Assembly: GCF_018736065.1 (NCBI RefSeq)
Contig: NZ_CP076129.1
Span: 248,001-312,000 of the forward strand
Reading direction: 5' to 3'
Length of the DNA stretch: 64,000 bases
Source: Flammeovirga kamogawensis
GTDB lineage: Bacteria > Bacteroidota > Bacteroidia > Cytophagales > Flammeovirgaceae
Of this stretch, positions 1 to 64,000 are shown piece by piece. Within the stretch, counting starts at the first letter, position 1. Each line of letters starts with the position of its first letter. The position numbers were made by a program, and so were the translations under genes. Below the pieces are notes generated by a model. That model was given only the letters and a program-made list of their open reading frames with translations. It searched no databases and was not told the origin of the DNA.

Positions 1-1
1 T

Positions 2-652
2 TTAGAGGCTGATTGGTGTATTGGTGAGTTAATGGCAACTTTAGAAGAGCAAGGTATTTTAGAAAACACTTTAATTATTTTCTCTTCAGATAACGGACCA
101 GTTTTAAACGATGGTTATTACGATGATGCAGTAGAAAAAATTGGTGACCATAAACCAGCAGGTCCATTTAGAGGTGGTAAATACAGTCTTTTTGAAGCTG
201 GAACACACGTGCCATTTATTACCTACTGGAAAGGACAAATTCAACCAGCAACTTCTGATGCTTTAGTTTGTCAAATGGATTTATTCTCTTCTATCGCAGA
301 TTTAGTTGGGAGTGATGTAAAAGGTCCTGATTCACAAGATTTATTACCTGCATTTTTAGGTAAATCAAAAGTTGGTAGAGAATCATTAATTTTAGAAGCA
401 ACAACTAGAACATCCTTAAGAAAAGGTGATTGGATTTTTATTCCTCCATATAAAGGACCAAAAATTAATAAGCATGTTAATATTGAATTAGGTAACTCTA
501 AAACGGTAGCACTTTATAATTTAAAGAACGATCCGTCTCAGCAACATAACGTAGCTAAAGAAAATCCTGAAATAGTAGCTCAAATGCTTAAAGAATTTGA
601 AACATTAAGAGGGAAAGGGTATAAGAACACGAAACAATTAGAATTAAAATAA
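2..652 (+). CDS. Sulfatase (S1 family), C-terminal part; gene starts left of window
   Basis: The reading frame is open from base 2 with no start, so this is the 3' end of a gene that begins outside the window; the ATG at 32 is internal. About 216 residues are visible. They carry late hallmarks of type I sulfatases: SSDNGP, then GGKYSLFEAGTHVPF, which holds a conserved substrate-site Lys and the G-x-x-VP turn, and a closing LYNLKNDPSQQHNVAKENPE, which matches the usual family ending. The catalytic Cys/Ser lies in the missing N-terminal half, so the formylglycine type cannot be checked. A terminator follows 20 bases after the stop. Together with the AraC regulator and beta-helix protein just downstream, it looks like the end of a sulfated-polysaccharide locus. 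The substrate is unknown. Confidence 0.9.
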   Translation, partial: LEADWCIGELMATLEEQGILENTLIIFSSDNGPVLNDGYYDDAVEKIGDHKPAGPFRGGKYSLFEAGTHVPFITYWKGQIQPATSDALVCQMDLFSSIADLVGSDVKGPDSQDLLPAFLGKSKVGRESLILEATTRTSLRKGDWIFIPPYKGPKINKHVNIELGNSKTVALYNLKNDPSQQHNVAKENPEIVAQMLKEFETLRGKGYKNTKQLELK

Positions 653-670
653 TTGTTCTCAATTCTAAAC

Positions 671-705
671 AAAAGGGAAGTCTATGAATTAGGCTTCCTT
701 TTTTA
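671..705 (+). terminator. Rho-independent terminator after partial sulfatase
   Basis: An imperfect stem AAGGGAAGtC / GGCTTCCTTTT around a loop of about 9 bases is followed by a run of T. It starts about 20 bases past the sulfatase stop. Confidence 0.7.
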
Positions 706-777
706 TTTTAAGTGATTTCCATCATCCTAATTCAATGATTTATACTAATTTAAATGTAAAGAATTATTAATAGTTTT

Positions 778-1116
778 ATGTACACTTATAAATCATTTAA
801 TTATAATATTATGGGCGATAACGGATTGTGTAACTTAATAAAGCAAGGAGCTACTTTAATTGATGTGAGAGAAAAAAAAGAATTCGACACTTTACATCTA
901 GCTGAAGCTGTAAATATTACTTTAAAAGACTTAATTACTACACCAGATGTGGTTTTAAATTTGAACTTACCTTTAATTGTTTGTAGTGAAAATGGTGACT
1001 CATCATTGAAAGCAAAACAATTTTTAAAAGAAAATATGAATATTAATGTTGTTGATGCTGGACCATGGAAAAACTTGTGTGATATGTCTTCTTCAACTGT
1101 AGATTACTTATTTTAA
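778..1116 (+). CDS. Single-domain rhodanese-like protein
   Basis: This 112-residue protein spans one rhodanese domain. The N-terminal CH2A-like stretch LIDVREKKEFDTLHLAEAVN is typical, and the active-site loop VCSENGDSS contains the expected Cys. PspE/GlpE-type rhodaneses of about 100 residues transfer sulfane sulfur from thiosulfate or persulfides to thiol acceptors. The loop reads CSENGDSS rather than the classical CxxGxR, so substrate preference cannot be read from it. There is no signal peptide, so it is predicted cytoplasmic. A second in-frame ATG at 811 could be the true start, because the domain begins around there; no ribosome binding site decides between them. It stands alone between two terminators. 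Sulfur or sulfite handling linked to sulfatases is possible but is inference. Confidence 0.8.
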   Translation: MYTYKSFNYNIMGDNGLCNLIKQGATLIDVREKKEFDTLHLAEAVNITLKDLITTPDVVLNLNLPLIVCSENGDSSLKAKQFLKENMNINVVDAGPWKNLCDMSSSTVDYLF

Positions 1117-1126
1117 AATATACATT

Positions 1127-1171
1127 AAAAACGCCTCATCAAATTATAGCAAATGATGAGGCGTTTTTTAT
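1127..1171 (+). terminator. Strong terminator after rhodanese gene
   Basis: A perfect 11-bp stem (ACGCCTCATCA / TGATGAGGCGT) with A-run on the left and T-run on the right, about 10 bases after the rhodanese stop. It could also serve the remnant reading leftward from 1561. Confidence 0.9.
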
Positions 1172-1183
1172 TATAAATAATAA

Positions 1184-1561
1184 TTAATTTACCTGAACTA
1201 AAGTAAGAATTCCATAGCTATTTTCTGCAGAAGATTGTGGCTGTAGGTTGTACTTATTATTATTTTGATTTAAACGGAGGCTTCCATTCATATCAAGTTG
1301 AATCACATATTTTACATTTGCAGCAACCTCTAAACCTTCTTCAACTCTAAATTCTAAACGAGGCTTAGTTACATGTAGGTCAACAGGGATATCATTACCT
1401 GTTTCTTTAACATAACTTTCTCCTGCCTTATCAAGGTCTAACTCAGCTACTTCTAAAGTACCAATAGGTAAAGTTTCTTCTGTCCAGATTAAAGTATCTG
1501 TGCTTTCAAAACTAAGTAAGTCTACTAAACATTCTGATAGAGTACGGGTTTGTATTAATAA
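1184..1561 (-). pseudogene. 5'-truncated lipoprotein gene fragment (DUF4382-like C-terminal region)
   Basis: On the minus strand a frame of about 125 codons is open from 1561 to a TAA at 1184-1186, with no ATG, GTG or lipoprotein signal at its upstream end, where an in-frame stop lies at 1562-1564. The translation is protein-like: it includes LPIGTLEVAELDLDKAGE, a stretch LEFRVEEGLEVAANVKYVIQ and an ending GILTLVQVN. The alternating beta pattern with a late YVIQLDMNGSL segment resembles the end of DUF4382 lipoproteins, which are common in this phylum; that assignment is from memory and weak. The most likely reading is a gene that lost its promoter and N-terminus, with the AraC gene region now abutting the break. 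Annotation pipelines requiring a standard start would miss it. Confidence 0.5.
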
Positions 1562-1659
1562 TTATTCTAATACATGATTTAATATTATTGATGAAAATAT
1601 TTTTGACTAAAATAATCATTGTTTGATATTGTACAAATAATAGCAAACTATACTTCATA

Positions 1660-2607
1660 ATGGTCAAATATCAATCAAAATCAGCCTATCCGTATAATCT
1701 TTATAAGGATTTTTCTAATGAGTTTAATGGTACATGGCAACCTCCTTTATTATCAGTTAATAATTTTTTTGGTACTATTAAAGCAACTGCATTTGAATAT
1801 AAAAATTCGTTTTGTGTAAGTTTAATTGAAGCAAGGTTTGATAGAACTATAAATGTAAAATTATTAGAATCAGATGAAAACATTATCACCATAAGAATTG
1901 GTTTAAAGGGAGACTGGTCTTATGATTCATTATTTTCTAAAGGAACTAACGATGGTATAAGCATTTATAACTCTGTCCAAGAATACACTATTATGTATCC
2001 TAAAAATGATACAGTAAAGTGGTTTGTAATTAGTTTTCCATCCAATTATTTCAATGAAGAAAATAACAGATATGGACTTGAATTAAATGAGCTATTTTCT
2101 AGTACACAACCATTATATTACTATCAAAATTTAGATTCAAAGATTGAATCATTAATAATGGATTGCTATAATGTAATAGACAATAAAGCACAAGCTCATT
2201 GTTTATTTTTGTCTAGAGCCTACGAGATCATTATGTTATTAAATCAACAATTGGTTTTAAAAAACGAAAAAACGAAATCTATTCATCCAGATGATTTAGA
2301 AAAAATGAGCGAGTTAAAATTAAAAATTATAAATGATTTATCTACTCCACCTATTATGTCAGAACTCTGTAAAGATGTCGGCATGAGTCCATCTAAATTA
2401 AACAGGGTTTTTAGAGAAGTATATAAAACATCAATTAACGCTATGTACAATGATTACCGTTTAAATGAGTTATATAATCAGATTAAACATTCATCAAAAA
2501 GTTTAAGTGATTTAAGTGATGAGTTAGGGTATACTAACCAGTCTTATATGAGTAGAAAATTTAAAAAGAAATACGGTATTTCACCTTCTTTAATTAGAAA
2601 TAATTAG
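1660..2607 (+). CDS. AraC-family transcriptional regulator
   Basis: The 315-residue protein ends in an AraC/XylS double helix-turn-helix domain (about residues 215-313). The first HTH is around MSELCKDVGMSPSKLNRVFR and the second around LSDLSDELGYTNQSYMSRKF, closing with the typical KKYGISPS. The first 200 residues are an effector or cupin-like region with no signal peptide or transmembrane segment, so it is a cytosolic one-component regulator. It is clearly related to the AraC protein encoded at 29000-29959: both share IHPDD/IHPSD, then ML/LK-rich helices and the same HTH layout. Both sit next to sulfatase genes, so it probably activates the adjacent polysaccharide genes in response to a sugar. 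The actual ligand is unknown. Confidence 0.9.
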   Translation: MVKYQSKSAYPYNLYKDFSNEFNGTWQPPLLSVNNFFGTIKATAFEYKNSFCVSLIEARFDRTINVKLLESDENIITIRIGLKGDWSYDSLFSKGTNDGISIYNSVQEYTIMYPKNDTVKWFVISFPSNYFNEENNRYGLELNELFSSTQPLYYYQNLDSKIESLIMDCYNVIDNKAQAHCLFLSRAYEIIMLLNQQLVLKNEKTKSIHPDDLEKMSELKLKIINDLSTPPIMSELCKDVGMSPSKLNRVFREVYKTSINAMYNDYRLNELYNQIKHSSKSLSDLSDELGYTNQSYMSRKFKKKYGISPSLIRNN

Positions 2608-2701
2608 TAAAGAAAGTAGTATTTTGATGTGTAGTATTGATTGAAATTTATTTTTTGTAAAAATAGTACTTGTTTTTGTTCTATTAAGCTTATAAAATAC
2701 A

Positions 2702-2716
2702 CTTATATCACTTTAT
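2702..2716 (+). repeat. 15-bp element CTTATATCACTTTAT upstream of beta-helix gene
   Basis: Identical to the minus-strand element at 32286-32300. It overlaps the proposed -7 box, and it is about 35 bases ahead of the start at 2751. Confidence 0.35.
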
Positions 2717-2721
2717 ATTTG
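2714..2721 (+). promoter_or_regulatory. Putative -7 promoter box (TATATTTG) for the beta-helix protein gene
   Basis: TATATTTG matches the Bacteroidota -7 consensus TAnnTTTG and lies 29 bases before the start at 2751. No good -33 TTG element is seen at the expected distance. Confidence 0.45.
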
Positions 2722-2750
2722 AGGCACGAACATTTTTTAATAATACTACA

Positions 2751-5168
2751 ATGATGAGATACTTAACAGTGACTATTGGTTTATTCTTGCTAGGAATGAA
2801 CTGTTTTGCCAATAAAATACAATTTGAAAATAATTTTAATAATTATTCATCAGATGCTTCAATAACTGAAACAGGTTTTAAAATTCAATATAACAAAAGT
2901 TATAAAGGAGAGGTCAACGGAAAAGTTGTTAAAGAAAACGCCAATGGTTTCTTGAAATTAGTGACTACAACTAATGGAGCAGCTAATATACAGTTACTTA
3001 AGAATATACAAGTACTGCCTAATACTGAGTACGAATTCACTTTAAAAACAAGATCCAAATTAAAAAGATACATTGCTGTTAGAGATAATAAAAACACTAC
3101 TACACTAGTGAAAACGGATTTATTTCAATCAGAAAATGAAAATGAATGGGTAACAACAACAGTTTCTTTTAACTCGGGAAGTAATTCTCAAATCAAGTTA
3201 GTTGTTTATCAAAACTGGTCTGGAACTTTAGCAGTGGATGACTATGAGCTAATTATTAAAAGTGCAAATAAAACAGCTACAGCTAACGTAGCTCCTAGAA
3301 ATTATTATTTAAGTAGTACAAAAGGAAGTGATAAAAATAGCGGTAAGAAAACATCTCCTTGGAAATCATTAGAAAAAATTTCTAAAACAAAATTACACCC
3401 TGGAGATACTATTTTCTTTAATAAGGGTGATAGGTTTGATGGTCACTTTGTAGTTAATGGTTCTGGTAACATTAAACAACCAATTGTAATTTCGTCTTAT
3501 GGAAGAGGTGCTTTACCTATTATTACGGGTGAAGTAGGAGAGAAAAATGGTGGTGATTACAGAGAGGCAATTCTAGTACAGAATAATGACCATATTTACT
3601 TTGAGAAAATTGAAGTGCATAACAATAGAAAAAGTAATAGAAAAGGAGCACGAGAGCAAGATGCCTATGGCATTTTAATTTTTAATACAAATAAAACTAC
3701 TATGGAAGATTTTAGTTTCGATAAAGTAGTTTTTAGGAATGTTTATGCGCCCAAACCTGTTCTAAAGGAAAAAGGAGAGCAAGCATTTAATAATCTTGAG
3801 GTATCTGCTATAACGTTTTTAACCAATAGAAATGCAGAAGGAGATGTAAAGCAAATTCGTGATGTTGTTATGCAAAATTGCTATTTTGAGAATTTACAGA
3901 GATTAGGTGTACATATAAAGCATAAAGGAGCGGCAAAAGGTTTTGGAACTGAAAAAAGTAATTCTAATGTCAATTTTGTATTCAGAAATAATGAATTTCA
4001 TCATACAGGAGGTACTTGTATTTTACCTATTAGAACATATAACTGTTTAATTGAGGGAAATATATTTAATTACCCTGGCGATAATTCTGATCCAAGAATG
4101 GCTGCTAGAGGTAGTGCCGTTTGGACTTGGAGATGTGTAAATACAGTTATTCAATACAATCAGTGTTTACATATTCGTGGTTATTTAGATTCTCATGGCG
4201 TACATATTGACCATGAAAACTTAAATACCTTTATTCAATATAATTATATGGAAGATTGTGAAGGAGGGTTTGTTGAAATTCTTGGTGGTAACATGAATTC
4301 AGTATATAGATATAATGTTTCGGTAAACGATGGGTGGAGAAAAAATCCAAAATGGAAGACAAGTAACCATACAATTTGGTTAAACAGTAAAACGCCTGGT
4401 GGACATCATTTACCGGATAATAATTACATCTACAACAACACCATTTATATGGATTCTGCCTACGCAACTTCTATTGATATGAAAGGCATGAACTCTTATG
4501 TTTATAATAATCTTTTTTATGTCAATAAGGGGAGTATTGGTACAAAACAAGTATTAATTGAAGACAATGGAGGGGAAATTTTTATAAGTAATAACTACTA
4601 TCATGGAGATGTTGCTTATAAATTTACTTCTCAAGATCGAAAGTCTATTAAAGGTAAAGTGAATTTTTTAAATGCTGATAATGGTTCTAGAGATGGATTT
4701 ATTACAGAAGGAGGTAGCTCTATTATTAATGCAGGTATTAATAAACCAGGTCCAATTTTACCAGTAGCCGGAACAGGTATTTTTAAATATGTTTCAAGTC
4801 AACCACGTATTGATTTTTATGGTAATCCTATTAATCCAAATGATCCAACGCCTAATATTGGTGCATGCAACTTAAAAATGAAGGCAGGTGAAAAGATGAA
4901 TACTTCTGCAATTAAGTTAACACGTTCTGAAGAAGTAGGTGTCTATGATTTTAATGTTCATATGGATAGTCAAGTTTTATCAATTGAAGTGAATGCTTCT
5001 ATCCAGAATTGTTCGGTAGAAATTTTTGACAAATATGGTAGAATTAGAAAGTACGTGGTAGAAGATGATACTAAAACAATTGCATTACCTCTGCTTACTG
5101 GAAAATGTTACGTTAGAGTAAATTACAATGGCTATATAGTTACAAAAGCGATTAATGTAGCTGGATAA
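2751..5168 (+). CDS. Secreted right-handed beta-helix protein with jelly-roll N-domain and T9SS sorting domain (candidate polysaccharide lyase/hydrolase)
   Basis: The protein has 805 residues and a signal peptide of about 20 residues ending near MNCFA-NK. Residues 21-175 look like a carbohydrate-binding-type jelly roll (ATxNIQLLKNIQV, then a VDDYELII strand). From residue 183 a DUF1565-like opening (RNYYLSSTKGSDKNSG, SPWKSLEKI, GDTIFFNKGD) leads into a long right-handed parallel beta-helix with repeated Asn-rich turns, to about residue 700. The last 80 residues resemble a T9SS type A sorting domain (VEIFDKYGRIRK, then LLTGKCYVRVNYNG), so it is expected to be exported and anchored on the cell surface. 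Beta-helix enzymes of this kind include alginate/heparinase-like lyases and carrageenases, but I see no motif that fixes the family. It is likely co-regulated with the AraC gene upstream. Confidence 0.85.
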   Translation: MMRYLTVTIGLFLLGMNCFANKIQFENNFNNYSSDASITETGFKIQYNKSYKGEVNGKVVKENANGFLKLVTTTNGAANIQLLKNIQVLPNTEYEFTLKTRSKLKRYIAVRDNKNTTTLVKTDLFQSENENEWVTTTVSFNSGSNSQIKLVVYQNWSGTLAVDDYELIIKSANKTATANVAPRNYYLSSTKGSDKNSGKKTSPWKSLEKISKTKLHPGDTIFFNKGDRFDGHFVVNGSGNIKQPIVISSYGRGALPIITGEVGEKNGGDYREAILVQNNDHIYFEKIEVHNNRKSNRKGAREQDAYGILIFNTNKTTMEDFSFDKVVFRNVYAPKPVLKEKGEQAFNNLEVSAITFLTNRNAEGDVKQIRDVVMQNCYFENLQRLGVHIKHKGAAKGFGTEKSNSNVNFVFRNNEFHHTGGTCILPIRTYNCLIEGNIFNYPGDNSDPRMAARGSAVWTWRCVNTVIQYNQCLHIRGYLDSHGVHIDHENLNTFIQYNYMEDCEGGFVEILGGNMNSVYRYNVSVNDGWRKNPKWKTSNHTIWLNSKTPGGHHLPDNNYIYNNTIYMDSAYATSIDMKGMNSYVYNNLFYVNKGSIGTKQVLIEDNGGEIFISNNYYHGDVAYKFTSQDRKSIKGKVNFLNADNGSRDGFITEGGSSIINAGINKPGPILPVAGTGIFKYVSSQPRIDFYGNPINPNDPTPNIGACNLKMKAGEKMNTSAIKLTRSEEVGVYDFNVHMDSQVLSIEVNASIQNCSVEIFDKYGRIRKYVVEDDTKTIALPLLTGKCYVRVNYNGYIVTKAINVAG

Positions 5169-5180
5169 AGTAGTAAATAG

Positions 5181-5230
5181 AACAAAAAAACGGGTAAGAT
5201 TATTTAATAATAGTCTCACCCGTTTTTTTA
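5181..5230. terminator. Bidirectional terminator between convergent genes
   Basis: AAACGGGTaAGA pairs with TCTcACCCGTTT across a 14-base loop, with an A-run left and T-run right. It serves the beta-helix gene (plus) and the Dabb gene (minus), which converge here. Confidence 0.85.
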
Positions 5231-5244
5231 TAGTATCAATAGTT

Positions 5245-5544
5245 TTAGAAATCTACGATCTCTTCTGCAATCATAACGCTCTGTATGTATGCTACCACTT
5301 CATCGTGTTCTTTGTAAGTGATGTACTTAAGAAAATCCTCTTTAGTATTAAATGTAATGTACATTCCAACATCAAAAAAAGAAGCCCCATAGTCACCAAT
5401 ATTTACACCTACATCAAGTTTTACAATTTCAGGTATAAAATCTTTTAGGCTTTCAACTTTTTCCTTTACAATATTAGAAAGTTCAGTTTTAGAAGTACCC
5501 TCAACTTCTTCTTTCAATTTCCATAATACAATGTGCTTATACAT
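5245..5544 (-). CDS. Dabb (stress-responsive A/B barrel) domain protein
   Basis: A 99-residue protein that is a single dimeric alpha/beta-barrel (Dabb) domain: it begins MYKHIVLWKLKEE with the conserved His4, has a central FFDVGMYITFNTKEDFLKYI strand-helix unit, and the closing YKEHDEVVAYIQ helix typical of the family. Members are small cytosolic homodimers, some stress-induced and some acting in ring cyclisation or cleavage. No catalytic assignment is possible here. It is monocistronic, convergent with the beta-helix gene, and shares its terminator. Confidence 0.85.
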   Translation of the reverse strand: MYKHIVLWKLKEEVEGTSKTELSNIVKEKVESLKDFIPEIVKLDVGVNIGDYGASFFDVGMYITFNTKEDFLKYITYKEHDEVVAYIQSVMIAEEIVDF

Positions 5545-5774
5545 AGTCTATTATAAGTGGTTAAATAATCAAAGATACACCTATAGGTTATGCAATACTT
5601 ACACTATTAATACCAATAGCAGTACACAATTTACTTTATTTGAATAAATCAATAATTTCAAATAATGGTTGATGTCATACTAAATATTTAAACGTAATAA
5701 CATTCTTAACGAGAATGTAACATAGCATAAATTATAATTAATATTTAATTCAATATTAAACAATTAACGGAGTG

Positions 5775-5782
5775 TACATTTG
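5775..5782 (+). promoter_or_regulatory. Putative -7 promoter box (TACATTTG) for the TonB receptor operon
   Basis: TACATTTG fits the Bacteroidota TAnnTTTG consensus and is 45 bases ahead of the receptor start at 5828. It would give an untranslated leader of about 40 bases. Confidence 0.5.
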
Positions 5783-5827
5783 TGGTATTATATGTTTAAA
5801 GAAGGAATATTAATTATATAGTTTATA

Positions 5828-8338
5828 ATGAGTTACTTAAAAAGTTATGTATTCAGTTTTAGTTGCTTAGTGTTGTTGTTTTGTATAAATGAAGTAAAAG
5901 CTCAAACTAAATCAGACACTTTGAACAATACAAATGTGCAACCTGTATATAAATACAATACAAAACAATTGAGTCAAAAAGGTGGAGTAGTTAGCACATT
6001 AGCCTTACAACAGGGTTCTCTAATTAATAGTAAAGCTCAATTACAATACAGAGGTTTATCACCAAGGTATAATGCGGTTTATATAGATGGTATTCTTGCG
6101 CCGAGTACTGAAACAAGTACAAAAGCTTTTTCATTTAACAGATTACCTTCAAGTTTTGTGAATTCAATTAATGTATATACAAATGGAACAGCTGGGGTAT
6201 CAGGTGAATTTGCTGGGGCTGCTATAGATATCCATACTAAAGCAACTGTAAATAAAAATTTTAATACTTTTTCGGTTAATCTTGTTTTCTTACCCTATAC
6301 AACTGGACAAGATTTCTATACACCTCAAAATTATGGAGGTGCTGCAGATTTTTTTGGAGTTGGTGTAGAAAAAAGAAATTTTTCTGATGATATAGCTTCT
6401 CCAGATGAATTACAAAATATGTCGAGGAATGAAGCTGCCTTAGAAGCACAGAAATTAGAGAATGTTTGGGGAGTGAATAAATCAAAAGCTTTACCAAATA
6501 TGGGGTTGTCTTATATAATGGGAAGAGACTTAGGTGGTAATAGGGTAAAAGTTTCTACTGTCAATGGTTTTACATTTAATAAATCCTCTAAAACATATTA
6601 TGGTGATAGATATGGCTATACAGGTTATACTACAGATGATAACGGTACTGTAACAGGTTCTAAGACTAAATATTATAATGATAACTATACTTACAACCAG
6701 ACTACAAGTACAAATTTAGTTTCAAATTGGAATTTTGAATTTAGCCCAAAATCAAATATTACGTTTTCTAATTATTACTCTCATACAGCTAATAATATGT
6801 TCTCTGTTAGATATGGTTTAGATTATGATAACCAATATGAAAGGGTAGCTTATGCAACAGATTATATTGCTAAATCAATGTATTTAAGTCGTGTAAATGG
6901 ACATCATGTTCTAGGAGCAGATGAACAAACTACATTAGATTGGGCTGCAGGGTATTCGCACACTACAAGAAAAGAACCTGATTATAGAGTTGCAGCAGCA
7001 CAACGTTTACTAGGAACAACAGAAGATTTCTATTTATTAATTCCAAGAAGTTCTAAAGCAGATGCTGGAAGTAGGTATGCATCTGTTTTAAAAGAAAATA
7101 CGTATTCTGGAAGGGTTGATTTTACAAGAAACTTATCTGGTAACGACAATGGAATAGTACTTAAAGCAGGTGTTTATTCAGAATATTCAGCACGAGGTTT
7201 TAATAGTAGACTAACTTCATTTGCACAAGATGATAACACAGATTATGAATTAAGATATCCTTCAGCAAGTGAAATAGGTAGTATTTTTGAGTCTGAGAAC
7301 TTTGGTGAAAATGGCTATTACATGATAGACGGTACAAGGCCTACGGATACGTACACCGCTGATAGTAAATTATTGGCTGAATATGTAGGTTTAGAATTAC
7401 CTGTAGCATATAAAAGTAAAATTGGTGTAGGAGTAAGGGTAGAATCTTTCAATCAAACATTAGTTTGCGATACTGTTAATGTCAACAATCAAAGCACAGA
7501 TGTATTGCCTTATCTAAATTATGTAAAAGCAGACGATAAAGGTGGTGTTTTAAAGATGTCATACGCTAAATCAATAAATAGACCAGCATTTAGAGAATTA
7601 GCTCCTTTTACCTATTACGATTTTGAATGGAGAACAGATATAGCAGGTAACTCAGAATTAGAAAATACAGAAATTCAGAACATTGATTTTAGTTATTCAA
7701 AACAGTTTATACATGGTTTAAAGGTAAGTGGTTCTTTATTTTATAAATACATGAATAACCCAATTGAAAAGGCCTATAAAATACGATCTGAAAGCCCAAT
7801 GTTTACGTACGAGAATTCCGAATCGGCTCAATTGGCTGGGGTATCTTTAGAAGTAACAACACCTTTAAGTGCAAATAAACATCATTGGTTAAATAAAGTC
7901 CATGTAATGGTTAATGCATCTTATATCTATTCTCAGGTACAACTGAGCGAAGAATCTCAAGAGGCTACATCTACAAGAGCATTACAAGGGCAAGCCCCTT
8001 ATATTATAAATGCAGCTATTAGTTATAAACACAAAGATTTGCTTTTTGCGGTAATGTATAATACGCAAGGTAAGAGTTTGTATACAGTTGGAGATGGACA
8101 AGAAACGTATCCTTGGTACTTAATGCCAACACATAATTTAGGCTTTATGGTTAAGAAAACTATGACAAAGAAATTAGACCTTTCGTTTAAGGCTGCAAAC
8201 ATTTTAAACGCTAAAGCAACTTTTTATGAAGATGGTAATATGGATGGTGAAATCGACCTAGGTAATGGAAGTGATAAGTTAATTAGAGAAGTACAAGTTG
8301 GCCCATCGTTTACTTTTGGTTTAAGTGTGAAATTCTAA
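5828..8338 (+). CDS. TonB-dependent outer-membrane receptor
   Basis: The protein has 836 residues with a signal peptide ending around VKAQ-TK (residue 26). A short plug region (about 40-150) contains QYRGLSPRYNAVYIDGILAP and SVNSINVYTNGTAGVSGEFAGAAIDI-like sequence, the usual energy-coupled gate. The remainder alternates as a 22-strand barrel and ends VGPSFTFGLSVKF with the C-terminal Phe used for outer-membrane insertion. Unlike SusC proteins it has no N-terminal carboxypeptidase-regulatory-like domain. The lipoprotein gene that follows after only 10 bases belongs to a family often seen with such receptors, so the two probably form a surface uptake complex. The substrate is unknown; a metal complex, phosphorus compound or peptide are all possible. 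Confidence 0.88.
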   Translation: MSYLKSYVFSFSCLVLLFCINEVKAQTKSDTLNNTNVQPVYKYNTKQLSQKGGVVSTLALQQGSLINSKAQLQYRGLSPRYNAVYIDGILAPSTETSTKAFSFNRLPSSFVNSINVYTNGTAGVSGEFAGAAIDIHTKATVNKNFNTFSVNLVFLPYTTGQDFYTPQNYGGAADFFGVGVEKRNFSDDIASPDELQNMSRNEAALEAQKLENVWGVNKSKALPNMGLSYIMGRDLGGNRVKVSTVNGFTFNKSSKTYYGDRYGYTGYTTDDNGTVTGSKTKYYNDNYTYNQTTSTNLVSNWNFEFSPKSNITFSNYYSHTANNMFSVRYGLDYDNQYERVAYATDYIAKSMYLSRVNGHHVLGADEQTTLDWAAGYSHTTRKEPDYRVAAAQRLLGTTEDFYLLIPRSSKADAGSRYASVLKENTYSGRVDFTRNLSGNDNGIVLKAGVYSEYSARGFNSRLTSFAQDDNTDYELRYPSASEIGSIFESENFGENGYYMIDGTRPTDTYTADSKLLAEYVGLELPVAYKSKIGVGVRVESFNQTLVCDTVNVNNQSTDVLPYLNYVKADDKGGVLKMSYAKSINRPAFRELAPFTYYDFEWRTDIAGNSELENTEIQNIDFSYSKQFIHGLKVSGSLFYKYMNNPIEKAYKIRSESPMFTYENSESAQLAGVSLEVTTPLSANKHHWLNKVHVMVNASYIYSQVQLSEESQEATSTRALQGQAPYIINAAISYKHKDLLFAVMYNTQGKSLYTVGDGQETYPWYLMPTHNLGFMVKKTMTKKLDLSFKAANILNAKATFYEDGNMDGEIDLGNGSDKLIREVQVGPSFTFGLSVKF

Positions 8339-8348
8339 ATCTATTAAA

Positions 8349-9707
8349 ATGAAATATTTATATAAAACAATCATCGTTCTTACCGTTGTATTTACTTCTT
8401 GTTCTATTAGTTCACCTTCTGATTACAATCCTGAACAACCAGCAGAAGGGGACGATGGTAGTGCAATAACAGGTACTGGAGATATAATCAATTGTTTATT
8501 TATAGAAAATAATGCTACATATATTGATATAGATGAAGAAGATACAATTACATCAATTTCTGATTTAAAAGTAGATGATGTTTTCACCTCAACTACATTT
8601 GGAAAAGAAAATTATAGAGATGAACTCCCTTTATTAATTTCAACGTCTATTTCTAATTTAGAATTAAATACAGCTCTTCCAACGTTTTTCGAAACGCCAA
8701 CTTATGTAGGCGCATTTGGTACATCACCATCGAAAGATTGGTACACTAACTCAAATTGGTTTTTGATTGATCCTTCAACTAAAACTTATAATTACAATGA
8801 AAATGAAGCAATTAAAATTACTGGTGAAATTACAAATGACATCACTCTATTTGCTGATAAACAGTATTTACTAGTAGGTCAAGTGTTTGTGAAAGAGGGT
8901 AGTACGGTAACAATAGAGGCAGGGACCGTTATTTTCGGGTCAGGCAGAACCGGAGGTACAGAACCGGGCGTTTTAATTATTAATAGAGGAGCGAAAATTT
9001 TAGCTGAAGGAACGCCTGATAAACCAATTGTATTTACTTCTACAAAACCAGTTGGACAAAGAGATAGAGGAGATTGGGGAGGTTTGGTTTTACTAGGTAG
9101 AGCACCTAATAATAAAGGAGATGACGTTACCATAGAAGGTATTGATGCTACAGGAGGTAACGGACAATATGGTGGCAATGATCCACACGATAATTCTGGA
9201 ACGCTAAAGTTTGTACGTATAGAATATGCAGGTATAGCACTTTCTCCAGGTAATGAGATAAATACGCTAACCTTAGGAAGTATTGGAGATCAAACTCAAA
9301 TAGACCATATTATTACTTCTTTTGCAGGAGATGATGCCTACGAATGGTTTGGTGGAAATGTAAACTTACATCATATAGTTGCTTACAATACTTTAGATGA
9401 TGATTTTGACACAGATGCAGGATATTCCGGTAATGTACAATTTGCCTATGTATTGAGAAATGAATTAGCAGCAGATATTAGTGGTTCAAAATGTTTTGAA
9501 TCAACTACTTCTAAAAATGCAGGAGCTACACCAATTACATCTTGTACATTCTCTAATGTAACAGCTGTTGGGTCATTGTATTTGGCTGATGGTTCTGAAA
9601 TGTATGATCCTCAATTTCAAAATGGAATAAAAGCATCCAACTTCAGTAATATTACACTTACTAATTCAATAGTTTTAGGTTGTCCTATCGGAGCTCAAAA
9701 TTACTAA
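8349..9707 (+). CDS. Surface lipoprotein with beta-helix fold, partner of the TonB receptor
   Basis: This 452-residue protein starts with a lipoprotein signal (MKYLYKTIIVLTVVFTSC, lipid Cys18). A variable N-terminal part is followed by a strongly characteristic repeat domain: ITGEITNDITLFADKQYLL, VTIEAGTVIFGSG, KPIVFTSTKP, GDWGGLVLLGRAP, GDDAYEWFGGNVNLHH and LDDDFDTDAGY. This Asp/Gly-rich, pectate-lyase-like family is abundant in Bacteroidota, usually next to a TonB-dependent receptor. The Asp clusters could bind calcium or other cations, which is inference. It lies 10 bases after the receptor stop, so co-transcription is nearly certain. It is probably displayed on the cell surface. No enzymatic residues can be assigned. 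Confidence 0.8.
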   Translation: MKYLYKTIIVLTVVFTSCSISSPSDYNPEQPAEGDDGSAITGTGDIINCLFIENNATYIDIDEEDTITSISDLKVDDVFTSTTFGKENYRDELPLLISTSISNLELNTALPTFFETPTYVGAFGTSPSKDWYTNSNWFLIDPSTKTYNYNENEAIKITGEITNDITLFADKQYLLVGQVFVKEGSTVTIEAGTVIFGSGRTGGTEPGVLIINRGAKILAEGTPDKPIVFTSTKPVGQRDRGDWGGLVLLGRAPNNKGDDVTIEGIDATGGNGQYGGNDPHDNSGTLKFVRIEYAGIALSPGNEINTLTLGSIGDQTQIDHIITSFAGDDAYEWFGGNVNLHHIVAYNTLDDDFDTDAGYSGNVQFAYVLRNELAADISGSKCFESTTSKNAGATPITSCTFSNVTAVGSLYLADGSEMYDPQFQNGIKASNFSNITLTNSIVLGCPIGAQNY

Positions 9708-9710
9708 TAT

Positions 9711-9743
9711 AAAAAGAGGTGTCTTCAAAAAAAGACACCTCTA
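9711..9743. terminator. Hairpin after receptor-lipoprotein operon
   Basis: A perfect 10-bp stem AGAGGTGTCT / AGACACCTCT with an 8-base loop begins 8 bases after the stop. An A-run precedes it, but no T-run follows on the plus strand, so its efficiency as a plus-strand terminator is uncertain. Confidence 0.65.
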
Positions 9744-10012
9744 CAATACACTTAATAACCCATTTATAAGTGTTTATCTATAATAGGCGGTTTTTAGCTA
9801 CTGTTATTATTATAATTGTCTACTATTTTATGACTATACAAAAGTAGGTATTCACTTATCGAATTCGTATAACTTTTCAATCATAGATTGTCACTTTTGA
9901 ATTAAATAATTACTTCTCTAATTCCTCTTTTTGAGACAAAGTTTTATAAACTCAAAAAAAATAAAACTATATTGCTTAAGCTTTAATTTTATAAACTGTA
10001 TTTTAGAATAAA
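9744..10012. other. Intergenic region before exonuclease gene
   Basis: This AT-rich stretch holds no ORF with coding character. I see no clear TAnnTTTG promoter box and no further hairpin. It presumably contains the exonuclease promoter. Confidence 0.5.
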
Positions 10013-10633
10013 ATGCTTCACGACCAACATATACAAACAAAAGCGAAGAGAAAAGATACAATTCCTCAGATCAAAAAAGACTTTATAGTTTTAGATACAG
10101 AGACTACAGGTTTAGATGCTGGTGTAGATGAAGCATTACAATTAAGTATTATAAACGATGAGCGTGAGATTCTTTTAAGTACTTATATCAAACCAAAATT
10201 TAGAAAGACATGGCCTGAAGCAATGGCGGTAAACGGTATAACGCCAGAAATGGTAAGAGATGCACCAGTTTATGACTTTGCCATGCAAGATATGATCAAT
10301 GATATTATTGAAGATAAAAATGTTATTATTTATAACGCTCCATTTGATATGGCCTATTTAGACCTTACCAATGCTAAGGGGGTGTATTGTGCTATGAATG
10401 TTTTTTCTACTGAAATAAAAAAGGAGTGGAACGACAAGTACAATAACTATAAATGGCAACGACTTTCTACGGCTTTCAATCATTTTATCGACAAATTAAC
10501 TTTAGAAGATAAAATACTGTTAGACAATGCACATGATTCTCTTTCTGATAGTTTTATGACACTCTTTGTTTGGCAAAAAATGATGGCAGAAGGTTTCCAT
10601 AAAGGTAAAAATTATCTTGCCGATTTAGATTAA
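10013..10633 (+). CDS. DEDDh-type 3'-5' exonuclease (DnaQ/RNase T-like)
   Basis: The 206-residue protein contains the three exonuclease motifs. ExoI is VLDTETTGLD with metal ligands Asp28 and Glu30, ExoII is YNAPFDMAYLD, and ExoIII is HDSLSDSFMTLFVW with the His and final Asp of the DEDDh class. Such free-standing domains proofread or trim single-stranded DNA or RNA using two metal ions. There is no polymerase, BRCT or GIY-YIG domain, so the nucleic-acid target is not determined. It has no signal peptide and is cytosolic. It is followed by the separately promoted receiver gene, and nothing indicates an operon. Confidence 0.88.
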   Translation: MLHDQHIQTKAKRKDTIPQIKKDFIVLDTETTGLDAGVDEALQLSIINDEREILLSTYIKPKFRKTWPEAMAVNGITPEMVRDAPVYDFAMQDMINDIIEDKNVIIYNAPFDMAYLDLTNAKGVYCAMNVFSTEIKKEWNDKYNNYKWQRLSTAFNHFIDKLTLEDKILLDNAHDSLSDSFMTLFVWQKMMAEGFHKGKNYLADLD

Positions 10634-10686
10634 TACTCATTATATTTAAATAGCCTCTCTCAAACTAGCATCTTATTGATTAATAA

Positions 10687-10718
10687 TTGATAATATTCTT
10701 CAAATAGTTATATCTTTG
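10687..10718 (+). promoter_or_regulatory. Putative promoter for receiver-AlbA_2 / hybrid kinase operon
   Basis: TATCTTTG at 10711-10718 matches the Bacteroidota -7 consensus, and a TTG at 10687-10689 sits 21 bases upstream, a plausible -33 element. The start codon at 10771 is 53 bases downstream. This is the best two-part promoter in the window. Confidence 0.6.
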
Positions 10719-10770
10719 TGGCCTGTTTATCATAATAACCTATACGATTTAACCAGAACTTTAAATTAAC

Positions 10771-11697
10771 ATGACAAATACGAAACCTTGTATCCTAGTA
10801 GTAGATGATGCTCCAGAAAATATTGACATCATCCGTGGTTTATTAGGAGATGAATATAAAATCAAAATTGCATTAAACGGTAAAAGAGCTTTAGATTTAG
10901 CAAAATCAACTCCACAACCAGATCTTATTCTTCTTGATATCATGATGCCAGAAATGGACGGTTATGAAGTGTGTGAAATTTTAAAATCAAATCCTGAAAC
11001 TGCACATATTGGCGTTATTTTCTTAACCTCTATGGTTACACCAGAAGATGAGCAAAGAGGATTTTTATTAGGAGCATCTGATTATATTACCAAACCATTT
11101 GATCCGGAAATTGTAAAAACGAGAATTAAAACTCGTATAGCAGTAGCTCAAAAAGAGCAATTGCTAAAAATGCAAATTGAGCAATTAAAAAATGATTCTC
11201 TTCAGGTTTTAGATGAAGGTAAACTTCAAAAAATTATTGAAGTAGGAGAGAATGAAACTTCTGAGTTTAAATCAACATTACGATTTAATCTTTACACAAA
11301 AAAGAATGAATCCAGAATGGAAAACCAATGTCTTAAAAGTGTTGCGGCATTTTTAAACGGAACTGGAGGTTATCTTTTTGTTGGTGTAGACGATGAAGGT
11401 GTTGCTCTTGGTTTAAAAAATGATGCTTTTAAAAACGAAGATAAATTAATGTTACATTGGCATAATTTACTAAGAGAATATCTTGGTGCTGATATGGCAC
11501 AATGTGTTCATTCAAACATGCATACTATACAAGAACAAAGAGTTTTGGTAATAAAATGCGATCCTTCTCCAAGACCCGTTTTTATGTCTAGAGATGGTGA
11601 AGAAGCTTTTTATGTTCGCATGGGGAACTCAAGTCAATCACTAAAACCAAGTGAAATGCTTTCTTATGTTGACTCTAGGTACGGTAGTGCTCGTTAA
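10771..11697 (+). CDS. Response-regulator receiver fused to Schlafen AlbA_2 domain
   Basis: Residues 1-125 are a CheY-like receiver with acidic pocket Asp12/Asp13, phospho-acceptor Asp56 (LLDIMMPEMDGYEV), Thr86 and Lys108 (YITKP). A helical linker of about 40 residues (AVAQKEQLLKMQIEQLKN) leads to an AlbA_2/Schlafen-type domain: GENETSEFKSTLRFNL, AAFLNGTGGYLFVGVDDEG, then a late EEAFYVRMGNSS. AlbA_2 domains are linked to nucleotide or nucleic-acid binding and occur in transcription factors and Schlafen proteins. This is therefore an atypical output domain for a two-component system, regulated by phosphorylation. The gene lies 18 bases before a hybrid kinase gene, which is its likely phosphodonor. 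The output function is unknown. Confidence 0.88.
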   Translation: MTNTKPCILVVDDAPENIDIIRGLLGDEYKIKIALNGKRALDLAKSTPQPDLILLDIMMPEMDGYEVCEILKSNPETAHIGVIFLTSMVTPEDEQRGFLLGASDYITKPFDPEIVKTRIKTRIAVAQKEQLLKMQIEQLKNDSLQVLDEGKLQKIIEVGENETSEFKSTLRFNLYTKKNESRMENQCLKSVAAFLNGTGGYLFVGVDDEGVALGLKNDAFKNEDKLMLHWHNLLREYLGADMAQCVHSNMHTIQEQRVLVIKCDPSPRPVFMSRDGEEAFYVRMGNSSQSLKPSEMLSYVDSRYGSAR

Positions 11698-11715
11698 TTT
11701 TTAATTATTAATATT

Positions 11716-14700
11716 ATGCCCGAAAAATTATTAATCGAACACGATTATAAAAATTTAAGAGAAACAATATTTTTTGTTTTAGCATCTCTTTTAACCGGAA
11801 TAGCTTTTGGCTTTTTTGGTTGGGAATTGTACAACTCTTATGCTGATTCTGAAACAGAAAATAATATAATTTGGGAAGTTTCGTCCTTACAAAAACAAAT
11901 TATTTATTACGATGAAGTATTAACAACTTCAACACAATTAGCTGCATTTACAGGTGACCCGCAATGGGAAAAGAAGTACCGAGTTTATGAAGAAAAATTA
12001 GATGATGCAATCAAAAATGTTCTTGTTTTAGAAGAATCACCTGAAATTAGAAAGCTACTTAACCAAACAAGTGGTGCTAATAAAAAGCTGATAGAAATAG
12101 AAGAACAAGTTTTTACTCATATAAACGAAGGAGAAACAGGGGCAGCGCTTGCGCTATTAAATAGTAACGAATATTTAAAGCAAAAAGAAGTTTACGCCAA
12201 TTCAATGCTTTTATTTTCAGATCAATTAGGTTCGCAAATTAAAAGAGTATTTGATAAAAAAGTAAATAGAATTCAATTCGATTTAACGGGTGTTATTTTA
12301 GCAATTATAGGGGCAATAATTGGTTGGTTTTTAGTATTTAGAAATAATAGAAAGTTACATAAAAACCTATTTAAAAATAACCTTACGCTAAATGAAAAAT
12401 TAAACGAACTAGAGGAACTGAATGCTACGTTAGATTCTAGGGTAGAAAAAAGAACACAAGAGCTTTCTATTTTTAGACGCTTTGCAGATTCATCATCAAA
12501 TGGATTTGGTATGGCAGACATGAAAGATCAATCTATTGTGTATGTAAATGATGCATTAAAGGAATTACTCGACGAAGATGAATTAGAAAGCGTTTACAGA
12601 AAAAACATTCAATCATATTATACTGAAGCATCTAAAAATAAGATTGAAAATGAAATGCTTCCAAGTATCATGAAAGATGGTCATTGGACAGGAGAATTAG
12701 AAATGATCACAAACAAGAATAGACATCTATCTACAATGGAAAACTATTTCTTGGTTAAAAATGATAAAGGTGAACCGATGTATCTTGCTGATATCATAAT
12801 GGACATCACCGAAAGAAGAGTAGCAGAGGAGGAATTAAGAGAGGCAAAACTTTTAGCTGAAGAAGCAGCTACTGCAAAAAGTATGTTCTTGGCCAATATG
12901 AGCCATGAAATTAGAACGCCTATGAACGCCATAATGGGCCTTACAAATTTAGCGTTAGATACTGATTTAGATAGCAAGCAAAGAGATTATCTCAGAAAAA
13001 TTTACTTATCATCAAATAGTTTATTAGGTATAGTGAATGACGTTCTAGATTTCTCAAAAATCGAAGCTGGTAAGATGGATATCGAATCTATTCATTTTAG
13101 TTTGCAAGATGATGTTTTAGAGAATATCAGAAATGTAATAAGCCTAAAAGCACAAGAAAAAGGTATTGAATTAAACTTAGAATTAGTCAATACAATACCT
13201 CAATTACTTAAAGGTGATCCTTTACGCTTGTCTCAAATTATTCTTAACCTACTAAATAATGCGGTTAAGTTTACAAACAATGGAGGTGTTACGTTAAGAA
13301 TTTCATTAAATCAATCTGCTTCTTTAGATGCTAAATTACTTGTAGAAGTTATAGATACGGGTATTGGTTTAACACAAGATCAAAAATCTAATCTATTTAA
13401 AGAATTTAATCAGGCAGATACCTCTACTACCAGAAGATATGGTGGTACAGGCCTTGGATTGGCTATTTGCAGAAAATTAGTCAGCTTAATGGGTGGTGAA
13501 ATTGGTGTAGATTCTGAATATGGAAAAGGGTCTACATTCTGGTTCTCTGTTAAAGTAGGTACAATTAATCAAAACTCAATCGTTGCCAATCAGCCTTATA
13601 AAATAAGAAGCCTAATTGGTAGTAGAGTTTTAGTTGTTGATGACAACAATGAATCTTGCATTATTCTAGAAAAGTACCTTGATAACTTTGGATGTAAAGT
13701 TGATATTACCAACAGTGGAGAAGATGCGTTAAATTTAATTGATACCAATAACAAGACTTACGATTTTATTTTAATGGATTGGAGAATGCCAGGTATGGAT
13801 GGTGTTGAAACAACTAAAAGAATCCGCCAATTATCAAAAATTCATTCTGCTACAGATATCTTGATGGTTACAGCTCATGACAAAGAAGAGTTAACACAAG
13901 AATTAGGAGAAGAAGATGTTTCTGGTATCGTAGTTAAACCTATTTCAGAGCAAGAACTATTAGATACTTTGTTATCGCGATTTGGTTTTGCTAGTAAAAC
14001 CAAATACAAGAATGCTATTGAATTCCCTAAGAATGTAGTTGGTGCAAAAATCTTACTCGTAGAAGATAATGAGATCAATCAGATGATTGCCTCAGAAATT
14101 TTAGCTAAATATGGTGTCTATATAGATATTGCAGAAAATGGTCAGAAAGGAGTTGATGCCGTAATTAGTGCCTACGAAAGTGGTGAACCTTATGAAGGTG
14201 TATTAATGGATATTCAAATGCCTGTTATGGATGGATATTTAGCAACAACTGTACTTCGTGACGATGAAAGATTTGTAGATTTACCGATTATTGCCATGAC
14301 TGCAAATGTTATGTCACAAGATAGGGATAGAGCAAGAACGGCTGGAATGACAGATCATATTGCTAAACCTATTGAAAATAGTCATTTATTCGCCACTTTA
14401 GGGAAATGGATTACAGCAAAAAATCCAGAAAAATACTCTACGCCTAAAAAGAATAAAATATCTAAAGAAGAACCGCAAACAATAGAATTGGAAGGGATAA
14501 ATACGGAAGATGCTATTAAACGATGCGGTGGTAATATTAAACTATATATTAGTGTATTACAGAAGTATTTATCAAAACAATCTACTGTTAAAGAAACCCT
14601 ATCTAATTTAGCAGCAAATAGTGATTATGAAGGTTTACAAGCTGAAGCTCATGCAATTAAAGGAGTTGCTGCAAACTTGGGTATAGCTAAAGTTCAACTT

Positions 14701-15069
14701 TCTGCTGAAACTTTAGAACATTCAATTAAATACGCAAAAGGCTATAAAATTGAATATGTAGAAGATGTTATACTTAAAGTAATGGAATCTATAATGGTGA
14801 TCAATAATTATTTTGATGCACACAAAAAGGATACAGAAATTAAAGTAAAAGCAGTTGAATCTAATGAAACTGCTCAAATAGATATTACTTCTTCATTAAA
14901 AGAATTGAATGATTTATTAGCATCAGGCGACCCTGATGCTGGGAAAATAGTTGAGCAGTTACTTGTTCAAAATCTTTCAGCAAAACAGAAGGAAGTATTG
15001 ACTTCAATAGGGGAACAAATTAGTAACTATGATTTTGAATCAGCTTTAGAGTTACTCAAAACAGTCTAA
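11716..15069 (+). CDS. Hybrid sensor histidine kinase (TM sensor-PAS-HisKA-HATPase-REC-REC-HPt)
   Basis: The protein has 1117 residues. Transmembrane segments at about 19-39 and 188-208 flank an extracytoplasmic helical sensor of about 150 residues. A coiled coil leads to a PAS domain (about 250-365), with the linker [19 protein letters not shown]. The HisKA H-box is [12 protein letters not shown] with His397. The ATPase domain shows the N box ([13 protein letters not shown]) and G boxes ([15 protein letters not shown]). Two receivers follow with Asp688 ([10 protein letters not shown]) and Asp832 ([10 protein letters not shown]), then an HPt domain with His979 ([12 protein letters not shown]). 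This is a full His-Asp-Asp-His phosphorelay chain in one inner-membrane protein. It should pass phosphate to the receiver-AlbA_2 protein encoded 18 bases upstream. The stimulus is unknown. Confidence 0.93.
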
Positions 15070-15084
15070 TTTACTTAACTTCTT

Positions 15085-15121
15085 AAAATCTCTTACAAAG
15101 TATAATTGTAAGAGATTTTTT
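15085..15121 (+). terminator. Terminator of phosphorelay operon
   Basis: AAAATCTCTTACA pairs with TGTAAGAGATTTTT across a 9-base loop and ends in a T-run, 15 bases after the kinase stop. Confidence 0.88.
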
Positions 15122-15697
15122 CATGTCCAATTTATTGAAGTAAACTTACAATGATAATTTATTAATTCAACATATATTTTAATAATCAATTATAGTATTC
15201 TGAATTAAATATGATAATCTAAAATGCAAATATTGAAAAATCAGATGACTAATCAATTGTTTAATAAATTATTGATTTTTTATTGAAATATTGGATTATT
15301 TAAAAAGAGTATACAAGTATTTATTGCTTTTGATGAAAACCTTTTTTTATTCTAAAACCAATTCATAAAGAGAGTTATAAGAGTTCATTTTTTAATAAAA
15401 GTGAAAAAATCTAAAAAAATTATTAAAAGTCGATACAACAGTAATGTTATCTTTAATGTGTTGTATATAAACACTTTAACATTGATTGTAGCTAGTCATA
15501 CTTATTTTATATTCTAATCAAAAAATGACGTTTACACTTATTAATAGTGTTATTTCGCCCATTATTCTTTTGAAAATGTCATAAAATAGAAATTAATTAT
15601 TTTAATATATCATAAAAATATATGGGGAACGATTAAGATTTCGCAACAAACTTCAATTTGACCTCTATTTTTTATCTTATCTCAATTCAATCGAAGC
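15122..15697. other. Long AT-rich leader region of the SusC-SusD operon
   Basis: About 575 bases without a protein-like ORF. It is very A+T-rich and contains loose inverted repeats, for example AATCAAT at 15252 pairing with ATTGATT about 13 bases later. TCAATTTG at about 15652-15659 is a near match to the -7 consensus, roughly 40 bases before the SusC start. Long leaders are common before SusC genes, and regulatory RNA or anti-sigma/sigma control is possible. No sigma-factor gene lies adjacent. Confidence 0.4.
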
Positions 15698-18600
15698 ATG
15701 ATTAACAAATTACTATCATTTTTTGTCGTCTTGCTATATTCTGTTAGCGTTTATGCACAAGATAGTGCTAAACTAACGGGTGTAGTAACAGACAAATTAG
15801 GACCGTTACCTGGGGTAACGATACAAATTAAAGGGACTACAACAGGTAGTACAACAAATTACAATGGAGAGTTCTCTCTAAACGCTCAACCAGAAGATAT
15901 TTTAATCTTCTCTTTTATTGGTTACACCTCAAAAGAGGTTCCTGTGGGTAATAAAACAACATTCAATGTAACTTTAGAAGAAGACAGCCAGCAATTAAAA
16001 GAGGTTGTCGTTACTGGCTATCAAGAAATTGATAGAAATCTGTTTACAGGTTCTGCAGAAACACTTTCTATGGAAGATGTTCAAGTTGGCGGCTTACCAG
16101 ATGCATCACAATCATTAGAAGGTAATGTTGCAGGTGTTTCAGTAAGTTCTGTTTCCGGAACATTTGGATCATCTCCTAAAATTAGAATTAGAGGTAATGC
16201 TTCAATTAACGGTAACAACCAACCTCTATGGGTAGTTGATGGTGTTGTTTTAGAAGATATTGTTGAGCTTAATGGTGATATTTCCTCTGGAGATTTAGAA
16301 ACTTTATTGGGATCATCTATAGCCGGTTTAAACCCTGATGATATTGAAAGTATAGATGTATTAAAAGATGCATCAGCAACATCTATGTACGGTGCTGCCG
16401 CTATGAACGGTGTAATAGTTGTAAATACTAAAAAGGGTAAAGACGGTTCTATGAGAGTAAGTTACTCAGGTAATTATACTATTAATGAAAAGCCTTCAAT
16501 TTCTCAATTTAATAAAATGTCTTCATCAGAAGAAATGGATATTTTCTTAGAAATGATTGACAAAGGATGGATTGATGTAGTTTCTGCAGCAACTTCTCCA
16601 AATGGAGGTATTGTAAATTCAATGTACACAAAATTAAACTCAAAAGAGTTGACATGGGATAGGTCTAATCCTTATAACGGTGCTTATTTAGAAAAGGCAT
16701 CTCAAAATAACACAGATTGGTTTGACCACCTGTTTAAGAACTCTTTTTCGCAGCAACATACCTTAAATATTAGAGGTGGTAGTAAAAAAGTAAATTACTA
16801 TACATCTGTAGGTTTTTATGATGACCAAGGAAGAACTATTGCAGATAATGTAAAAAAGTATAACGCGACAAGTAATATTGATTTTACCTTATTTGATAAA
16901 TTAGAAGTTGGTTTCTCTTTAAAAGGTTCGTTCAGAGATCAACAAGTACCGGGTTCTCAAGATAGAATTTACGACTCATACAACAATGTATACACAAGAG
17001 CTTTTGATATTAATCCGTTAAACTATGCCGCTACCACAAGTAGAAGTATTGGAATAAATGATTATACAAGAAGAAATTATGCTGACTTTAATATTTTACA
17101 TGAGTTAGCAAATAACACAGCAATAATTGAAGTAGGAGATATTTCATTTCAGAATAATTTGAAATATAACTTTAATGATAAGTTTAGTGCTTTTATGGTT
17201 ACTCAGCTAAGAAGGGTTTATTCGTCTACTGAACAACGTGTTCATGCAAATACAAACCAAGTTGCTTCTTATCAGGCAAATCAAACAAAGACAATGCGTG
17301 AGGGCAATAAATTACTATATAGAGATCTAAATGATCCTTATGCTGATCCTTATGTTATATTGGATAATGGAGGTATTCTAAAACAAGAAAGTAATAAGAT
17401 GCATTACAATTACGTAAGAGCAGGCTTTAACTATATGAATACTTTTAATGATAAACATGCATTAAGTGTATTAGCAGGTAGTGAATATAAATCTACAAAA
17501 AGATATAATTCAACGAATACAAATTTTGGTGTTCAATTTGATAGAAGTAACAACTTTATTATTAATCCATATTTAACGCAATACCACATAGCAAGTGGTA
17601 TTAAACCCAATGAGTTATCATCTACAATAGATAATTTCTGGGGTATTTTTACAAATGCCTCATATTCTTATGATGAAAGATATACTGTTGGTGCTACAGT
17701 GAGATATGATGGTTCTAACAGACTAGGGAATTTAAGATCAGTAAGATATTTACCCTCATGGAATATTTCAGGCGCATGGAATATAACTGGAGAATCATTT
17801 ATGGAAGATCAGTCTTTGTTTGATAGATTAAAAATAAGAACTACTTATGGTATATCTGGTAATATGCCTAAAGGAGCATCTACCTCTTTACAAATTAATT
17901 CTGGTACTACGCAAAGACTAAAAACATCTGACAATGAAGTTTATTCTGAAATAGATAAGTTAGCGAACTTGTCTCTTACATGGGAGAAAATGAAAGAGTT
18001 TAATATAGGTGTAGACTATGGTATTTTACAGGGTAGAATTTCTGGTAGTGTTGATTATTATCAAAGAAACTCTTACGATCTAATTGGATGGGTACCAACT
18101 AATGGAGTAGGAGGTAAAGAAAAAAGATATAATAATGGCTTAGCCTTAGATTCTTATGGTTTTGATATCTTAATTAATACAAAAAATATTGATAATGAAA
18201 ACTTTGGTTGGGTAACATCATTCAATTGGGGCTTAAATAAAAGTAAAGTAATTACATCTCCATATAAAATTAATGCAAATGAAGCGGTAAGATATTTAGG
18301 TGGTAATGTACAAGGATACCCTTCTAATGCCTTATTTTCTTATAATTTTGATGGCTTAGACAACGAAGGTAAACCTATAATTCTTGGTTCTAAAGGTGAA
18401 CGTCTTACAAACGTAAGTTTACAGACTAGAGACCTTAAAGATCTTAAGTTTGAAGGTACTGTAAATCCAATTGCCTTTGGAGGTATTACCAATACATTTA
18501 ATTATAAAAATGTGAGTTTTTCATTCTTAATCTCTTATTCATACGGTAACAAAATTAGATTGGGTGATTTAGTTGAAGATCAATACAATGATCAAAACTC

Positions 18601-18985
18601 TTTTGATACAGAAATGAGAGATCGTTGGGTTGTACTAGGTGACGAAAAGAGAACTAGAATTCCTGTTATCATGTCAAAAAGAGAGAAATATGATTACAAA
18701 CAGACTGGAGATATGTCGTATGCAATGTATAACAAATCACAGGATAGAGTAGCAAATGGTGATTTCATCAAATTAAAAAGAGTATCGCTAAACTATCAGT
18801 TACCAGTTAAAATGTTAGAATCAGTACACATTCAAAACGCATCAGTAGGTTTCCAAGCACATAATTTATTTATGCTTTACTCTGATGAAAAATTAAGAGG
18901 AAGAGATCCTGAATTTTATGTTGCTGGTGGAGTTTCATTACCTCCAACAAGATCATATACTATGTCATTAAAAGTAAGCTTCTAG
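15698..18985 (+). CDS. SusC-like TonB-linked outer-membrane transporter
   Basis: The 1095-residue protein has a signal peptide (MINKLLSFFVVLLYSVSVYAQ). An N-terminal carboxypeptidase-regulatory-like beta-sandwich (about 22-100: GVVTDKLGPLPGVTIQIKGT, FSFIGYTSKEV) is followed by LKEVVVTGYQE, then the plug with the SusC signature SIDVLKDASATSMYGAAAMN and GVIVVNTKKG at about 215-250. A large barrel ends in MSLKVSF. SusC proteins import oligosaccharides or peptides delivered by the SusD lid using TonB energy. The SusD gene follows after 4 bases. The rest of this operon encodes a metallopeptidase and a DUF4302 lipoprotein rather than glycan enzymes, so a peptide or protein-derived ligand is as plausible as a sugar. 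Confidence 0.95.
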   Translation: MINKLLSFFVVLLYSVSVYAQDSAKLTGVVTDKLGPLPGVTIQIKGTTTGSTTNYNGEFSLNAQPEDILIFSFIGYTSKEVPVGNKTTFNVTLEEDSQQLKEVVVTGYQEIDRNLFTGSAETLSMEDVQVGGLPDASQSLEGNVAGVSVSSVSGTFGSSPKIRIRGNASINGNNQPLWVVDGVVLEDIVELNGDISSGDLETLLGSSIAGLNPDDIESIDVLKDASATSMYGAAAMNGVIVVNTKKGKDGSMRVSYSGNYTINEKPSISQFNKMSSSEEMDIFLEMIDKGWIDVVSAATSPNGGIVNSMYTKLNSKELTWDRSNPYNGAYLEKASQNNTDWFDHLFKNSFSQQHTLNIRGGSKKVNYYTSVGFYDDQGRTIADNVKKYNATSNIDFTLFDKLEVGFSLKGSFRDQQVPGSQDRIYDSYNNVYTRAFDINPLNYAATTSRSIGINDYTRRNYADFNILHELANNTAIIEVGDISFQNNLKYNFNDKFSAFMVTQLRRVYSSTEQRVHANTNQVASYQANQTKTMREGNKLLYRDLNDPYADPYVILDNGGILKQESNKMHYNYVRAGFNYMNTFNDKHALSVLAGSEYKSTKRYNSTNTNFGVQFDRSNNFIINPYLTQYHIASGIKPNELSSTIDNFWGIFTNASYSYDERYTVGATVRYDGSNRLGNLRSVRYLPSWNISGAWNITGESFMEDQSLFDRLKIRTTYGISGNMPKGASTSLQINSGTTQRLKTSDNEVYSEIDKLANLSLTWEKMKEFNIGVDYGILQGRISGSVDYYQRNSYDLIGWVPTNGVGGKEKRYNNGLALDSYGFDILINTKNIDNENFGWVTSFNWGLNKSKVITSPYKINANEAVRYLGGNVQGYPSNALFSYNFDGLDNEGKPIILGSKGERLTNVSLQTRDLKDLKFEGTVNPIAFGGITNTFNYKNVSFSFLISYSYGNKIRLGDLVEDQYNDQNSFDTEMRDRWVVLGDEKRTRIPVIMSKREKYDYKQTGDMSYAMYNKSQDRVANGDFIKLKRVSLNYQLPVKMLESVHIQNASVGFQAHNLFMLYSDEKLRGRDPEFYVAGGVSLPPTRSYTMSLKVSF

Positions 18986-18989
18986 AATT

Positions 18990-20507
18990 ATGAAATCAAA
19001 ATATATATTATTATCTATTCTTTTATCAACTAGTGTATTTCAAGCTTGTGATAAAAAACTAGATGTTGTACCAGATAATAGAGTTGAATTAAACAGCATT
19101 GAAAAAATCAATGAGGTTTTAACGAAGGCGTATTCAAATAAAGATGCTCGATTTACGGAGTATGCATCTGATAACTCTGCATTTATTAGATCAGGTTCTT
19201 ACAATGAAGGTGTTCATGATTCATTTATCTTCAATTACGATTATAGAGATGAAGATTACACATCACCTGTTGCTTTATGGAAGTCTCATTATAATGCTAT
19301 TGCACATGCTAATCAAGTAATTGTATCAGCATTAGAATTTACTCCAAAAAACTCTGATGAAAAGGAGAGGATAAAGAATATCATTGCAGAGGCAAAAATT
19401 ACGAGAGCTTATTGGCACTTTAAATTACTTGAGATTTTTTGTTTGCCTTTTGAACAAAGTAACCTTTCTTCTAAAGGTATTCCTTATGCAAATAAACCTG
19501 AGGTGTCATCAGATATTTCTTATTCTAGAGAAACTATGAAGGCAACTATAGCACATATTGAAAAGGATTTAATAGAAGGTTTAATAGATTTGGATGGCAG
19601 TAACCACTCTGCACCAAAATATCATTTTAATAGAAAATCTGCTCAAGCATTCGCAAGTCGCTTTTATTTATATCAAAAAAAATATCAAAAAGTAATTGAA
19701 TATAGTGATAAAGCTTTAGGAAATAACTTTGTATTGAAGGACTATAAAATGAAGATGAAAGAACCTTCTTTTAGTGCTCATGGTATATTTTTTAACGACT
19801 CTAATGATCCAAGTAATTTATTACTTACAAAAGTAATTTCAATCCGAAATAGAGTGCTTTTATATTACCCGTATATGCAAATTAAGGATAAATTATTTAA
19901 AAAAAACATCCCTACTGTTGCTAAAGGAAGTATAATGGATAGTAGAGAACCTTTAGGTATTAAGAAAGGTTATGATGTGACTTTATCATTAAAATTTATT
20001 GAAGTTTTTGAAAAAGAAAGTGCTTTTGCTACTTCTGGTTATCCTACCTATGTGATGAGTGTTTTAAGAAATGAAGAAGTTATTTTGAATAGAATTGAAG
20101 CACAATTAATGTTGAATGGTAATCTTCAATCTTCTATGAATGATATTAATGCTATTCTTACAAATTCATTGTATGAAAATGGTAAAGACCCAAGAGCATA
20201 TACTTCCAACTTAACTCAGGCAGATGTAATCACTTTTATGGATACTAAATACCCTGAGTATACATCCTTAACAACAAAAGATAAGCTATTAGTTTTCGTT
20301 CTTGAGGAAAGAAGAAAAGAATTTTTTGATGAAGATCAACGTTTCTTCGATCTAAAGAGATATTCTAATAAATCTGAGCTGAAAGATTATGTAACTATCA
20401 ATCATATTGATGGTGAAGGAAAAAAATATACTCTTGCTGCTGGTGATAAAAAATGGGCTTACCAATTACCACAAATTGCAATAGAAAAGGGAATAGACAA
20501 AAATTAA
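18990..20507 (+). CDS. SusD/RagB-family nutrient-binding lipoprotein
   Basis: A 505-residue lipoprotein with lipobox FQAC (Cys20). Hallmarks of SusD/RagB are the N-terminal ALWKSHYNAIAHANQVI helix pair, the AKITRAYWHFKLLEIFCLPF segment of the TPR-like part, and near the C-terminus VLEERRKEFFDEDQRFFDLK. SusD proteins sit on the outer surface and close over the SusC barrel to capture ligand. Length is normal for the family. It lies 4 bases after the SusC stop and 11 bases before the metallopeptidase start, in one operon. Confidence 0.94.
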   Translation: MKSKYILLSILLSTSVFQACDKKLDVVPDNRVELNSIEKINEVLTKAYSNKDARFTEYASDNSAFIRSGSYNEGVHDSFIFNYDYRDEDYTSPVALWKSHYNAIAHANQVIVSALEFTPKNSDEKERIKNIIAEAKITRAYWHFKLLEIFCLPFEQSNLSSKGIPYANKPEVSSDISYSRETMKATIAHIEKDLIEGLIDLDGSNHSAPKYHFNRKSAQAFASRFYLYQKKYQKVIEYSDKALGNNFVLKDYKMKMKEPSFSAHGIFFNDSNDPSNLLLTKVISIRNRVLLYYPYMQIKDKLFKKNIPTVAKGSIMDSREPLGIKKGYDVTLSLKFIEVFEKESAFATSGYPTYVMSVLRNEEVILNRIEAQLMLNGNLQSSMNDINAILTNSLYENGKDPRAYTSNLTQADVITFMDTKYPEYTSLTTKDKLLVFVLEERRKEFFDEDQRFFDLKRYSNKSELKDYVTINHIDGEGKKYTLAAGDKKWAYQLPQIAIEKGIDKN

Positions 20508-20518
20508 ATCGATCAATA

Positions 20519-21355
20519 ATGAAACATATATATATATTCTTAATACTTAGTGTATTCAGTTTTTCATGTGAAAAAGAAGAAGAACACATTGAGTTAGATT
20601 TTAGTGATTCAGAAGAATTAAATGAATTAGATAAATACCTACATGATGAATTTACAACTCCTTATGGTTTGAGAACTAATTACCATTGGGATGCTAACTC
20701 TGTAGAATTTAATAAACGAACTACACCTGTAAAGTTAGACATAGTAAAGCCTACAGCTAAAATGGTAGATAAATTTTGGATTCAGACATACTTGCATTCC
20801 TCTTCAGATGTTGAATATAATAAAAAGTTTTTACACAAAAATTTACCAGCTGAACTTATCTATGTAGGAGGTAAATTATACTCTAGCGATGGATCGGTAA
20901 CACTAGGTTATGCTGAATCTGGTGCTAGAATAACCTTGACTGATCTGAATAGTTTTGATCTATCAAATAGATCTTGGTTAAATCGTCAAGTAGGTACATT
21001 ACATCATGAATTTGTACATATTTTAGAAGACAGTTACAACCTACCAAAAGATTTTAGATTAGTAACTCCCAAAAGTTATAATGGTCAGGCATGGTTAAAT
21101 GTGAGTGAAGCAAACGCAATTGCATCTGGTTTTGTTACCAATTATGCTTCTCTTTCTTTTGGAGAAGATTATGCTGAAACAGTGTCAATTTATGTTTCTA
21201 TGTCTGAAACTGATTTTAACAACAAATACAACTCAGGTAAAAAGGGACATGATTTAATTCAAAAGAAATTAGACTTGTGTAGAGCACATTATAAAGATGT
21301 AATGGGTATTGATTTAGATGCCTTAAGAGATCAAGTTCAAAAAGCTTATAAATAA
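20519..21355 (+). CDS. Putative zinc-binding metallopeptidase lipoprotein (Mx1-like)
   Basis: I choose the ATG at 20519 because it gives a clean lipoprotein signal (MKHIYIFLILSVFSFSC, Cys17). The longer frame from 20453 would overlap the SusD gene and bury the signal. The mature 278-residue product carries HHEFVHILED with zinc ligands His163 and His167 and catalytic Glu164. A downstream FGEDYAETVSIYVS may supply the third ligand. This fits the putative zinc-binding metallopeptidase family that accompanies SusC/SusD genes in many Bacteroidota. It is probably surface-exposed and cleaves peptides or proteins before uptake. It lies between SusD (11 bases) and the DUF4302 gene (8 bases). Confidence 0.85.
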   Translation: MKHIYIFLILSVFSFSCEKEEEHIELDFSDSEELNELDKYLHDEFTTPYGLRTNYHWDANSVEFNKRTTPVKLDIVKPTAKMVDKFWIQTYLHSSSDVEYNKKFLHKNLPAELIYVGGKLYSSDGSVTLGYAESGARITLTDLNSFDLSNRSWLNRQVGTLHHEFVHILEDSYNLPKDFRLVTPKSYNGQAWLNVSEANAIASGFVTNYASLSFGEDYAETVSIYVSMSETDFNNKYNSGKKGHDLIQKKLDLCRAHYKDVMGIDLDALRDQVQKAYK

Positions 21356-21363
21356 TATAACCT

Positions 21364-22770
21364 ATGAAATATATATATATAGTTTCTTTATTCATGGTTT
21401 TATTTCAATCATGCGATAAAGATAGAGAAGTAATATTTGAAGAGTCAGCTCAGGCAAGAATCAACAAAGCATCTGAGCAGATAAATACATCACTTATTGC
21501 AGGTAAAGATGGGTGGTTCATGAATTATCAACCTAATGAAGGAGAAAAAACTTATCAAGTTGTTTTTAAATTTTTAAAAGATAATAAGGTTGTAGTTATT
21601 GGTGACATGTCATTAAAAATAGATACAGCCAATTATAGAATTGATTATGAACAAAGACCAGTTCTTGTTTTTGATAATTTTAGCTCTTTCCATAATATCT
21701 ATTCTCGTTCTGTGAAATTTTCTAATAAAGCAGAATATGAATTTTTCATTAATAAAACAGAAAATTCATTTGAATTGGAAAGTGTATCTGATGATTTAAG
21801 ATCACTAACAAAAGTTGAATTAAGTGAAGCTGATCCACAGTTAACAAAAAAGCTTGAAAAACGAATTAAACTTTTTGGAGCTGCTGCAAAGGCAATAGAA
21901 GAGGGAAGTAAATACCGTTTTGATTATGTCGCATTAAATGGTTATGTAGAAAAAAGTTTTTCTATTGATTTTTCGATGAAACAATTAGATAAAGGTGGTG
22001 TAAAAACTAATTTTACTCTAGTAAATGATGGAATTATTCTGGAAAATCCTGTAAAAATTGGTATTACTAATTTTTCTGAAATTCATTTTAAAGAAGTAAA
22101 TGGAGATTTAAAATTTTACACAGATAAAAACGAAGAAATTGAATTTATTAGTTATTATAATACCACTTATTCGTTTACAAACGGCAATAGTTTAGATGAT
22201 TTTAATAAGTATCAATCTTTTGAAAGATCGTTATCGTCTTATTATAAATATCAAAAACAAATTGTCTTAAATGATTTACCAATTGAAGAAAATCCATTTG
22301 GAAACTTTGTGAATATATTTGGGGAATCACCTAATAATAAAGTATTTATTGTCAATTCTATAAAATCAAAGAATTCGATTACTATAGTTTTTAAAAGTGA
22401 ATTTTTGGAGGTAGGTACTAATGAAAAAGTAAGTTTCTATTTTCAAAATATTTTCAATGTAAGTCAAAGTAATTGGTCTTTTAAAGGCGATAAAATGTAT
22501 TTAAAAAATACATCGTCGGCTATAGCTTATTCAACAACAGATTTTGATATAGCTAATTATAATACTATTCTAGACTTAAAAAATTTAACGCCACAACAAC
22601 AAAAATGGGGCGTGAAAAAAGATCTTATAAAAATTCAAGAGGCAATAATAAAATATTTTAATGAACAGACTTTCATTATATCTAATGAAAGATCAGCTAG
22701 TGGAAAACCTTATTTTTTCATTTCTAGAGGCAATGAAAAAATGTCTGATGTTTGGTATTTTGCGTATTAA
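21364..22770 (+). CDS. DUF4302-like surface lipoprotein
   Basis: A 468-residue lipoprotein (lipobox LFQSC, Cys17). The N-terminal helix SAQARINKASEQINTSLIAG is followed by DGWFMNYQPNEGEKTYQVVF and a repeated beta-strand region, which matches the DUF4302 family. DUF4302 genes are regularly found after SusC, SusD and the zinc metallopeptidase, as here. Its function is unknown; a surface binding protein for the ligand of the SusC/SusD complex is likely. It is the last gene of the operon, with a terminator about 30 bases after the stop. Confidence 0.78.
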   Translation: MKYIYIVSLFMVLFQSCDKDREVIFEESAQARINKASEQINTSLIAGKDGWFMNYQPNEGEKTYQVVFKFLKDNKVVVIGDMSLKIDTANYRIDYEQRPVLVFDNFSSFHNIYSRSVKFSNKAEYEFFINKTENSFELESVSDDLRSLTKVELSEADPQLTKKLEKRIKLFGAAAKAIEEGSKYRFDYVALNGYVEKSFSIDFSMKQLDKGGVKTNFTLVNDGIILENPVKIGITNFSEIHFKEVNGDLKFYTDKNEEIEFISYYNTTYSFTNGNSLDDFNKYQSFERSLSSYYKYQKQIVLNDLPIEENPFGNFVNIFGESPNNKVFIVNSIKSKNSITIVFKSEFLEVGTNEKVSFYFQNIFNVSQSNWSFKGDKMYLKNTSSAIAYSTTDFDIANYNTILDLKNLTPQQQKWGVKKDLIKIQEAIIKYFNEQTFIISNERSASGKPYFFISRGNEKMSDVWYFAY

Positions 22771-22797
22771 AATAGCTAATCATTATTAGTCTTATTT

Positions 22798-22836
22798 AAA
22801 AGGAGCTTTCTTAATGAGAGCTCCTTGTTTTTTTCC
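22798..22836 (+). terminator. Terminator of SusC-SusD operon
   Basis: AAAGGAGCTTT pairs with AGAGCTCCTT around a 7-base loop and is followed by GTTTTTTT. Confidence 0.88.
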
Positions 22837-23025
22837 TAAAATTATTATTGAACAAATTCTCACTATTTTAGATGATCTAATGTTTGTATAATTATTAATA
22901 GTTATATATTTATATAATATATATTATGTTAAATAGAAGTTGACAATTTTAATTAATCAATTATTTAATTACTCACCTCTACCTACATTCTTTTATATAT
23001 TATTCTATATTTACATTGTTTAACT

Positions 23026-24579
23026 ATGCTATTAAGAAAACGTTTAATGAAGAAACTAGTACTTACTATTTTATTTTATCTCTGCATTTTAATTACAAAT
23101 GCACAAACTAGAGGACTTTATTTAACTTCAGCTAACAACTCTGAACCTATTGTAAGTAGAAAATTTGCTTTAGTTGTTGGTGGTGATATTTACGATGGAA
23201 AACCTAGTTGGGTTAATTTAAATAACCCAATTTACGATGCTGAAACTATAGGAGAAATTTTAAAACAAGATTTTGACTATGACGTTCAAATACTTCGTAA
23301 TCCAACATCGAACTCGTTGTTACAAACACTTATTTCCTACCATAGTATATTAAGACCTTCTGATAGATTATTTTTATTTATTGCAGGACACGGAGATTTT
23401 GATGATAAAATATTTGATGATGGTTTCTTAGTTACAAAAGATTCAAAACCTATAAGTCAAGATCCAAACAGAAAAACATATATCTCTTATACAACACTCA
23501 ATAATTTAATAAATAAATTACCTGCCAAACAAATTTTCTTATGCATGGATGTTTGCTTTAGTGGTGCATTTAATAGTCAGTTAAAACAATACAGGAGTAG
23601 TAAATCAACAGGTATGTATTCATCATTATCTGCTGAAGAATATGTACAAAAAAAATTAAAATTAACCACAAGAACTGTTTTAACTTCAGGTGGTATCGAA
23701 CCCGTTTTAGATGGAATTAAAGGTAGCCACTCCCCTTTTGCCTATAAATTAATTGAAGGATTAAGAGTAATGCAAGATCAGAAAACTGTTATTACAGGTA
23801 ACGATTTATACAACTATGTTGCTATGATGGAGTCACAACCTATTATTGGTTATTTTGGTAATAACGCACCCGCAGCTGATTATGTACTAGGAATCACTAA
23901 TTCATCAAAGGGAAAGGTTTTACAACAGCAATTGACTCCTCCAAAAGAAACAATCTTGCATAATAGTTCAACTTCATTATTAAAAGAAGGAGTAATTTAT
24001 GACAAGTATTTTGAAGAAGTGATTGTTCAAAAATACTATATTCAGTTATTATCAGAACCTTCGTTTCAGGAATTAAAAGAAAGCATAGAAAAATACAATC
24101 AATTTGATATTAAAATTTCTCAAATTACTATTAATAACAAATTATGGTATAGACTTTATTTAGGTGGATTTAATGATAAAGCCTATGCACAAAAACAGCT
24201 TTTGGCTTTAAAAGAACAACATTTATCTGATAAAAATATTCAAGCTGCATTTATAAAAGAATTAAAGATTAGCCCCTCTTCATCATTAAATTACAATACA
24301 ATTTATACTTCCAATTTAACAACAGTAACATTAAAGGGGTATAGTATTCAAGTTTTTTCTGATCCATTATTAAGTTTTACTTTAACTAAAGCAAAAGAAT
24401 ATCAAAGTACAGGTGAAGGAAAAACATATATTGAAAAAGTTCTGGTTAACGGTAAAGATTATTACAGATTATATTTCAATAATTTTTCTGATAAAAATGC
24501 TGCTATTAAGTTTAAAAATCAATTGGTAGAAAATACTTCTGATGTAAACTTAAAGGGTGCTTTTATTAAAACATTTTAG
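23026..24579 (+). CDS. Secreted caspase-like (C14) peptidase with two C-terminal SPOR-like repeats
   Basis: This 517-residue protein has an export signal (the likely start is the ATG at 23047, giving MKKLVLTILFYLCILITNAQ). The caspase-like p20 domain spans about 45-290. FALVVGGDIYD opens it, FIAGHGDFDD holds catalytic His122 and LCMDVCFSGAF holds catalytic Cys177 (numbering from 23026). A family-typical SGGIEPVLDG segment follows. The C-terminus has two related modules, beginning YYIQLLSEPS (about 336) and YSIQVFSDPLL (about 438). Each runs through LWYRLYLGGF / DYYRLYFNNF and ends AAFIKEL / GAFIKTF. This is the SPOR pattern, associated with denuded peptidoglycan at division sites. A periplasmic protease targeted to the septum or cell wall is inferred. 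It is monocistronic. Confidence 0.85.
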   Translation: MLLRKRLMKKLVLTILFYLCILITNAQTRGLYLTSANNSEPIVSRKFALVVGGDIYDGKPSWVNLNNPIYDAETIGEILKQDFDYDVQILRNPTSNSLLQTLISYHSILRPSDRLFLFIAGHGDFDDKIFDDGFLVTKDSKPISQDPNRKTYISYTTLNNLINKLPAKQIFLCMDVCFSGAFNSQLKQYRSSKSTGMYSSLSAEEYVQKKLKLTTRTVLTSGGIEPVLDGIKGSHSPFAYKLIEGLRVMQDQKTVITGNDLYNYVAMMESQPIIGYFGNNAPAADYVLGITNSSKGKVLQQQLTPPKETILHNSSTSLLKEGVIYDKYFEEVIVQKYYIQLLSEPSFQELKESIEKYNQFDIKISQITINNKLWYRLYLGGFNDKAYAQKQLLALKEQHLSDKNIQAAFIKELKISPSSSLNYNTIYTSNLTTVTLKGYSIQVFSDPLLSFTLTKAKEYQSTGEGKTYIEKVLVNGKDYYRLYFNNFSDKNAAIKFKNQLVENTSDVNLKGAFIKTF

Positions 24580-24682
24580 AGAAGGTCAGTTTATCTTCAT
24601 CCTTATTTACATGATTACTTATTAACTATGGTAATTTATGTTTATCATTACATTTTTATTAAAAACCATAGAAAAGAGAATA

Positions 24683-25522
24683 ATGAAATTTGATTCAGTA
24701 AGTTTATCTTGCCCTATTTGCGATGAAAAATTAGAGAAAGAAAATAAAACATTACACTGTAGTAATGGTCATTCTTTTGATTTAGCCAAAGAAGGTTATG
24801 TGAATTTACTTCTATCAAATCAAAAAAAATCTAAGAACCCTGGTGATAATAAATTGATGTCTGCATCGAGAAGAGAATTTTTAAATTCCGGTGCCTATTT
24901 TCCATTAGTAGAGAGAGTTACTCAACTTATTAACCTAAAATACAAAAACACTACATCTCCTTTATCTATTGTTGACGCTGGTTGTGGCGAGGGTTATTAC
25001 ATGGATGCTATCAATAAATTAGTAGAAAATACAACTAATTTTATTGGTTTTGATATGTCAAAAGATGCTATCAAGTTGGCTGCAAAAAGATACAAAGAAA
25101 TTGACTTTTTTGTAGCTAGTATTAATAATGTACCAATTTTAAGTACATCTACAGATTGTATTATTTCAATCTTCTCTCCTATCAATGTAAAAGAATTTTC
25201 TAGAATTTTAAAAGATGATGGAATTCTAATTACCGTAACCCCCAATAAAAAGCATTTATCAGGTCTTGCAAATATTATTTATGATAAAGCAAAAGAGCAC
25301 GATAGTAAGATTGGAAATTTGGAAGGTGAGTATTTTGATCTAGAAAAAAATGACATTCTTACGTTTACTTTAAACCTTGATAATAATAAGGATATTATGA
25401 ACTTATTCAGAATGACACCTTATTATTATAGTTCTTCTAAAGAGAAATCTGAAAAAGTAAATGATCTAACTACACTTGAGACTACTATTGATTTTGAAAT
25501 AAATATTTTTAGAAAAAAATAG
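24683..25522 (+). CDS. rlmA: RlmA-like 23S rRNA (guanine-N1) methyltransferase
   Basis: Starting at the ATG at 24683 gives 279 residues, close to the E. coli length of about 270. The longer frame from 24638 only adds residues before the zinc finger. The N-terminal zinc site is Cys10, Cys13, Cys26 and His30 (SLSCPICDEKL, HCSNGHSFD). It is followed by AKEGYVNLLLSNQKKSKNPG, the strongly conserved RlmA linker, and a Rossmann methyltransferase with motif I IVDAGCGEGYY. RlmA modifies a guanine in helix 35 of 23S rRNA using SAM. Several RlmA homologues in other bacteria act as macrolide-resistance or alternative-site enzymes, so the exact base is not certain. Confidence 0.85.
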   Translation: MKFDSVSLSCPICDEKLEKENKTLHCSNGHSFDLAKEGYVNLLLSNQKKSKNPGDNKLMSASRREFLNSGAYFPLVERVTQLINLKYKNTTSPLSIVDAGCGEGYYMDAINKLVENTTNFIGFDMSKDAIKLAAKRYKEIDFFVASINNVPILSTSTDCIISIFSPINVKEFSRILKDDGILITVTPNKKHLSGLANIIYDKAKEHDSKIGNLEGEYFDLEKNDILTFTLNLDNNKDIMNLFRMTPYYYSSSKEKSEKVNDLTTLETTIDFEINIFRKK

Positions 25523-25586
25523 TCAATTTAAGAGGTAATTGATAAAAGTCTTTTTAATGTTTTTAACATAAATCAATTCTATTTTA

Positions 25587-25594
25587 TATTTTTG
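25587..25594 (+). promoter_or_regulatory. Putative -7 promoter box (TATTTTTG) for the DUF481 gene
   Basis: TATTTTTG fits TAnnTTTG and lies 42 bases before the start at 25637. No convincing -33 element is visible. Confidence 0.45.
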
Positions 25595-25636
25595 CAGTCA
25601 CTAAGTTGAATTTTTTTTATCAACGTTATCTATAAC

Positions 25637-26428
25637 ATGACTTCTAACTGCAAACTATACTTTTTATTACCTTTTCTGTTCCTTTCCTATTCATCAATAG
25701 GTCAAATTTTAAATATTGAGAAATCAAGATTAGATGCTGGAGACTCTTCACATTGGGTTGGAAGTATATCACTTACTTATCAATTAATTAACCAACAAAT
25801 AAAAACACAAGGAGGAGGAATTAAAGCAAACCTTGCTCATGTAGGGCAAGCAAATGATTATATTTTAATTGGAGATATCTCCTATCTAAATTCTGAAGGT
25901 TTTAATTTATTACAGAATGGATATGTTCATGCAAGAGCGGAAATGATGAAAGACCATAAGTTGTCTTACGAACTCTTTACACAAATTCAATACGATCAGG
26001 TTAAAGGTATGCAAGAACGTTTTCTTGTTGGTGGTAATTTAAGATGGTCTGTGTATAATAAAGATAAAAATAGTTTTGTATTGGCTGCAGGTACATTTTA
26101 TGAAAACGAAGAATGGTATTGGGAAGAATATACTAACGACGCTACAATTACTACAAAAGCCCACCCTTCTATTTTTAGATTTAACGCTTATTTTACATAT
26201 AGAACTGATATTAATGAAAATGTATATTTCAATTTAACAACCTATTTCCAACCCAAATATACATCTATAGAAGAGTTTAGAATTAGCGGTATTGCAAATC
26301 TTAATTTTCGTATATCTAAAAATTTATTCTTTAAAAACTCTTTCACATTATGGTATGATAATGCACCTTATGTACCTATTGATCAATTGAATTATACTTT
26401 AAAAAATGGTGTATCTTATAATTTTTAA
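25637..26428 (+). CDS. DUF481-like outer-membrane beta-barrel protein
   Basis: A 263-residue protein with a signal peptide ending around SSIG-Q. Alternating amphipathic strands (WVGSISLTYQLINQQ, RFLVGGNLRWSVY, FRFNAYFTYRTDI) end in LKNGVSYNF with a terminal Phe typical of outer-membrane barrels. The pattern of paired strands separated by short turns resembles DUF481 proteins, a barrel family of unknown function. It is a single gene between the RlmA gene and the sulfatase region. A role in osmotic or envelope maintenance has been proposed for relatives; nothing here tests that. Confidence 0.65.
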   Translation: MTSNCKLYFLLPFLFLSYSSIGQILNIEKSRLDAGDSSHWVGSISLTYQLINQQIKTQGGGIKANLAHVGQANDYILIGDISYLNSEGFNLLQNGYVHARAEMMKDHKLSYELFTQIQYDQVKGMQERFLVGGNLRWSVYNKDKNSFVLAAGTFYENEEWYWEEYTNDATITTKAHPSIFRFNAYFTYRTDINENVYFNLTTYFQPKYTSIEEFRISGIANLNFRISKNLFFKNSFTLWYDNAPYVPIDQLNYTLKNGVSYNF

Positions 26429-26600
26429 TTATAACTAACTATCTAACAGATACTTATAATTAGGCCTGTTTTATACAGATTAGTATAGAAAATAATCCCA
26501 GACTTACTTTTTGACATTTTTGTGCAACAGCTTGCTTTTTTTTTGAAAAGGCTTCATTCTTAAAAGTATGACATTTGAAACATAATCAAACACAAAGGAT

Positions 26601-28964
26601 ATGTTTACAAAAAGCTTACAGAAATCAAGAAATATTTTATTAGGACTTTGTCTATCTGTACAACCCTTTTTATCAAATGCTCAAGAAGTAAAAGGATTAA
26701 CAGTACATGAGTCTAAAGATTCAAAACCTGCTCAATTAAACTTTAGAGAAAATAATTTAGAATCAGCTCCTAACATTGTATTGGTTTTGTTAGATGATGT
26801 AGGGTATGCTCAAATGGGACATATGGGTGGTCAGATAAACACGCCTGCTTTTGATCAGATTGCAGACGACGGACTTACTTATACTAGATTTCATACAACT
26901 GCTTTATGTTCACCAACAAGAGCTGCATTATTAACAGGTAGGAATCATCATGAAGCAGAAACTGGAGCTATTATGGAAATAGGTACTGGTAATGATGGTT
27001 ATACCATGATGTTACCTAAAGAAGTAGGCTCTTTTGCAAGAGTTTTACAACAAGAAGGTTATTCAACTTCTTGGTTTGGTAAAAATCATAATGTACCAGA
27101 TTGGGAAGCATCCATTACAGGTCCTTTTGATAGATGGCCTAATGATTTAGGTTTTGATTATTTCTATGGTTTTTTAGGTGGAGATACAGATCAATTCCAT
27201 CCCGCATTAGTAGAAAATAGATCTAGAATAGAAGCACCTTCAACAAATGTAGACGGTTCTAGGTATCATTTAACACATGATATGGCTGATAAAGCCATTA
27301 ATTATGTACAATCTGTGAATGCTATTGCACCAGATAAGCCCTTTTTTGTATATTTTTCTCCAGGAGCTACACACGCACCACATCAAGCTCCTGCAGATTA
27401 TATCAAGAAGTATAAAGGTAAATTTGATGCAGGTTGGGATGTGTACAGAGAAGTTGCTTTCGATAATATGAAACAGAAAGGGATTATTCCTGCTGATACA
27501 GAATTAACACCCCGTCCTGCTTCTTTACCTGCATGGGAATCCCTTACTTCAGAACAAAAAAAGGTGTATGCTAACATGATGGAAGTATTTGCTGCATTTA
27601 CAGAACATACCGATACACAGGTAAAGCGTTTGCGTGATTCTATAGAAGAAATGGGTAAATTAGACAATACCATTTTTGTATATATTGCCGGAGATAACGG
27701 TGCTTCTGCAGAAGGTGGTGTAGAAGGTTTATTGAATGAGATGGCTTTCTTTAACGGAATTCCTGAGAAATGGGAAGATAAAGTTGAAGCAGTAGAAAGC
27801 GGCCGTTTAGGTTCTGAAGATTATTTTAACCATATGCCAGCAGCTTGGGCTTGGGCAGTAAATTCACCATATCAATGGACAAAACAAGTTGCCTCGCATT
27901 TAGGTGGTGTTAGAAATGCTATGACCATATCTTATCCAAACGGAATAAAATCTCGAGGAGAAGTAAGGACACAATTTACGCATGTTACAGATATTGCACC
28001 TACTTTATTAGAAGTTGCTGGTATTGAAATGCCTGAAGAAATAGATGGAGCACCTCAGAAACCAATTGATGGAGAATCTTTAGTAGCTACATTTAATAAC
28101 GAGAATGCTTTAGAAGAACATACCACTCAATATTTTGAAATTCTTGGTAACCTTGGCATTTACCACGATGGATGGTGGGCTGGAGCAATGAGAAACGTGC
28201 CTTGGACATCTATGTCGTCTGATGCGATTGAAATTACAGATATGGAATGGGAATTATATAATTTAAATGATGATTTTTCTCAAGCAAAAAACCTAGCAAA
28301 AGAGAACCCTGCTAAACTAGAATACATGAAATATATGTTCTTTGCTGAAGCAGGAAAAGCAAATGCATTACCTATAGATGACCGTAGAACGGAACGTTTT
28401 AGATCTTCTTTTAGACCTTCTTTAACCACTGGCCTTACAGCGTTTAAATATCCAAATGGCTTAAGAATACCAGAGGGTGCTACTCCTTTTACTAAGTTCC
28501 AATCGTATGAATTAAAAGCAAATTTAGATGGATATAAAAAAGGAAATCAAGGCGTATTAATAACCCAAGGAGGTAGATTTGGAGGTTTTGCTCTTAGAGT
28601 AGATAAAGCAGGATATGTGTATTATGAATATTGTAATGCGGTAGATAAATACTCAATAAAATCATCAATTAAAGTGCCATCTGGTACAAAACAAATAGAA
28701 GCGAAGGTTATAATGGACGAAAAGAAACCTTACACACCAGCTACTATTTATTTGTCTTTTGATGGTAAAAAAGCAGGCAATGGGCGTATTGAGAAAACAC
28801 TCCCTAATTTATATTCTTTAGATGAAACCCTTGACATTGGTAGAGATTCAGGAACAGCTGTTACAGAAAATTATAACGTTAAAAATTCTAAGTACACAGG
28901 AATACTAAATAACGTTGAGTTAAACTTGATTGACTCGTATAAGAATTCAGATTTAAGTAAATAA
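26601..28964 (+). CDS. Large secreted arylsulfatase (S1 family, Cys-type)
   Basis: The 787-residue protein has a signal peptide ending LSNAQ (residue 28). The sulfatase core shows metal ligands Asp65/Asp66 (VLLDDVGYAQ) and the formylglycine motif CSPTRAALLTGRN with Cys103. GKNHN and a late GDNGASAEGG site follow. The stretch HHEAETGAIMEIGTGNDGYT after the active site and the extra C-terminal beta domain (about 590-787) are typical of the long arylsulfatase subfamily related to S1_4. It should be exported and hydrolyse sulfate esters after conversion of Cys103 to formylglycine. Its gene converges on the AraC gene at 29000 and shares a terminator with it. Its substrate is not known. Confidence 0.93.
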   Translation: MFTKSLQKSRNILLGLCLSVQPFLSNAQEVKGLTVHESKDSKPAQLNFRENNLESAPNIVLVLLDDVGYAQMGHMGGQINTPAFDQIADDGLTYTRFHTTALCSPTRAALLTGRNHHEAETGAIMEIGTGNDGYTMMLPKEVGSFARVLQQEGYSTSWFGKNHNVPDWEASITGPFDRWPNDLGFDYFYGFLGGDTDQFHPALVENRSRIEAPSTNVDGSRYHLTHDMADKAINYVQSVNAIAPDKPFFVYFSPGATHAPHQAPADYIKKYKGKFDAGWDVYREVAFDNMKQKGIIPADTELTPRPASLPAWESLTSEQKKVYANMMEVFAAFTEHTDTQVKRLRDSIEEMGKLDNTIFVYIAGDNGASAEGGVEGLLNEMAFFNGIPEKWEDKVEAVESGRLGSEDYFNHMPAAWAWAVNSPYQWTKQVASHLGGVRNAMTISYPNGIKSRGEVRTQFTHVTDIAPTLLEVAGIEMPEEIDGAPQKPIDGESLVATFNNENALEEHTTQYFEILGNLGIYHDGWWAGAMRNVPWTSMSSDAIEITDMEWELYNLNDDFSQAKNLAKENPAKLEYMKYMFFAEAGKANALPIDDRRTERFRSSFRPSLTTGLTAFKYPNGLRIPEGATPFTKFQSYELKANLDGYKKGNQGVLITQGGRFGGFALRVDKAGYVYYEYCNAVDKYSIKSSIKVPSGTKQIEAKVIMDEKKPYTPATIYLSFDGKKAGNGRIEKTLPNLYSLDETLDIGRDSGTAVTENYNVKNSKYTGILNNVELNLIDSYKNSDLSK

Positions 28965-28982
28965 ATAGCTTTCGTAGAATTT

Positions 28983-29012
28983 AAAGGCCTAGGATATTTC
29001 TAGGCCTTTTTT
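28983..29012. terminator. Compact bidirectional terminator containing the AraC stop codon
   Basis: AAAGGCCTAG (28983-28992) pairs perfectly with CTAGGCCTTT (29000-29009) and a T-run follows. The stop codon of the minus-strand AraC gene (29000-29002) lies inside the right arm. Confidence 0.85.
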
Positions 29013-29959
29013 ACGTCTGAAGGAGAATAGCCAAAATGCTTTTTATACGTCCTACTCATATGTGATAAATGTGTATAACCTAACACATCACTTATATCTA
29101 CCAAAGTTCTATCTGTATTTCGTATCAGTCTATCCACCTCTTCTATTCTATGCTTATTAAAAAATTGAAGAATTGGCATTCCATATACTTTTTTAAATGT
29201 TCTATGTAGTTTTGATAAACTCATCCCAACGTTTTCACTTAAAATTTTAAGATTAGGCTGGATAGTATAATCTTCTAATAATTGATCTTTAAGCATAACC
29301 ATTTGTTTTATATCAGAAGGATGGATATTAAAAGCAATGTGTTTTTGATTGTTTGTTTCTAAAACACGCTTAAACATGGTCAATATCTCAATTGCTTTAC
29401 CTAAAAAAATCCCTCTTCGAATATCTTTTTGATGCATCACATTAAAGATATCATTTACTAAAACATTTATTTCAGGCAATAAAGAACTGTAATAAAACCA
29501 CGGCATTTTATTTTCCATTAACTGCGTAATAACCGTGTTACTATTATCTGCCAATAGATGAAATTTATCTTTTGGGAAACGAATAAAAACCCATTTTAAG
29601 GCTGAGTTTTCTTCTGATGTAATAGAGAATTCTTGGTTGCCATTATAGATATAAATACATTCTCTACTGTTATGTTTTGTGGCATTATCACCTTCAAATT
29701 TACCTGTAAAGCCTATTCGAATACCTATAAAATCTGCGTCTTGTCCATTTCTATTATTATAAACAAATGCTCTTTTTAATTTTAAAGAAGTAACACCAAT
29801 ATTTATGTCTTCAAGAAAATTATAGCATACAGAATTGATAAAACCAAAATCATCTGAATCGATCAATAACTCTTCACCATCCCAATTTCCCCCATAAGTC
29901 TGTTGTAATTGAGAGAAAAATTCAAATACATTTTTCTCATCACCTTCTAGTATATCCAT
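29000..29959 (-). CDS. AraC-family transcriptional regulator, paralogue of the one at 1660
   Basis: I favour the ATG at 29957-29959 (319 residues); an upstream ATG at 29992 would add 11 residues with no recognisable domain. The C-terminal AraC domain has HTH one at ILSENVGMSLSKLHRTFKKVYG and HTH two at LVDISDVLGYTHLSHMSRTY, closing KKHFGYSPSDVKKA. The N-terminal region is about 210 residues of non-membrane sensor. It shares its layout with the protein at 1660-2607, including an IHPSD segment before a long helix pair. It is convergent with the plus-strand arylsulfatase and upstream of four minus-strand sulfatases, so it is a candidate activator of this region. The inducer is unknown. Confidence 0.9.
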   Translation of the reverse strand: MDILEGDEKNVFEFFSQLQQTYGGNWDGEELLIDSDDFGFINSVCYNFLEDINIGVTSLKLKRAFVYNNRNGQDADFIGIRIGFTGKFEGDNATKHNSRECIYIYNGNQEFSITSEENSALKWVFIRFPKDKFHLLADNSNTVITQLMENKMPWFYYSSLLPEINVLVNDIFNVMHQKDIRRGIFLGKAIEILTMFKRVLETNNQKHIAFNIHPSDIKQMVMLKDQLLEDYTIQPNLKILSENVGMSLSKLHRTFKKVYGMPILQFFNKHRIEEVDRLIRNTDRTLVDISDVLGYTHLSHMSRTYKKHFGYSPSDVKKA

Positions 29960-29992
29960 AAAATAAAGATGATAAAAAAATAGATCGGTCAA

Positions 29993-30379
29993 AAGTCTAA
30001 TTCAACCTTTTTTGTAATAGTGTAAATGTATTATTCTAACTGTATAATCACATTTATAAACCAATATTCTTTATTCAGCTAAAAAATAAACGCTGTATAT
30101 AAATTGAATTTAAAGGTTTAAAACAGCTATTTTCATTTATTTAAACTGAAAAAAGAGATGAAAAGTAAACTATTTTAAGAGATGTACTGTTATAAAATTA
30201 GAATACGAGACAAGATATTACATTGTAAGAAATTTAAAATCTTGCAAGAATAGATCAACTAAAATGCTCAATTCTATTGATTTGTATGTGAAACATGACC
30301 AAGTAAATCATATTAATCAATTCCATGCGACCACCACCATATCAACTGAGAGAACCACCATTCTTTATTATTAAATGAT
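29993..30379. other. Intergenic region between AraC gene and small lipoprotein gene
   Basis: About 390 AT-rich bases between divergent genes. Promoters for both are expected here, but I see no clear TAnnTTTG box. A 36-codon frame at 30264-30374 has low-complexity Thr-rich sequence and is probably chance. Confidence 0.4.
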
Positions 30380-30568
30380 ATGATTATGAGAGCTGCATTA
30401 TTTTGTATTTCCCTTCTTATTGGTTTAGTTTCTTGTACAGAGACACCTTCAATTTTACCAAAAGATCCAAATCAAATTCAATTGATTAAAGACACTGTTG
30501 AGGAGTCACCGACTAGTTTAGATACAACTACGGTTATACCAACCAATCAATTGATAATTCACCCCTAA
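30380..30568 (+). CDS. Small predicted lipoprotein
   Basis: Only 62 residues, but it has a complete lipoprotein signal: MIMRAALFCISLLIGLVSC with lipobox LVSC at Cys19. The mature part is about 43 residues, rich in Thr, Pro and Asp (PKDPNQIQLIKDTVEESP), and looks disordered. The start could be the ATG at 30380 or 30386. It is encoded alone on the plus strand between two minus-strand genes. No function can be assigned. The intact signal and lipobox argue that it is a real gene rather than noise. Confidence 0.55.
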   Translation: MIMRAALFCISLLIGLVSCTETPSILPKDPNQIQLIKDTVEESPTSLDTTTVIPTNQLIIHP

Positions 30569-30577
30569 ATTTACAAA

Positions 30578-30609
30578 TAAAAAAAGCTGCAGATTTATAA
30601 CCCGCAGCT
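30578..30609 (-). terminator. Terminator of the minus-strand sulfatase gene at 30632
   Basis: AGCTGC / GCAGCT stem with a loop of about 13 bases. On the minus strand the hairpin ends in a run of seven T, 25-50 bases after the sulfatase stop. The stem is short, so strength is moderate. Confidence 0.65.
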
Positions 30610-30631
30610 ATTCATTACATTTATCAAGAAC

Positions 30632-32227
30632 CTAATTTACAATATCATTAAATTTCACTTTAATAATGGTCTCCATTTGTGCTTTCAAATCCGCTTTTAC
30701 TTCAGCATATTTTTTATCTGATGCAACATTTTTCCATTCATAAGGGTCTGTAAAATGATTGTATAATTCTTCTTTACCATCGGTGTAATGTATATACCTC
30801 CACTTTTCTGTTCTGTATGAATAATTTTGCTCGTTCACTTTAAAGTTTTTAGATACTGCTCCCCAAACTCCTTTTACGCTTAAAGCTCCTTCAGGTCCTT
30901 CCCATTTTTTTGTTTTAGGATTTTCTATGAAAGGTATAACACTATATCCTCCTAATTCTGCACCACCTTCTGCTTTTAAATTAGAGGCCTCAATACCTGC
31001 AAAGTCTAACACTGTTGGGTAAAGATCTACCAAACTTACAGGGTGCGTTACCACTTGATTTTTCTTTGCTTTTGGATCTCTTATAACATAAGGAATTCTT
31101 GTTGCCTCTTCGTACACTGTATTTTTAAAAAGTAGCTCTTTTTCGCCCATTTGCCAACCATGGTCTGAAGTGAAAATTACAACTGTATTGTCTGCAAGTC
31201 CAGAAGCTTCTAAACCTTCTAGTACAGTTCCAATCTGAGCATCAACAAAAGCTACACAGGCTAAATATGCTTGTAAAAATGTTTTTAATGCTAATTCTCT
31301 ATCACCATTATACGATGATAATAAATCTCTATAATATCTAGAACCTTTACCTTTTGTACCGAATATTTCTTGATAGTAAATATCATCCGTATCATCTGCA
31401 GTCCACTTATCTAACTCGATTTTATCTAAAGGAAACATGTCAAAATATTTATCTGGAGCATGTAAAGGAGTATGAGGTCTTACAAATCCGATCCCCATAA
31501 AAAATGGTTTTTCAGTTTTAGTATTTGCAAATTCTTTAAATTTATTGACTGCCCATTCAGCATGCTTTTCATCATATAATAAATCTCTATCACTGTCAGA
31601 GTTGTATTTAACAGGTTTCATGTTCCACCCTTCAACTAAACCAGGAACACCTCTCTCCCCATTATGATTGGGCATTTCCGAAATTCTACCATACGATCCA
31701 TCAATTGGTCCAATTTTATTAAAGGGAGCAGGAACCGAAGGATGTGCAGCTAATTTGTCGCCATTATAATAAAATGGTCCATAATTATGTTTAATATCAA
31801 GCCCCCATTCGTTCCATACTTCTTTTTCGTTAGCATGCATTAATTTACCTGAAGCCAATGTATAATAACCATTTTCCTTTAAGACTTGTACAAATGTTTT
31901 ATTATGTTTTAATACTTTCTGTTTTAAATGTGGTGTCCAACCAAAATCTGAAGATGCTGAAGGATAAACCCCAGTAAATAAACTATTTCTAGAAGGCTGG
32001 CAAACAGGAATGTTAGATTGAGCATTAAGAAAACGTGTACCTGATTTTGCTAATTTATCAATGTTAGGTGTTTTAGCTTGTGGATGTCCTCCAAATACTC
32101 CTTGATAATCATTAAGATCATCACACATTATAAAAAGTATATTTGGTTTGTCTTTCTTTTTTTGTGCATAGTTATCATGAACAAAAAGAAAGGAACAAAA
32201 AAGGATAGTAATAAGTAATCTATTCAT
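30632..32227 (-). CDS. Secreted sulfatase, S1_7-like (iduronate-2-sulfatase type)
   Basis: I choose the ATG at 32225-32227 because it gives a clean signal peptide (MNRLLITILFCSFLFVHDNYAQ). The frame extends to 32281 but adds only 18 non-signal residues. The 531-residue protein has metal ligands at Asp36/Asp37 (IMCDDLNDYQG) and the active-site motif CQPSRNSLFTG with Cys76, to be converted to formylglycine. Later signatures are GIGFVRPHTPLHAP, FTSDHGWQMGEKELLFK and EATRIPYVIRDP, the hallmarks of the iduronate-2-sulfatase-like group. Members act as exo-sulfatases on glycosaminoglycans and on marine galactans. It is followed by its own terminator. Its neighbour upstream on the same strand is another sulfatase. 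Confidence 0.92.
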   Translation of the reverse strand: MNRLLITILFCSFLFVHDNYAQKKKDKPNILFIMCDDLNDYQGVFGGHPQAKTPNIDKLAKSGTRFLNAQSNIPVCQPSRNSLFTGVYPSASSDFGWTPHLKQKVLKHNKTFVQVLKENGYYTLASGKLMHANEKEVWNEWGLDIKHNYGPFYYNGDKLAAHPSVPAPFNKIGPIDGSYGRISEMPNHNGERGVPGLVEGWNMKPVKYNSDSDRDLLYDEKHAEWAVNKFKEFANTKTEKPFFMGIGFVRPHTPLHAPDKYFDMFPLDKIELDKWTADDTDDIYYQEIFGTKGKGSRYYRDLLSSYNGDRELALKTFLQAYLACVAFVDAQIGTVLEGLEASGLADNTVVIFTSDHGWQMGEKELLFKNTVYEEATRIPYVIRDPKAKKNQVVTHPVSLVDLYPTVLDFAGIEASNLKAEGGAELGGYSVIPFIENPKTKKWEGPEGALSVKGVWGAVSKNFKVNEQNYSYRTEKWRYIHYTDGKEELYNHFTDPYEWKNVASDKKYAEVKADLKAQMETIIKVKFNDIVN

Positions 32228-32285
32228 GTCAGTGAAATCAAAAAATATAGAATTGCTATTTAATAAATGCAATCTACCCATTTAA

Positions 32286-32300
32286 ATAAAGTGATATAAG
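32286..32300 (-). repeat. 15-bp element CTTATATCACTTTAT upstream of sulfatase
   Basis: Read on the minus strand, this 15-mer is identical to 2702-2716 in front of the beta-helix gene. It lies about 60 bases ahead of the sulfatase start. It may be a shared promoter or operator element. See findings. Confidence 0.35.
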
Positions 32301-32383
32301 CACTCAGTATTTCAACACTAGTACAAAATTGATCAATTAAATTTGGATTAGTAAAAATAAGCTTTGCATAGCTAATTATATTA

Positions 32384-33919
32384 CTACTGTTGTGGAATTA
32401 TTAATCTTAATGGAGTGCCATTTTTTTCTGGATATAAAGCTTCCATTTGTGTTAACTCAATTTCTAATTTCACCATCATTTCATTCAACTTTACTGGATT
32501 ATCAGTAGCTAAATTTGTTGTCTCATAAGGATCGTTACTAATATTATACAATTCATATTTTGGTCCTTTTTTAATTTGATAATGGTAAATTATTTTCCAA
32601 TCGTTATCAATAAAACTCGTAAAGTAACTAGACCTATGCTTGTGTGGAAAGTGATTTATAAACTCATTTGTTCTTTTCTTATTCTCTTTCCCGTTAAACT
32701 GAGTTTTTAAAGAAAAACCATCTGTAATATATTGTTCAGGTATTTCTGTTGCTGATAGTTCGCACACCGTTGAAAATATATCTATTACAGTTCCAATTTG
32801 ATTTTGAGTGGCATTTATTCCAACAGGTATTTTTCTTTGATTTTTATTTTTCTGACTTGGAGTTACCCACGATGTAATAAAAGGAACGCGCATTCCCCCA
32901 TCCCAATGTTTACCTTTTTTCCCTTTAAAGGGTGTAGAACTTCCGTAATTATCAACTAGTTTAATAGGTGCATCAGAACCATTATCTCCCATAAAAAGTA
33001 TAATTGTGTTTTCGCCTAAACCTAATTGTTTTACGTGTTCAATAATGTCACCAAGCGATTTATCCATCCCTTCTACTAATGAGGCATAAGCTTGCGTTCT
33101 TTCATTCATCCCAGCATCTTTATAGTTATCTATAAATCTAGGATCTGGATTAAATGGAGCATGTAATGCATAATGAGCCATGTATAAAAAGAACGGTTTG
33201 TGCTCATCTTTGGCTTTTGATATTGCAGCATTTGCTTCTAATGTTAGTGCCTCAGTTAAGAAAATCTCATTATTATGGTATTTTTCTAAACCTGGAACTG
33301 CTCTCGCTTTATTACCTGCAATATGACCAAATCCGTCTTTACCGTAATAACTACCAGGTTGTCCAATTGAACTCCCAGCAATATTTACATCAAATCCTAA
33401 ATTCATAGGTTCTTCACCTTCGCTACCGTAAGGTCCAAAGTGAGCTTTGCCTACATGTATAGTTCTATAACCATTGGCTTGAAGAATTTTTGGTAATGTG
33501 ACGTTTTCTTTTGTTAAGCCATTCCAATTCCAGTCTTTAGGACCAAAAGGTGTTTTGTTATTTTCTTCTGATTTAATCCAATTGGTTACTTTATGTCTAG
33601 CAGAATTTTGACCTGTCATTAAAGAAGTTCTTGTTGGTGAGCAAACACTATGTGCATAAAAGTTAGTGAATTTTGTGCCTTGCATTGCCAACTTTTCCAT
33701 GTTTGGTGTTCTATAAAACTGATTTAATGGATGCACAATAGATTTCCCATTTCCATCAATAGCAAAAGGTAATGATGTATCCATTAATCCCATATCATCT
33801 ACTAAAAAAATGATAATATTAGGTGGCGTTGTTTTATTTGTTTTTACTGGCGGAGTAGCATTAGTATTTGTAAATACCAGAAAAAAAATGATTAGGAAAT
33901 TTATTGGTTTTGTAAACAT
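32384..33919 (-). CDS. Secreted sulfatase, S1_16-like
   Basis: The 511-residue protein has a signal peptide ending around NTNA-TP. Metal ligands are Asp41/Asp42 (IIFLVDDMGLMD). The active-site motif is CSPTRTSLMTGQN with Cys93, and it is followed by SARHKVTNWIK. That QNxARHxVTNW stretch points to the S1_16 subfamily in my recollection. GKAHFGP, FMGDNGSDAPI and GKHWDGGMRVPF complete the substrate and metal site. The protein should be exported and mature to a formylglycine enzyme. It lies between the 531-residue sulfatase and the giant sulfatase, all on the minus strand, but gaps over 100 bases and separate hairpins suggest individual transcripts. Sulfate position and glycan are not determined. 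Confidence 0.92.
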   Translation of the reverse strand: MFTKPINFLIIFFLVFTNTNATPPVKTNKTTPPNIIIFLVDDMGLMDTSLPFAIDGNGKSIVHPLNQFYRTPNMEKLAMQGTKFTNFYAHSVCSPTRTSLMTGQNSARHKVTNWIKSEENNKTPFGPKDWNWNGLTKENVTLPKILQANGYRTIHVGKAHFGPYGSEGEEPMNLGFDVNIAGSSIGQPGSYYGKDGFGHIAGNKARAVPGLEKYHNNEIFLTEALTLEANAAISKAKDEHKPFFLYMAHYALHAPFNPDPRFIDNYKDAGMNERTQAYASLVEGMDKSLGDIIEHVKQLGLGENTIILFMGDNGSDAPIKLVDNYGSSTPFKGKKGKHWDGGMRVPFITSWVTPSQKNKNQRKIPVGINATQNQIGTVIDIFSTVCELSATEIPEQYITDGFSLKTQFNGKENKKRTNEFINHFPHKHRSSYFTSFIDNDWKIIYHYQIKKGPKYELYNISNDPYETTNLATDNPVKLNEMMVKLEIELTQMEALYPEKNGTPLRLIIPQQ

Positions 33920-34002
33920 GTTTATTTCATTCAGTTCAAAAAATCTTTACATTAAAAATAACATACCATTCATTTTATATCAAATACACTGTAAATGTGT
34001 GT

Positions 34003-34041
34003 AAAAAAAAGGATGAATATTGCTCATAATATTCATCCTTT
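34003..34041 (-). terminator. Terminator of the giant sulfatase gene
   Basis: AAAGGATGAATAT (34008-34020) pairs perfectly with ATATTCATCCTTT (34029-34041) across an 8-base loop. On the minus strand it ends in a T-run, 12 bases after the stop codon at 34053. Confidence 0.92.
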
Positions 34042-34052
34042 AGTTACTTCAT

Positions 34053-37000
34053 TTATTTTTTCTGAAACCTTATAGATTCCTCATTGTTTATTCTCATTAT
34101 GTAAACACCCGCTGGTAAACTCGAAACATCTACTCTACCAGTAGAAATTGTAGAATATTCAAACTGCCCCAGAACATTATATATCGCAACTGATGTAGAT
34201 GAATTTACACCTTTAATATAAATTGTATGTTCTGCAGGAACAGGATACAATACATATTTACGTTCCCATTCATTTTCAATTGCTAAAGGATCGTTTGTTT
34301 CGGTAACAGTGAAAGTTATGCTAGCAGAAGCAGGGTTATACTCATCATTACCTGCTTGTGTAACTGTAATTGTCACTTCACCTGCCTCACCTGATAAAGT
34401 AATTGTTTCATTATTTAACGTTGCAGGACCTTCTACTTCATAAGTTAAAGTTAAACCAGAAGTTGTTGTAGCAGAAACGTTAATTACTTGCACACCAACT
34501 TGATCACCTATAGATGAAATAGTAATTACTTGATCCATCTTTGTTGGGTCATCTACTGTTATTACATTAAAAGTAACCGTTTTTGACGCTGCTTCATACA
34601 TGGCATTTCCTGCTTGAGTAACCGTAACTTTTACTTCTCCTGTTTCACCAGTTAATGTAATTTTGTTTCCTTCAATCGTTGCTGGGCCTTCAATTGCATA
34701 AATTAAGGCAAGGCCAGAAGTTGTTGAGGCGTCAATAGTAAATGCTTCATCAGAAACTACCTTATCTTCTATAGTCGTAATTGATATTGTCTGTTCTAAC
34801 TTAGCAGAACTTACAGAAGTCTTAGCATATAAATGTATTCCTCCAACTTGAAAATTCCATCCAGAATTGTTTTCTTCATTTGTGTCAACTATTTCAATTT
34901 TGACAAATTTAGTATCAGTTGGAATAGCATTTTCTGGAATAATAGCAAATTCATGAGAGTGTCTCCATTCATCTATTTCACCACTTTCATACACAATATC
35001 ATTAGTATATAAAGATGCTTGTTTTGTTTCTATTTTAGTATAAGTATTATTATCTGCTGACACATATACATTTATTCCATGATCTACAAGTTCTATATCT
35101 AAGGCTGTATTAGCTATCTTTGAATGGTTTTCCCAAACATTAATTTTAAAATGTTCTAGGTCTTCTATTTCATAAATAATACTTCCTGCTTGGTTATCAT
35201 TTCTAAACATTCTATTCTTATCACCTCTGTAAGAAATACCATTATCATTCGTGAAATTCAAATTATTTGTTCTAGAATAAAATTTGTCTGTGGTAGTAAA
35301 TTCATCAGAAACTTCGGGTAAAAGTGGTCCGTTAGGTTTTAATTGACCTTCTTCTAATTCAAATATTGATTCATCAACTGAAATAGAAATATTATCAATT
35401 CCTAAGTAAGGGACTTCGTTATTATTTGTATAAAACCTTACTTTACCTAGGTTACCTTTATCAAAACCAACACCATTTCCTTCTAAAGAAATCTTAAGGT
35501 ATTTCATATCTTTTGGTAAAGAAGCACTAGAACTAAATGTTACTAAGTTATTTCCCCAAGTGTAGTTACCTATAAATTGTTTCGTTACTAAAGTATCCCA
35601 TACTACTTGATCTACTGAATATAGACAAACTATTTTCCCATTGTCTTCTAAATCTCTACCGTTTAAGGTATTCCAAAAATCGACAGAAAAACCATGTAAA
35701 TCATTTACCTCATAAGTAATATGTGCATACCCTTCTGCTTCTCTTTCAATTAAACTAGGATCGGTAGTTATAGAATTACCCCATTGTACCGTAGATGGGC
35801 CAAAATTATGACTATCAATAACGTTTGAGAAATCACTTAATTCATCTACACTTTCTAAGTTATTATATAAAATGTCGTTTAACTTTTTCTCCATAGCCTC
35901 TTTAACTTCAGCATAGGCAGGTTCGTCAATTACATTAAACCATTCATTTTTATCATAATTATGATCGTATAACTCATCATCTTGTTCGTAATTAGAGATA
36001 TATCTAAATCTTTTTGATTTTAGTGCGTAATTATGGAAATCTTTATATCTGAAATACCAATTACCTACACTCGTTAAAGCTACTTCATCTCCTTCCCAAG
36101 TACCATCTGATGGATTTGCTAAGAAAGGTTTCATACTATGACCATCTAAATCAGCACCTTTTTCATTTTTCTTATTATCTCCCGTCAAATAACAAAGGTC
36201 TTTTAAAGTGGGGTAAACATCTACTAGAGATACTGGCTGATGCGACTTTTGACCCGCTGTATTTTTATGAATTGGAGACTTAATAATTAAAGGAACTCTT
36301 GTAGCATGTTCCCACAAGTTATTTTTCCAAGCATAATCTTTTTCACCCATATTATAACCATGGTCAGAAAAAAGTACAATTACTGTATTATCTGCATATT
36401 GACTGTTCTCGACTGCATTTACAACTCTACCTACCATTTCATCTGCAAAAGCAATACTCGCTAAATATCCCTGTAAATAACGTCTTATCCCTTCTTGTCT
36501 ATCTGTATATTGATTTTCTAAGGCATTAAAAATAGATTGTCCTCTACCATCTTTATTTGAAGTATCGTCAAGATCGTTCCATATTGATGCAGGTATTTCA
36601 ATATCCTCTAATGGAAATTGTTCAAAATATTTATCAGGAACTGTAAATGGTGAGTGCGGACGAATAAGACCAACTGACATCATAAATGGGTTTTTGCTGT
36701 CTTTTTCATCTAACTGTTTGATTTGTTGTTCTATCCATTCAACACTTTTCTCATCAGGCATTTTTGAACGTTCTTCATCAGAAGTATATTCAAATTTCTC
36801 TTTTAATGTAGTTGAATACCAACCGTTAAAACCAGGTTGTACATCAGACACATAAGGTACGTTAGGAATATTTGATAGAGGTCCAAATGTTCCATCTAAA
36901 CTTCCTCCTTCTTTTCCCATTTCTAGCGTATTATCTGGATGTTGAACACCAGATTTACCATTAAAAGCAACAGGTCCATAGTCATGTGTATTTTCTAAGT

Positions 37001-38819
37001 AATAATCGTAACCAAATTTATTTTCACCTGCGGCACTATGTGTAATTTTTCCTGTTTTATAAGTTGTATACCCATTTTCTTGAAAATATTGAGAAAGTAA
37101 TTTTGAGTTAATTAATGTCTCATTATTTTTAAAATTTGATGCTCCTGTTCCAAAATGGTTTGAGGTTGAAGGCAAAATACCACTTAAAAAACTAGCTCTT
37201 GATGGGTCACAAAGTGGGGCATTACTATGAGCATTCGTAAATAGAATACCAGAGTCTGCAAGTTTATCTATATTTGGTGTTTTTGTTTGCATATTCCCCC
37301 CCATAATACCGATGTAATCGTTCAAATCGTCTAAGACAATCATTACTACATTTAATTCTGCATGTGTAATTGCTAAATAAAAACGTTGAGTTATTTCACC
37401 TGAATTTGCTCCTGTTACTGTTACATCAACTTCATATACTCCATCAGTATTTTTATCATTTATATGATCTAAAGAAGGTTGGTTAATAAAAGAAAGATGA
37501 CCTTCTGAATTTACAGAAAAAAGCTCTTTATCGTCTCCACCAGTAATTGTATATGTTACTGCATCAATAGCAATAATATCTATTTTTAAGTATCCGCTAT
37601 TCTCAGCATAATTTTGGTGTGCTCCTGTTTTAATTGAGGGAGGTAAAATAACATTCTGCCCAAATTCAAATGTTCCTAAATCAGGAATTTCATCTGTTTT
37701 TCTATCAGTATTAAATGCGTCATAGTCAGTTGCTGTAATAGGATCACCTTTGTCTAATGCAATACTGATATCATAAATTGGCAAGTAAATTAAACCTGTT
37801 GTTTCATCCACTGTTAAAGCTCCAAAAGCAAGATCATCTAAGCTTGTAATTGCTACATTCGTATCATCAATTAGGTTTTCATCATCTGTAGCACTAATTA
37901 TGTTATGATGAGCAGTGACATTTAAAGCACTGTTTACTAAAATGTCTACCCCTCCATCATTATCACCATAACTTTTTGTTGGGTTATAGATTATATTATT
38001 AGTAATAGTTACAAATTGATCTACCGCTGCACTATTTTTAAGTTCAATACCTTCTACTTTTTTATTCCCTACAGCATAATTATCAACAATTGTATTGTTA
38101 TTTAGGTTTAAGTTTCCTACTGACATTACAAATGCACTACCATTCATAGATGCAGATTCGTTGCCAATAAAAAGGCTATTTTCAATGGTTACGTCATTCG
38201 AGTTTCCATTAGAATATATTGCTCCACCAAAATGAAATCCAACATTGTTTATAAATGCAGAACTTTTTATTGTTAGTGGACCTTTTGCCGTTAATGCACC
38301 TCCTTGCCCGTAAGAATAATTATCTATAAAATTACAGTATTCTATTTCAACCGTTGATGTTACGTTATTATTATAAATAGCTGAACCTCCTGCTAAATTA
38401 TACTTTTCTTGTTCATCATTATAAGTTCCTCTAATATTACCATGACGTAGTGTTAGAAGCTTAAATTTCACTACTAAATTTTTTTGTGTAATATTAAATA
38501 TTCTATTGTTAAGAATAGCCTCTTCCACGGTGTTAGAAGGTTTAATTTCTTGTGCTTGTACTATAGAAGTAGAAGCATTATCCCCAATAAAAGTCAAAGA
38601 TTTAGTAACAGAAATGTTATTTTCTGTCAGCGTTCCTTGTAAATGAATTATATCATTCTCTGCGGCTGTAGTAATTGCTTGTGTTATTGTAGCAAAAGGT
38701 TGATCAATTGTTCCCACATTGGCGTCATTCCCTTCATTGCTTACATAAAAAGTAGATTGCCCAATAGCTAGAGAACTAGTTAATAAAGCAATACATAAAA
38801 TAATAGTAATTCGTTTCAT
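34053..38819 (-). CDS. Giant modular T9SS-exported sulfatase (beta-helix, cadherin-like, S1_7-like sulfatase, jelly-rolls, Ig-like repeats)
   Basis: The 1588-residue protein begins with signal peptide MKRITIILCIALLTSSLAIG. Residues 22-390 form an Asn-rich parallel beta-helix (STFYVSNEGNDANVGT, IYNNNVTSTVEIEYC, ENSLFIGNES). Residues about 395-487 are cadherin-like (YTITGGDDKELFSVNSEGHL). The sulfatase domain runs about 489-1000, with Asp metal ligands in IVLDDLNDYIG and the active-site motif CDPSRASFLSG, Cys537. SVGLIRPHSPFTVP and FSDHGYNMGEKDYAWK follow. Two related jelly-roll modules (about 1030-1345), two Ig-like repeats with TVTQAGN, and a type A sorting domain (YPVPAEHTIYI, LPAGVYIMRINN) finish it. 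A normal S1_7 enzyme is about 500 residues. The extra domains suggest a cell-surface enzyme with its own glycan-binding parts. Confidence 0.93.
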   Translation of the reverse strand: MKRITIILCIALLTSSLAIGQSTFYVSNEGNDANVGTIDQPFATITQAITTAAENDIIHLQGTLTENNISVTKSLTFIGDNASTSIVQAQEIKPSNTVEEAILNNRIFNITQKNLVVKFKLLTLRHGNIRGTYNDEQEKYNLAGGSAIYNNNVTSTVEIEYCNFIDNYSYGQGGALTAKGPLTIKSSAFINNVGFHFGGAIYSNGNSNDVTIENSLFIGNESASMNGSAFVMSVGNLNLNNNTIVDNYAVGNKKVEGIELKNSAAVDQFVTITNNIIYNPTKSYGDNDGGVDILVNSALNVTAHHNIISATDDENLIDDTNVAITSLDDLAFGALTVDETTGLIYLPIYDISIALDKGDPITATDYDAFNTDRKTDEIPDLGTFEFGQNVILPPSIKTGAHQNYAENSGYLKIDIIAIDAVTYTITGGDDKELFSVNSEGHLSFINQPSLDHINDKNTDGVYEVDVTVTGANSGEITQRFYLAITHAELNVVMIVLDDLNDYIGIMGGNMQTKTPNIDKLADSGILFTNAHSNAPLCDPSRASFLSGILPSTSNHFGTGASNFKNNETLINSKLLSQYFQENGYTTYKTGKITHSAAGENKFGYDYYLENTHDYGPVAFNGKSGVQHPDNTLEMGKEGGSLDGTFGPLSNIPNVPYVSDVQPGFNGWYSTTLKEKFEYTSDEERSKMPDEKSVEWIEQQIKQLDEKDSKNPFMMSVGLIRPHSPFTVPDKYFEQFPLEDIEIPASIWNDLDDTSNKDGRGQSIFNALENQYTDRQEGIRRYLQGYLASIAFADEMVGRVVNAVENSQYADNTVIVLFSDHGYNMGEKDYAWKNNLWEHATRVPLIIKSPIHKNTAGQKSHQPVSLVDVYPTLKDLCYLTGDNKKNEKGADLDGHSMKPFLANPSDGTWEGDEVALTSVGNWYFRYKDFHNYALKSKRFRYISNYEQDDELYDHNYDKNEWFNVIDEPAYAEVKEAMEKKLNDILYNNLESVDELSDFSNVIDSHNFGPSTVQWGNSITTDPSLIEREAEGYAHITYEVNDLHGFSVDFWNTLNGRDLEDNGKIVCLYSVDQVVWDTLVTKQFIGNYTWGNNLVTFSSSASLPKDMKYLKISLEGNGVGFDKGNLGKVRFYTNNNEVPYLGIDNISISVDESIFELEEGQLKPNGPLLPEVSDEFTTTDKFYSRTNNLNFTNDNGISYRGDKNRMFRNDNQAGSIIYEIEDLEHFKINVWENHSKIANTALDIELVDHGINVYVSADNNTYTKIETKQASLYTNDIVYESGEIDEWRHSHEFAIIPENAIPTDTKFVKIEIVDTNEENNSGWNFQVGGIHLYAKTSVSSAKLEQTISITTIEDKVVSDEAFTIDASTTSGLALIYAIEGPATIEGNKITLTGETGEVKVTVTQAGNAMYEAASKTVTFNVITVDDPTKMDQVITISSIGDQVGVQVINVSATTTSGLTLTYEVEGPATLNNETITLSGEAGEVTITVTQAGNDEYNPASASITFTVTETNDPLAIENEWERKYVLYPVPAEHTIYIKGVNSSTSVAIYNVLGQFEYSTISTGRVDVSSLPAGVYIMRINNEESIRFQKK

Positions 38820-38983
38820 AAATCTGTTTTGTTAATACATTACCTAAATACAAAGAGCTTAAGTATTTAGTAGTAGTCTAAAAAAATTAAGTAGCGCGCT
38901 GTTTAATGTATAATGTTAAAAGTGTTAGTCTGTAATAAATAATGTAGAGCAGCATTTCTTCATCACAAACTAACTTAGAACAT

Positions 38984-40459
38984 CTATTTTAAATGTTTAT
39001 TTTTATTCTTCTTTTTTTTCTCTTGCATCTTGATCCAATAATCAGAATGAATTAACCCCATAAAAACAGGATCAATTAGTTCTGAATCCCAAGAGATTCT
39101 TAGTTCTTCAATTTGTTGCACCTTATCTGAATGCTCATTTTTAATATTTTTAGTTTCACTAATATCTGTTGATAGATTATAGAGCTCATAAACATTTTTA
39201 TTATCCGCTAAATTTCTAATCAATTTATAATCGTGATAGCGAACAGCATATTTTTGTTGATCAAACTTTCTAAGGTAAATAACTTCATGAGGATAACCAT
39301 TGTCTTTTCCTGTCACAAAAGGAATAAGATTAACACCATCTAAAGGTTTATCTTTTTCAATTGGTGCACTTGATAAAGCCACTGCAGTTGCAAAAATATC
39401 AAGAGAACTAATGGCTTTATCAAATGTCTGATTTGCCTTTATAGTTCCTGGCCAACACATTGCAAAAGGTACTCTAAAACCACCTTCGTATACAGATCCT
39501 TTACCTGCTTTTAATACACCATTATTAGAAGCATTTTTTGGCTCAGGCCCTCCATTATCAGATAAAAAATAGATAATTGTATTTTCCGCTATACCTTGTC
39601 TTTTTAATTCTTCTAGAACCTGACCTATTCCATCATCAACAGCACTAACCATTGCTGCATACGTTTTACGCTTTTTATCTTTTATGTTTTCAAAACGTTT
39701 TAAGTATTTTTCTGATGCTTGTAAAGGTGAGTGTGGAGCATTATAAGATAAATACAAAAAGAAAGGATCATCTGATTTTCCATTTCTTCTTATAAAATCT
39801 GAAGCATGATCAGAGAATGCATCAGTAAGATATTTGTTAGTTTTAACAGGTGTATGATTTTTCATAATCCATGTTTTGTAACTATCCGGTTCTTCTAAAT
39901 CAGCACCATAACTATTTTTAATAGTTAATAACTCAGGAAAATAAGCATGTCCTCCACCAAGGTGACCGTAAAATTCATCAAAACCTCTATTTAATGGATG
40001 ATTACTTTTGTGTGCCCCTAAATGCCACTTACCAATTATGCCTGAATGATAGCCAACTTCCTTAAGCGTAGTCGCAATAGTTCTTTCCGTTTTTGGTAAT
40101 CCCATATTTGGGTCCTCTGTTTTATATTGAGGGTTTCTTTCAAAACCAAAACGTTGCTGATATCTTCCTGTAATAAAACCGGCTCTTGATGGACCACATA
40201 CTGAATACGATACATAAGCATTAGTAAATTTCACTCCATTGTTAGCAATCTTATCAATATTTGGAGTGGGAATATCTAAACACCCATTAAAACCTACATC
40301 TTGATAGCCAAGATCATCACACATTATTACAATAATATTAGGCTTTTTTCTTTTATTACTAGGCGTAGTATTATCTAATGTTGAGAAACCAAAAAGGAAA
40401 CTTAACGTGATTACTACGATTGGTAGAGTATATTTTTTATTTGATAATTGAAGCATCAT
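38984..40459 (-). CDS. Secreted sulfatase, S1_19-like
   Basis: The 491-residue protein has a hydrophobic N-terminal signal (LPIVVITLSFLFGFS). Metal ligands are Asp48/Asp49 (IVIMCDDLGYQDVG). The active site CGPSRAGFITGRYQQRFGFE has Cys88. GKWHLGAHKSNHPLNRGFDE and SDNGGPEPKNASNNG with GSVYEGGFRVPF complete the core. The CGPSRAGFITGRYQxRFG pattern is that of S1_19, a subfamily that includes characterised 4-O-sulfate galactan (carrageenan) sulfatases. That makes a sulfated galactan one possible substrate, as inference only. It is the last of four sulfatase genes in a row on this strand and is followed, in the same direction, by the biosynthetic operon at 40578-44354 located upstream of it. Confidence 0.93.
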   Translation of the reverse strand: MMLQLSNKKYTLPIVVITLSFLFGFSTLDNTTPSNKRKKPNIIVIMCDDLGYQDVGFNGCLDIPTPNIDKIANNGVKFTNAYVSYSVCGPSRAGFITGRYQQRFGFERNPQYKTEDPNMGLPKTERTIATTLKEVGYHSGIIGKWHLGAHKSNHPLNRGFDEFYGHLGGGHAYFPELLTIKNSYGADLEEPDSYKTWIMKNHTPVKTNKYLTDAFSDHASDFIRRNGKSDDPFFLYLSYNAPHSPLQASEKYLKRFENIKDKKRKTYAAMVSAVDDGIGQVLEELKRQGIAENTIIYFLSDNGGPEPKNASNNGVLKAGKGSVYEGGFRVPFAMCWPGTIKANQTFDKAISSLDIFATAVALSSAPIEKDKPLDGVNLIPFVTGKDNGYPHEVIYLRKFDQQKYAVRYHDYKLIRNLADNKNVYELYNLSTDISETKNIKNEHSDKVQQIEELRISWDSELIDPVFMGLIHSDYWIKMQEKKKKNKNKHLK

Positions 40460-40577
40460 AATTCATTAATTCAAAAAATCATTTCTTGAATTTGCACATT
40501 TTATAAATGTACATTGTAACATTTAAGTAGAGGTGTAAAAAAAATGCTAAAATATATAAATAAGTGCTATTAATATA

Positions 40578-41711
40578 TTAAAAAACCTCGCCATGAGTGC
40601 TCTTAATTAATGTTTTGGTTAACGTAGAAGAATTATTTAAAAGCTTAATTAATAGATTTGTTGTTAGAGAATTCCCAAAAAAACGCTGAATAATTCGTCC
40701 TGTAAATAATCTTTTGCCAAAAGTTGATTGCCAAGTCTTGTGATAAATATCTGTCATCTGCTCCCAAGAAATTTCTTCTTTTAAATAACTATCCATTAGA
40801 GGTGTTAAGAAAACAGATGCTTGCATTGCCATAGTCATTCCATTACCACATAGTGGTGCAATTAATCCAGCAGCATCACCTAGCATAGGAATAGTATTTT
40901 CTGAAATAGATTTATGTGAAAAATCTACTTTAGCAATACTTAAAGGTTTATCCCAAACTCTTTCATATTTAAGGTATTTATTGAGAAAGGGGTTTCTCGA
41001 AAGGTATTTTTGTTCCATTTCTTCTAAAGAATGAGCGTCTTTTAAATAGCTTCCCTTTGCTAGAAAGCACATACAAATCAAATCATTCTCTATTTTTGAA
41101 ATTCCGCAATAACCACCAGAAAAATTATGAAGTTCGATTATATCAGAAGGTAAGTCTCCTTTTAAATGATATTTTACTCCAACAAAGTTTTTTAAACGAG
41201 TGTTCTTTAAATTTTCTTCTAAATATTTTCTTCTAAAAAATTTATCAAGATTAGATCTTTTACCAAATGCTCCGATAACAGATTTAGACTTAAAAATATT
41301 CTCTTTAGTTTCTATTTCCCACCTTTTGGCTATCTGCTGAACCCCTAAAACTTTTGTATTAGTAATTACCTGAACACCTTTTTCAATTGCTTTTTGATAC
41401 AATAAATCATCGAGTAAAAACCTACTTATGCCTCTCCCTCCAGAGGTAAGAGTAGAAGTTAAAAATTCTCCGTTAACAGCACTAACTTTGAGTTTATCAA
41501 TTATTGGTAATTGTAGTGCGTTTGCATCAATACCAATTCTGTTAAGGAAACCCCAAGCTTCTTTTGCTACATATTCTCCGCAGACTCTATGCATAGGATA
41601 ATTCTTTTGCTCAATTAACAGTACTTGCCAACCTAAATCAGCCATTTGAATACTTAATGTTAATCCACCAAGACCACCTCCAATTATTACTACATCAAAA
41701 ATATTAATCAT
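40578..41711 (-). CDS. FAD-dependent oxidoreductase/monooxygenase of the type III PKS operon
   Basis: The 377-residue protein has a Rossmann FAD site DVVIIGGGLGGLT (Gly11-Gly16), a LLIEQKNYPMHRVCGEYV motif typical of geranylgeranyl-reductase-like and halogenase-like flavoproteins, and the second FAD motif PMLGDAAGLIAPLCGNGMTM near residue 280. It is soluble with no signal peptide. Its ATG overlaps the end of the methyltransferase gene by 8 bases, so translation is coupled. In the Streptomyces griseus srs locus a flavin hydroxylase oxidises a type III PKS phenolic lipid to a quinone. By analogy this enzyme may hydroxylate the polyketide ring, or it may reduce a prenyl chain. It is the last gene of the operon. 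Confidence 0.88.
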   Translation of the reverse strand: MINIFDVVIIGGGLGGLTLSIQMADLGWQVLLIEQKNYPMHRVCGEYVAKEAWGFLNRIGIDANALQLPIIDKLKVSAVNGEFLTSTLTSGGRGISRFLLDDLLYQKAIEKGVQVITNTKVLGVQQIAKRWEIETKENIFKSKSVIGAFGKRSNLDKFFRRKYLEENLKNTRLKNFVGVKYHLKGDLPSDIIELHNFSGGYCGISKIENDLICMCFLAKGSYLKDAHSLEEMEQKYLSRNPFLNKYLKYERVWDKPLSIAKVDFSHKSISENTIPMLGDAAGLIAPLCGNGMTMAMQASVFLTPLMDSYLKEEISWEQMTDIYHKTWQSTFGKRLFTGRIIQRFFGNSLTTNLLIKLLNNSSTLTKTLIKSTHGEVF

Positions 41712-42399
41712 TTTTTAAAATAATTAGCCAACGAAAAGCCCATTTCCATTCTATAGAATAATTTCTTACCAAAGCCGCTTCCAAATAGTATTCAATTTCA
41801 TTCAATGAAAAACCACGTGCTACAGATAAACAAGCATCGTTTTTTACTAAGTACGATCGTGAGAAAAAAGTAGTTAGGTATTTTATACTATAATAAGCCA
41901 AACTATGCCTGTGGAGATCATTAATTACACATCCGGTAGTTGCATTTCTTTTCATCCAACTAAATAAAAATATGAGGTCTTTATCTTTAAGGTGATGACA
42001 GAATAAATTTGTAATAATTATATCAAATTGATCGCCACCATTTATAATATCTCTATAATCTGAACGGATAAATTTGATTGGTAAACCTTCTACATTTTTG
42101 CGTGCATAATCAATGCATTCTGCTTTAAGGTCTACTCCTATTAATTCTAATTTATATTTTGATCCAAATCTTTTATAGATTTCCTTTAGAGTATCGCCTC
42201 CTCCAGAACCGATATCAAGAATTCGATAAACATGCTTGTCATCTTTTAGTAATTCTGATAACCCATCTAAAACAACCTTATACCCTCCTAATAATGAATT
42301 AATTGTATGTAATTCATCTAAATTTTTATGTAAATCTAATTCAGGTATGTCATCTCTATCCAATAATTCCAATTGGTTGCTTCTTTGTCCTAAATCCAT
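41704..42399 (-). CDS. Class I SAM-dependent methyltransferase of the type III PKS operon
   Basis: The 231-residue protein contains motif I ILDIGSGGGDTLKE (around residue 72), the acidic motif II region ELIGVDLKAECIDYA, and FDIIITNLFCHHLKD at the post-I/IV position. It resembles the UbiE/small-molecule methyltransferase fold. It lies 3 bases after the PKS stop and overlaps the oxidoreductase start by 8 bases. Operon position indicates O- or C-methylation of the polyketide ring, similar in role to the methyltransferase step in phenolic-lipid biosynthesis. The exact acceptor atom cannot be told. Confidence 0.88.
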   Translation of the reverse strand: MDLGQRSNQLELLDRDDIPELDLHKNLDELHTINSLLGGYKVVLDGLSELLKDDKHVYRILDIGSGGGDTLKEIYKRFGSKYKLELIGVDLKAECIDYARKNVEGLPIKFIRSDYRDIINGGDQFDIIITNLFCHHLKDKDLIFLFSWMKRNATTGCVINDLHRHSLAYYSIKYLTTFFSRSYLVKNDACLSVARGFSLNEIEYYLEAALVRNYSIEWKWAFRWLIILKND

Positions 42400-42402
42400 A
42401 AT

Positions 42403-43452
42403 TTATAATTGATTTAATGTCATTGCCTCCATTGTTAAACCAGGTCCAAAACCTGCAGAGAAAATTGGTCCTTTAGTTTGCTTGTCTAGTAAAGATTTTA
42501 ATACAAACAATACTGTTGCAGACGACATATTACCATTTTCTTTAAGCACATCGTATGATGTTTGGAGTTCACTTTTATCAACTCCGATGGCAGCGGCAAT
42601 GGTATTTAATATTTTCACACCACCCGGGTGAAAGGCCCAATTTAATTTTCCTCTATCTAATTTTCTCTCCTCAATTACATCATCAAGTAAACCTTTAATA
42701 TCATCTCTTATAATATCAGCAACATAATTACTTAACCTCATTTTAAAACCAAGAGATGTCACTTTCCAAGCCATTTCTGATTTTCCAGACAAGGCCAATC
42801 GAGAATCAAAACCAACAAGTTCAAATTTAGAATCTTTATTCTTTATTGATGATAAATGAACAACAGCTGCACCATCTGCAAATAAAGAATTGGCTAGAAT
42901 ATTATCATCATCTGTTTCATTCTGAAAATGAATAGAACATAATTCTACATCAACCATTAACACTTCTGCTGTATTATCTGATTTACATATTTGATCTGCA
43001 ATTCTTAAACCATGAAAAGCTGCATAGCAACCCATAAAATTGACCGCTGTTCTAACAATTTTATTAGATAAACCCAATGCCGAGATAATATCAATTTCTA
43101 AACCTGGCGCAGAGATTCCAGTACAAGAAACTGTAATAATGTGCGTAATTTTTTGTAATTGTTCTTTTGTAACACATTTATTTATTGCTTTAACAGCTAA
43201 TGGTAAGGCTTCTTTTTCAAAAAGATCCATTCTATCTTCTACATTTGGAACCGTTGTGTTAAGGAAATATTTATATAAATCTGGAATTACAGAATGTCTA
43301 TGTTCAATCCCACTGTTTTTATATATAATATTCAATAATTTACGTTGCCTGTGCATATCATCTGTTGTACTTGACTGCATGAAAGCCAATAAATCACTCT
43401 GAGAATGTTTATTATTTGGTGATGAGGTAGCTATATTTTGTATGTATGTCAT
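42403..43452 (-). CDS. Type III polyketide synthase (chalcone synthase-like)
   Basis: The 349-residue protein carries the full Cys-His-Asn catalytic triad: Cys142 in NFMGCYAAFHG, His275 in AFHPGGVKI and Asn308 in NGNMSSATV. Their spacing is 133 and 33 residues, close to plant chalcone synthase. The upstream SCTGISAPGLEIDI and downstream FGPGLTMEAM motifs also fit. Such enzymes condense an acyl starter with malonyl-CoA to tri- or tetraketides that cyclise to resorcinols, pyrones or phloroglucinols. The neighbours are a prenyltransferase (14 bases upstream), a methyltransferase (3 bases downstream) and a flavoprotein. A methylated, oxidised, possibly prenylated alkylresorcinol or quinone is the likely product type. 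Starter length is unknown. Confidence 0.93.
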   Translation of the reverse strand: MTYIQNIATSSPNNKHSQSDLLAFMQSSTTDDMHRQRKLLNIIYKNSGIEHRHSVIPDLYKYFLNTTVPNVEDRMDLFEKEALPLAVKAINKCVTKEQLQKITHIITVSCTGISAPGLEIDIISALGLSNKIVRTAVNFMGCYAAFHGLRIADQICKSDNTAEVLMVDVELCSIHFQNETDDDNILANSLFADGAAVVHLSSIKNKDSKFELVGFDSRLALSGKSEMAWKVTSLGFKMRLSNYVADIIRDDIKGLLDDVIEERKLDRGKLNWAFHPGGVKILNTIAAAIGVDKSELQTSYDVLKENGNMSSATVLFVLKSLLDKQTKGPIFSAGFGPGLTMEAMTLNQL

Positions 43453-43466
43453 TCTTAATTTTTCTC

Positions 43467-44354
43467 TTATAACTGAAATAAATCAGTATGGTTTAAAACC
43501 GCAAGAAGAATGTAACATCCGTTCATACATAAAGCAGAAGTGTTGTTCATTCTCATAAGGTTTTTAAAATTTGCTGCACTTTTATTTTTTAATGTTTTTG
43601 CCATCCATAAATTAAACCATATAATTAATGGGAAAAGAGCAACCACAAAAACATAAAAATGTACAAATGTTGTTTTTTCAAAATAATAATAAAGTAATAT
43701 CCCTGCTATAGTAAACATTACCGTCCCGAAGTAAAATGTTCCGTTTATACCCAAAAGCATACTCAAACTTTTGTCTCCACTTTCTGCATCTTGCTTATGC
43801 TGATAAATTTGAGATAAAGGGTATGCTCCTCCAATCATAAAACTTGATGCCACTGCAGCATAAGGAAGAAAATTGGAGAAAAAATTAAGATTTCCAGATT
43901 TTACACCTTCAAAAACCATCCAAAAAGTCCAGAATCCTTGAAAAATGAAAACTGTAAGAAAACCTAGTATTGGGAATTTTTTTAATCTGATTAATTTAGA
44001 ACTATAAGCTCTCGACATTAATATATATACAAATAATAACCCCGTAAATACAGTATTCACAAATAGTAATGCTAAACATAAACCTGTTATATCCATCCCT
44101 AATGTTACCCAATACAATTGTTTTGTACTCATTGGTGGTTTTTCTAGTCCCCCAATACTTTCAGTATCTTTATCCATATAACTATTATAACCATTACTGG
44201 CAGGGTAAATTAGAAGATGTAAAAGAAAAAACACCCAAATAGCTTTACTTGTATTCAACAAACTAGTTTGGCTTAATGCAAAAAAATAGATAGGCATTAA
44301 ATAGATTGAGAATGGAATACGAAGAAGTGTGATTGTATTTTTAAGGTTGTTCAT
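43467..44354 (-). CDS. UbiA-family prenyltransferase, first gene of the type III PKS operon
   Basis: This 295-residue membrane protein has about nine hydrophobic segments. Its first Asp-rich motif is NGYNSYMDKDTESIGG (Asn57, Asp61, Asp63), and a second, YQHKQDAESGDKSLSMLLG, lies in the middle. These bind the magnesium-prenyl-diphosphate in UbiA/MenA-type enzymes. The gene starts the operon and ends 14 bases before the PKS gene. UbiA enzymes attach isoprenoids to aromatic acceptors. In this context the natural acceptor would be the PKS product, suggesting a prenylated phenolic lipid. Menaquinone (MenA) and heme A/O synthesis usually have separate loci, which argues against a housekeeping role. 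Confidence 0.9.
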   Translation of the reverse strand: MNNLKNTITLLRIPFSIYLMPIYFFALSQTSLLNTSKAIWVFFLLHLLIYPASNGYNSYMDKDTESIGGLEKPPMSTKQLYWVTLGMDITGLCLALLFVNTVFTGLLFVYILMSRAYSSKLIRLKKFPILGFLTVFIFQGFWTFWMVFEGVKSGNLNFFSNFLPYAAVASSFMIGGAYPLSQIYQHKQDAESGDKSLSMLLGINGTFYFGTVMFTIAGILLYYYFEKTTFVHFYVFVVALFPLIIWFNLWMAKTLKNKSAANFKNLMRMNNTSALCMNGCYILLAVLNHTDLFQL

Positions 44355-44640
44355 AAATTAGATCAAAAAAACAGTTAGTATTTTCAGTTTATTGTTTAAA
44401 CAAATAATTCCTATTTAAATGTAATTTATTTAGTTGAATTAACTACTATTTGAATCCGTATTTTAATCGGTAAATTCTTTAAAAGGAACACTAATAAAAG
44501 TGATATAAAGAAAAATATAAGGTATTTATAACTTCTGGAATTATATGATTACTAATAAAGTCTATTTATAAAAACTATTAACGATTTCAATTAGAACAAT
44601 TCTGTATATTGCGACAAATTTTGCATATCTATCAAAAGTT

Positions 44641-46185
44641 ATGAAAGAAGAGGACAAACAAATAGTAAGTATAAGCGATGTAGAGAATTGTGTTTCTACT
44701 ATTAATACATTACTAGACGATATAAATCAGTTTTTTGAATTACCTGAACAAAATCGTATTGCTTTAATGAAAGCTGCTGGACGTTTAACACGACCAAGTA
44801 GAGAAGAATACGAAAGTCGTAGAAAGGATAAACGAAAAGCACAAAAACGTAAGGAGCAAGAAAGAAATAAGCATGCTCGTAAAGAAACGGGTATTCGAAG
44901 TGCTAGAGAAGCACAAGTTTTTGTCGCTCCAAAATTATTGGAATCTCTTGATATTCCTAAGGAGATGCCAAAATTGACAAAACCAAGGAACTGCTATGTT
45001 TGTAAAGCAGAATATACACAGTTACATCATTTTTATGATCAGATGTGCCCGGATTGTGGAGATTTTAACTATGCAAAACGTTTCCAAGGTGCAGATTTAA
45101 CAGGTCAAATAGCAGTAGTAACTGGTTCTAGATTAAAGATTGGATACCACATTACTTTAATTATGCTTAGAGCAGGTGCAACTGTTGTTGCTACTACCCG
45201 ATTCCCTGTAGATTCAGCAAATAGATTTGCCAAAGAAGAAGATTTTAAAGAATGGGGTCATCGTTTAAAAATTCATGGATTGGATTTAAGACATATTCCA
45301 TCTGTAGAGATTTTCTGTAATTATATAGAGCAAAAGTACGGTAGATTAGATATTCTAATCAATAATGCTGCACAAACCGTTCGTAGACCTTCTGGCTTTT
45401 ATGAACACATGATGGCTGGAGAGGAAATGCCTTTTGAAGCATTACCTACTGATACACAGACATTGCTTTCTGAACATCAGTATTGCTTAAATGAACTCTC
45501 TGATCTATCTCAAGGTAGTGAAAGTGCAAAAAATAGAAGATTACCTGTAAAATGGTCAACTTCTGAACCAGGTATTGGTATTAGAGCATCAGCAAAATTA
45601 TCACAGATTCCATATAGCTTTGATAATTCTATTGCTACTAAAGAAGTTTTTCCAGAAGGTAAATTAGATGCAGATTTACAACAAGTTGACTTACGTACAA
45701 CTAACTCTTGGAGGTTAAGAATTGGCGAAATTGAAACACCTGAAATGGTTGAAGTTCAATTGGTTAATTCTATTGCACCTTTTGTGTTATGTAACCGACT
45801 AGGTAAATTAATGCAGAAAGACAATACAGGTAAAAAGCATATTATTAACGTGTCTGCAATGGAGGGGAAATTCCATAGATTCCATAAAGAAGACCGTCAT
45901 CCGCATACCAATATGGCAAAAGCTGCACTAAATATGTTAACTCATACTTCTGCTAGTACGCTTGCTAAAGATGGTATTTATATGAATGCAGTTGATACTG
46001 GCTGGGTAACTGATGAAGATCCTGCTCAAATTTCTAAAAAGAAACAAGAGGAACACGACTTCCAACCACCATTAGATATTGTTGATGGAGCTGCTAGAGT
46101 TTTAGATCCACTCATTGATGGAATAAACTCAGGTAAACATTGGTCTGGGAAATTCTTAAAAGATTACTTCCCTATTGATTGGTAA
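44641..46185 (+). CDS. SDR-family oxidoreductase with N-terminal zinc ribbon
   Basis: The 514-residue protein starts with a helical and then highly charged segment (about 55-85, [20 protein letters not shown]). A four-Cys zinc site follows (Cys118, Cys121, Cys136, Cys139: NCYVCKAEY and MCPDCGDF). A short-chain dehydrogenase domain begins with [12 protein letters not shown] at about 158. A Rossmann NAD(P) fold with [12 protein letters not shown] follows. [14 protein letters not shown] and [19 protein letters not shown] supply the catalytic-type Ser and Tyr-Lys region; the latter shows N-M-A-K, lacking an obvious YxxxK Tyr. This long zinc-ribbon SDR family is conserved in bacteria and some eukaryotes but its substrate is unknown. 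It is monocistronic and well terminated. Confidence 0.85.
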
Positions 46186-46204
46186 GTGAATAACCACATA
46201 ATAC

Positions 46205-46242
46205 AAAAACGGCTATCTAAATAAATTAGATAGCCGTTTTTA
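46205..46242 (+). terminator. Terminator of SDR gene
   Basis: AAAACGGCTATCTA pairs perfectly with TAGATAGCCGTTTT over a 7-base loop, then a short T-rich tail, 20 bases after the stop. Confidence 0.92.
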
Positions 46243-46248
46243 TATGTA

Positions 46249-46305
46249 AACACCTTATTTATACTTTGAAAAAAGGGTAAAGAATCATAGTATAAATAAG
46301 GTGTT
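46249..46305. repeat. 17-bp perfect inverted repeat
   Basis: AACACCTTATTTATACT (46249-46265) is exactly complementary to AGTATAAATAAGGTGTT (46289-46305) with a 23-base loop. No T-run follows. It begins 7 bases after the SDR terminator. It is a stable hairpin of unknown function. Confidence 0.85.
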
Positions 46306-46390
46306 CCTATTAAATTTCAACAATGAGAAAAATTAAAATGATATTATCTTTTTAATTTTTGTTAATACAAATCTACACCGATTATATTAC

Positions 46391-46425
46391 ATATAAACTA
46401 CCCAAAAGGGTAGTTTATATAATTT
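46391..46425. repeat. 13-bp perfect hairpin with AAAA loop
   Basis: ATATAAACTACCC (46391-46403), loop AAAA, then GGGTAGTTTATAT (46408-46420), followed by AATTTTT. It could be a terminator, the end of a small RNA, or an operator. It lies about 125 bases ahead of the SpoIIAA-like gene. Confidence 0.8.
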
Positions 46426-46548
46426 TTGGGAACTTTTTAATGTTAACAATGTATAGAATTATTCTACTAATTACTTTACCAATTGTGTGAATTCGATTAC
46501 ATCTACAAATTCTTATTTTATATTGTGTAAAATTGAAATACCTACTCT

Positions 46549-46965
46549 ATGATTAACTTTGAAATAATTAGTGACGAAAAATATAATATTCTTTCTTGGA
46601 ACCCAGTTCATAAGATACTTAAAACTGAATGGAATACTCCTATTGATATGGACGAAGAACTTTACAGAAGTGTAGTTCTTGAACATTTAAATACAACAAA
46701 AAAATATGCTCCAACAAGAATGCTTGTTGACACTCAGAATGCATATTATAATGTTGTTCCAGAGACCCAAGATTGGATTAATCAGAAATTTGTTAAGATA
46801 GTAGAAGAAATTAAACTTGAAAAAATGGCTTGGATTGTATCCGAAGACTTTTTTGCTCAAGTATCTTTTGATCAAGTTATGGACGATGCTAGTGAAGCTT
46901 CCCCATTCCAAATGAAACATTTCACTAATAGTCAAGAAGCTTTAGAGTGGCTTCTTATTGAATGA
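46549..46965 (+). CDS. SpoIIAA-like (STAS-fold) protein, copy 1 of a tandem pair
   Basis: The 138-residue cytosolic protein shows an alternating beta-alpha layout: an opening strand NILSWNPVHKILKTEW, a PTRMLVDTQNAYYNV strand-turn at the centre, KMAWIVSEDFFAQVSFDQVM, and a closing SQEALEWLLIE helix. The last two elements recur in the next gene as KLAWIVSNDFLQKY and DAIEWLKL, so the two are divergent paralogues. The pattern fits the STAS-related SpoIIAA-like family, which is of unknown function; relatives bind lipids or act in signalling. It is followed after 17 bases by its copy. Confidence 0.65.
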   Translation: MINFEIISDEKYNILSWNPVHKILKTEWNTPIDMDEELYRSVVLEHLNTTKKYAPTRMLVDTQNAYYNVVPETQDWINQKFVKIVEEIKLEKMAWIVSEDFFAQVSFDQVMDDASEASPFQMKHFTNSQEALEWLLIE

Positions 46966-46982
46966 CCTAATAACCAGTAACC

Positions 46983-47393
46983 ATGTATTCTCAAAAATTA
47001 TCAGAAGGTAGTTGTTATTCTATTTTATGGGATAATCAACTAGAAATACTAAAAGTCAATTTTAAAATTGATAGTAAAATCCTAAAAAATGATTTTAAAA
47101 AGAATTTTGTTTCCCAAATCGAAACAATTCAATCAAAAAAACCTAAAAAAGTAATTATCGATAACAACCAACAACAACATAAAATAATACAAGATTTACA
47201 ATGGTGGATGAATGTTCAGTATGCCGAGGTTTTTCACAATTCTAGAACACAAAAATTGGCATGGATTGTATCTAATGATTTCTTACAAAAATATATTCTT
47301 TATAATATGATTACTCCTGAAGAGTTAGAAGGATTTCTTAAAACACAATATTTCTCTAAAGAGTTTGATGCAATTGAATGGCTAAAATTATAA
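46983..47393 (+). CDS. SpoIIAA-like (STAS-fold) protein, copy 2 of a tandem pair
   Basis: A 136-residue paralogue of the preceding protein. Shared elements are an N-terminal strand ending ILWDNQLEILKVNF, a central KPKKVIIDNNQQQ, KLAWIVSNDFLQKY, and a C-terminal KEFDAIEWLKL. Overall identity appears low, so the duplication is old or the copies have diverged in role. It lies 17 bases after copy 1 and 15 bases before the HD gene, making a three-gene operon likely. No catalytic residues are seen. Confidence 0.65.
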   Translation: MYSQKLSEGSCYSILWDNQLEILKVNFKIDSKILKNDFKKNFVSQIETIQSKKPKKVIIDNNQQQHKIIQDLQWWMNVQYAEVFHNSRTQKLAWIVSNDFLQKYILYNMITPEELEGFLKTQYFSKEFDAIEWLKL

Positions 47394-47408
47394 TTGTAAC
47401 TTTATTGT

Positions 47409-47960
47409 ATGATTTTTAAAGCAATACAATTTGCAGCTGATAAACATAGTGGGCAATTCAGAAAAGGCACAAATATTCCTTATATGTATCATTTGATGAA
47501 TGTAATGAAAGTGTTATGTGATTTTGACTGCCCTGAGCATATTGTCACTGCAGGTATCTTACATGATGTTCTTGAGGATACCACAACTACGGTAGAGGAA
47601 TTAGAAGAAAATTTTGGAAAGGAAGTTACCTCTATTGTAGTAAGCGATTCAGAAAGTAATAAATCTCTGCCATGGAAAACACGAAAGGAAATAACAATCC
47701 AAGAACTTAAAAGTGCTCCTTTACCTGCTTTATATGTTGCTTTTGCAGATAAGTACGATAATATTTGTGCAATAGATAGAGACTTTGCAGTTATTGGAGA
47801 AACATTTTGGAATAGATTTAATGCACAAAAAAAAGAGCAATTATGGTATTACTCTTCTTTATATGCAATTTTCTCTAATCGTTTGTCTTCAAGGAATAAT
47901 CAACTAGATCATTGTCTAAATAAAATGGGCTCTATTATAGAAAGACTTATGCTTTCGTGA
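47409..47960 (+). CDS. HD-domain phosphohydrolase (MESH1/RelA-HD-like)
   Basis: The 183-residue protein is a single HD domain. It has His28 (PYMYHLMNVM), the His52-Asp53 pair (GILHDVLEDTTTT) and a late Asp (FADKYDNI, around 114-117), the metal ligands of the superfamily. The sequence AxxxHxGQxRKGTxxPYxxH and LHDVxEDT closely follow the hydrolase part of RelA/SpoT and the small MESH1 proteins, which degrade (p)ppGpp or NADPH. No synthetase domain is present. Its context, after two STAS-like proteins, suggests a signalling role, as inference. Its end overlaps a convergent small ORF by 14 bases. Confidence 0.82.
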   Translation: MIFKAIQFAADKHSGQFRKGTNIPYMYHLMNVMKVLCDFDCPEHIVTAGILHDVLEDTTTTVEELEENFGKEVTSIVVSDSESNKSLPWKTRKEITIQELKSAPLPALYVAFADKYDNICAIDRDFAVIGETFWNRFNAQKKEQLWYYSSLYAIFSNRLSSRNNQLDHCLNKMGSIIERLMLS

Positions 47961-48171
47961 AAGTATATTCTTTATTATAAAGATCTGTTTCATATTTAAA
48001 ACCAAATATTTGTTGAGATTGTATTAACCACTTTCTCATATCCATTTCTATAATTTGAGAATCTTCTTGGCTCCCATGATGTATGAAATCACTCATCAAA
48101 AATTCTACAGAAAAAGTTGCTTTTCCTTGTTCCGCTATCTTATCTAAGATTAATTTTATTTTCCCGTTCAT
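47947..48171 (-). CDS. Small hypothetical protein convergent with the HD hydrolase
   Basis: A 74-residue frame on the minus strand whose 3' end overlaps the HD gene's 3' end by 14 bases. The product (MNGKIKLILDKIAEQGKATF, later HHGSQEDSQIIEMDMRKWLI) is hydrophilic, with helical segments and no signal peptide. I do not recognise a family. The composition is protein-like and the frame has its own upstream space, so it is plausible. It could still be chance. Confidence 0.4.
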   Translation of the reverse strand: MNGKIKLILDKIAEQGKATFSVEFLMSDFIHHGSQEDSQIIEMDMRKWLIQSQQIFGFKYETDLYNKEYTFTKA

Positions 48172-48325
48172 TGTATTTATATATTAGGCTTAAATCAGCC
48201 TGCAAATATGTATTAAATGTTCAAATAATTATATCTCTGATAAGACATGTTTGCAATCAATCATTCTTTTTAAGAATTGTTCATAATTCTTGCAAATCGA
48301 ATCAATTTATACTTTTAAACTTGTA

Positions 48326-49501
48326 TCAAGTTCTCTTTAATACATCAAATCCAAAGCTACACCCAATAAGTAACTGAACTTGTGATTGATATTGGTATTG
48401 TTGCCTTGCAGATGGGTTTTCATTAATATGATTAAAGTAATTGCTATCTTCATCAGCATAAATACCAACAGCATGAAAGTTTATTCCTTTATCAACCCAT
48501 GGTTTAAATTCCAAACCTATTACATAAGTCAGCATTAGTGAATACTGTATTTTCTCAGTAGTGTAATTATTGGGGTAAGTAACTTTAACTGCATCACTAT
48601 CTGTATCAAAAGACACATCATCAATAATTAACTTAAAGAATGGTTGTAAATGTTTCCCTTGGAATTTAATTCTTATCGGAGCAGAGTAATAAGCCCCATT
48701 TTTATTAAAATTAGGCATATTTCGTGCAGTAATAAAATCAGTATCAATAACAAAAGGTTTAAGATTCCATTTTAAACCTACTGAAAAAGAATAAGGTAAA
48801 CTATTAAAATAATTATATCCACTTAAAGTAGTAAGGTTAGTATAAACTCTAATTTTATCTTTAATTATATTCCCCCACCAGTATAAATTATATTGAAACG
48901 TTTGAATTTTTGTTACTTTCCCAGTAATTGAATCAGTCTCGACTGTTTTACATCCGTTTGTAATTTAACCACCTATTTGTTGACCTGATTTTGAAGTATA
49001 TTCTGCATGTATGCCAGATTTCCATACACTAACATTACTATTTATATAAGAGTAACGATATACTTCGGAAGGCCAATACTGTTGTTCATTTGTTCCATAA
49101 CTTTCAAAGAACTTACCTAGTTTAAAAATCCATCTTTGATTACTTGTTTTAAAATTTAAAGAAGCAACCTGAATATTATAGGGTATACCACTTTGATCTA
49201 TACCTGTTTGATCAAAGACCTGACGAAAATCAAAACTTAAATTATTATTAATAGTACCGTTCAATAAAACTACAAGTGAAGACATTCTAAAGCTGGGATT
49301 ATCATTAAATCCTTCAACTTCATTTCTATATTTTGTGATTTCATAATCAAACCTACCATTTACAGGCATACTTAAATTATTTATAATTTTTGACAGGATA
49401 TTGTCTTTGTTTTTATTGATAGTTTGTGAATAAACAACAGGGTTAATATTTAAAATAAAAACTATGAATAAAATAGCTTTTAAGATTTTTATAGACTTCA
49501 T
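48326..49501 (-). pseudogene. Porin (Porin_O_P-like) gene interrupted by one in-frame TAA
   Basis: Two open stretches (49501-48965 and 48964-48326) lie in the same frame, separated only by a TAA at 48965-48967. Read through, they give about 391 residues: a signal peptide ending VVYSQ, then barrel strands (GRFDYEITKYRNEVEG, FDFRQVFDQTG), FKLGKFFESYGTNEQQYWPS, continuing across the stop into TFQYNLYWWGNIIKDKIRVY and ending LLIGCSFGFDVLKRT. This resembles phosphate-selective-type porins. The first part alone (178 residues) could not form the barrel. It is therefore a recent nonsense pseudogene, or a sequencing error. The rest of the frame has stayed open, which favours a recent event. Confidence 0.8.
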
Positions 49502-49600
49502 TTTATAGGATACACTAAAGACTAATCATATATTTTTCTAATTATTTACAAAATCAAATAGCACATAACACACTAATAATCGGTACTTAAAAGACATAAA

Positions 49601-49636
49601 TTAACAAAGTGAACCTTTATCAGAATTCACTTTGTT
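49601..49636 (-). terminator. Hairpin after the adenosine-deaminase-like gene
   Basis: ACAAAGTGAA (49603-49612) pairs with TTCACTTTGT (49625-49634) across a 12-base loop. On the minus strand it lies about 40 bases past the stop and is followed by TTAATTT, so the T-tail is weak. Confidence 0.6.
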
Positions 49637-49675
49637 ATAATTATACTTAACTATTTGATTGTATAAAGAAGTACT

Positions 49676-50950
49676 TTAATTATTTTTGTAAACCCAATCT
49701 TTAAGCTCCTTTAGGTATTTTTTCATTTCAGAATCAGAGATGAGAGCTGATCTAAAACTATTTTCTGCCCAAACAATTACATCCTCTTTGTCGTAATCAT
49801 ATTGATCGACCACTTCTTCATATACCTCAGCAAGTGTATATGAAGAACCCATTGCAGGTGTATCTGTATGTAGACTAGCTACAACATCATGTTCATAAAA
49901 TAATTTGAAAGGGAAATTATCCCATGTAAACGTAGGTGCAATATCTCCCTTAGGGAAAACAAACTTTCCTACTATTACGTGAGGGCAATTTGTCATAGGG
50001 ATCTTTTTATCAGCAATATGATCTACAAGTTCTAAATCAAATGATGCAAAATAACCATGATCAATGCGGTCTATATGCAATATATCTATTGCATCCCACA
50101 TAGGTTTAACCAACTCTTTCTTATCAGGAGAAAAAGCTCTATTACCAAGGTGCATTGGTGCTTTGAAGCCTAAACTTCTTGCTAAATCTAAAACAGGTTT
50201 TACATCTGTAATATCAGGAAATATAGATAAAATTGAAATTCCCACAATAGCAGTTTCCTCTTTATATTTACCATAAGTTTCAACTTCCTTTTTAGCAGCA
50301 TTTATTACGTCATGTGATAAAATATACGTCTCTCCCACATATCTTAAATCAATACCATAGTCTTCCTTTATTTGTTCTCTAGCTAATTTAAAACCTTCAA
50401 AATAACTGTCTAAATCAATATCTAACGCCGTAGATGCATTTGGGTAAGGGATATGGATTTCTGCATATTTTACATTACTTACAATGCCAGATCTTCTAGC
50501 CCATTCTACAACAACTTCTTTAACATCATCAGATGTCTTTATAACACTTTGAAATTCAGCTAAACGTTGAAAATACCCTCCCCAAAGTTCATCTGAAGGA
50601 GCATTAAATGGTGACACCGTCCAAGTTTTATCTGTAATTAGTTCTGAAGGAGTCGAATAACTCAATTCTACATTGTTCTTCTTTGCTAACTTTAGTGCCA
50701 AATCGGGATAGATTAAAGCCGAAAAATGAATATGTGTTTCTGCTTTCGGAATTATTCGAGTAAATTCTGATAGGCTTAACTCATTATGTTGAGCATTCAC
50801 TTGAGTTGAAATATTTAGCATTAATACTACTAAAATAAGAGAAAAAATACCTTTTAGAGAGATGTTTTGAGTTACTGAGGTCAAACCTCTGATTTTATTT
50901 ACAAAGAGAGATTTTTTAAGCATTGAGGGTCTAAAAACTGATTTATACAT
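49676..50950 (-). CDS. Exported adenosine-deaminase-like amidohydrolase with altered active site
   Basis: The 424-residue protein has an N-terminal extension and then a hydrophobic signal (IFSLILVVLMLNISTQVNAQ, about 34-53). The metal motif KAETHIHFS matches the ADA HxH, EIHIPYPNAS and the DRIDHGYFASF site follow, and SLHTDTPAMGSSYTLAEVYE corresponds to the ADA SLNTDDP segment. The usual HAGE with its catalytic Glu reads instead MHLGN, with Asn at the Glu position. The second Asp of the TDDP pair is Thr. The TIM-barrel fold is thus clear, but classical adenosine deamination is doubtful. It may act on another nucleoside or purine-like compound in the periplasm, or be a binding protein. The start could also be the Met at residue 10. 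Confidence 0.85.
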   Translation of the reverse strand: MYKSVFRPSMLKKSLFVNKIRGLTSVTQNISLKGIFSLILVVLMLNISTQVNAQHNELSLSEFTRIIPKAETHIHFSALIYPDLALKLAKKNNVELSYSTPSELITDKTWTVSPFNAPSDELWGGYFQRLAEFQSVIKTSDDVKEVVVEWARRSGIVSNVKYAEIHIPYPNASTALDIDLDSYFEGFKLAREQIKEDYGIDLRYVGETYILSHDVINAAKKEVETYGKYKEETAIVGISILSIFPDITDVKPVLDLARSLGFKAPMHLGNRAFSPDKKELVKPMWDAIDILHIDRIDHGYFASFDLELVDHIADKKIPMTNCPHVIVGKFVFPKGDIAPTFTWDNFPFKLFYEHDVVASLHTDTPAMGSSYTLAEVYEEVVDQYDYDKEDVIVWAENSFRSALISDSEMKKYLKELKDWVYKNN

Positions 50951-51268
50951 TGAATCGTTTTATTTAAGTTAGATGATTAAATTATTTAGTGATGCAAATT
51001 TAAGTCGTCAGATAAGAATAATCTCTTACTTATTGTTGGTACAAATGGTAAATAAATAGGTTAAAATAAATAAGCAGTTAATATTGATGTACTTTGATAT
51101 TTTATAGCATGGGTTTAATAGATACAATTCAAGGCTTACTAATTAACATTATAAAAAAGGCAAATGATGTAGATTAATAATATCATTTTTGTGTTAGAAA
51201 CTAATACCCAAAAGGTTGTATTACATATATTATTAGTTTAAATTTATTTAAATTATAACTCATCAATT
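50951..51268. other. Divergent intergenic region between ADA-like gene and efflux operon
   Basis: About 320 bases. It contains a minus-strand TAAATTTG box (50995-51002) for the ADA-like gene and a 22-codon frame at 51109-51177 (MGLIDTIQGLLINIIKKAND start) on the plus strand. Promoter elements of the efflux operon are not clear. Confidence 0.45.
50995..51002 (-). promoter_or_regulatory. Putative -7 promoter box (TAAATTTG) for the ADA-like gene
   Basis: On the minus strand TAAATTTG matches TAnnTTTG and lies 44 bases ahead of the start codon at 50950. No strong -33 element is seen. Confidence 0.45.
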
Positions 51269-52291
51269 ATGTTCAAATTACAATTAACTACTACAATAGT
51301 ATTACTGTGTTCACTTTTTTATATAACTAGCTGTAAAAAAGAAGTTAAAGAAAAAGAGGTTGTACAATATAAAGTCACCACACAAAAAATAGCAACAGAA
51401 ACAATTCAATCCACAATAGAATTACTTGGTGATATTAAATCTGAAGGTCGACATGATTTATCTTTTTTAGTAGATGGAAAATTGATTTCTGTAAAAGTAA
51501 AAGAGGGACAGACTGTGAAAAGAGGGACAGTAATAGCACAACTGGATCAATCGGATTACAGAGAAGCCGTTAAGATTGCAAAAGCAAAATTAGAAGAAGC
51601 TAACGATCAACTAGGTAGATTACAAAAAATGTATGATGCAGGTAGTTTAGCTGAAGCTGACTATAAAAAGATTGTTTATTTACAACAACAAGCTGAATCG
51701 AACTACAAGATTTATAGAAATAAATTAAAGTACACAACACTTGTATCTTCTATAAGTGGTAAAGTGGCAAAGGTTTGGGTTAAAAGTGGTGGTGGAATAT
51801 CACAAGGAGAACCCGTTGTTAGTATTATCGACAATAATACGGTGTATGCATCGGTTGGTGTACCAGAAAACAAGATCAATAAAATTGATTTGACTAAAGA
51901 AGCAAAAATTATTGTTGAAGCAACATCCGACACGCTTTATGGTGCTGTTAGCAAAGTATACCCTACTGCTTCTAAAATGACAAGAACTTTTCAGCTTGAT
52001 GTTTTAATTAATAACAAAAACGACCTGTTTAAAGATGGAATGCTTTGTACAGTTGTTATAAATGTCAACAGTTCAGAAAATATTATCAAGGTACCACTGG
52101 ATCATATAATTAATGATATTGATGGTATGAAGTATGTTTTTATCAAGAGGAATGATATTGCTAGAAAACAGCGTGTTTATTTAGGGGATATAGTTGGTAA
52201 TGATATCATTATAGTGAAAGGACTATTTAATAATGATGAATTGATTATCAACCCTCCTTTAAAATTGATGGACGGTAATAAAGTCATCTAA
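51269..52291 (+). CDS. RND efflux membrane-fusion (periplasmic adaptor) lipoprotein
   Basis: The 340-residue lipoprotein has lipobox ITSC (FYITSCKKEVKE, Cys22). The barrel-sandwich lipoyl half-motif GDIKSEGRHDLSFLVDGKL and VKEGQTVKRGTVIAQLDQSDY is followed by the alpha-hairpin (KIAKAKLEEANDQLGRLQKMYDAGSLAEADYKK). The second lipoyl half VSSISGKVAKVWVKSGGGIS and beta-barrel and membrane-proximal parts follow. It links the inner-membrane pump to the outer-membrane channel and sits in the periplasm anchored by its lipid. Its stop is 39 bases before the pump gene, in one operon. There is no adjacent regulator. The drug or metal specificity cannot be told from sequence. Confidence 0.93.
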   Translation: MFKLQLTTTIVLLCSLFYITSCKKEVKEKEVVQYKVTTQKIATETIQSTIELLGDIKSEGRHDLSFLVDGKLISVKVKEGQTVKRGTVIAQLDQSDYREAVKIAKAKLEEANDQLGRLQKMYDAGSLAEADYKKIVYLQQQAESNYKIYRNKLKYTTLVSSISGKVAKVWVKSGGGISQGEPVVSIIDNNTVYASVGVPENKINKIDLTKEAKIIVEATSDTLYGAVSKVYPTASKMTRTFQLDVLINNKNDLFKDGMLCTVVINVNSSENIIKVPLDHIINDIDGMKYVFIKRNDIARKQRVYLGDIVGNDIIIVKGLFNNDELIINPPLKLMDGNKVI

Positions 52292-52330
52292 TAAAAAAAT
52301 TACACTCAGAACAGATTTAACCTAAAATAT

Positions 52331-55300
52331 ATGTCGATTGTAAAATCAGCCTTAGATAATAAGCAGATTATATTAACAATAACATTCCTAATTGTAATGT
52401 ACGGTGTTTATTCTTTACTGAATATGCCACGTAGAGAAGATCCTAAATTTAATATTAGAGAAGGTTTAATTGTTGCTGCATTTCCTGGTGCAAACAGTAG
52501 AGATGTAGAAATACAAGTAACATCTAAAATAGAAGATGTACTTTTTAGTTACGAAGAAGTAAATAAAGAAAAAACATACTCTAACTCTAGAGAAGGCGTA
52601 CTATATATTGTTGTAGAATTACAAGATTACGTAACTAATGCAGATGTCTTTTGGTCGAAACTACAAGATAAATTAGCCCTCCTAAAATTATCAGAACTTC
52701 CCTCAGGAGTCATAGGACCTATTGTTCAATCCGACTTTGGAGATACGATTGCACTGCTTGTTTCTTTCCAAAGTGACAAGCGTGACAGCAGAGAAATTAA
52801 GAGTTATATAGATCAGCTTGCAGATAGATTAAGAGGAATACCTTCCCTTTCAAAAATTAAAAAACTTGGAAATAAAGAAGAATGCTATTATATAAATATT
52901 GATTACAGAAAACTTAGTCAGTATAAAATTTATACTCCACAAATTTATGCTTCTCTCCGATCAGAAAATATTATTGTTCCTAATGGTAATATAAAATTTG
53001 ATAATAACCGACTTGGCTTTTTAAGTGGTAATTACTTTAGTACTAAAAAAGATATTGAAAATCAGGTAGTTGCCAAGGGTGCTAGTGGTCAAGTAATTAG
53101 GGTGAAAGATATTGCTGAGGTAAAAAGAGGTTATACAGAAGAAAATCAGAAAATTAGAGTAAATGGTGTAGAATCTATTCTTATCTCTATGGAGATGCAA
53201 AATGGCTTTAACATTGTAGACTTTGGTGATGAAGTAGACGAGGTAATTGCCTCTTTTAAAGAAACAATACCTTCTGATATTAGAATTGACAACGTTGTAA
53301 ATCAACCAAAAAATGTAGACGAAAGCATTAGTGATTTTATACGTGAATTCTTTATTGCAATAGTTTCTGTTATAGTAGTAATACTCTTATTGTTACCGTT
53401 TAGAGTAGCTTTAATAGCTACACTTGCAATTCCAGTAACGGTTGCGTTTACATTTGGTATTTTAGATGGACTGGGTATACAATTACAACAAGTTTCTCTA
53501 GCTTCTTTAATTGTAGTATTGGGAATGTTGGTTGATGATGCCATAGTTATTGCTGATAATTATGTAGAGAAATTAGAAGAAGATATGCAGCCGTATGAAG
53601 CTGCATGGAAATCTGCTGATGAACTTAAAATCCCAGTTTTTACGGCAGGCTTAACAATTGCAGGTGCTTTTTTACCTTTGATAGCTTTATCTGGTGCAGT
53701 TGGTGAGTTTATTCATTCATTGCCAATTACAGTAGCTATTGCTATTAATGCATCGTATTTAATTGCAATGCTATTAACGCCTTATCTTTGCTACACCTTT
53801 ATTAAGAAGAAATTTGAAAAGAAAGCAGATGGTAAGAAAAATCTATTAGATTATTTACAAGCCTTTTTTGATCATGCAATTGATACTTCATTTAAATTTC
53901 CTAAAACGCTTTTTGTTTTTTCAACGCTATCGTTTATTGTTGGTGGAAGCTTGTATTTTCTACTAAAACAAAAGCTATTTCCTGCTGCAGAAAGAGATCA
54001 GTTTGTTATTGAAATTAGAACAAAAGAAGGGGCATCTTTAGCGTATACAGATAGTATTACACTTGCAATAGAACAAAAAATCAAAGGAAATGATAAGTTA
54101 AAAAGTTATGCTTCTTTTGTAGGAACATCCTCTCCTAGATTTTATTACAATTATGCCTCTAAATTTCCGCAACAAAACTTATCTCAAATTTTAATTAATA
54201 CAACTTCTATTGAAGCTACCGATGAATGGGTTGCTGAATTAGAGAATTCAATACCTAAGGCTTTTCCTACAGCATATATTCAAGTAAAGAAAATGCAACA
54301 AGGTACTCCATACGAAGCACCAGTTGAGTTAAGAATTAAAGGCAGGGATTTAACTACAATCAAAAAAATTGGTGAAGATCTAAAAGCAATTCTAAATGCT
54401 TCTCCTTATTCATATAACGTTACAGATGATAATTTTGAAAATCAGTTAAGTTTAGATATTCAAGCCAATAAAAATGTAGCTAACCAACTTGGGATTACAG
54501 ATGCTACAATTATGCGTGAATTAAGTGCTGCGTATAATGGGTTAAAAGTTGGGTCGTTATGGGAAGGCAATACTGCTTTGCCAATTATAATGCAAGACGA
54601 AAACATTAAGGAAAAAGACATTAGTGCAATGCGTAATTTTTATATTACAAGTTCTATTACAGGTGCTAGTGTTCCTTTGGTAGAAGTTGCCACTATAAAT
54701 CCAAGATGGTTTCCTTCTAACATTAAACATAGGAATGGTATAAAAACTTTAACGGTTCAATCTATGACGAAAAGTGATGTACTACCCTCAGAAATTATTA
54801 ACTCTATAAGAGAGGAACTTGATAGTTACCAATTACCAGAGGGCTACTCACTAGAACTTGGAGGTGAAGATGAAAGTCAGAGAGAAACCTTTGAAGAAAT
54901 GAACAAAGTAATTGTTTATTGTGTTTTCATTATCTTCTTAGTTATTCTAATTCAATTTAAAACCTTAAACCAAGTAGCAATTGTTCTTGCTGCAATCCCT
55001 TTAAGTGTTTTTGGAGCTTTCTTTGGACTTCTACTTTCAGGGTATCCGTTTGGCTTTACAGCCTTTGTTGGTTTAGCAAGTTTAGTGGGCGTATCTGTAA
55101 GAAATTCTATTATTCTTGTTGATTTTGCAAATGAACTAGTCATAAAAGAAGGTCACACTATTAAAGAAGCAGCAATTGGCGCTGGTAAACGTAGAATTAG
55201 ACCTATTTTCTTAACTACAATGGCAGCAGCAATTGGCGTTACTCCAATGATTATTTCAGGTTCTCCGATGTGGGCACCTTTAGCAACCGTCTTGGCTGTC

Positions 55301-56734
55301 GGTTTAGTTTTCTCAATGTTTATGACTTTACTTACAATTCCCGTACTCTATTGGAAATTTGGTGAGACTGCTGCTTTGAAAAAACATATAGCAGGTGGAG
55401 CCGTACTCCTTGCTTTATTTCTTATTCCAAATCCATCTAAAGCCCAAGATGTAATCACATTAGATCAATGTGTAGAAAAAGCAAAAGAGAATAACCAACA
55501 GCTTCAATTAATTACACTAGAAGCTAAAAAGAAACAAATTGAAGTAGATAAAGTTAATGCTAATTATTTACCAACAGTTATGTTAGACGGTGGTATCTTT
55601 TGGTATTATCATACTGAACGAACTACTGACGTAGAAATTTCTATTAATGAGTTGCCTGTAATTGGTGGTATTCCTCCTATTGGTTTAGGAACAGAGTTTA
55701 CACTTGCAGAAAATAATTCATTTATTGGAGTAGCTAACGTTGGAGTTTATCAACCCATCTCCCAATTATTTAAGATAAAATCTGGAAGTGAGGTAAAGCA
55801 GATCGACCAGAAATTAGTCTTGAATAAATACTATGAAGCTGAAAATAAAATTAGAGAAGGTGTCTCTAAGTTATATGTAGGTATTGCTATAGAAGAAGCT
55901 AAAAAAGAGGCTTATGATAAACAGATTGAACTGATTACTCAGAAATTAGAAAAGGTACAATCTGGGGTAGATGCGGGAGAAATTTTAGATGTATATGCCT
56001 TAGGTCTTAATGCTGATCTTTTAGATCATGAATCGAAATTAAAACAATCTGAAATTGATGCAGAAAAGTACAGACTTCAATTAAATACATTACTTAACTT
56101 TCCGCAAGATTCTCTTTGGAATGTAGCCAATGTAACTTATGATTCATTAGGGGTTGAAAGTCTTATTAATTTAGTACAATATGATTCTACATTAGTTGCT
56201 GAAAATTATAAAGTAAAAGAATCTAATTTAATGATTGAAAAAGCTGAAGCAGGATTAAATTATCATAAACGTCAGCATATCCCAGATATCTCTTTAACAG
56301 CACAAGGATTTTACTTTGGTAATGTTCCATTGGTGCCACAAACAAACGTTTTAATTGGTGCTACCCTTAGTTGGCCAATTCTACAATGGGGTAAAAAATC
56401 TAAAGATGTAGAAATTTCTAAAATTCAACTGCAACAAGCTCAAATTCAATTAGACGAAAATGAGCGAGAAGTAAATCAAGAATTAAATACTAAAATTCAA
56501 GAATTAAAAAATGCTCTTATAGTACTTAAAACTGCTAAAAAGGCTTTAGAATTTAGAAATAGAGAATTGAAAATTAAATCAGATGCCTATACAAATGGAA
56601 TGCTTAGTTTTAAAGATTTTGCAGATACACAAGAAAAAAATCTTGATACTAAAACGCTTATTTTAAAAGCAACTTCCAATGTTATTGTAAAAGAATATGA
56701 ATTACGGAATTTATTAAGGCTAGAAAATAACTAA
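52331..56734 (+). CDS. RND efflux pump fused to a TolC-like outer-membrane channel
   Basis: The 1467-residue protein joins two normally separate proteins. Residues 1-1015 are an AcrB/MexB-like RND pump: MPRREDPKFNIREGLIVAAF, the TM4 proton-relay DD pair in VVLGMLVDDAIVIADNYVEK, GLTIAGAFLPLIALSG, and SGYPFGFTAFVGLASLVGVS. At about 1023-1038 a hydrophobic stretch VLLALFLIPNPSKA-QD looks like an internal signal sequence with a signal-peptidase site. Residues 1039-1467 are a TolC-like factor: ITLDQCVEKAKENNQQLQL, coiled alpha-hairpins and a repeat of the same layout. The first part should cross the inner membrane 12 times and the second should form the outer-membrane channel. Related fused pumps are known in Bacteroidota for heavy-metal CzcA-type pumps. 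The terminator lies 4 bases after the stop. Confidence 0.92.
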   Translation: MSIVKSALDNKQIILTITFLIVMYGVYSLLNMPRREDPKFNIREGLIVAAFPGANSRDVEIQVTSKIEDVLFSYEEVNKEKTYSNSREGVLYIVVELQDYVTNADVFWSKLQDKLALLKLSELPSGVIGPIVQSDFGDTIALLVSFQSDKRDSREIKSYIDQLADRLRGIPSLSKIKKLGNKEECYYINIDYRKLSQYKIYTPQIYASLRSENIIVPNGNIKFDNNRLGFLSGNYFSTKKDIENQVVAKGASGQVIRVKDIAEVKRGYTEENQKIRVNGVESILISMEMQNGFNIVDFGDEVDEVIASFKETIPSDIRIDNVVNQPKNVDESISDFIREFFIAIVSVIVVILLLLPFRVALIATLAIPVTVAFTFGILDGLGIQLQQVSLASLIVVLGMLVDDAIVIADNYVEKLEEDMQPYEAAWKSADELKIPVFTAGLTIAGAFLPLIALSGAVGEFIHSLPITVAIAINASYLIAMLLTPYLCYTFIKKKFEKKADGKKNLLDYLQAFFDHAIDTSFKFPKTLFVFSTLSFIVGGSLYFLLKQKLFPAAERDQFVIEIRTKEGASLAYTDSITLAIEQKIKGNDKLKSYASFVGTSSPRFYYNYASKFPQQNLSQILINTTSIEATDEWVAELENSIPKAFPTAYIQVKKMQQGTPYEAPVELRIKGRDLTTIKKIGEDLKAILNASPYSYNVTDDNFENQLSLDIQANKNVANQLGITDATIMRELSAAYNGLKVGSLWEGNTALPIIMQDENIKEKDISAMRNFYITSSITGASVPLVEVATINPRWFPSNIKHRNGIKTLTVQSMTKSDVLPSEIINSIREELDSYQLPEGYSLELGGEDESQRETFEEMNKVIVYCVFIIFLVILIQFKTLNQVAIVLAAIPLSVFGAFFGLLLSGYPFGFTAFVGLASLVGVSVRNSIILVDFANELVIKEGHTIKEAAIGAGKRRIRPIFLTTMAAAIGVTPMIISGSPMWAPLATVLAVGLVFSMFMTLLTIPVLYWKFGETAALKKHIAGGAVLLALFLIPNPSKAQDVITLDQCVEKAKENNQQLQLITLEAKKKQIEVDKVNANYLPTVMLDGGIFWYYHTERTTDVEISINELPVIGGIPPIGLGTEFTLAENNSFIGVANVGVYQPISQLFKIKSGSEVKQIDQKLVLNKYYEAENKIREGVSKLYVGIAIEEAKKEAYDKQIELITQKLEKVQSGVDAGEILDVYALGLNADLLDHESKLKQSEIDAEKYRLQLNTLLNFPQDSLWNVANVTYDSLGVESLINLVQYDSTLVAENYKVKESNLMIEKAEAGLNYHKRQHIPDISLTAQGFYFGNVPLVPQTNVLIGATLSWPILQWGKKSKDVEISKIQLQQAQIQLDENEREVNQELNTKIQELKNALIVLKTAKKALEFRNRELKIKSDAYTNGMLSFKDFADTQEKNLDTKTLILKATSNVIVKEYELRNLLRLENN

Positions 56735-56737
56735 AAT

Positions 56738-56777
56738 AAAAAATCACCTCTTTGAAATAAAGAAGGTGATTTTTTTA
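56738..56777 (+). terminator. Terminator of RND efflux operon
   Basis: AAAAATCACCT pairs with AGGTGATTTTT around a loop that itself contains the CTTTGAAATAAAGA mini-hairpin, with a long T-run. Confidence 0.9.
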
Positions 56778-56791
56778 AGCACACACTTGTT

Positions 56792-58090
56792 CTAGTTTAA
56801 TCTAAGTTTATGAGTACTACTATTCTTACCATTTATTATTCTAAGAATATACACTCCTCTATTAATATTTGATGTTACATTAAAAACATCAACAAAACTT
56901 TCTGTAGGGTTAGTTTGTATTATTTCTGAAGTGACTAAATTTCCAATTATTGAATATAGGTATACGCTAACTGCTTCAGATGTATTAGCACCACTAATAA
57001 GGATATTTATAGTTCCTATTTCATTGATCTCCGTAGGATAAACTTTTGATATAAAATCTGTTGAAATATTAAAAGAAACTGGACCAAATACAGTTGTAGA
57101 TCCATCAAAATCTACCTGAACTAACCTATAATATTTATATTTTGTAGAAGTATCAAAAAATTCATATTCTATAACATTATTACTATTTCCTGCTGCAGCT
57201 TTAGCATGAATTATATACCAACTTTTTGTATCATTAGAACCTTGAATTTCAAAATATGCAGAGTTGAATTCAGAGGCTGTAGCCCATTCAAAATAAACAC
57301 CATCTTCTTTTAATTGACCATTAAAGAATAATAATTCTATGGGTAAATCATTCTCACAAACATCAGCAGAACTACTAGATGCTCCAATGTGTTTACATGC
57401 TTCAAAGTCAATATTTCCACAATTAATAACTTCACTATCTATACCATGGTCATCAAATTGAATCTCTTTCACTAAAGAAACTAAACCACCTTCATCACTA
57501 GAGTCACTACAATCACCGCATAAATCTAAAGTGCCTCCATATAATTTTAAAGAATAAGAAGAATTGACATCATTGGTAACATATAAACTACCGCATACCT
57601 TAACTGTAGAACCAGCCCCTAAATCAAGATGTTCTTTTAATGTTACCGTAGCATTATTATTAATTAGAATATTATTCTCTTCAGCATTATCCCCTTTAAT
57701 TCTAATAGCTGTTACAGTTGCTCCATCTTCTACAGTAAATGATGAACCTCCACCAGAAAATTGGATATAGCTACCTACTGAAAGGGATTTACCCGTTTTT
57801 ACTATTGCATTTACATTCAAAAGTGTAAAATTATGTACAATATCTACAGCACCATTTATGTTTATTGTTCCACCTCCTGTTATAGATGCAGGTAATAAAG
57901 TACCATCAAAAGATAATGTTAAAGCAAAGTTATTGGTATTTATATCACTATAACTACTTAAATCTGTGGCATTAGTAACGACAGTGTTTGCTGTTAAAGT
58001 AAGTGTAGCTGCTTCTATTTTAGATGAAAAAGAAAATATAAAAAGTAGTACAATCCATTCAACTTTAAGTGATAGTAATAATTTATTCAT
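56792..58090 (-). CDS. Secreted repetitive beta-rich protein with T9SS sorting domain
   Basis: I choose the ATG at 58088-58090, which gives the signal peptide MNKLLLSLKVEWIVLLFIFS; the frame continues to 58153 but adds only hydrophobic residues. The 432-residue protein has a beta-rich N-half (TANTVVTNATDLSSY, GGGTININGAVDIVHNF, a Gly/Ser-rich VGSYIQFSGGGSSF) that suggests a solenoid. A Cys cluster (LDLCGDCSDSSDEGG) follows, then LPIELLFFNGQLKEDGVYFEW and a fibronectin-like section of the sort common before T9SS domains. The last 85 residues (KVYPTEINEIGTINI, INRGVYILRIIN) form the sorting domain. It is probably a cell-surface or adhesion protein. No enzyme is recognised. Confidence 0.8.
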   Translation of the reverse strand: MNKLLLSLKVEWIVLLFIFSFSSKIEAATLTLTANTVVTNATDLSSYSDINTNNFALTLSFDGTLLPASITGGGTININGAVDIVHNFTLLNVNAIVKTGKSLSVGSYIQFSGGGSSFTVEDGATVTAIRIKGDNAEENNILINNNATVTLKEHLDLGAGSTVKVCGSLYVTNDVNSSYSLKLYGGTLDLCGDCSDSSDEGGLVSLVKEIQFDDHGIDSEVINCGNIDFEACKHIGASSSSADVCENDLPIELLFFNGQLKEDGVYFEWATASEFNSAYFEIQGSNDTKSWYIIHAKAAAGNSNNVIEYEFFDTSTKYKYYRLVQVDFDGSTTVFGPVSFNISTDFISKVYPTEINEIGTINILISGANTSEAVSVYLYSIIGNLVTSEIIQTNPTESFVDVFNVTSNINRGVYILRIINGKNSSTHKLRLN

Positions 58091-58295
58091 AGTAAGTTTA
58101 ATCTTGATAGGTACTAAAAAAATCAATACTCCAAGATTGAGAATAACTATCAATAATATATCATTTACAGACTAGAAGTAAACTGAACAAATAGTGTAAT
58201 AATTATATTTCAAAACTAAACAATAAAATCCTAACATATTGATTAACAATATTATGATAGAATATTTTTCTAAACTTTTTTAAAAAATTATATGA

Positions 58296-58339
58296 ACAAA
58301 AAAACGTTAGTACTTAATTTAAAAATCAGTACTAACGTT
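58296..58339 (-). terminator. Terminator of WYL regulator gene
   Basis: AACGTTAGTACT (58303-58314) pairs perfectly with AGTACTAACGTT (58328-58339). On the minus strand it is followed by a T-run and lies about 25 bases after the stop. Confidence 0.92.
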
Positions 58340-58363
58340 AATATTTTAATTAGATGAGATCAT

Positions 58364-59371
58364 TTATTGGTATGATGACAACAATTTAATTACTCTTTCT
58401 TTCATTGCATTTCGGACAGAAACTGGCGATAAAACAGTTAAATGGTCTCCAAATGCAAACAACTGAGTTTCCAATTCATTGTTTGGAATCACATCTATAG
58501 AAAAAGTTGTGCCCTCTTCATTTTCTTCTATTTTTTTCTGAGTTCCATGAATTGGTTTTGTTTTGACATAATCAGCTCTAACTTTATCCACAAAAAAGGT
58601 GATAATTTCAGATGCTTGATTATTACGAGTTACACCAATTATATCTTCAAAATAATCTGTGAAATCAACAAAAGCATTTTGAATATATATATTATTTAAA
58701 ACATCAAGTTTAATTATTCTATCCAAAGCAATATTAGTGATTGTAGGATACCTATCATCTTTTCCTAATAGAAACCATCTATTATTGTATTGCTTTAAAA
58801 AATAAGGGCTGATTTCGAAAGTTTTAATCTCATCACCAAAAAAGCTCTTGTATTCTACTTTAACTACTTTTTGATAATAGATTGCATCAAATAATATACT
58901 TAAAAACTCTAATCCTTTTAAATCTACATTTGAATCAAAACTCATAAATTCCTTTTCAATATCTTTTAATTGAAAAGTATGTTCTAATTTTGCCTTCATC
59001 TCTCTTACCCATTCAAATTGAGGTAAACCTTCAAAACGGCTTAAAACCATAAGTGCAGATCGAAGTTGATTGGCTTCTTTTTCATTGATAGGTTGATTAC
59101 CAATAGAGAATTTTGTATTCTCATAGCGATAATATGTCTTTCTTCCTTCTCGTTGCTTCAATAGCTCAATCCCATAACCATCTTCACTTTCCATAAATTT
59201 AATATCATCAAAAATCTGTCTTCTTTGAATTCCTGATGTATTTTCATCTATATTAAAAAGTGATTTATTACATTCATCTATAAGATCTTCAATAAAATAC
59301 TTTCTACCTGTATTTCGGAAGCATCTATCTAAAGTATTGTATCTAATCTGAGCGTTTTTATTAATCGGCAT
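58364..59371 (-). CDS. WYL-domain transcriptional regulator
   Basis: The 335-residue protein begins with a winged-helix DNA-binding region (about 1-85, IRYNTLDRCFRNTGRKYFIE, then RRQIFDDIKFMESEDGYGIE). A WYL domain follows at about 145-240, with YQKVVKVEYKSFFGDEIKTFEISPYFL and KQYNNRWFLLGKDD. A C-terminal WCX-like extension ends PVSVRNAMKERVIK. WYL domains sense nucleic-acid or nucleotide ligands, and such regulators respond to DNA damage or phage in some systems. No defence genes are adjacent here. It is transcribed alone with its own terminator; a MATE exporter gene on the same strand starts 80 bases upstream. Confidence 0.85.
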   Translation of the reverse strand: MPINKNAQIRYNTLDRCFRNTGRKYFIEDLIDECNKSLFNIDENTSGIQRRQIFDDIKFMESEDGYGIELLKQREGRKTYYRYENTKFSIGNQPINEKEANQLRSALMVLSRFEGLPQFEWVREMKAKLEHTFQLKDIEKEFMSFDSNVDLKGLEFLSILFDAIYYQKVVKVEYKSFFGDEIKTFEISPYFLKQYNNRWFLLGKDDRYPTITNIALDRIIKLDVLNNIYIQNAFVDFTDYFEDIIGVTRNNQASEIITFFVDKVRADYVKTKPIHGTQKKIEENEEGTTFSIDVIPNNELETQLFAFGDHLTVLSPVSVRNAMKERVIKLLSSYQ

Positions 59372-59451
59372 ATGCGTAACTTTTTTACACCTAAAAATAC
59401 TAATTCAAAATTAAATATGCAGGTAATCTGCACAAATAAATAGTACTTTAG

Positions 59452-60840
59452 TTAGCTTATTTTTTTTGATTGTTGAATATGATATTTCTCTACAAAAGAT
59501 AATCTATCCTTAAATCTTTTTACAAAGAACAAACAGATAATCCCAAGTCCTAAAGGAAAACCCATCCAAATTCCTGCTTCTCCTTGTCCCCAATGGAACG
59601 CACAGAAATAAGAAAAAGGGATAGCAATAATAAAATATGAGGAGAAAATTAACCACATTGGTACTTTAAAATCATGTAAACCACGTAATGCTCCAGCATA
59701 AACTATTTCTATAGCATCAAAAGTTTGGTATGTTGCCAACCAAAAGATAAATATTCTTACAAAGTGTATTACTTCTTCATCTTGTGTAAATAAATAAGGC
59801 ATCCATGAACGTCCGGTGAGGAAAAAGACTACTGCACCAATAGACATTGAAACAATGATTATTAAAGAAGCATTTGTTATTCTATTTACTTCTTTAAAAT
59901 TTCTTTGACCAAACTCTTGACTTACTAGAATGCCAGTAGCAGAACCAATTCCTTGATAAACCATATACCCCAAAGTACTTAAACTTAGTGCCACTTGATG
60001 AGCTGCTAAACCTACTTCTGATACCCATCCCATCATTAAAGTGGATACACTAAAAGCACTAGATTCCATAAGCATTTGAAAAGCCATTGGAATACCATTC
60101 TTAAAGAAAGAAATTAATTCAGATTTATATACTTTTACTTCTGATAATAAAGCAGCGTATTTGGCGTAAAGTTTACGGTATGTAAAAACCCAATAAGCAG
60201 CAAAAGCCATAAAAATCCTTGCTAATAAAGTACCTACTCCTGCTCCTAATAAACCCATTTTAGGAGCTCCAAATAAACCAAATACGAATATAAAATCACC
60301 AATTATATTTACAATATTCCCCAAAAGAGTAATTTTCATACCTGTTTTAGTATCTCCAATTCCTTCAAAAAACTGTTTGTAAGTAAGAAATATTATTTGA
60401 GGAATTAGGGACAAGGCGAGAAGCCATAAATAATTTTGACTATCAGATATAATAGCCGTTGGTTGGCCCATATATGGCATTCCAATATTCAGTCCCACCA
60501 AAATTGCTAATAACGCAATACAAATTAAAACATTAGAAACAAAACTATTTTTAAAAGCCTCTACAGCCTTTTTAGGGCTATTTAAACCAATAGCTTCTCC
60601 AATTTTAGGCGTAAGGATAAATGTAAAACCCATTCCGAAAAGGAGAACTACATTAAAAATAGTGTTGGTAAATGAGGCTGCTGCTAAAGGTGTTCTACCT
60701 AGCTGACCAATGATCATGTTGTCAACAATACCTACAGAAATTTGACCCATTTGTGCTAAAATTACGGGCCATCCTAATTTTAGAATGCTAGAAAAAAGTG
60801 GAGAATAACTCTCCCATTGTCTTTTCAATTGAATTTTCAT
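59452..60840 (-). CDS. MATE-family multidrug/toxin exporter
   Basis: The 462-residue inner-membrane protein has about 12 hydrophobic helices. Family motifs are WPVILAQMGQISVGIVDNMIIGQLG near the N-terminus (the conserved Q-x4-D-x2 mark) and its pseudo-symmetric repeat FQMLMESSAFSVSTLMMGWVSE in the second half. GIGDTKTGMKITLLGNIVNI and GALRGLHDFKVPMWLI are also typical. Sodium- or proton-coupled export of cationic drugs or secondary metabolites is expected. It has no adjacent biosynthetic operon, though the type III PKS operon is about 15 kb away. It is upstream of the WYL gene by 80 bases, without obvious co-regulation. Confidence 0.93.
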   Translation of the reverse strand: MKIQLKRQWESYSPLFSSILKLGWPVILAQMGQISVGIVDNMIIGQLGRTPLAAASFTNTIFNVVLLFGMGFTFILTPKIGEAIGLNSPKKAVEAFKNSFVSNVLICIALLAILVGLNIGMPYMGQPTAIISDSQNYLWLLALSLIPQIIFLTYKQFFEGIGDTKTGMKITLLGNIVNIIGDFIFVFGLFGAPKMGLLGAGVGTLLARIFMAFAAYWVFTYRKLYAKYAALLSEVKVYKSELISFFKNGIPMAFQMLMESSAFSVSTLMMGWVSEVGLAAHQVALSLSTLGYMVYQGIGSATGILVSQEFGQRNFKEVNRITNASLIIIVSMSIGAVVFFLTGRSWMPYLFTQDEEVIHFVRIFIFWLATYQTFDAIEIVYAGALRGLHDFKVPMWLIFSSYFIIAIPFSYFCAFHWGQGEAGIWMGFPLGLGIICLFFVKRFKDRLSFVEKYHIQQSKKIS

Positions 60841-61055
60841 TTTATAAAACTTAATTGAAACAGACGAGACCTTCCCCCTTATTTATTCTCAAATACAACT
60901 ATTTTGGCAGACTAAGGCTGGGCTTTAAGGTGGAAAACTAGTTGATTTTCAACGAATAAATAAAGTCGTTGTTTATACTTTAATTATTTAACTTTGCAAG
61001 TTAATAGATTGCTTAATCAATAATATATTTAATAAACAATTATTAGGCAGTCATA

Positions 61056-62216
61056 TTAAAATGCTTCTCTAGATGTTAACCAAAGTCCGTTTTGCTTGTA
61101 ATTACCAAAGCCATAGTCTATTCTAAAGTTTAATCGCATATCTTCTACCAACTGAAAACGTAACCCAGCTCCGACGGTATATTTTATCTCTTCAAAAGCA
61201 TTTGTTCCATTAGATCCGTAAACGTTGCCTGCTCCAGCAAATAAGACAGCTCCTAACCTCCACCATAAGTCTCTTCTATATTCAACTTGTGCCATGTAGT
61301 AGTTTTTATCAATAAATCTATTAGGTTGGGCTATACTTCTTAACCTCTTAGAACCTCCTAATTGATTTAGATAATAAAATGGGATATCACCATTCTGCAT
61401 ATGGAATGCACCAAATAAACCTATAATATTCTTATCATTCTTGACTGAAAAGAAAAAAGAATATTCAGTAAAAAAATGCCAGAACTTATAATCATTTGCT
61501 AAAAACTCAGGGTATGTTGTAACAGCTACTTTTAAAAAACTTCCTTTTGTTGGGTAAACAATATCGTCTCTTGTATCGTATTTAAAAATTGGCCCTAGAC
61601 CTAAACTAAACCCTCCTTCATAACCAAGTATATTATCATTTAATATTTCACCATTAATATCTTCTATAGTATTGTTTTGAACATCATAGCGAAGTCCTAT
61701 AAAAAATACGTCTGTCAATCCGTATGAAACTTCACCGAAACTAGAAAAACGTCTATTAAAAAATTGCGATGTATCTGCAGGTGCTAAAGTATTAACACCA
61801 TAAAATGTATTTGGTACATATTGATATACACCAGTAAAATACATATTCCACCTCCCTTTTCCGAACATTACAAGACTTGCATCTAAATTAAATAACCCCT
61901 TTGTGGAAACCATCACAGATGGAATTAGTGTAGTTGGTCTATAAAAACGTCTGTTTATCGGACTTTTTTCTTTTTTATCATGAAAAGTAAAAACAGGCAT
62001 AATTCCAGCAGAAAATCCCTCCTGTTCACTATATCCTGCCATTGGATAAGTTACAGCTGTAAATTTCTTACCGTCATATGTTATTACATCTATAATTTTA
62101 TCTATTACATTTTTATCGGTTAATGTGTCTGATGAGATTTGGCCAACTATTTCTAAATGAAATAAACAAATGAGCGTAATTAGGATAGGTTTTATTTTAA
62201 TCGTTTTTATGTCCAT
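61056..62216 (-). CDS. BamA/TamA-like outer-membrane barrel protein
   Basis: A 386-residue protein with a signal peptide ending around EIVGQ. The C-terminal part matches the Omp85 barrel: SLGLGPIFKYDTRDDIVYPTKGSF contains the YDTRD and Y-PTKG features, with FYYLNQLGGSKRLRSIAQP near the family VRGF-like loop and AGAGNVYGS near the end. No POTRA domains precede it, since the N-terminal 130 residues are strand-rich, so it is a stand-alone barrel of the surface-antigen family. Its function in this form is unknown; a surface or export channel is possible. It stands alone on the minus strand. Confidence 0.82.
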   Translation of the reverse strand: MDIKTIKIKPILITLICLFHLEIVGQISSDTLTDKNVIDKIIDVITYDGKKFTAVTYPMAGYSEQEGFSAGIMPVFTFHDKKEKSPINRRFYRPTTLIPSVMVSTKGLFNLDASLVMFGKGRWNMYFTGVYQYVPNTFYGVNTLAPADTSQFFNRRFSSFGEVSYGLTDVFFIGLRYDVQNNTIEDINGEILNDNILGYEGGFSLGLGPIFKYDTRDDIVYPTKGSFLKVAVTTYPEFLANDYKFWHFFTEYSFFFSVKNDKNIIGLFGAFHMQNGDIPFYYLNQLGGSKRLRSIAQPNRFIDKNYYMAQVEYRRDLWWRLGAVLFAGAGNVYGSNGTNAFEEIKYTVGAGLRFQLVEDMRLNFRIDYGFGNYKQNGLWLTSREAF

Positions 62217-62383
62217 TGACTTCGATGTTAATTCTTAGGTCAAAATTAGTTTCTGATTTAATATTAGACAACTTTTTATCTATTTAGTCTTCTTTTTCAA
62301 TCTTTTTTAAATTCATTCAAATGGATTGTCTTGTATAGTAATCAAAAAAAAGTGTAATTCGTAGAAGAATAAAAAAAATAAAG

Positions 62384-62992
62384 ATGTCAAAACTATTAAA
62401 CACCATTTTAATTCTATTACTCTTTAGTTCGTTTACATTTGCACAAACGTATATTGAAGAAATAAAAACTTATCAAGAAGAATTAAATTCGGAATATAAA
62501 GACAAAGATGAGAGTCCACTTTCTAGAAAAGATCGTGTAAAATTTAAAGGACACTCATTCTTTAATATTGATGAAAATTATAAAGTAGAAGCTAGTTTTG
62601 AGAGAATAAACAATGCTGTTCCGTTTAAAATGGAAACCTCTTCTACAAGTACACCAACTTATGAGAAATACGGTAAAATAACTTTTACTTTAAAAGGTAA
62701 ACAATATCAATTATATGTGTACCAAAGCCACCGTTTAAGAAAAATGGAACAGTATAAAGATTATTTATTTTTACCTTTTACAGATAAAACAAATAGTAAA
62801 AGTACATATGGTGCCGGAAGATATATTGAGGTTAGTATTCCTAAAGGAAATAAAATGATTGTTGACTTTAATAAAGCTTATAACCCTTATTGTGCATATG
62901 CCGAAGGATATGCCTGCCCAATTCCACCACCAGAAAACTATTTGGATACTGAGGTTGAAGCAGGAATTATGTATAAATCGAAAGAATATTAA
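62384..62992 (+). CDS. DUF1684 protein with signal peptide
   Basis: The 202-residue protein has a signal peptide (MSKLLNTILILLLFSSFTFAQ). The core starts KTYQEELNSEYKDKDESPLS and includes GKQYQLYVYQS, YGAGRYIEVSIPKGNKMIVD, DFNKAYNPYCAYAEGYACP and PPPENYLDTEVEAGI. The DFNKAYNPxCAY and CPxPPxEN stretches are diagnostic for DUF1684, which resembles a cupin-type small protein of unknown function. The two Cys and the conserved Asp-Asn cluster may form a binding site. It is transcribed alone and convergent with the amidohydrolase gene, sharing a terminator. Confidence 0.88.
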   Translation: MSKLLNTILILLLFSSFTFAQTYIEEIKTYQEELNSEYKDKDESPLSRKDRVKFKGHSFFNIDENYKVEASFERINNAVPFKMETSSTSTPTYEKYGKITFTLKGKQYQLYVYQSHRLRKMEQYKDYLFLPFTDKTNSKSTYGAGRYIEVSIPKGNKMIVDFNKAYNPYCAYAEGYACPIPPPENYLDTEVEAGIMYKSKEY

Positions 62993-63016
62993 AGGACTCC
63001 AAGTGAGTTCTTTTTT
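62991..63016. terminator. Terminator between convergent DUF1684 and amidohydrolase genes
   Basis: AAAGGACTC pairs with GAGTTCTTT (one G-T pair) over a 5-base loop, with a T-run to 63016. The stop codon of the minus-strand gene (63015-63017) touches its right end. Confidence 0.7.
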
Positions 63017-64000
63017 AATATACTTTATTTCCTTTGATATAGGTATTTATTACTTCTACTTTTAAGACTTCATCGATTTCAATTTTCATAATATCCTTAT
63101 CTAAAATAATGAAATCTGCTTCTTTACCTTCTTCAATACTACCTATTCTATCTTCCATAAATTGTGCTTTTGCCGCCCAACTCGTCATACCTCTAAGAGC
63201 TTGCTCCCTAGTTAATGCTTCTTTAAGTTGAAACCCTTTTTCAGGTAAACCACTTCTATCTTTTCTGGCTACTGCTGCATAAAAAGTATACAATGGATTA
63301 ATAGGTTCAACGGGAAAATCTGTTCCTAAAGGAAGCCAATTATTTTGATTCAGTAAAGTCTGAAAAGTATAAGAATGTTGAATTCTTACGTCTCCTAATC
63401 TCTCTATAGCAAAATCCATATCAGATGTTGCGTGCATCGGTTGTACAGATGGTATTATTGAATAATTTTTAAAGAAAAAAATGTCTTTTGGGTTTACAAC
63501 TTGTGCATGTTCTATTCTCCATCTTCTATCATTATTATGTTCTAATAACTCGGAAAAAATCTTTAAAACTTCTCTATTGGTAGAATCTCCTATTGCATGT
63601 ACACAAACTTGAAATTCTTTATCAAATGCAATTTTAGAAATTTCTCTAATTTTATCAGATGAAAGAACCATTTGTCCGTATGTTTCTTTTTTATCTTTAT
63701 AAGGTGATAATAAACATGCCCCATGAGATCCTAAAGCCCCATCGCCTCTAAGTTTGATAGCCCTCGGAAATTCTTCATTTTCAATATAGTTTTCGGATAG
63801 CATATAATCTATTCCATCTAATGATGCATCTAACATCGCATAATTATGTATTTTCAATACTCCTTTTCTATAGAGAGAGTCATACAAAATAAGTGTAGGT
63901 CTTTTGATATAACCAAAATCACTTACTCCAGTTAATCCTACTTTAAAACATGAATCCTGAGCTTGTGATAATAATAAAGGCAATTGATTTGGATGTACTT
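63015..64000 (-). CDS. YtcJ-like amidohydrolase, C-terminal part; gene starts right of window
   Basis: The frame is open to the right edge (a VHPNQLPLLLS reading continues past 63983), so only the C-terminal 330 or so residues are visible. They include the second-half metal-dependent-hydrolase features: VCVHAIGDSTNREVL with His, RWRIEHAQVVNPKD with a metal His, GTDFPVEPINPLYTFYAAV with the catalytic Asp, and the closing EEGKEADFIILDKD of the small beta-sandwich. This is the amidohydrolase_3/YtcJ family, often poorly characterised N-acyl or amide hydrolases. Any signal peptide or lipobox lies outside the window. It converges with the DUF1684 gene. Confidence 0.88.
   Translation of the reverse strand, partial: VHPNQLPLLLSQAQDSCFKVGLTGVSDFGYIKRPTLILYDSLYRKGVLKIHNYAMLDASLDGIDYMLSENYIENEEFPRAIKLRGDGALGSHGACLLSPYKDKKETYGQMVLSSDKIREISKIAFDKEFQVCVHAIGDSTNREVLKIFSELLEHNNDRRWRIEHAQVVNPKDIFFFKNYSIIPSVQPMHATSDMDFAIERLGDVRIQHSYTFQTLLNQNNWLPLGTDFPVEPINPLYTFYAAVARKDRSGLPEKGFQLKEALTREQALRGMTSWAAKAQFMEDRIGSIEEGKEADFIILDKDIMKIEIDEVLKVEVINTYIKGNKVY

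Follow-up and report, generated by a model that had tools for sequence, protein, structure and literature searches.

Four genes lie side by side on the minus strand (44354–40578) of the window analyzed here, a 64,000-nucleotide stretch of the Flammeovirga kamogawensis genome (contig NZ_CP076129.1, positions 248,001–312,000). They encode a UbiA-superfamily prenyltransferase, a type III polyketide synthase (PKS), an S-adenosylmethionine (SAM)-dependent methyltransferase (MT), and an FAD-dependent oxidoreductase (table 1). As a preliminary description of this DNA had claimed, the genes are spaced by 14 (UbiA/PKS), 3 (PKS/MT), and −8 (MT/FAD) bases, and the operon contains no transporter or regulator; open reading frame (ORF) calls and Pfam matches agree with both statements for the four ORFs. 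A sulfatase gene (38984–40459) is located on the same strand 118 bases beyond the FAD gene, and a gene for an SDR protein (44641–46185) lies in divergent orientation on the UbiA side.

Table 1. Genes and Residues of Interest in the Four-Gene Region
Feature	Position	Strand	Size or basis
UbiA-superfamily integral membrane prenyltransferase (P0002)	43467..44354	-	295 aa; PF01040
UbiA first motif N57-S-x-x-D61-x-D63	44166..44186	-	alignments A1, A6
UbiA second motif Q182-x-Y184-Q185-H186-x-x-D189-x-x-x-G193	43776..43811	-	alignments A1, A6
Type III PKS (P0001)	42403..43452	-	349 aa; PF00195/PF02797
PKS catalytic Cys142	43027..43029	-	invariant, alignment A2 and 164/164 rows
PKS Trp229, probable resorcinol-directing Trp counterpart	42766..42768	-	row counts and published marker
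PKS catalytic His275	42628..42630	-	invariant, alignment A2 and 164/164 rows
PKS catalytic Asn308	42529..42531	-	invariant, alignment A2 and 164/164 rows
Class I SAM-dependent methyltransferase, MT (P0003)	41704..42399	-	231 aa; Methyltransf_25
FAD-dependent oxidoreductase (P0004)	40578..41711	-	377 aa; FAD_binding_3
FAD protein CGEY motif C44-Y47, family signature	41571..41582	-	100/100 rows

Enzyme Families Encoded at the Locus

The UbiA protein matches PF01040 with 70.2 bits (cut-off 34.2), and its AlphaFold2 model (pLDDT 95.2) has nine long helices in the UbiA fold, which together place it in this superfamily. Foldseek comparison of the model gave DGGGP synthases (7bpu/6m31) as the best matches, followed by Archaeoglobus UbiA and UBIAD1. 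In the predicted topology, 11 Lys and Arg residues lie on the motif side and only 1 on the other side. Residues N57, S58, D61, and D63, invariant in alignments A1 (23 rows) and A6 (29 rows), belong to what we take to be the first metal/diphosphate-binding motif. The second motif, in which Q182, Y184, Q185, and D189 are invariant in the same alignments, is unusual: the canonical motif is Asp-rich, and a Gln is present here where a further Asp is usual.

The preliminary description had named clustering of the protein with MenA or heme O synthases as evidence against a common product; neither the MenA models (TIGR00751/PRK06080) nor the CtaB model (TIGR01473) matched it at 1e-3, and the genome has its own MenA (L003; TIGR00751, 258.1 bits) and CtaB (L001; 241.3 bits) as separate proteins. 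It shares the predicted fold with DGGGP synthase and other UbiA enzymes but falls below the curated NCBIfam cut-offs and has its own second motif. The likeness to DGGGP synthase is structural only (PRK12882, 24.5 bits vs. cut-off 296), and chlorophyll synthase was likewise rejected (BchG, 29.3 bits vs. cut-off 212.3). A sequence search of 177635 PDB sequences (E ≤ 10) returned no match.

The second protein contains both chalcone/stilbene synthase domains (Chal_sti_synt_N, 85.8 bits; Chal_sti_synt_C, 73.1 bits; cut-off 27 each) and the full Cys142-His275-Asn308 triad noted earlier, which identify it as a type III PKS. The triad is identical in 24/24 rows of alignment A2 and in all 164 rows of a larger PKS set. 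Among solved sequences, the best matches are 7cb3 (2e-38), followed by PKS18 (1ted, 4.4e-38), and the nearest NCBIfam family is DpgA, whose score of 131 bits is far under the cut-off of 425. Trp229 is the sole invariant Trp in A2; it was observed in 121/121 UbiA-linked PKS rows, 22/22 rows of the same order lacking UbiA at the locus, and 20/21 other rows, whereas the aligned position is occupied by Leu in PKS18 and 7cb3. A Trp residue is the published alkylresorcinol marker of type III PKSs (ArsB W281, PMC9927152), and W230 of MMAR_2474 is resorcinol-directing (PMC5916927). Trp229 probably corresponds to both, an equivalence that we infer. Because Trp229 is invariant and a Trp marker has been published, the enzyme is likely a resorcinol-type PKS.

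The MT belongs to Methyltransf_25 (53.8 bits, cut-off 27); its best NCBIfam match, NF004851, scores 136.2 bits, under the cut-off of 243. The FAD protein matches FAD_binding_3 (42.7 bits, cut-off 22), and the structural neighbors of its model (pLDDT 88.8) are flavin halogenases, monooxygenases, and geranylgeranyl (GG) reductase. Although halogenases are among these best structural matches, the WxWxIP motif of flavin-dependent halogenases occurs in 0/100 family rows, which argues against this function. The protein was also rejected as a curated GG reductase: TIGR02032 (GG reductase superfamily), its best NCBIfam match, gives 93.8 bits versus a cut-off of 158.8, and YxWxFP, a motif of GG reductases, is likewise found in 0/100 rows. 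A CGEY motif is conserved in all 100 rows, some genomes being counted twice. The enzyme may be either a hydroxylase or a prenyl reductase.

Co-inheritance and Gene Order

We analyzed the distribution of the four genes in 291 genomes of Cytophagales, the order of the host. PKS was detected in 224 genomes, UbiA in 222 (E ≤ 1e-40), the FAD gene in 212 (1e-60), and MT in 193 (1e-40). When co-occurrence was tallied by hand from the per-gene genome lists, 218 genomes had both PKS and UbiA, 6 PKS only, 4 UbiA only, and 63 neither (Fisher's test, P = 1.4e-51, kinship ignored). Three genomes of one group (G151, G212, and G222; f11 g35) have a PKS match of about 1e-75 and lack UbiA. Outside the order, all nine UbiA-bearing genomes of the same class also carry a strong PKS. 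In a PKS tree of 72 rows, the 52 from UbiA-bearing genomes fall on one side of a branch with support 100/99.

All four genes are present in 182 of the 291 genomes, counted per genome rather than per locus, and 60 of the 80 best-matching named loci retain the order UbiA-PKS-MT-FAD on one strand, so that the co-conservation proposed as a check was indeed observed. UbiA and PKS are fused in one ORF in 11 of these 60 ordered loci, and 15 Dyadobacter-type sequences have both in a single reading frame. In 60 loci examined within the order, the fetched stretch contains UbiA in 38, MT in 36, and FAD in 32, indicating that linkage is often broken, and no further family recurs in more than 6. In 11 of the 80 named UbiA loci, no PKS, MT, or FAD gene was seen; one of these loci (L153) ends 411 bases on. 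Since the arrangement recurs in other genera and no other family is found in more than 6/60 order loci, the cluster is not due to chance.

MT is missing from 33 and FAD from 14 of the 224 PKS-bearing genomes, and both are missing from 8 genomes with UbiA and PKS (same thresholds); thus, full decoration is not universal. UbiA and PKS form the core, and MT and FAD are more variable. Within Bacteroidota, a large group, many bacteria inherit the four genes together. This co-inheritance, the recurring order, the fused UbiA-PKS ORFs, and the difference of UbiA from MenA and CtaB support the earlier claim of one shared pathway.

Comparison with Known Polyketide Operons

The parallel that the preliminary description drew with the triad of Streptomyces griseus (operon srsABC) holds more widely, as similar triads have been published for mycobacteria, Streptomyces, cyanobacteria, and planctomycetes. 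Elsewhere, such combinations of PKS, MT, and oxidoreductase give rise to alkylresorcinols, hierridins, or polyketide quinones, and the three genes adjoin here too, as in an operon of the polyketide quinone/hierridin type; UbiA is the added step. In S. griseus, a PKS, an MT, and a hydroxylase yield phenolic lipids built on a benzoquinone or pyrone scaffold, and the description includes no prenylation step (PMC9927152). The products of pkqABC in Mycobacterium smegmatis and Streptomyces sp. MNU77 are methoxy-methyl-alkyl hydroquinones/quinones; the resorcinol Trp marker is described for this operon, and neither "prenyl" nor "UbiA" occurs in the accessible part of the same source (PMC9927152).

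The three-gene set is also similar to hierridin hidABC of cyanobacteria and the planctomycete operon, but their usual order is MT-oxidoreductase-PKS. When expressed in a heterologous host, PKSs of planctomycetes yielded pentadecyl- and heptadecylresorcinols; the authors who expressed that triad assigned no definite role to its FAD oxidoreductase. An uncharacterized triad on a Psychrobacter plasmid resembles our MT (28%, 5e-31) and FAD protein (23%, 5e-15).

The preliminary description knew of no described compound from this gene set; no product of the UbiA-PKS set was found in the literature searched, but similar sets have been mentioned. A prenyltransferase is reported in one hierridin-like cluster, that of Raphidiopsis only (PMC8086630). 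In the stilbene synthase cluster of Gephyromycinifex aptenodytis NJES-13, genes for UbiA, type III PKS, MT, and FAD-dependent oxygenase adjoin as well; this cluster differs in having an MT of the isoprenylcysteine carboxyl type and in its host, an actinobacterium from another phylum, and its authors propose that it feeds angucycline synthesis (PMC8779670).

Proposed Pathway and Alternatives

On balance, we consider it somewhat probable that the four genes form one pathway to a membrane-resident prenylated phenolic lipid, a methylated and oxidized alkylresorcinol that is possibly a quinone. The PKS would elongate an acyl-CoA starter by three malonyl units and close the ring by aldol condensation to give a 5-alkylresorcinol. 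UbiA, with its motif loops predicted to face the cytosol, would attach a polyprenyl chain to a ring carbon. The FAD enzyme would then oxidize the ring, most likely by hydroxylation to a hydroquinone convertible to the quinone, and the MT would cap the product, most likely on oxygen. We infer a prenylated methoxy-alkyl-hydroquinone or quinone that would remain in the membrane and might act there as a redox lipid or antioxidant.

An unlikely alternative is that UbiA adds a geranylgeranyl-like chain which the FAD enzyme saturates, giving a phenolic lipid with a saturated tail rather than a quinone, by analogy with chlorophyll synthesis or with the use of DGGGP synthase and GG reductase in making archaeal lipids. 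The TIGR02032 match, the Thermoplasma GG reductase 3oz2 as third Foldseek match of the FAD model, the closeness of the UbiA model to DGGGP synthases, and the CGEY motif, which we liken to the GG reductase Cys motif, are consistent with such a role, but the score is under the cut-off and YxWxFP is absent from the family. Moreover, related FAD proteins occur beside type III PKSs in stretches without UbiA, where a prenyl chain is unexpected, both in genome G357 (L199, 464 bits) and on a Novosphingobium plasmid (hhalign probability 100).

We regard it as improbable that UbiA serves a neighboring membrane function, the triad then producing an unprenylated methylated alkylresorcinol or alkylquinone. 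Triads in other phyla function without UbiA, and in Micromonospora, a region where UbiA lies near losA has products described as alkylresorcinols; this case and the unusual second motif count against our preferred reading, as do the three PKS-bearing genomes of group f11 g35 that lack UbiA, the often broken linkage, and the incomplete decoration. On the other hand, the close tracking of PKS by UbiA (only 10 discordant genomes), the nine genomes outside the order, and the one-frame ORFs argue for a joint function. Equally improbable is formation of another ring (alpha-pyrone, acylphloroglucinol, or malonyl-only product) that UbiA then prenylates. PKS18, which 7cb3 resembles in score, is an alkylpyrone synthase, and MMAR_2474, in spite of its marker Trp, yields both acylphloroglucinols and resorcinols (PMC5916927); the DpgA match points the same way. 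However, both PKS18 and 7cb3 have Leu in place of the invariant Trp229.

Menaquinone is reported as the respiratory quinone of Cytophagales and Chitinophagaceae. A quite improbable extension of the prenylated-lipid pathway is that many of these bacteria make a second, ubiquinone-like lipoquinone, with a ring derived from PKS rather than chorismate, a tail added by a dedicated UbiA, and MT and FAD finishing a prenylated methoxy-benzoquinone. Such a molecule would be an isoprenoid-tailed hybrid of ubiquinone and polyketide quinone, perhaps used at particular oxygen levels. MK-7 is the respiratory quinone reported for strains of Reichenbachiella that carry type III PKS genes; if these strains share the UbiA gene, this would speak against an abundant second quinone, under our preferred reading as well. 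A secreted antibiotic or signal is very unlikely: bioactivity has been described for related phenolic lipids and hierridins, but the four genes include no exporter or regulator, other families recur in at most 6/60 loci, and a set carried by about three quarters of the sampled order genomes is unlike a typical antibiotic cluster.

The product of the favored pathway is probably a fat-soluble, terpene-tailed phenol or quinone, which could represent an unrecognized membrane electron carrier or antioxidant. Inheritance of the UbiA-PKS pair as a unit in three quarters of the sampled genomes of the order (218/291) points to a widespread membrane lipid that has so far escaped notice. A quinone would bear on the respiration of aerobic Bacteroidota; an antioxidant or a lipid of the envelope would lend meaning to the productless type III PKS clusters found by antiSMASH in genomes of this kind. 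Because UbiA and PKS are so closely paired, the product can be tested for directly.

Organization and conservation of the four-gene operon

The window corresponds to bases 248001-312000 of contig C2 in a four-contig genome of 6.97 Mb. ORF positions and Pfam matches confirmed the gene set of the preliminary description, which consists of a UbiA prenyltransferase, a type III polyketide synthase (PKS), a methyltransferase (MT) and an FAD oxidoreductase, including its intergenic spacing of 14, 3 and -8 bases. A sulfatase gene (38984-40459) is located 118 bases downstream of the FAD gene on the same strand, and a gene for an SDR protein is found upstream of UbiA in divergent orientation.

Genes of the operon and neighboring features in the window
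Feature	Coordinates	Strand	Length (aa)	Basis or remark
UbiA	44354-43467	minus	295	ORF call; Pfam above cut-off
PKS	43452-42403	minus	349	ORF call; Pfam above cut-off
MT	42399-41704	minus	231	ORF call; Pfam above cut-off
FAD	41711-40578	minus	377	ORF call; Pfam above cut-off
Sulfatase	34053-38819	minus	1588	Long N-terminal part; type IX secretion C-terminal sorting domain (Pfam)
Second sulfatase	38984-40459			Adjoins the 1588-aa sulfatase
SDR protein	44641-46185	plus	514	SDR domain in two matched stretches; long N-terminal extension, Lys/Arg-rich by eye
Small protein	46549-46965	plus	138	No Pfam match at 1e-3; similar to the next by eye
Small protein	46983-47393	plus	136	No Pfam match at 1e-3; adjacent to the previous
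HD_4 protein	47409-47960			Directly after the small pair

No Rfam match was obtained within 38500-48000. Scans for sigma-70-type promoters (27 versus a shuffle mean of 25.4) and terminators (0 versus 1.3 in shuffles) did not rise above shuffled sequences, and the pattern that we take to be the Bacteroidota-type promoter was absent from the ~290 bases upstream of UbiA. We also examined 60 PKS loci in Cytophagales, mostly from the top of the order-wide PKS match list and some shortened by contig ends; the fetched stretch included UbiA at 38 loci, MT at 36 and FAD at 32, and any further family at six loci at most. The four genes form a functional unit.

The distribution of each gene was then analyzed in 291 Cytophagales genomes, using a threshold specific to each search. 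PKS was detected in 224 genomes (single protein, E <= 0.001), UbiA in 222 (profile, E <= 1e-40), FAD in 212 (profile, 1e-60) and MT in 193 (profile, 1e-40). Comparison of the lists by hand revealed that 218 genomes have both PKS and UbiA, six PKS only, four UbiA only and 63 neither. FAD and PKS were found together in 210 (PKS without FAD in 14, FAD without PKS in two), MT and PKS in 191 (PKS without MT in 33, MT without PKS in two), and all four genes in 182. The Fisher values for co-occurrence, 1e-37 to 1e-51, are not probabilities because these genomes share ancestry. Among the PKS-only genomes, three (G029, G059 and G265) have weak PKS scores (1e-36 to 1e-38), and the others (G151, G212 and G222, all from genus g35 of family f11) score ~1e-75. 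Two of the UbiA-only genomes, G124 and G134, are 81 and 84% complete, and the UbiA score of another, G164, is merely 8e-47. In several genomes of genus g20 (G012, G087, G128, G169, G233, G254 and G275), the FAD profile matched a second time. The co-conservation which the preliminary description expected of genes with a common product was thus borne out, and the pathway is widely conserved.

Conservation of the four-gene order, proposed earlier as a check, was evident as well. When named genomes were searched with the UbiA alignment, 575 loci were obtained, of which the best 80 were examined (more exist). The order UbiA-PKS-MT-FAD was found on one strand in 49 of these 80. In 11 others, a single ORF covers UbiA and PKS, with MT and FAD after it, giving 60 loci in which the order is kept. 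The rest contain UbiA alone (11), UbiA-PKS (five), UbiA-PKS-MT (two), a set lacking MT (one) or a rearranged set (one); at six incomplete loci (L134, L138, L147, L150, L153 and L166), the available sequence extends less than 2 kb past UbiA. All four genes are found, among other hosts, in Flammeovirga, Dyadobacter, Chitinophagaceae, Solitalea, a Mucilaginibacter MAG and several other MAGs. The complete operon also occurs in L127, from a MAG with the label Candidatus Sericytochromatia, where it may be due to contamination or transfer.

UbiA and the one-frame UbiA-PKS ORFs

The possibility that the operon UbiA is MenA or a heme O synthase (CtaB), which in the preliminary description spoke against a common product, was rejected, as the protein matches neither family by profile scores. 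The host genome encodes its own MenA, its own CtaB and one further UbiA paralog. Operon UbiAs are separated from these three paralogs in the phylogenetic tree (support 100/98), in which saturation affects the branches of the paralogs (length 10) and a long branch with two distant rows from family f43 lies inside, so that the operon label requires two changes; the distinction from MenA and CtaB rests on the profile scores, not on this tree.

A phmmer search of UbiA against PDB sequences gave no relative at E <= 10. The structural model (pLDDT 95.2) is closest to digeranylgeranylglyceryl phosphate synthases, Archaeoglobus UbiA and UBIAD1. Two motifs are conserved family-wide: N57-S-x-x-D61-x-D63 and Q182-x-Y-Q185-H-x-x-D189. 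Asp is usual in the second motif where the operon UbiA has Gln, and its activity is considered putative. Nine helices were predicted, with 11 versus 1 Lys and Arg residues between the two sides and a bias in the same direction in 29 of 29 rows; the C-terminus is probably on the Lys/Arg-poor, periplasmic side.

UbiA and PKS share one frame in 15 distinct sequences, 11 from Dyadobacter loci and four from genus g58 (L101-L106, L108, L117, L121, L125, L131, L178, L179, L181 and L182). A long UbiA-PKS frame was also present in 10 of the 13 UbiA-bearing g58 genomes in the order-wide search. All 15 ORFs use TTG as the junction Leu codon, and TTG accounts for 238 of the 1146 Leu codons in these ORFs. 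In all four unfused Dyadobacter loci inspected, a TTG overlaps the UbiA stop (TTGA). Considering these features and the predicted periplasmic C-terminus of UbiA, PKS may have a separate start at the junction TTG. Because of that C-terminus, a plain fusion would place PKS on the wrong side of the membrane, as a CoA-dependent PKS would not work in the periplasm. The one-frame ORF of Dyadobacter is no clean proof of a fused protein.

PKS and FAD protein families

The catalytic triad of PKS is invariant. A midpoint-rooted tree was built from 72 PKSs, comprising the window PKS, 40 randomly chosen order or named rows, 11 additional fetched rows and 20 labelled as lacking UbiA. Its 52 rows from UbiA-bearing genomes fall on one side of one branch (support 100/99), which does not prove a single gain. 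Trp229 was found in 121 of 121 UbiA-linked rows. It is also present in all 22 order rows whose locus lacks UbiA and in 20 of 21 others (some genomes are counted twice, and L217 among the 21 is from a UbiA-bearing genome), and hence is not special to UbiA-linked PKSs. Locus L199 (genome G357, family f26), an FAD-MT-PKS triad without UbiA, has Phe instead and a very long tree branch; it may yield a different product.

Passages of two reports describe a Trp at ArsB 281/MMAR_2474 230 that accompanies resorcinol formation in ArsB, FtpA, SrsA, PKS10 and PKS11 (PMC9927152, PMC5916927). As the sole invariant Trp, and by its residue number rather than by alignment to ArsB, we infer that Trp229 would be the same residue. 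The pyrone synthase PKS18 has Leu aligned with Trp229. In this alignment T111, A115 and C172 of the window PKS are opposite Thr, Ala and Cys (T144, A148 and C205), which we take to line the long-chain tunnel of PKS18.

The FAD protein represents a separate family: among 100 rows, CGEY and GY[CA]G are each found in 100 and PLCGNGM in 93, and the motifs of halogenases and geranylgeranyl reductases in none. A halogenase was rejected, as its motif WxWxIP occurs in 0 of 100 rows. Foldseek matches were of both hydroxylase and reductase kinds. On plasmids of Psychrobacter and Novosphingobium, related FAD proteins are encoded beside type III PKSs in stretches that contain no UbiA, which favors a reaction on the ring rather than reduction of a prenyl chain. 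For the planctomycete triad, the authors leave the role of the FAD oxidoreductase open (PMC10896814). FAD homologs are also carried by Hymenobacter plasmids H41 and H42.

UbiA as a partner of the PKS clade and the putative product

Among 395 genomes sampled across the phylum, 44 have a UbiA match that passes 1e-40, and the PKS profile passes in 178. All nine UbiA-bearing genomes of the same class outside Cytophagales (G323, G353, G408, G412, G435, G443, G533, G579 and G667) have a strong PKS (E 4e-140 or better), as do three genomes of family f32 (G291, G301 and G306; 2e-134 or better). The remaining PKS-bearing members of the class have PKS scores of only ~1e-55 to 1e-69 and lack an operon-type UbiA. 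Family f43 has a weak UbiA match (140-159 bits), with no PKS nearby in either of the two loci fetched at UbiA (L223 and L224). Members of this PKS clade almost always occur together with the UbiA prenyltransferase.

Twenty PKS contexts without a strong UbiA (L191-L210) comprise five with PKS-MT-FAD (L197, L198, L199, L207 and L208), six with PKS-MT and nine without MT or FAD; the genomes of L191 and L192 do contain a weakly matching UbiA. Since the triad is found in such contexts, it is the broader module, and UbiA looks like an addition specific to one clade. A plasmid-borne gene set was rejected, as none of 72,556 plasmid records, from which those closest to this genome were possibly left out, matched the window UbiA. 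Plasmid 5 of Psychrobacter urativorans (L230, 49 kb) contains PKS, FAD and MT genes with no UbiA in the stretch, and its PKS is 38.7% identical to the window PKS.

Operons of PKS, MT and oxidoreductase are known to make alkylresorcinols, hierridins or polyketide quinones (PMC10896814, PMC9927152, PMC5916927, PMC8086630). A UbiA gene adjoins such genes in an actinobacterium, as in the window operon (PMC8779670), UbiA is near losA in the loseolamycin locus (PMC7587189), and one Raphidiopsis cluster includes a prenyltransferase (PMC8086630). Bacteroidota reports list type III PKS clusters and, in the parts considered, name no product, and among the open-licence PMC matches listed none describes a product of the UbiA/type III PKS/MT/FAD set in this phylum. 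The putative product class of the preliminary description, a prenylated alkylresorcinol or alkylquinone, is plausible. The operon is a variant within the phenolic-lipid/polyketide-quinone kind in which a UbiA prenyltransferase is a near-constant partner.
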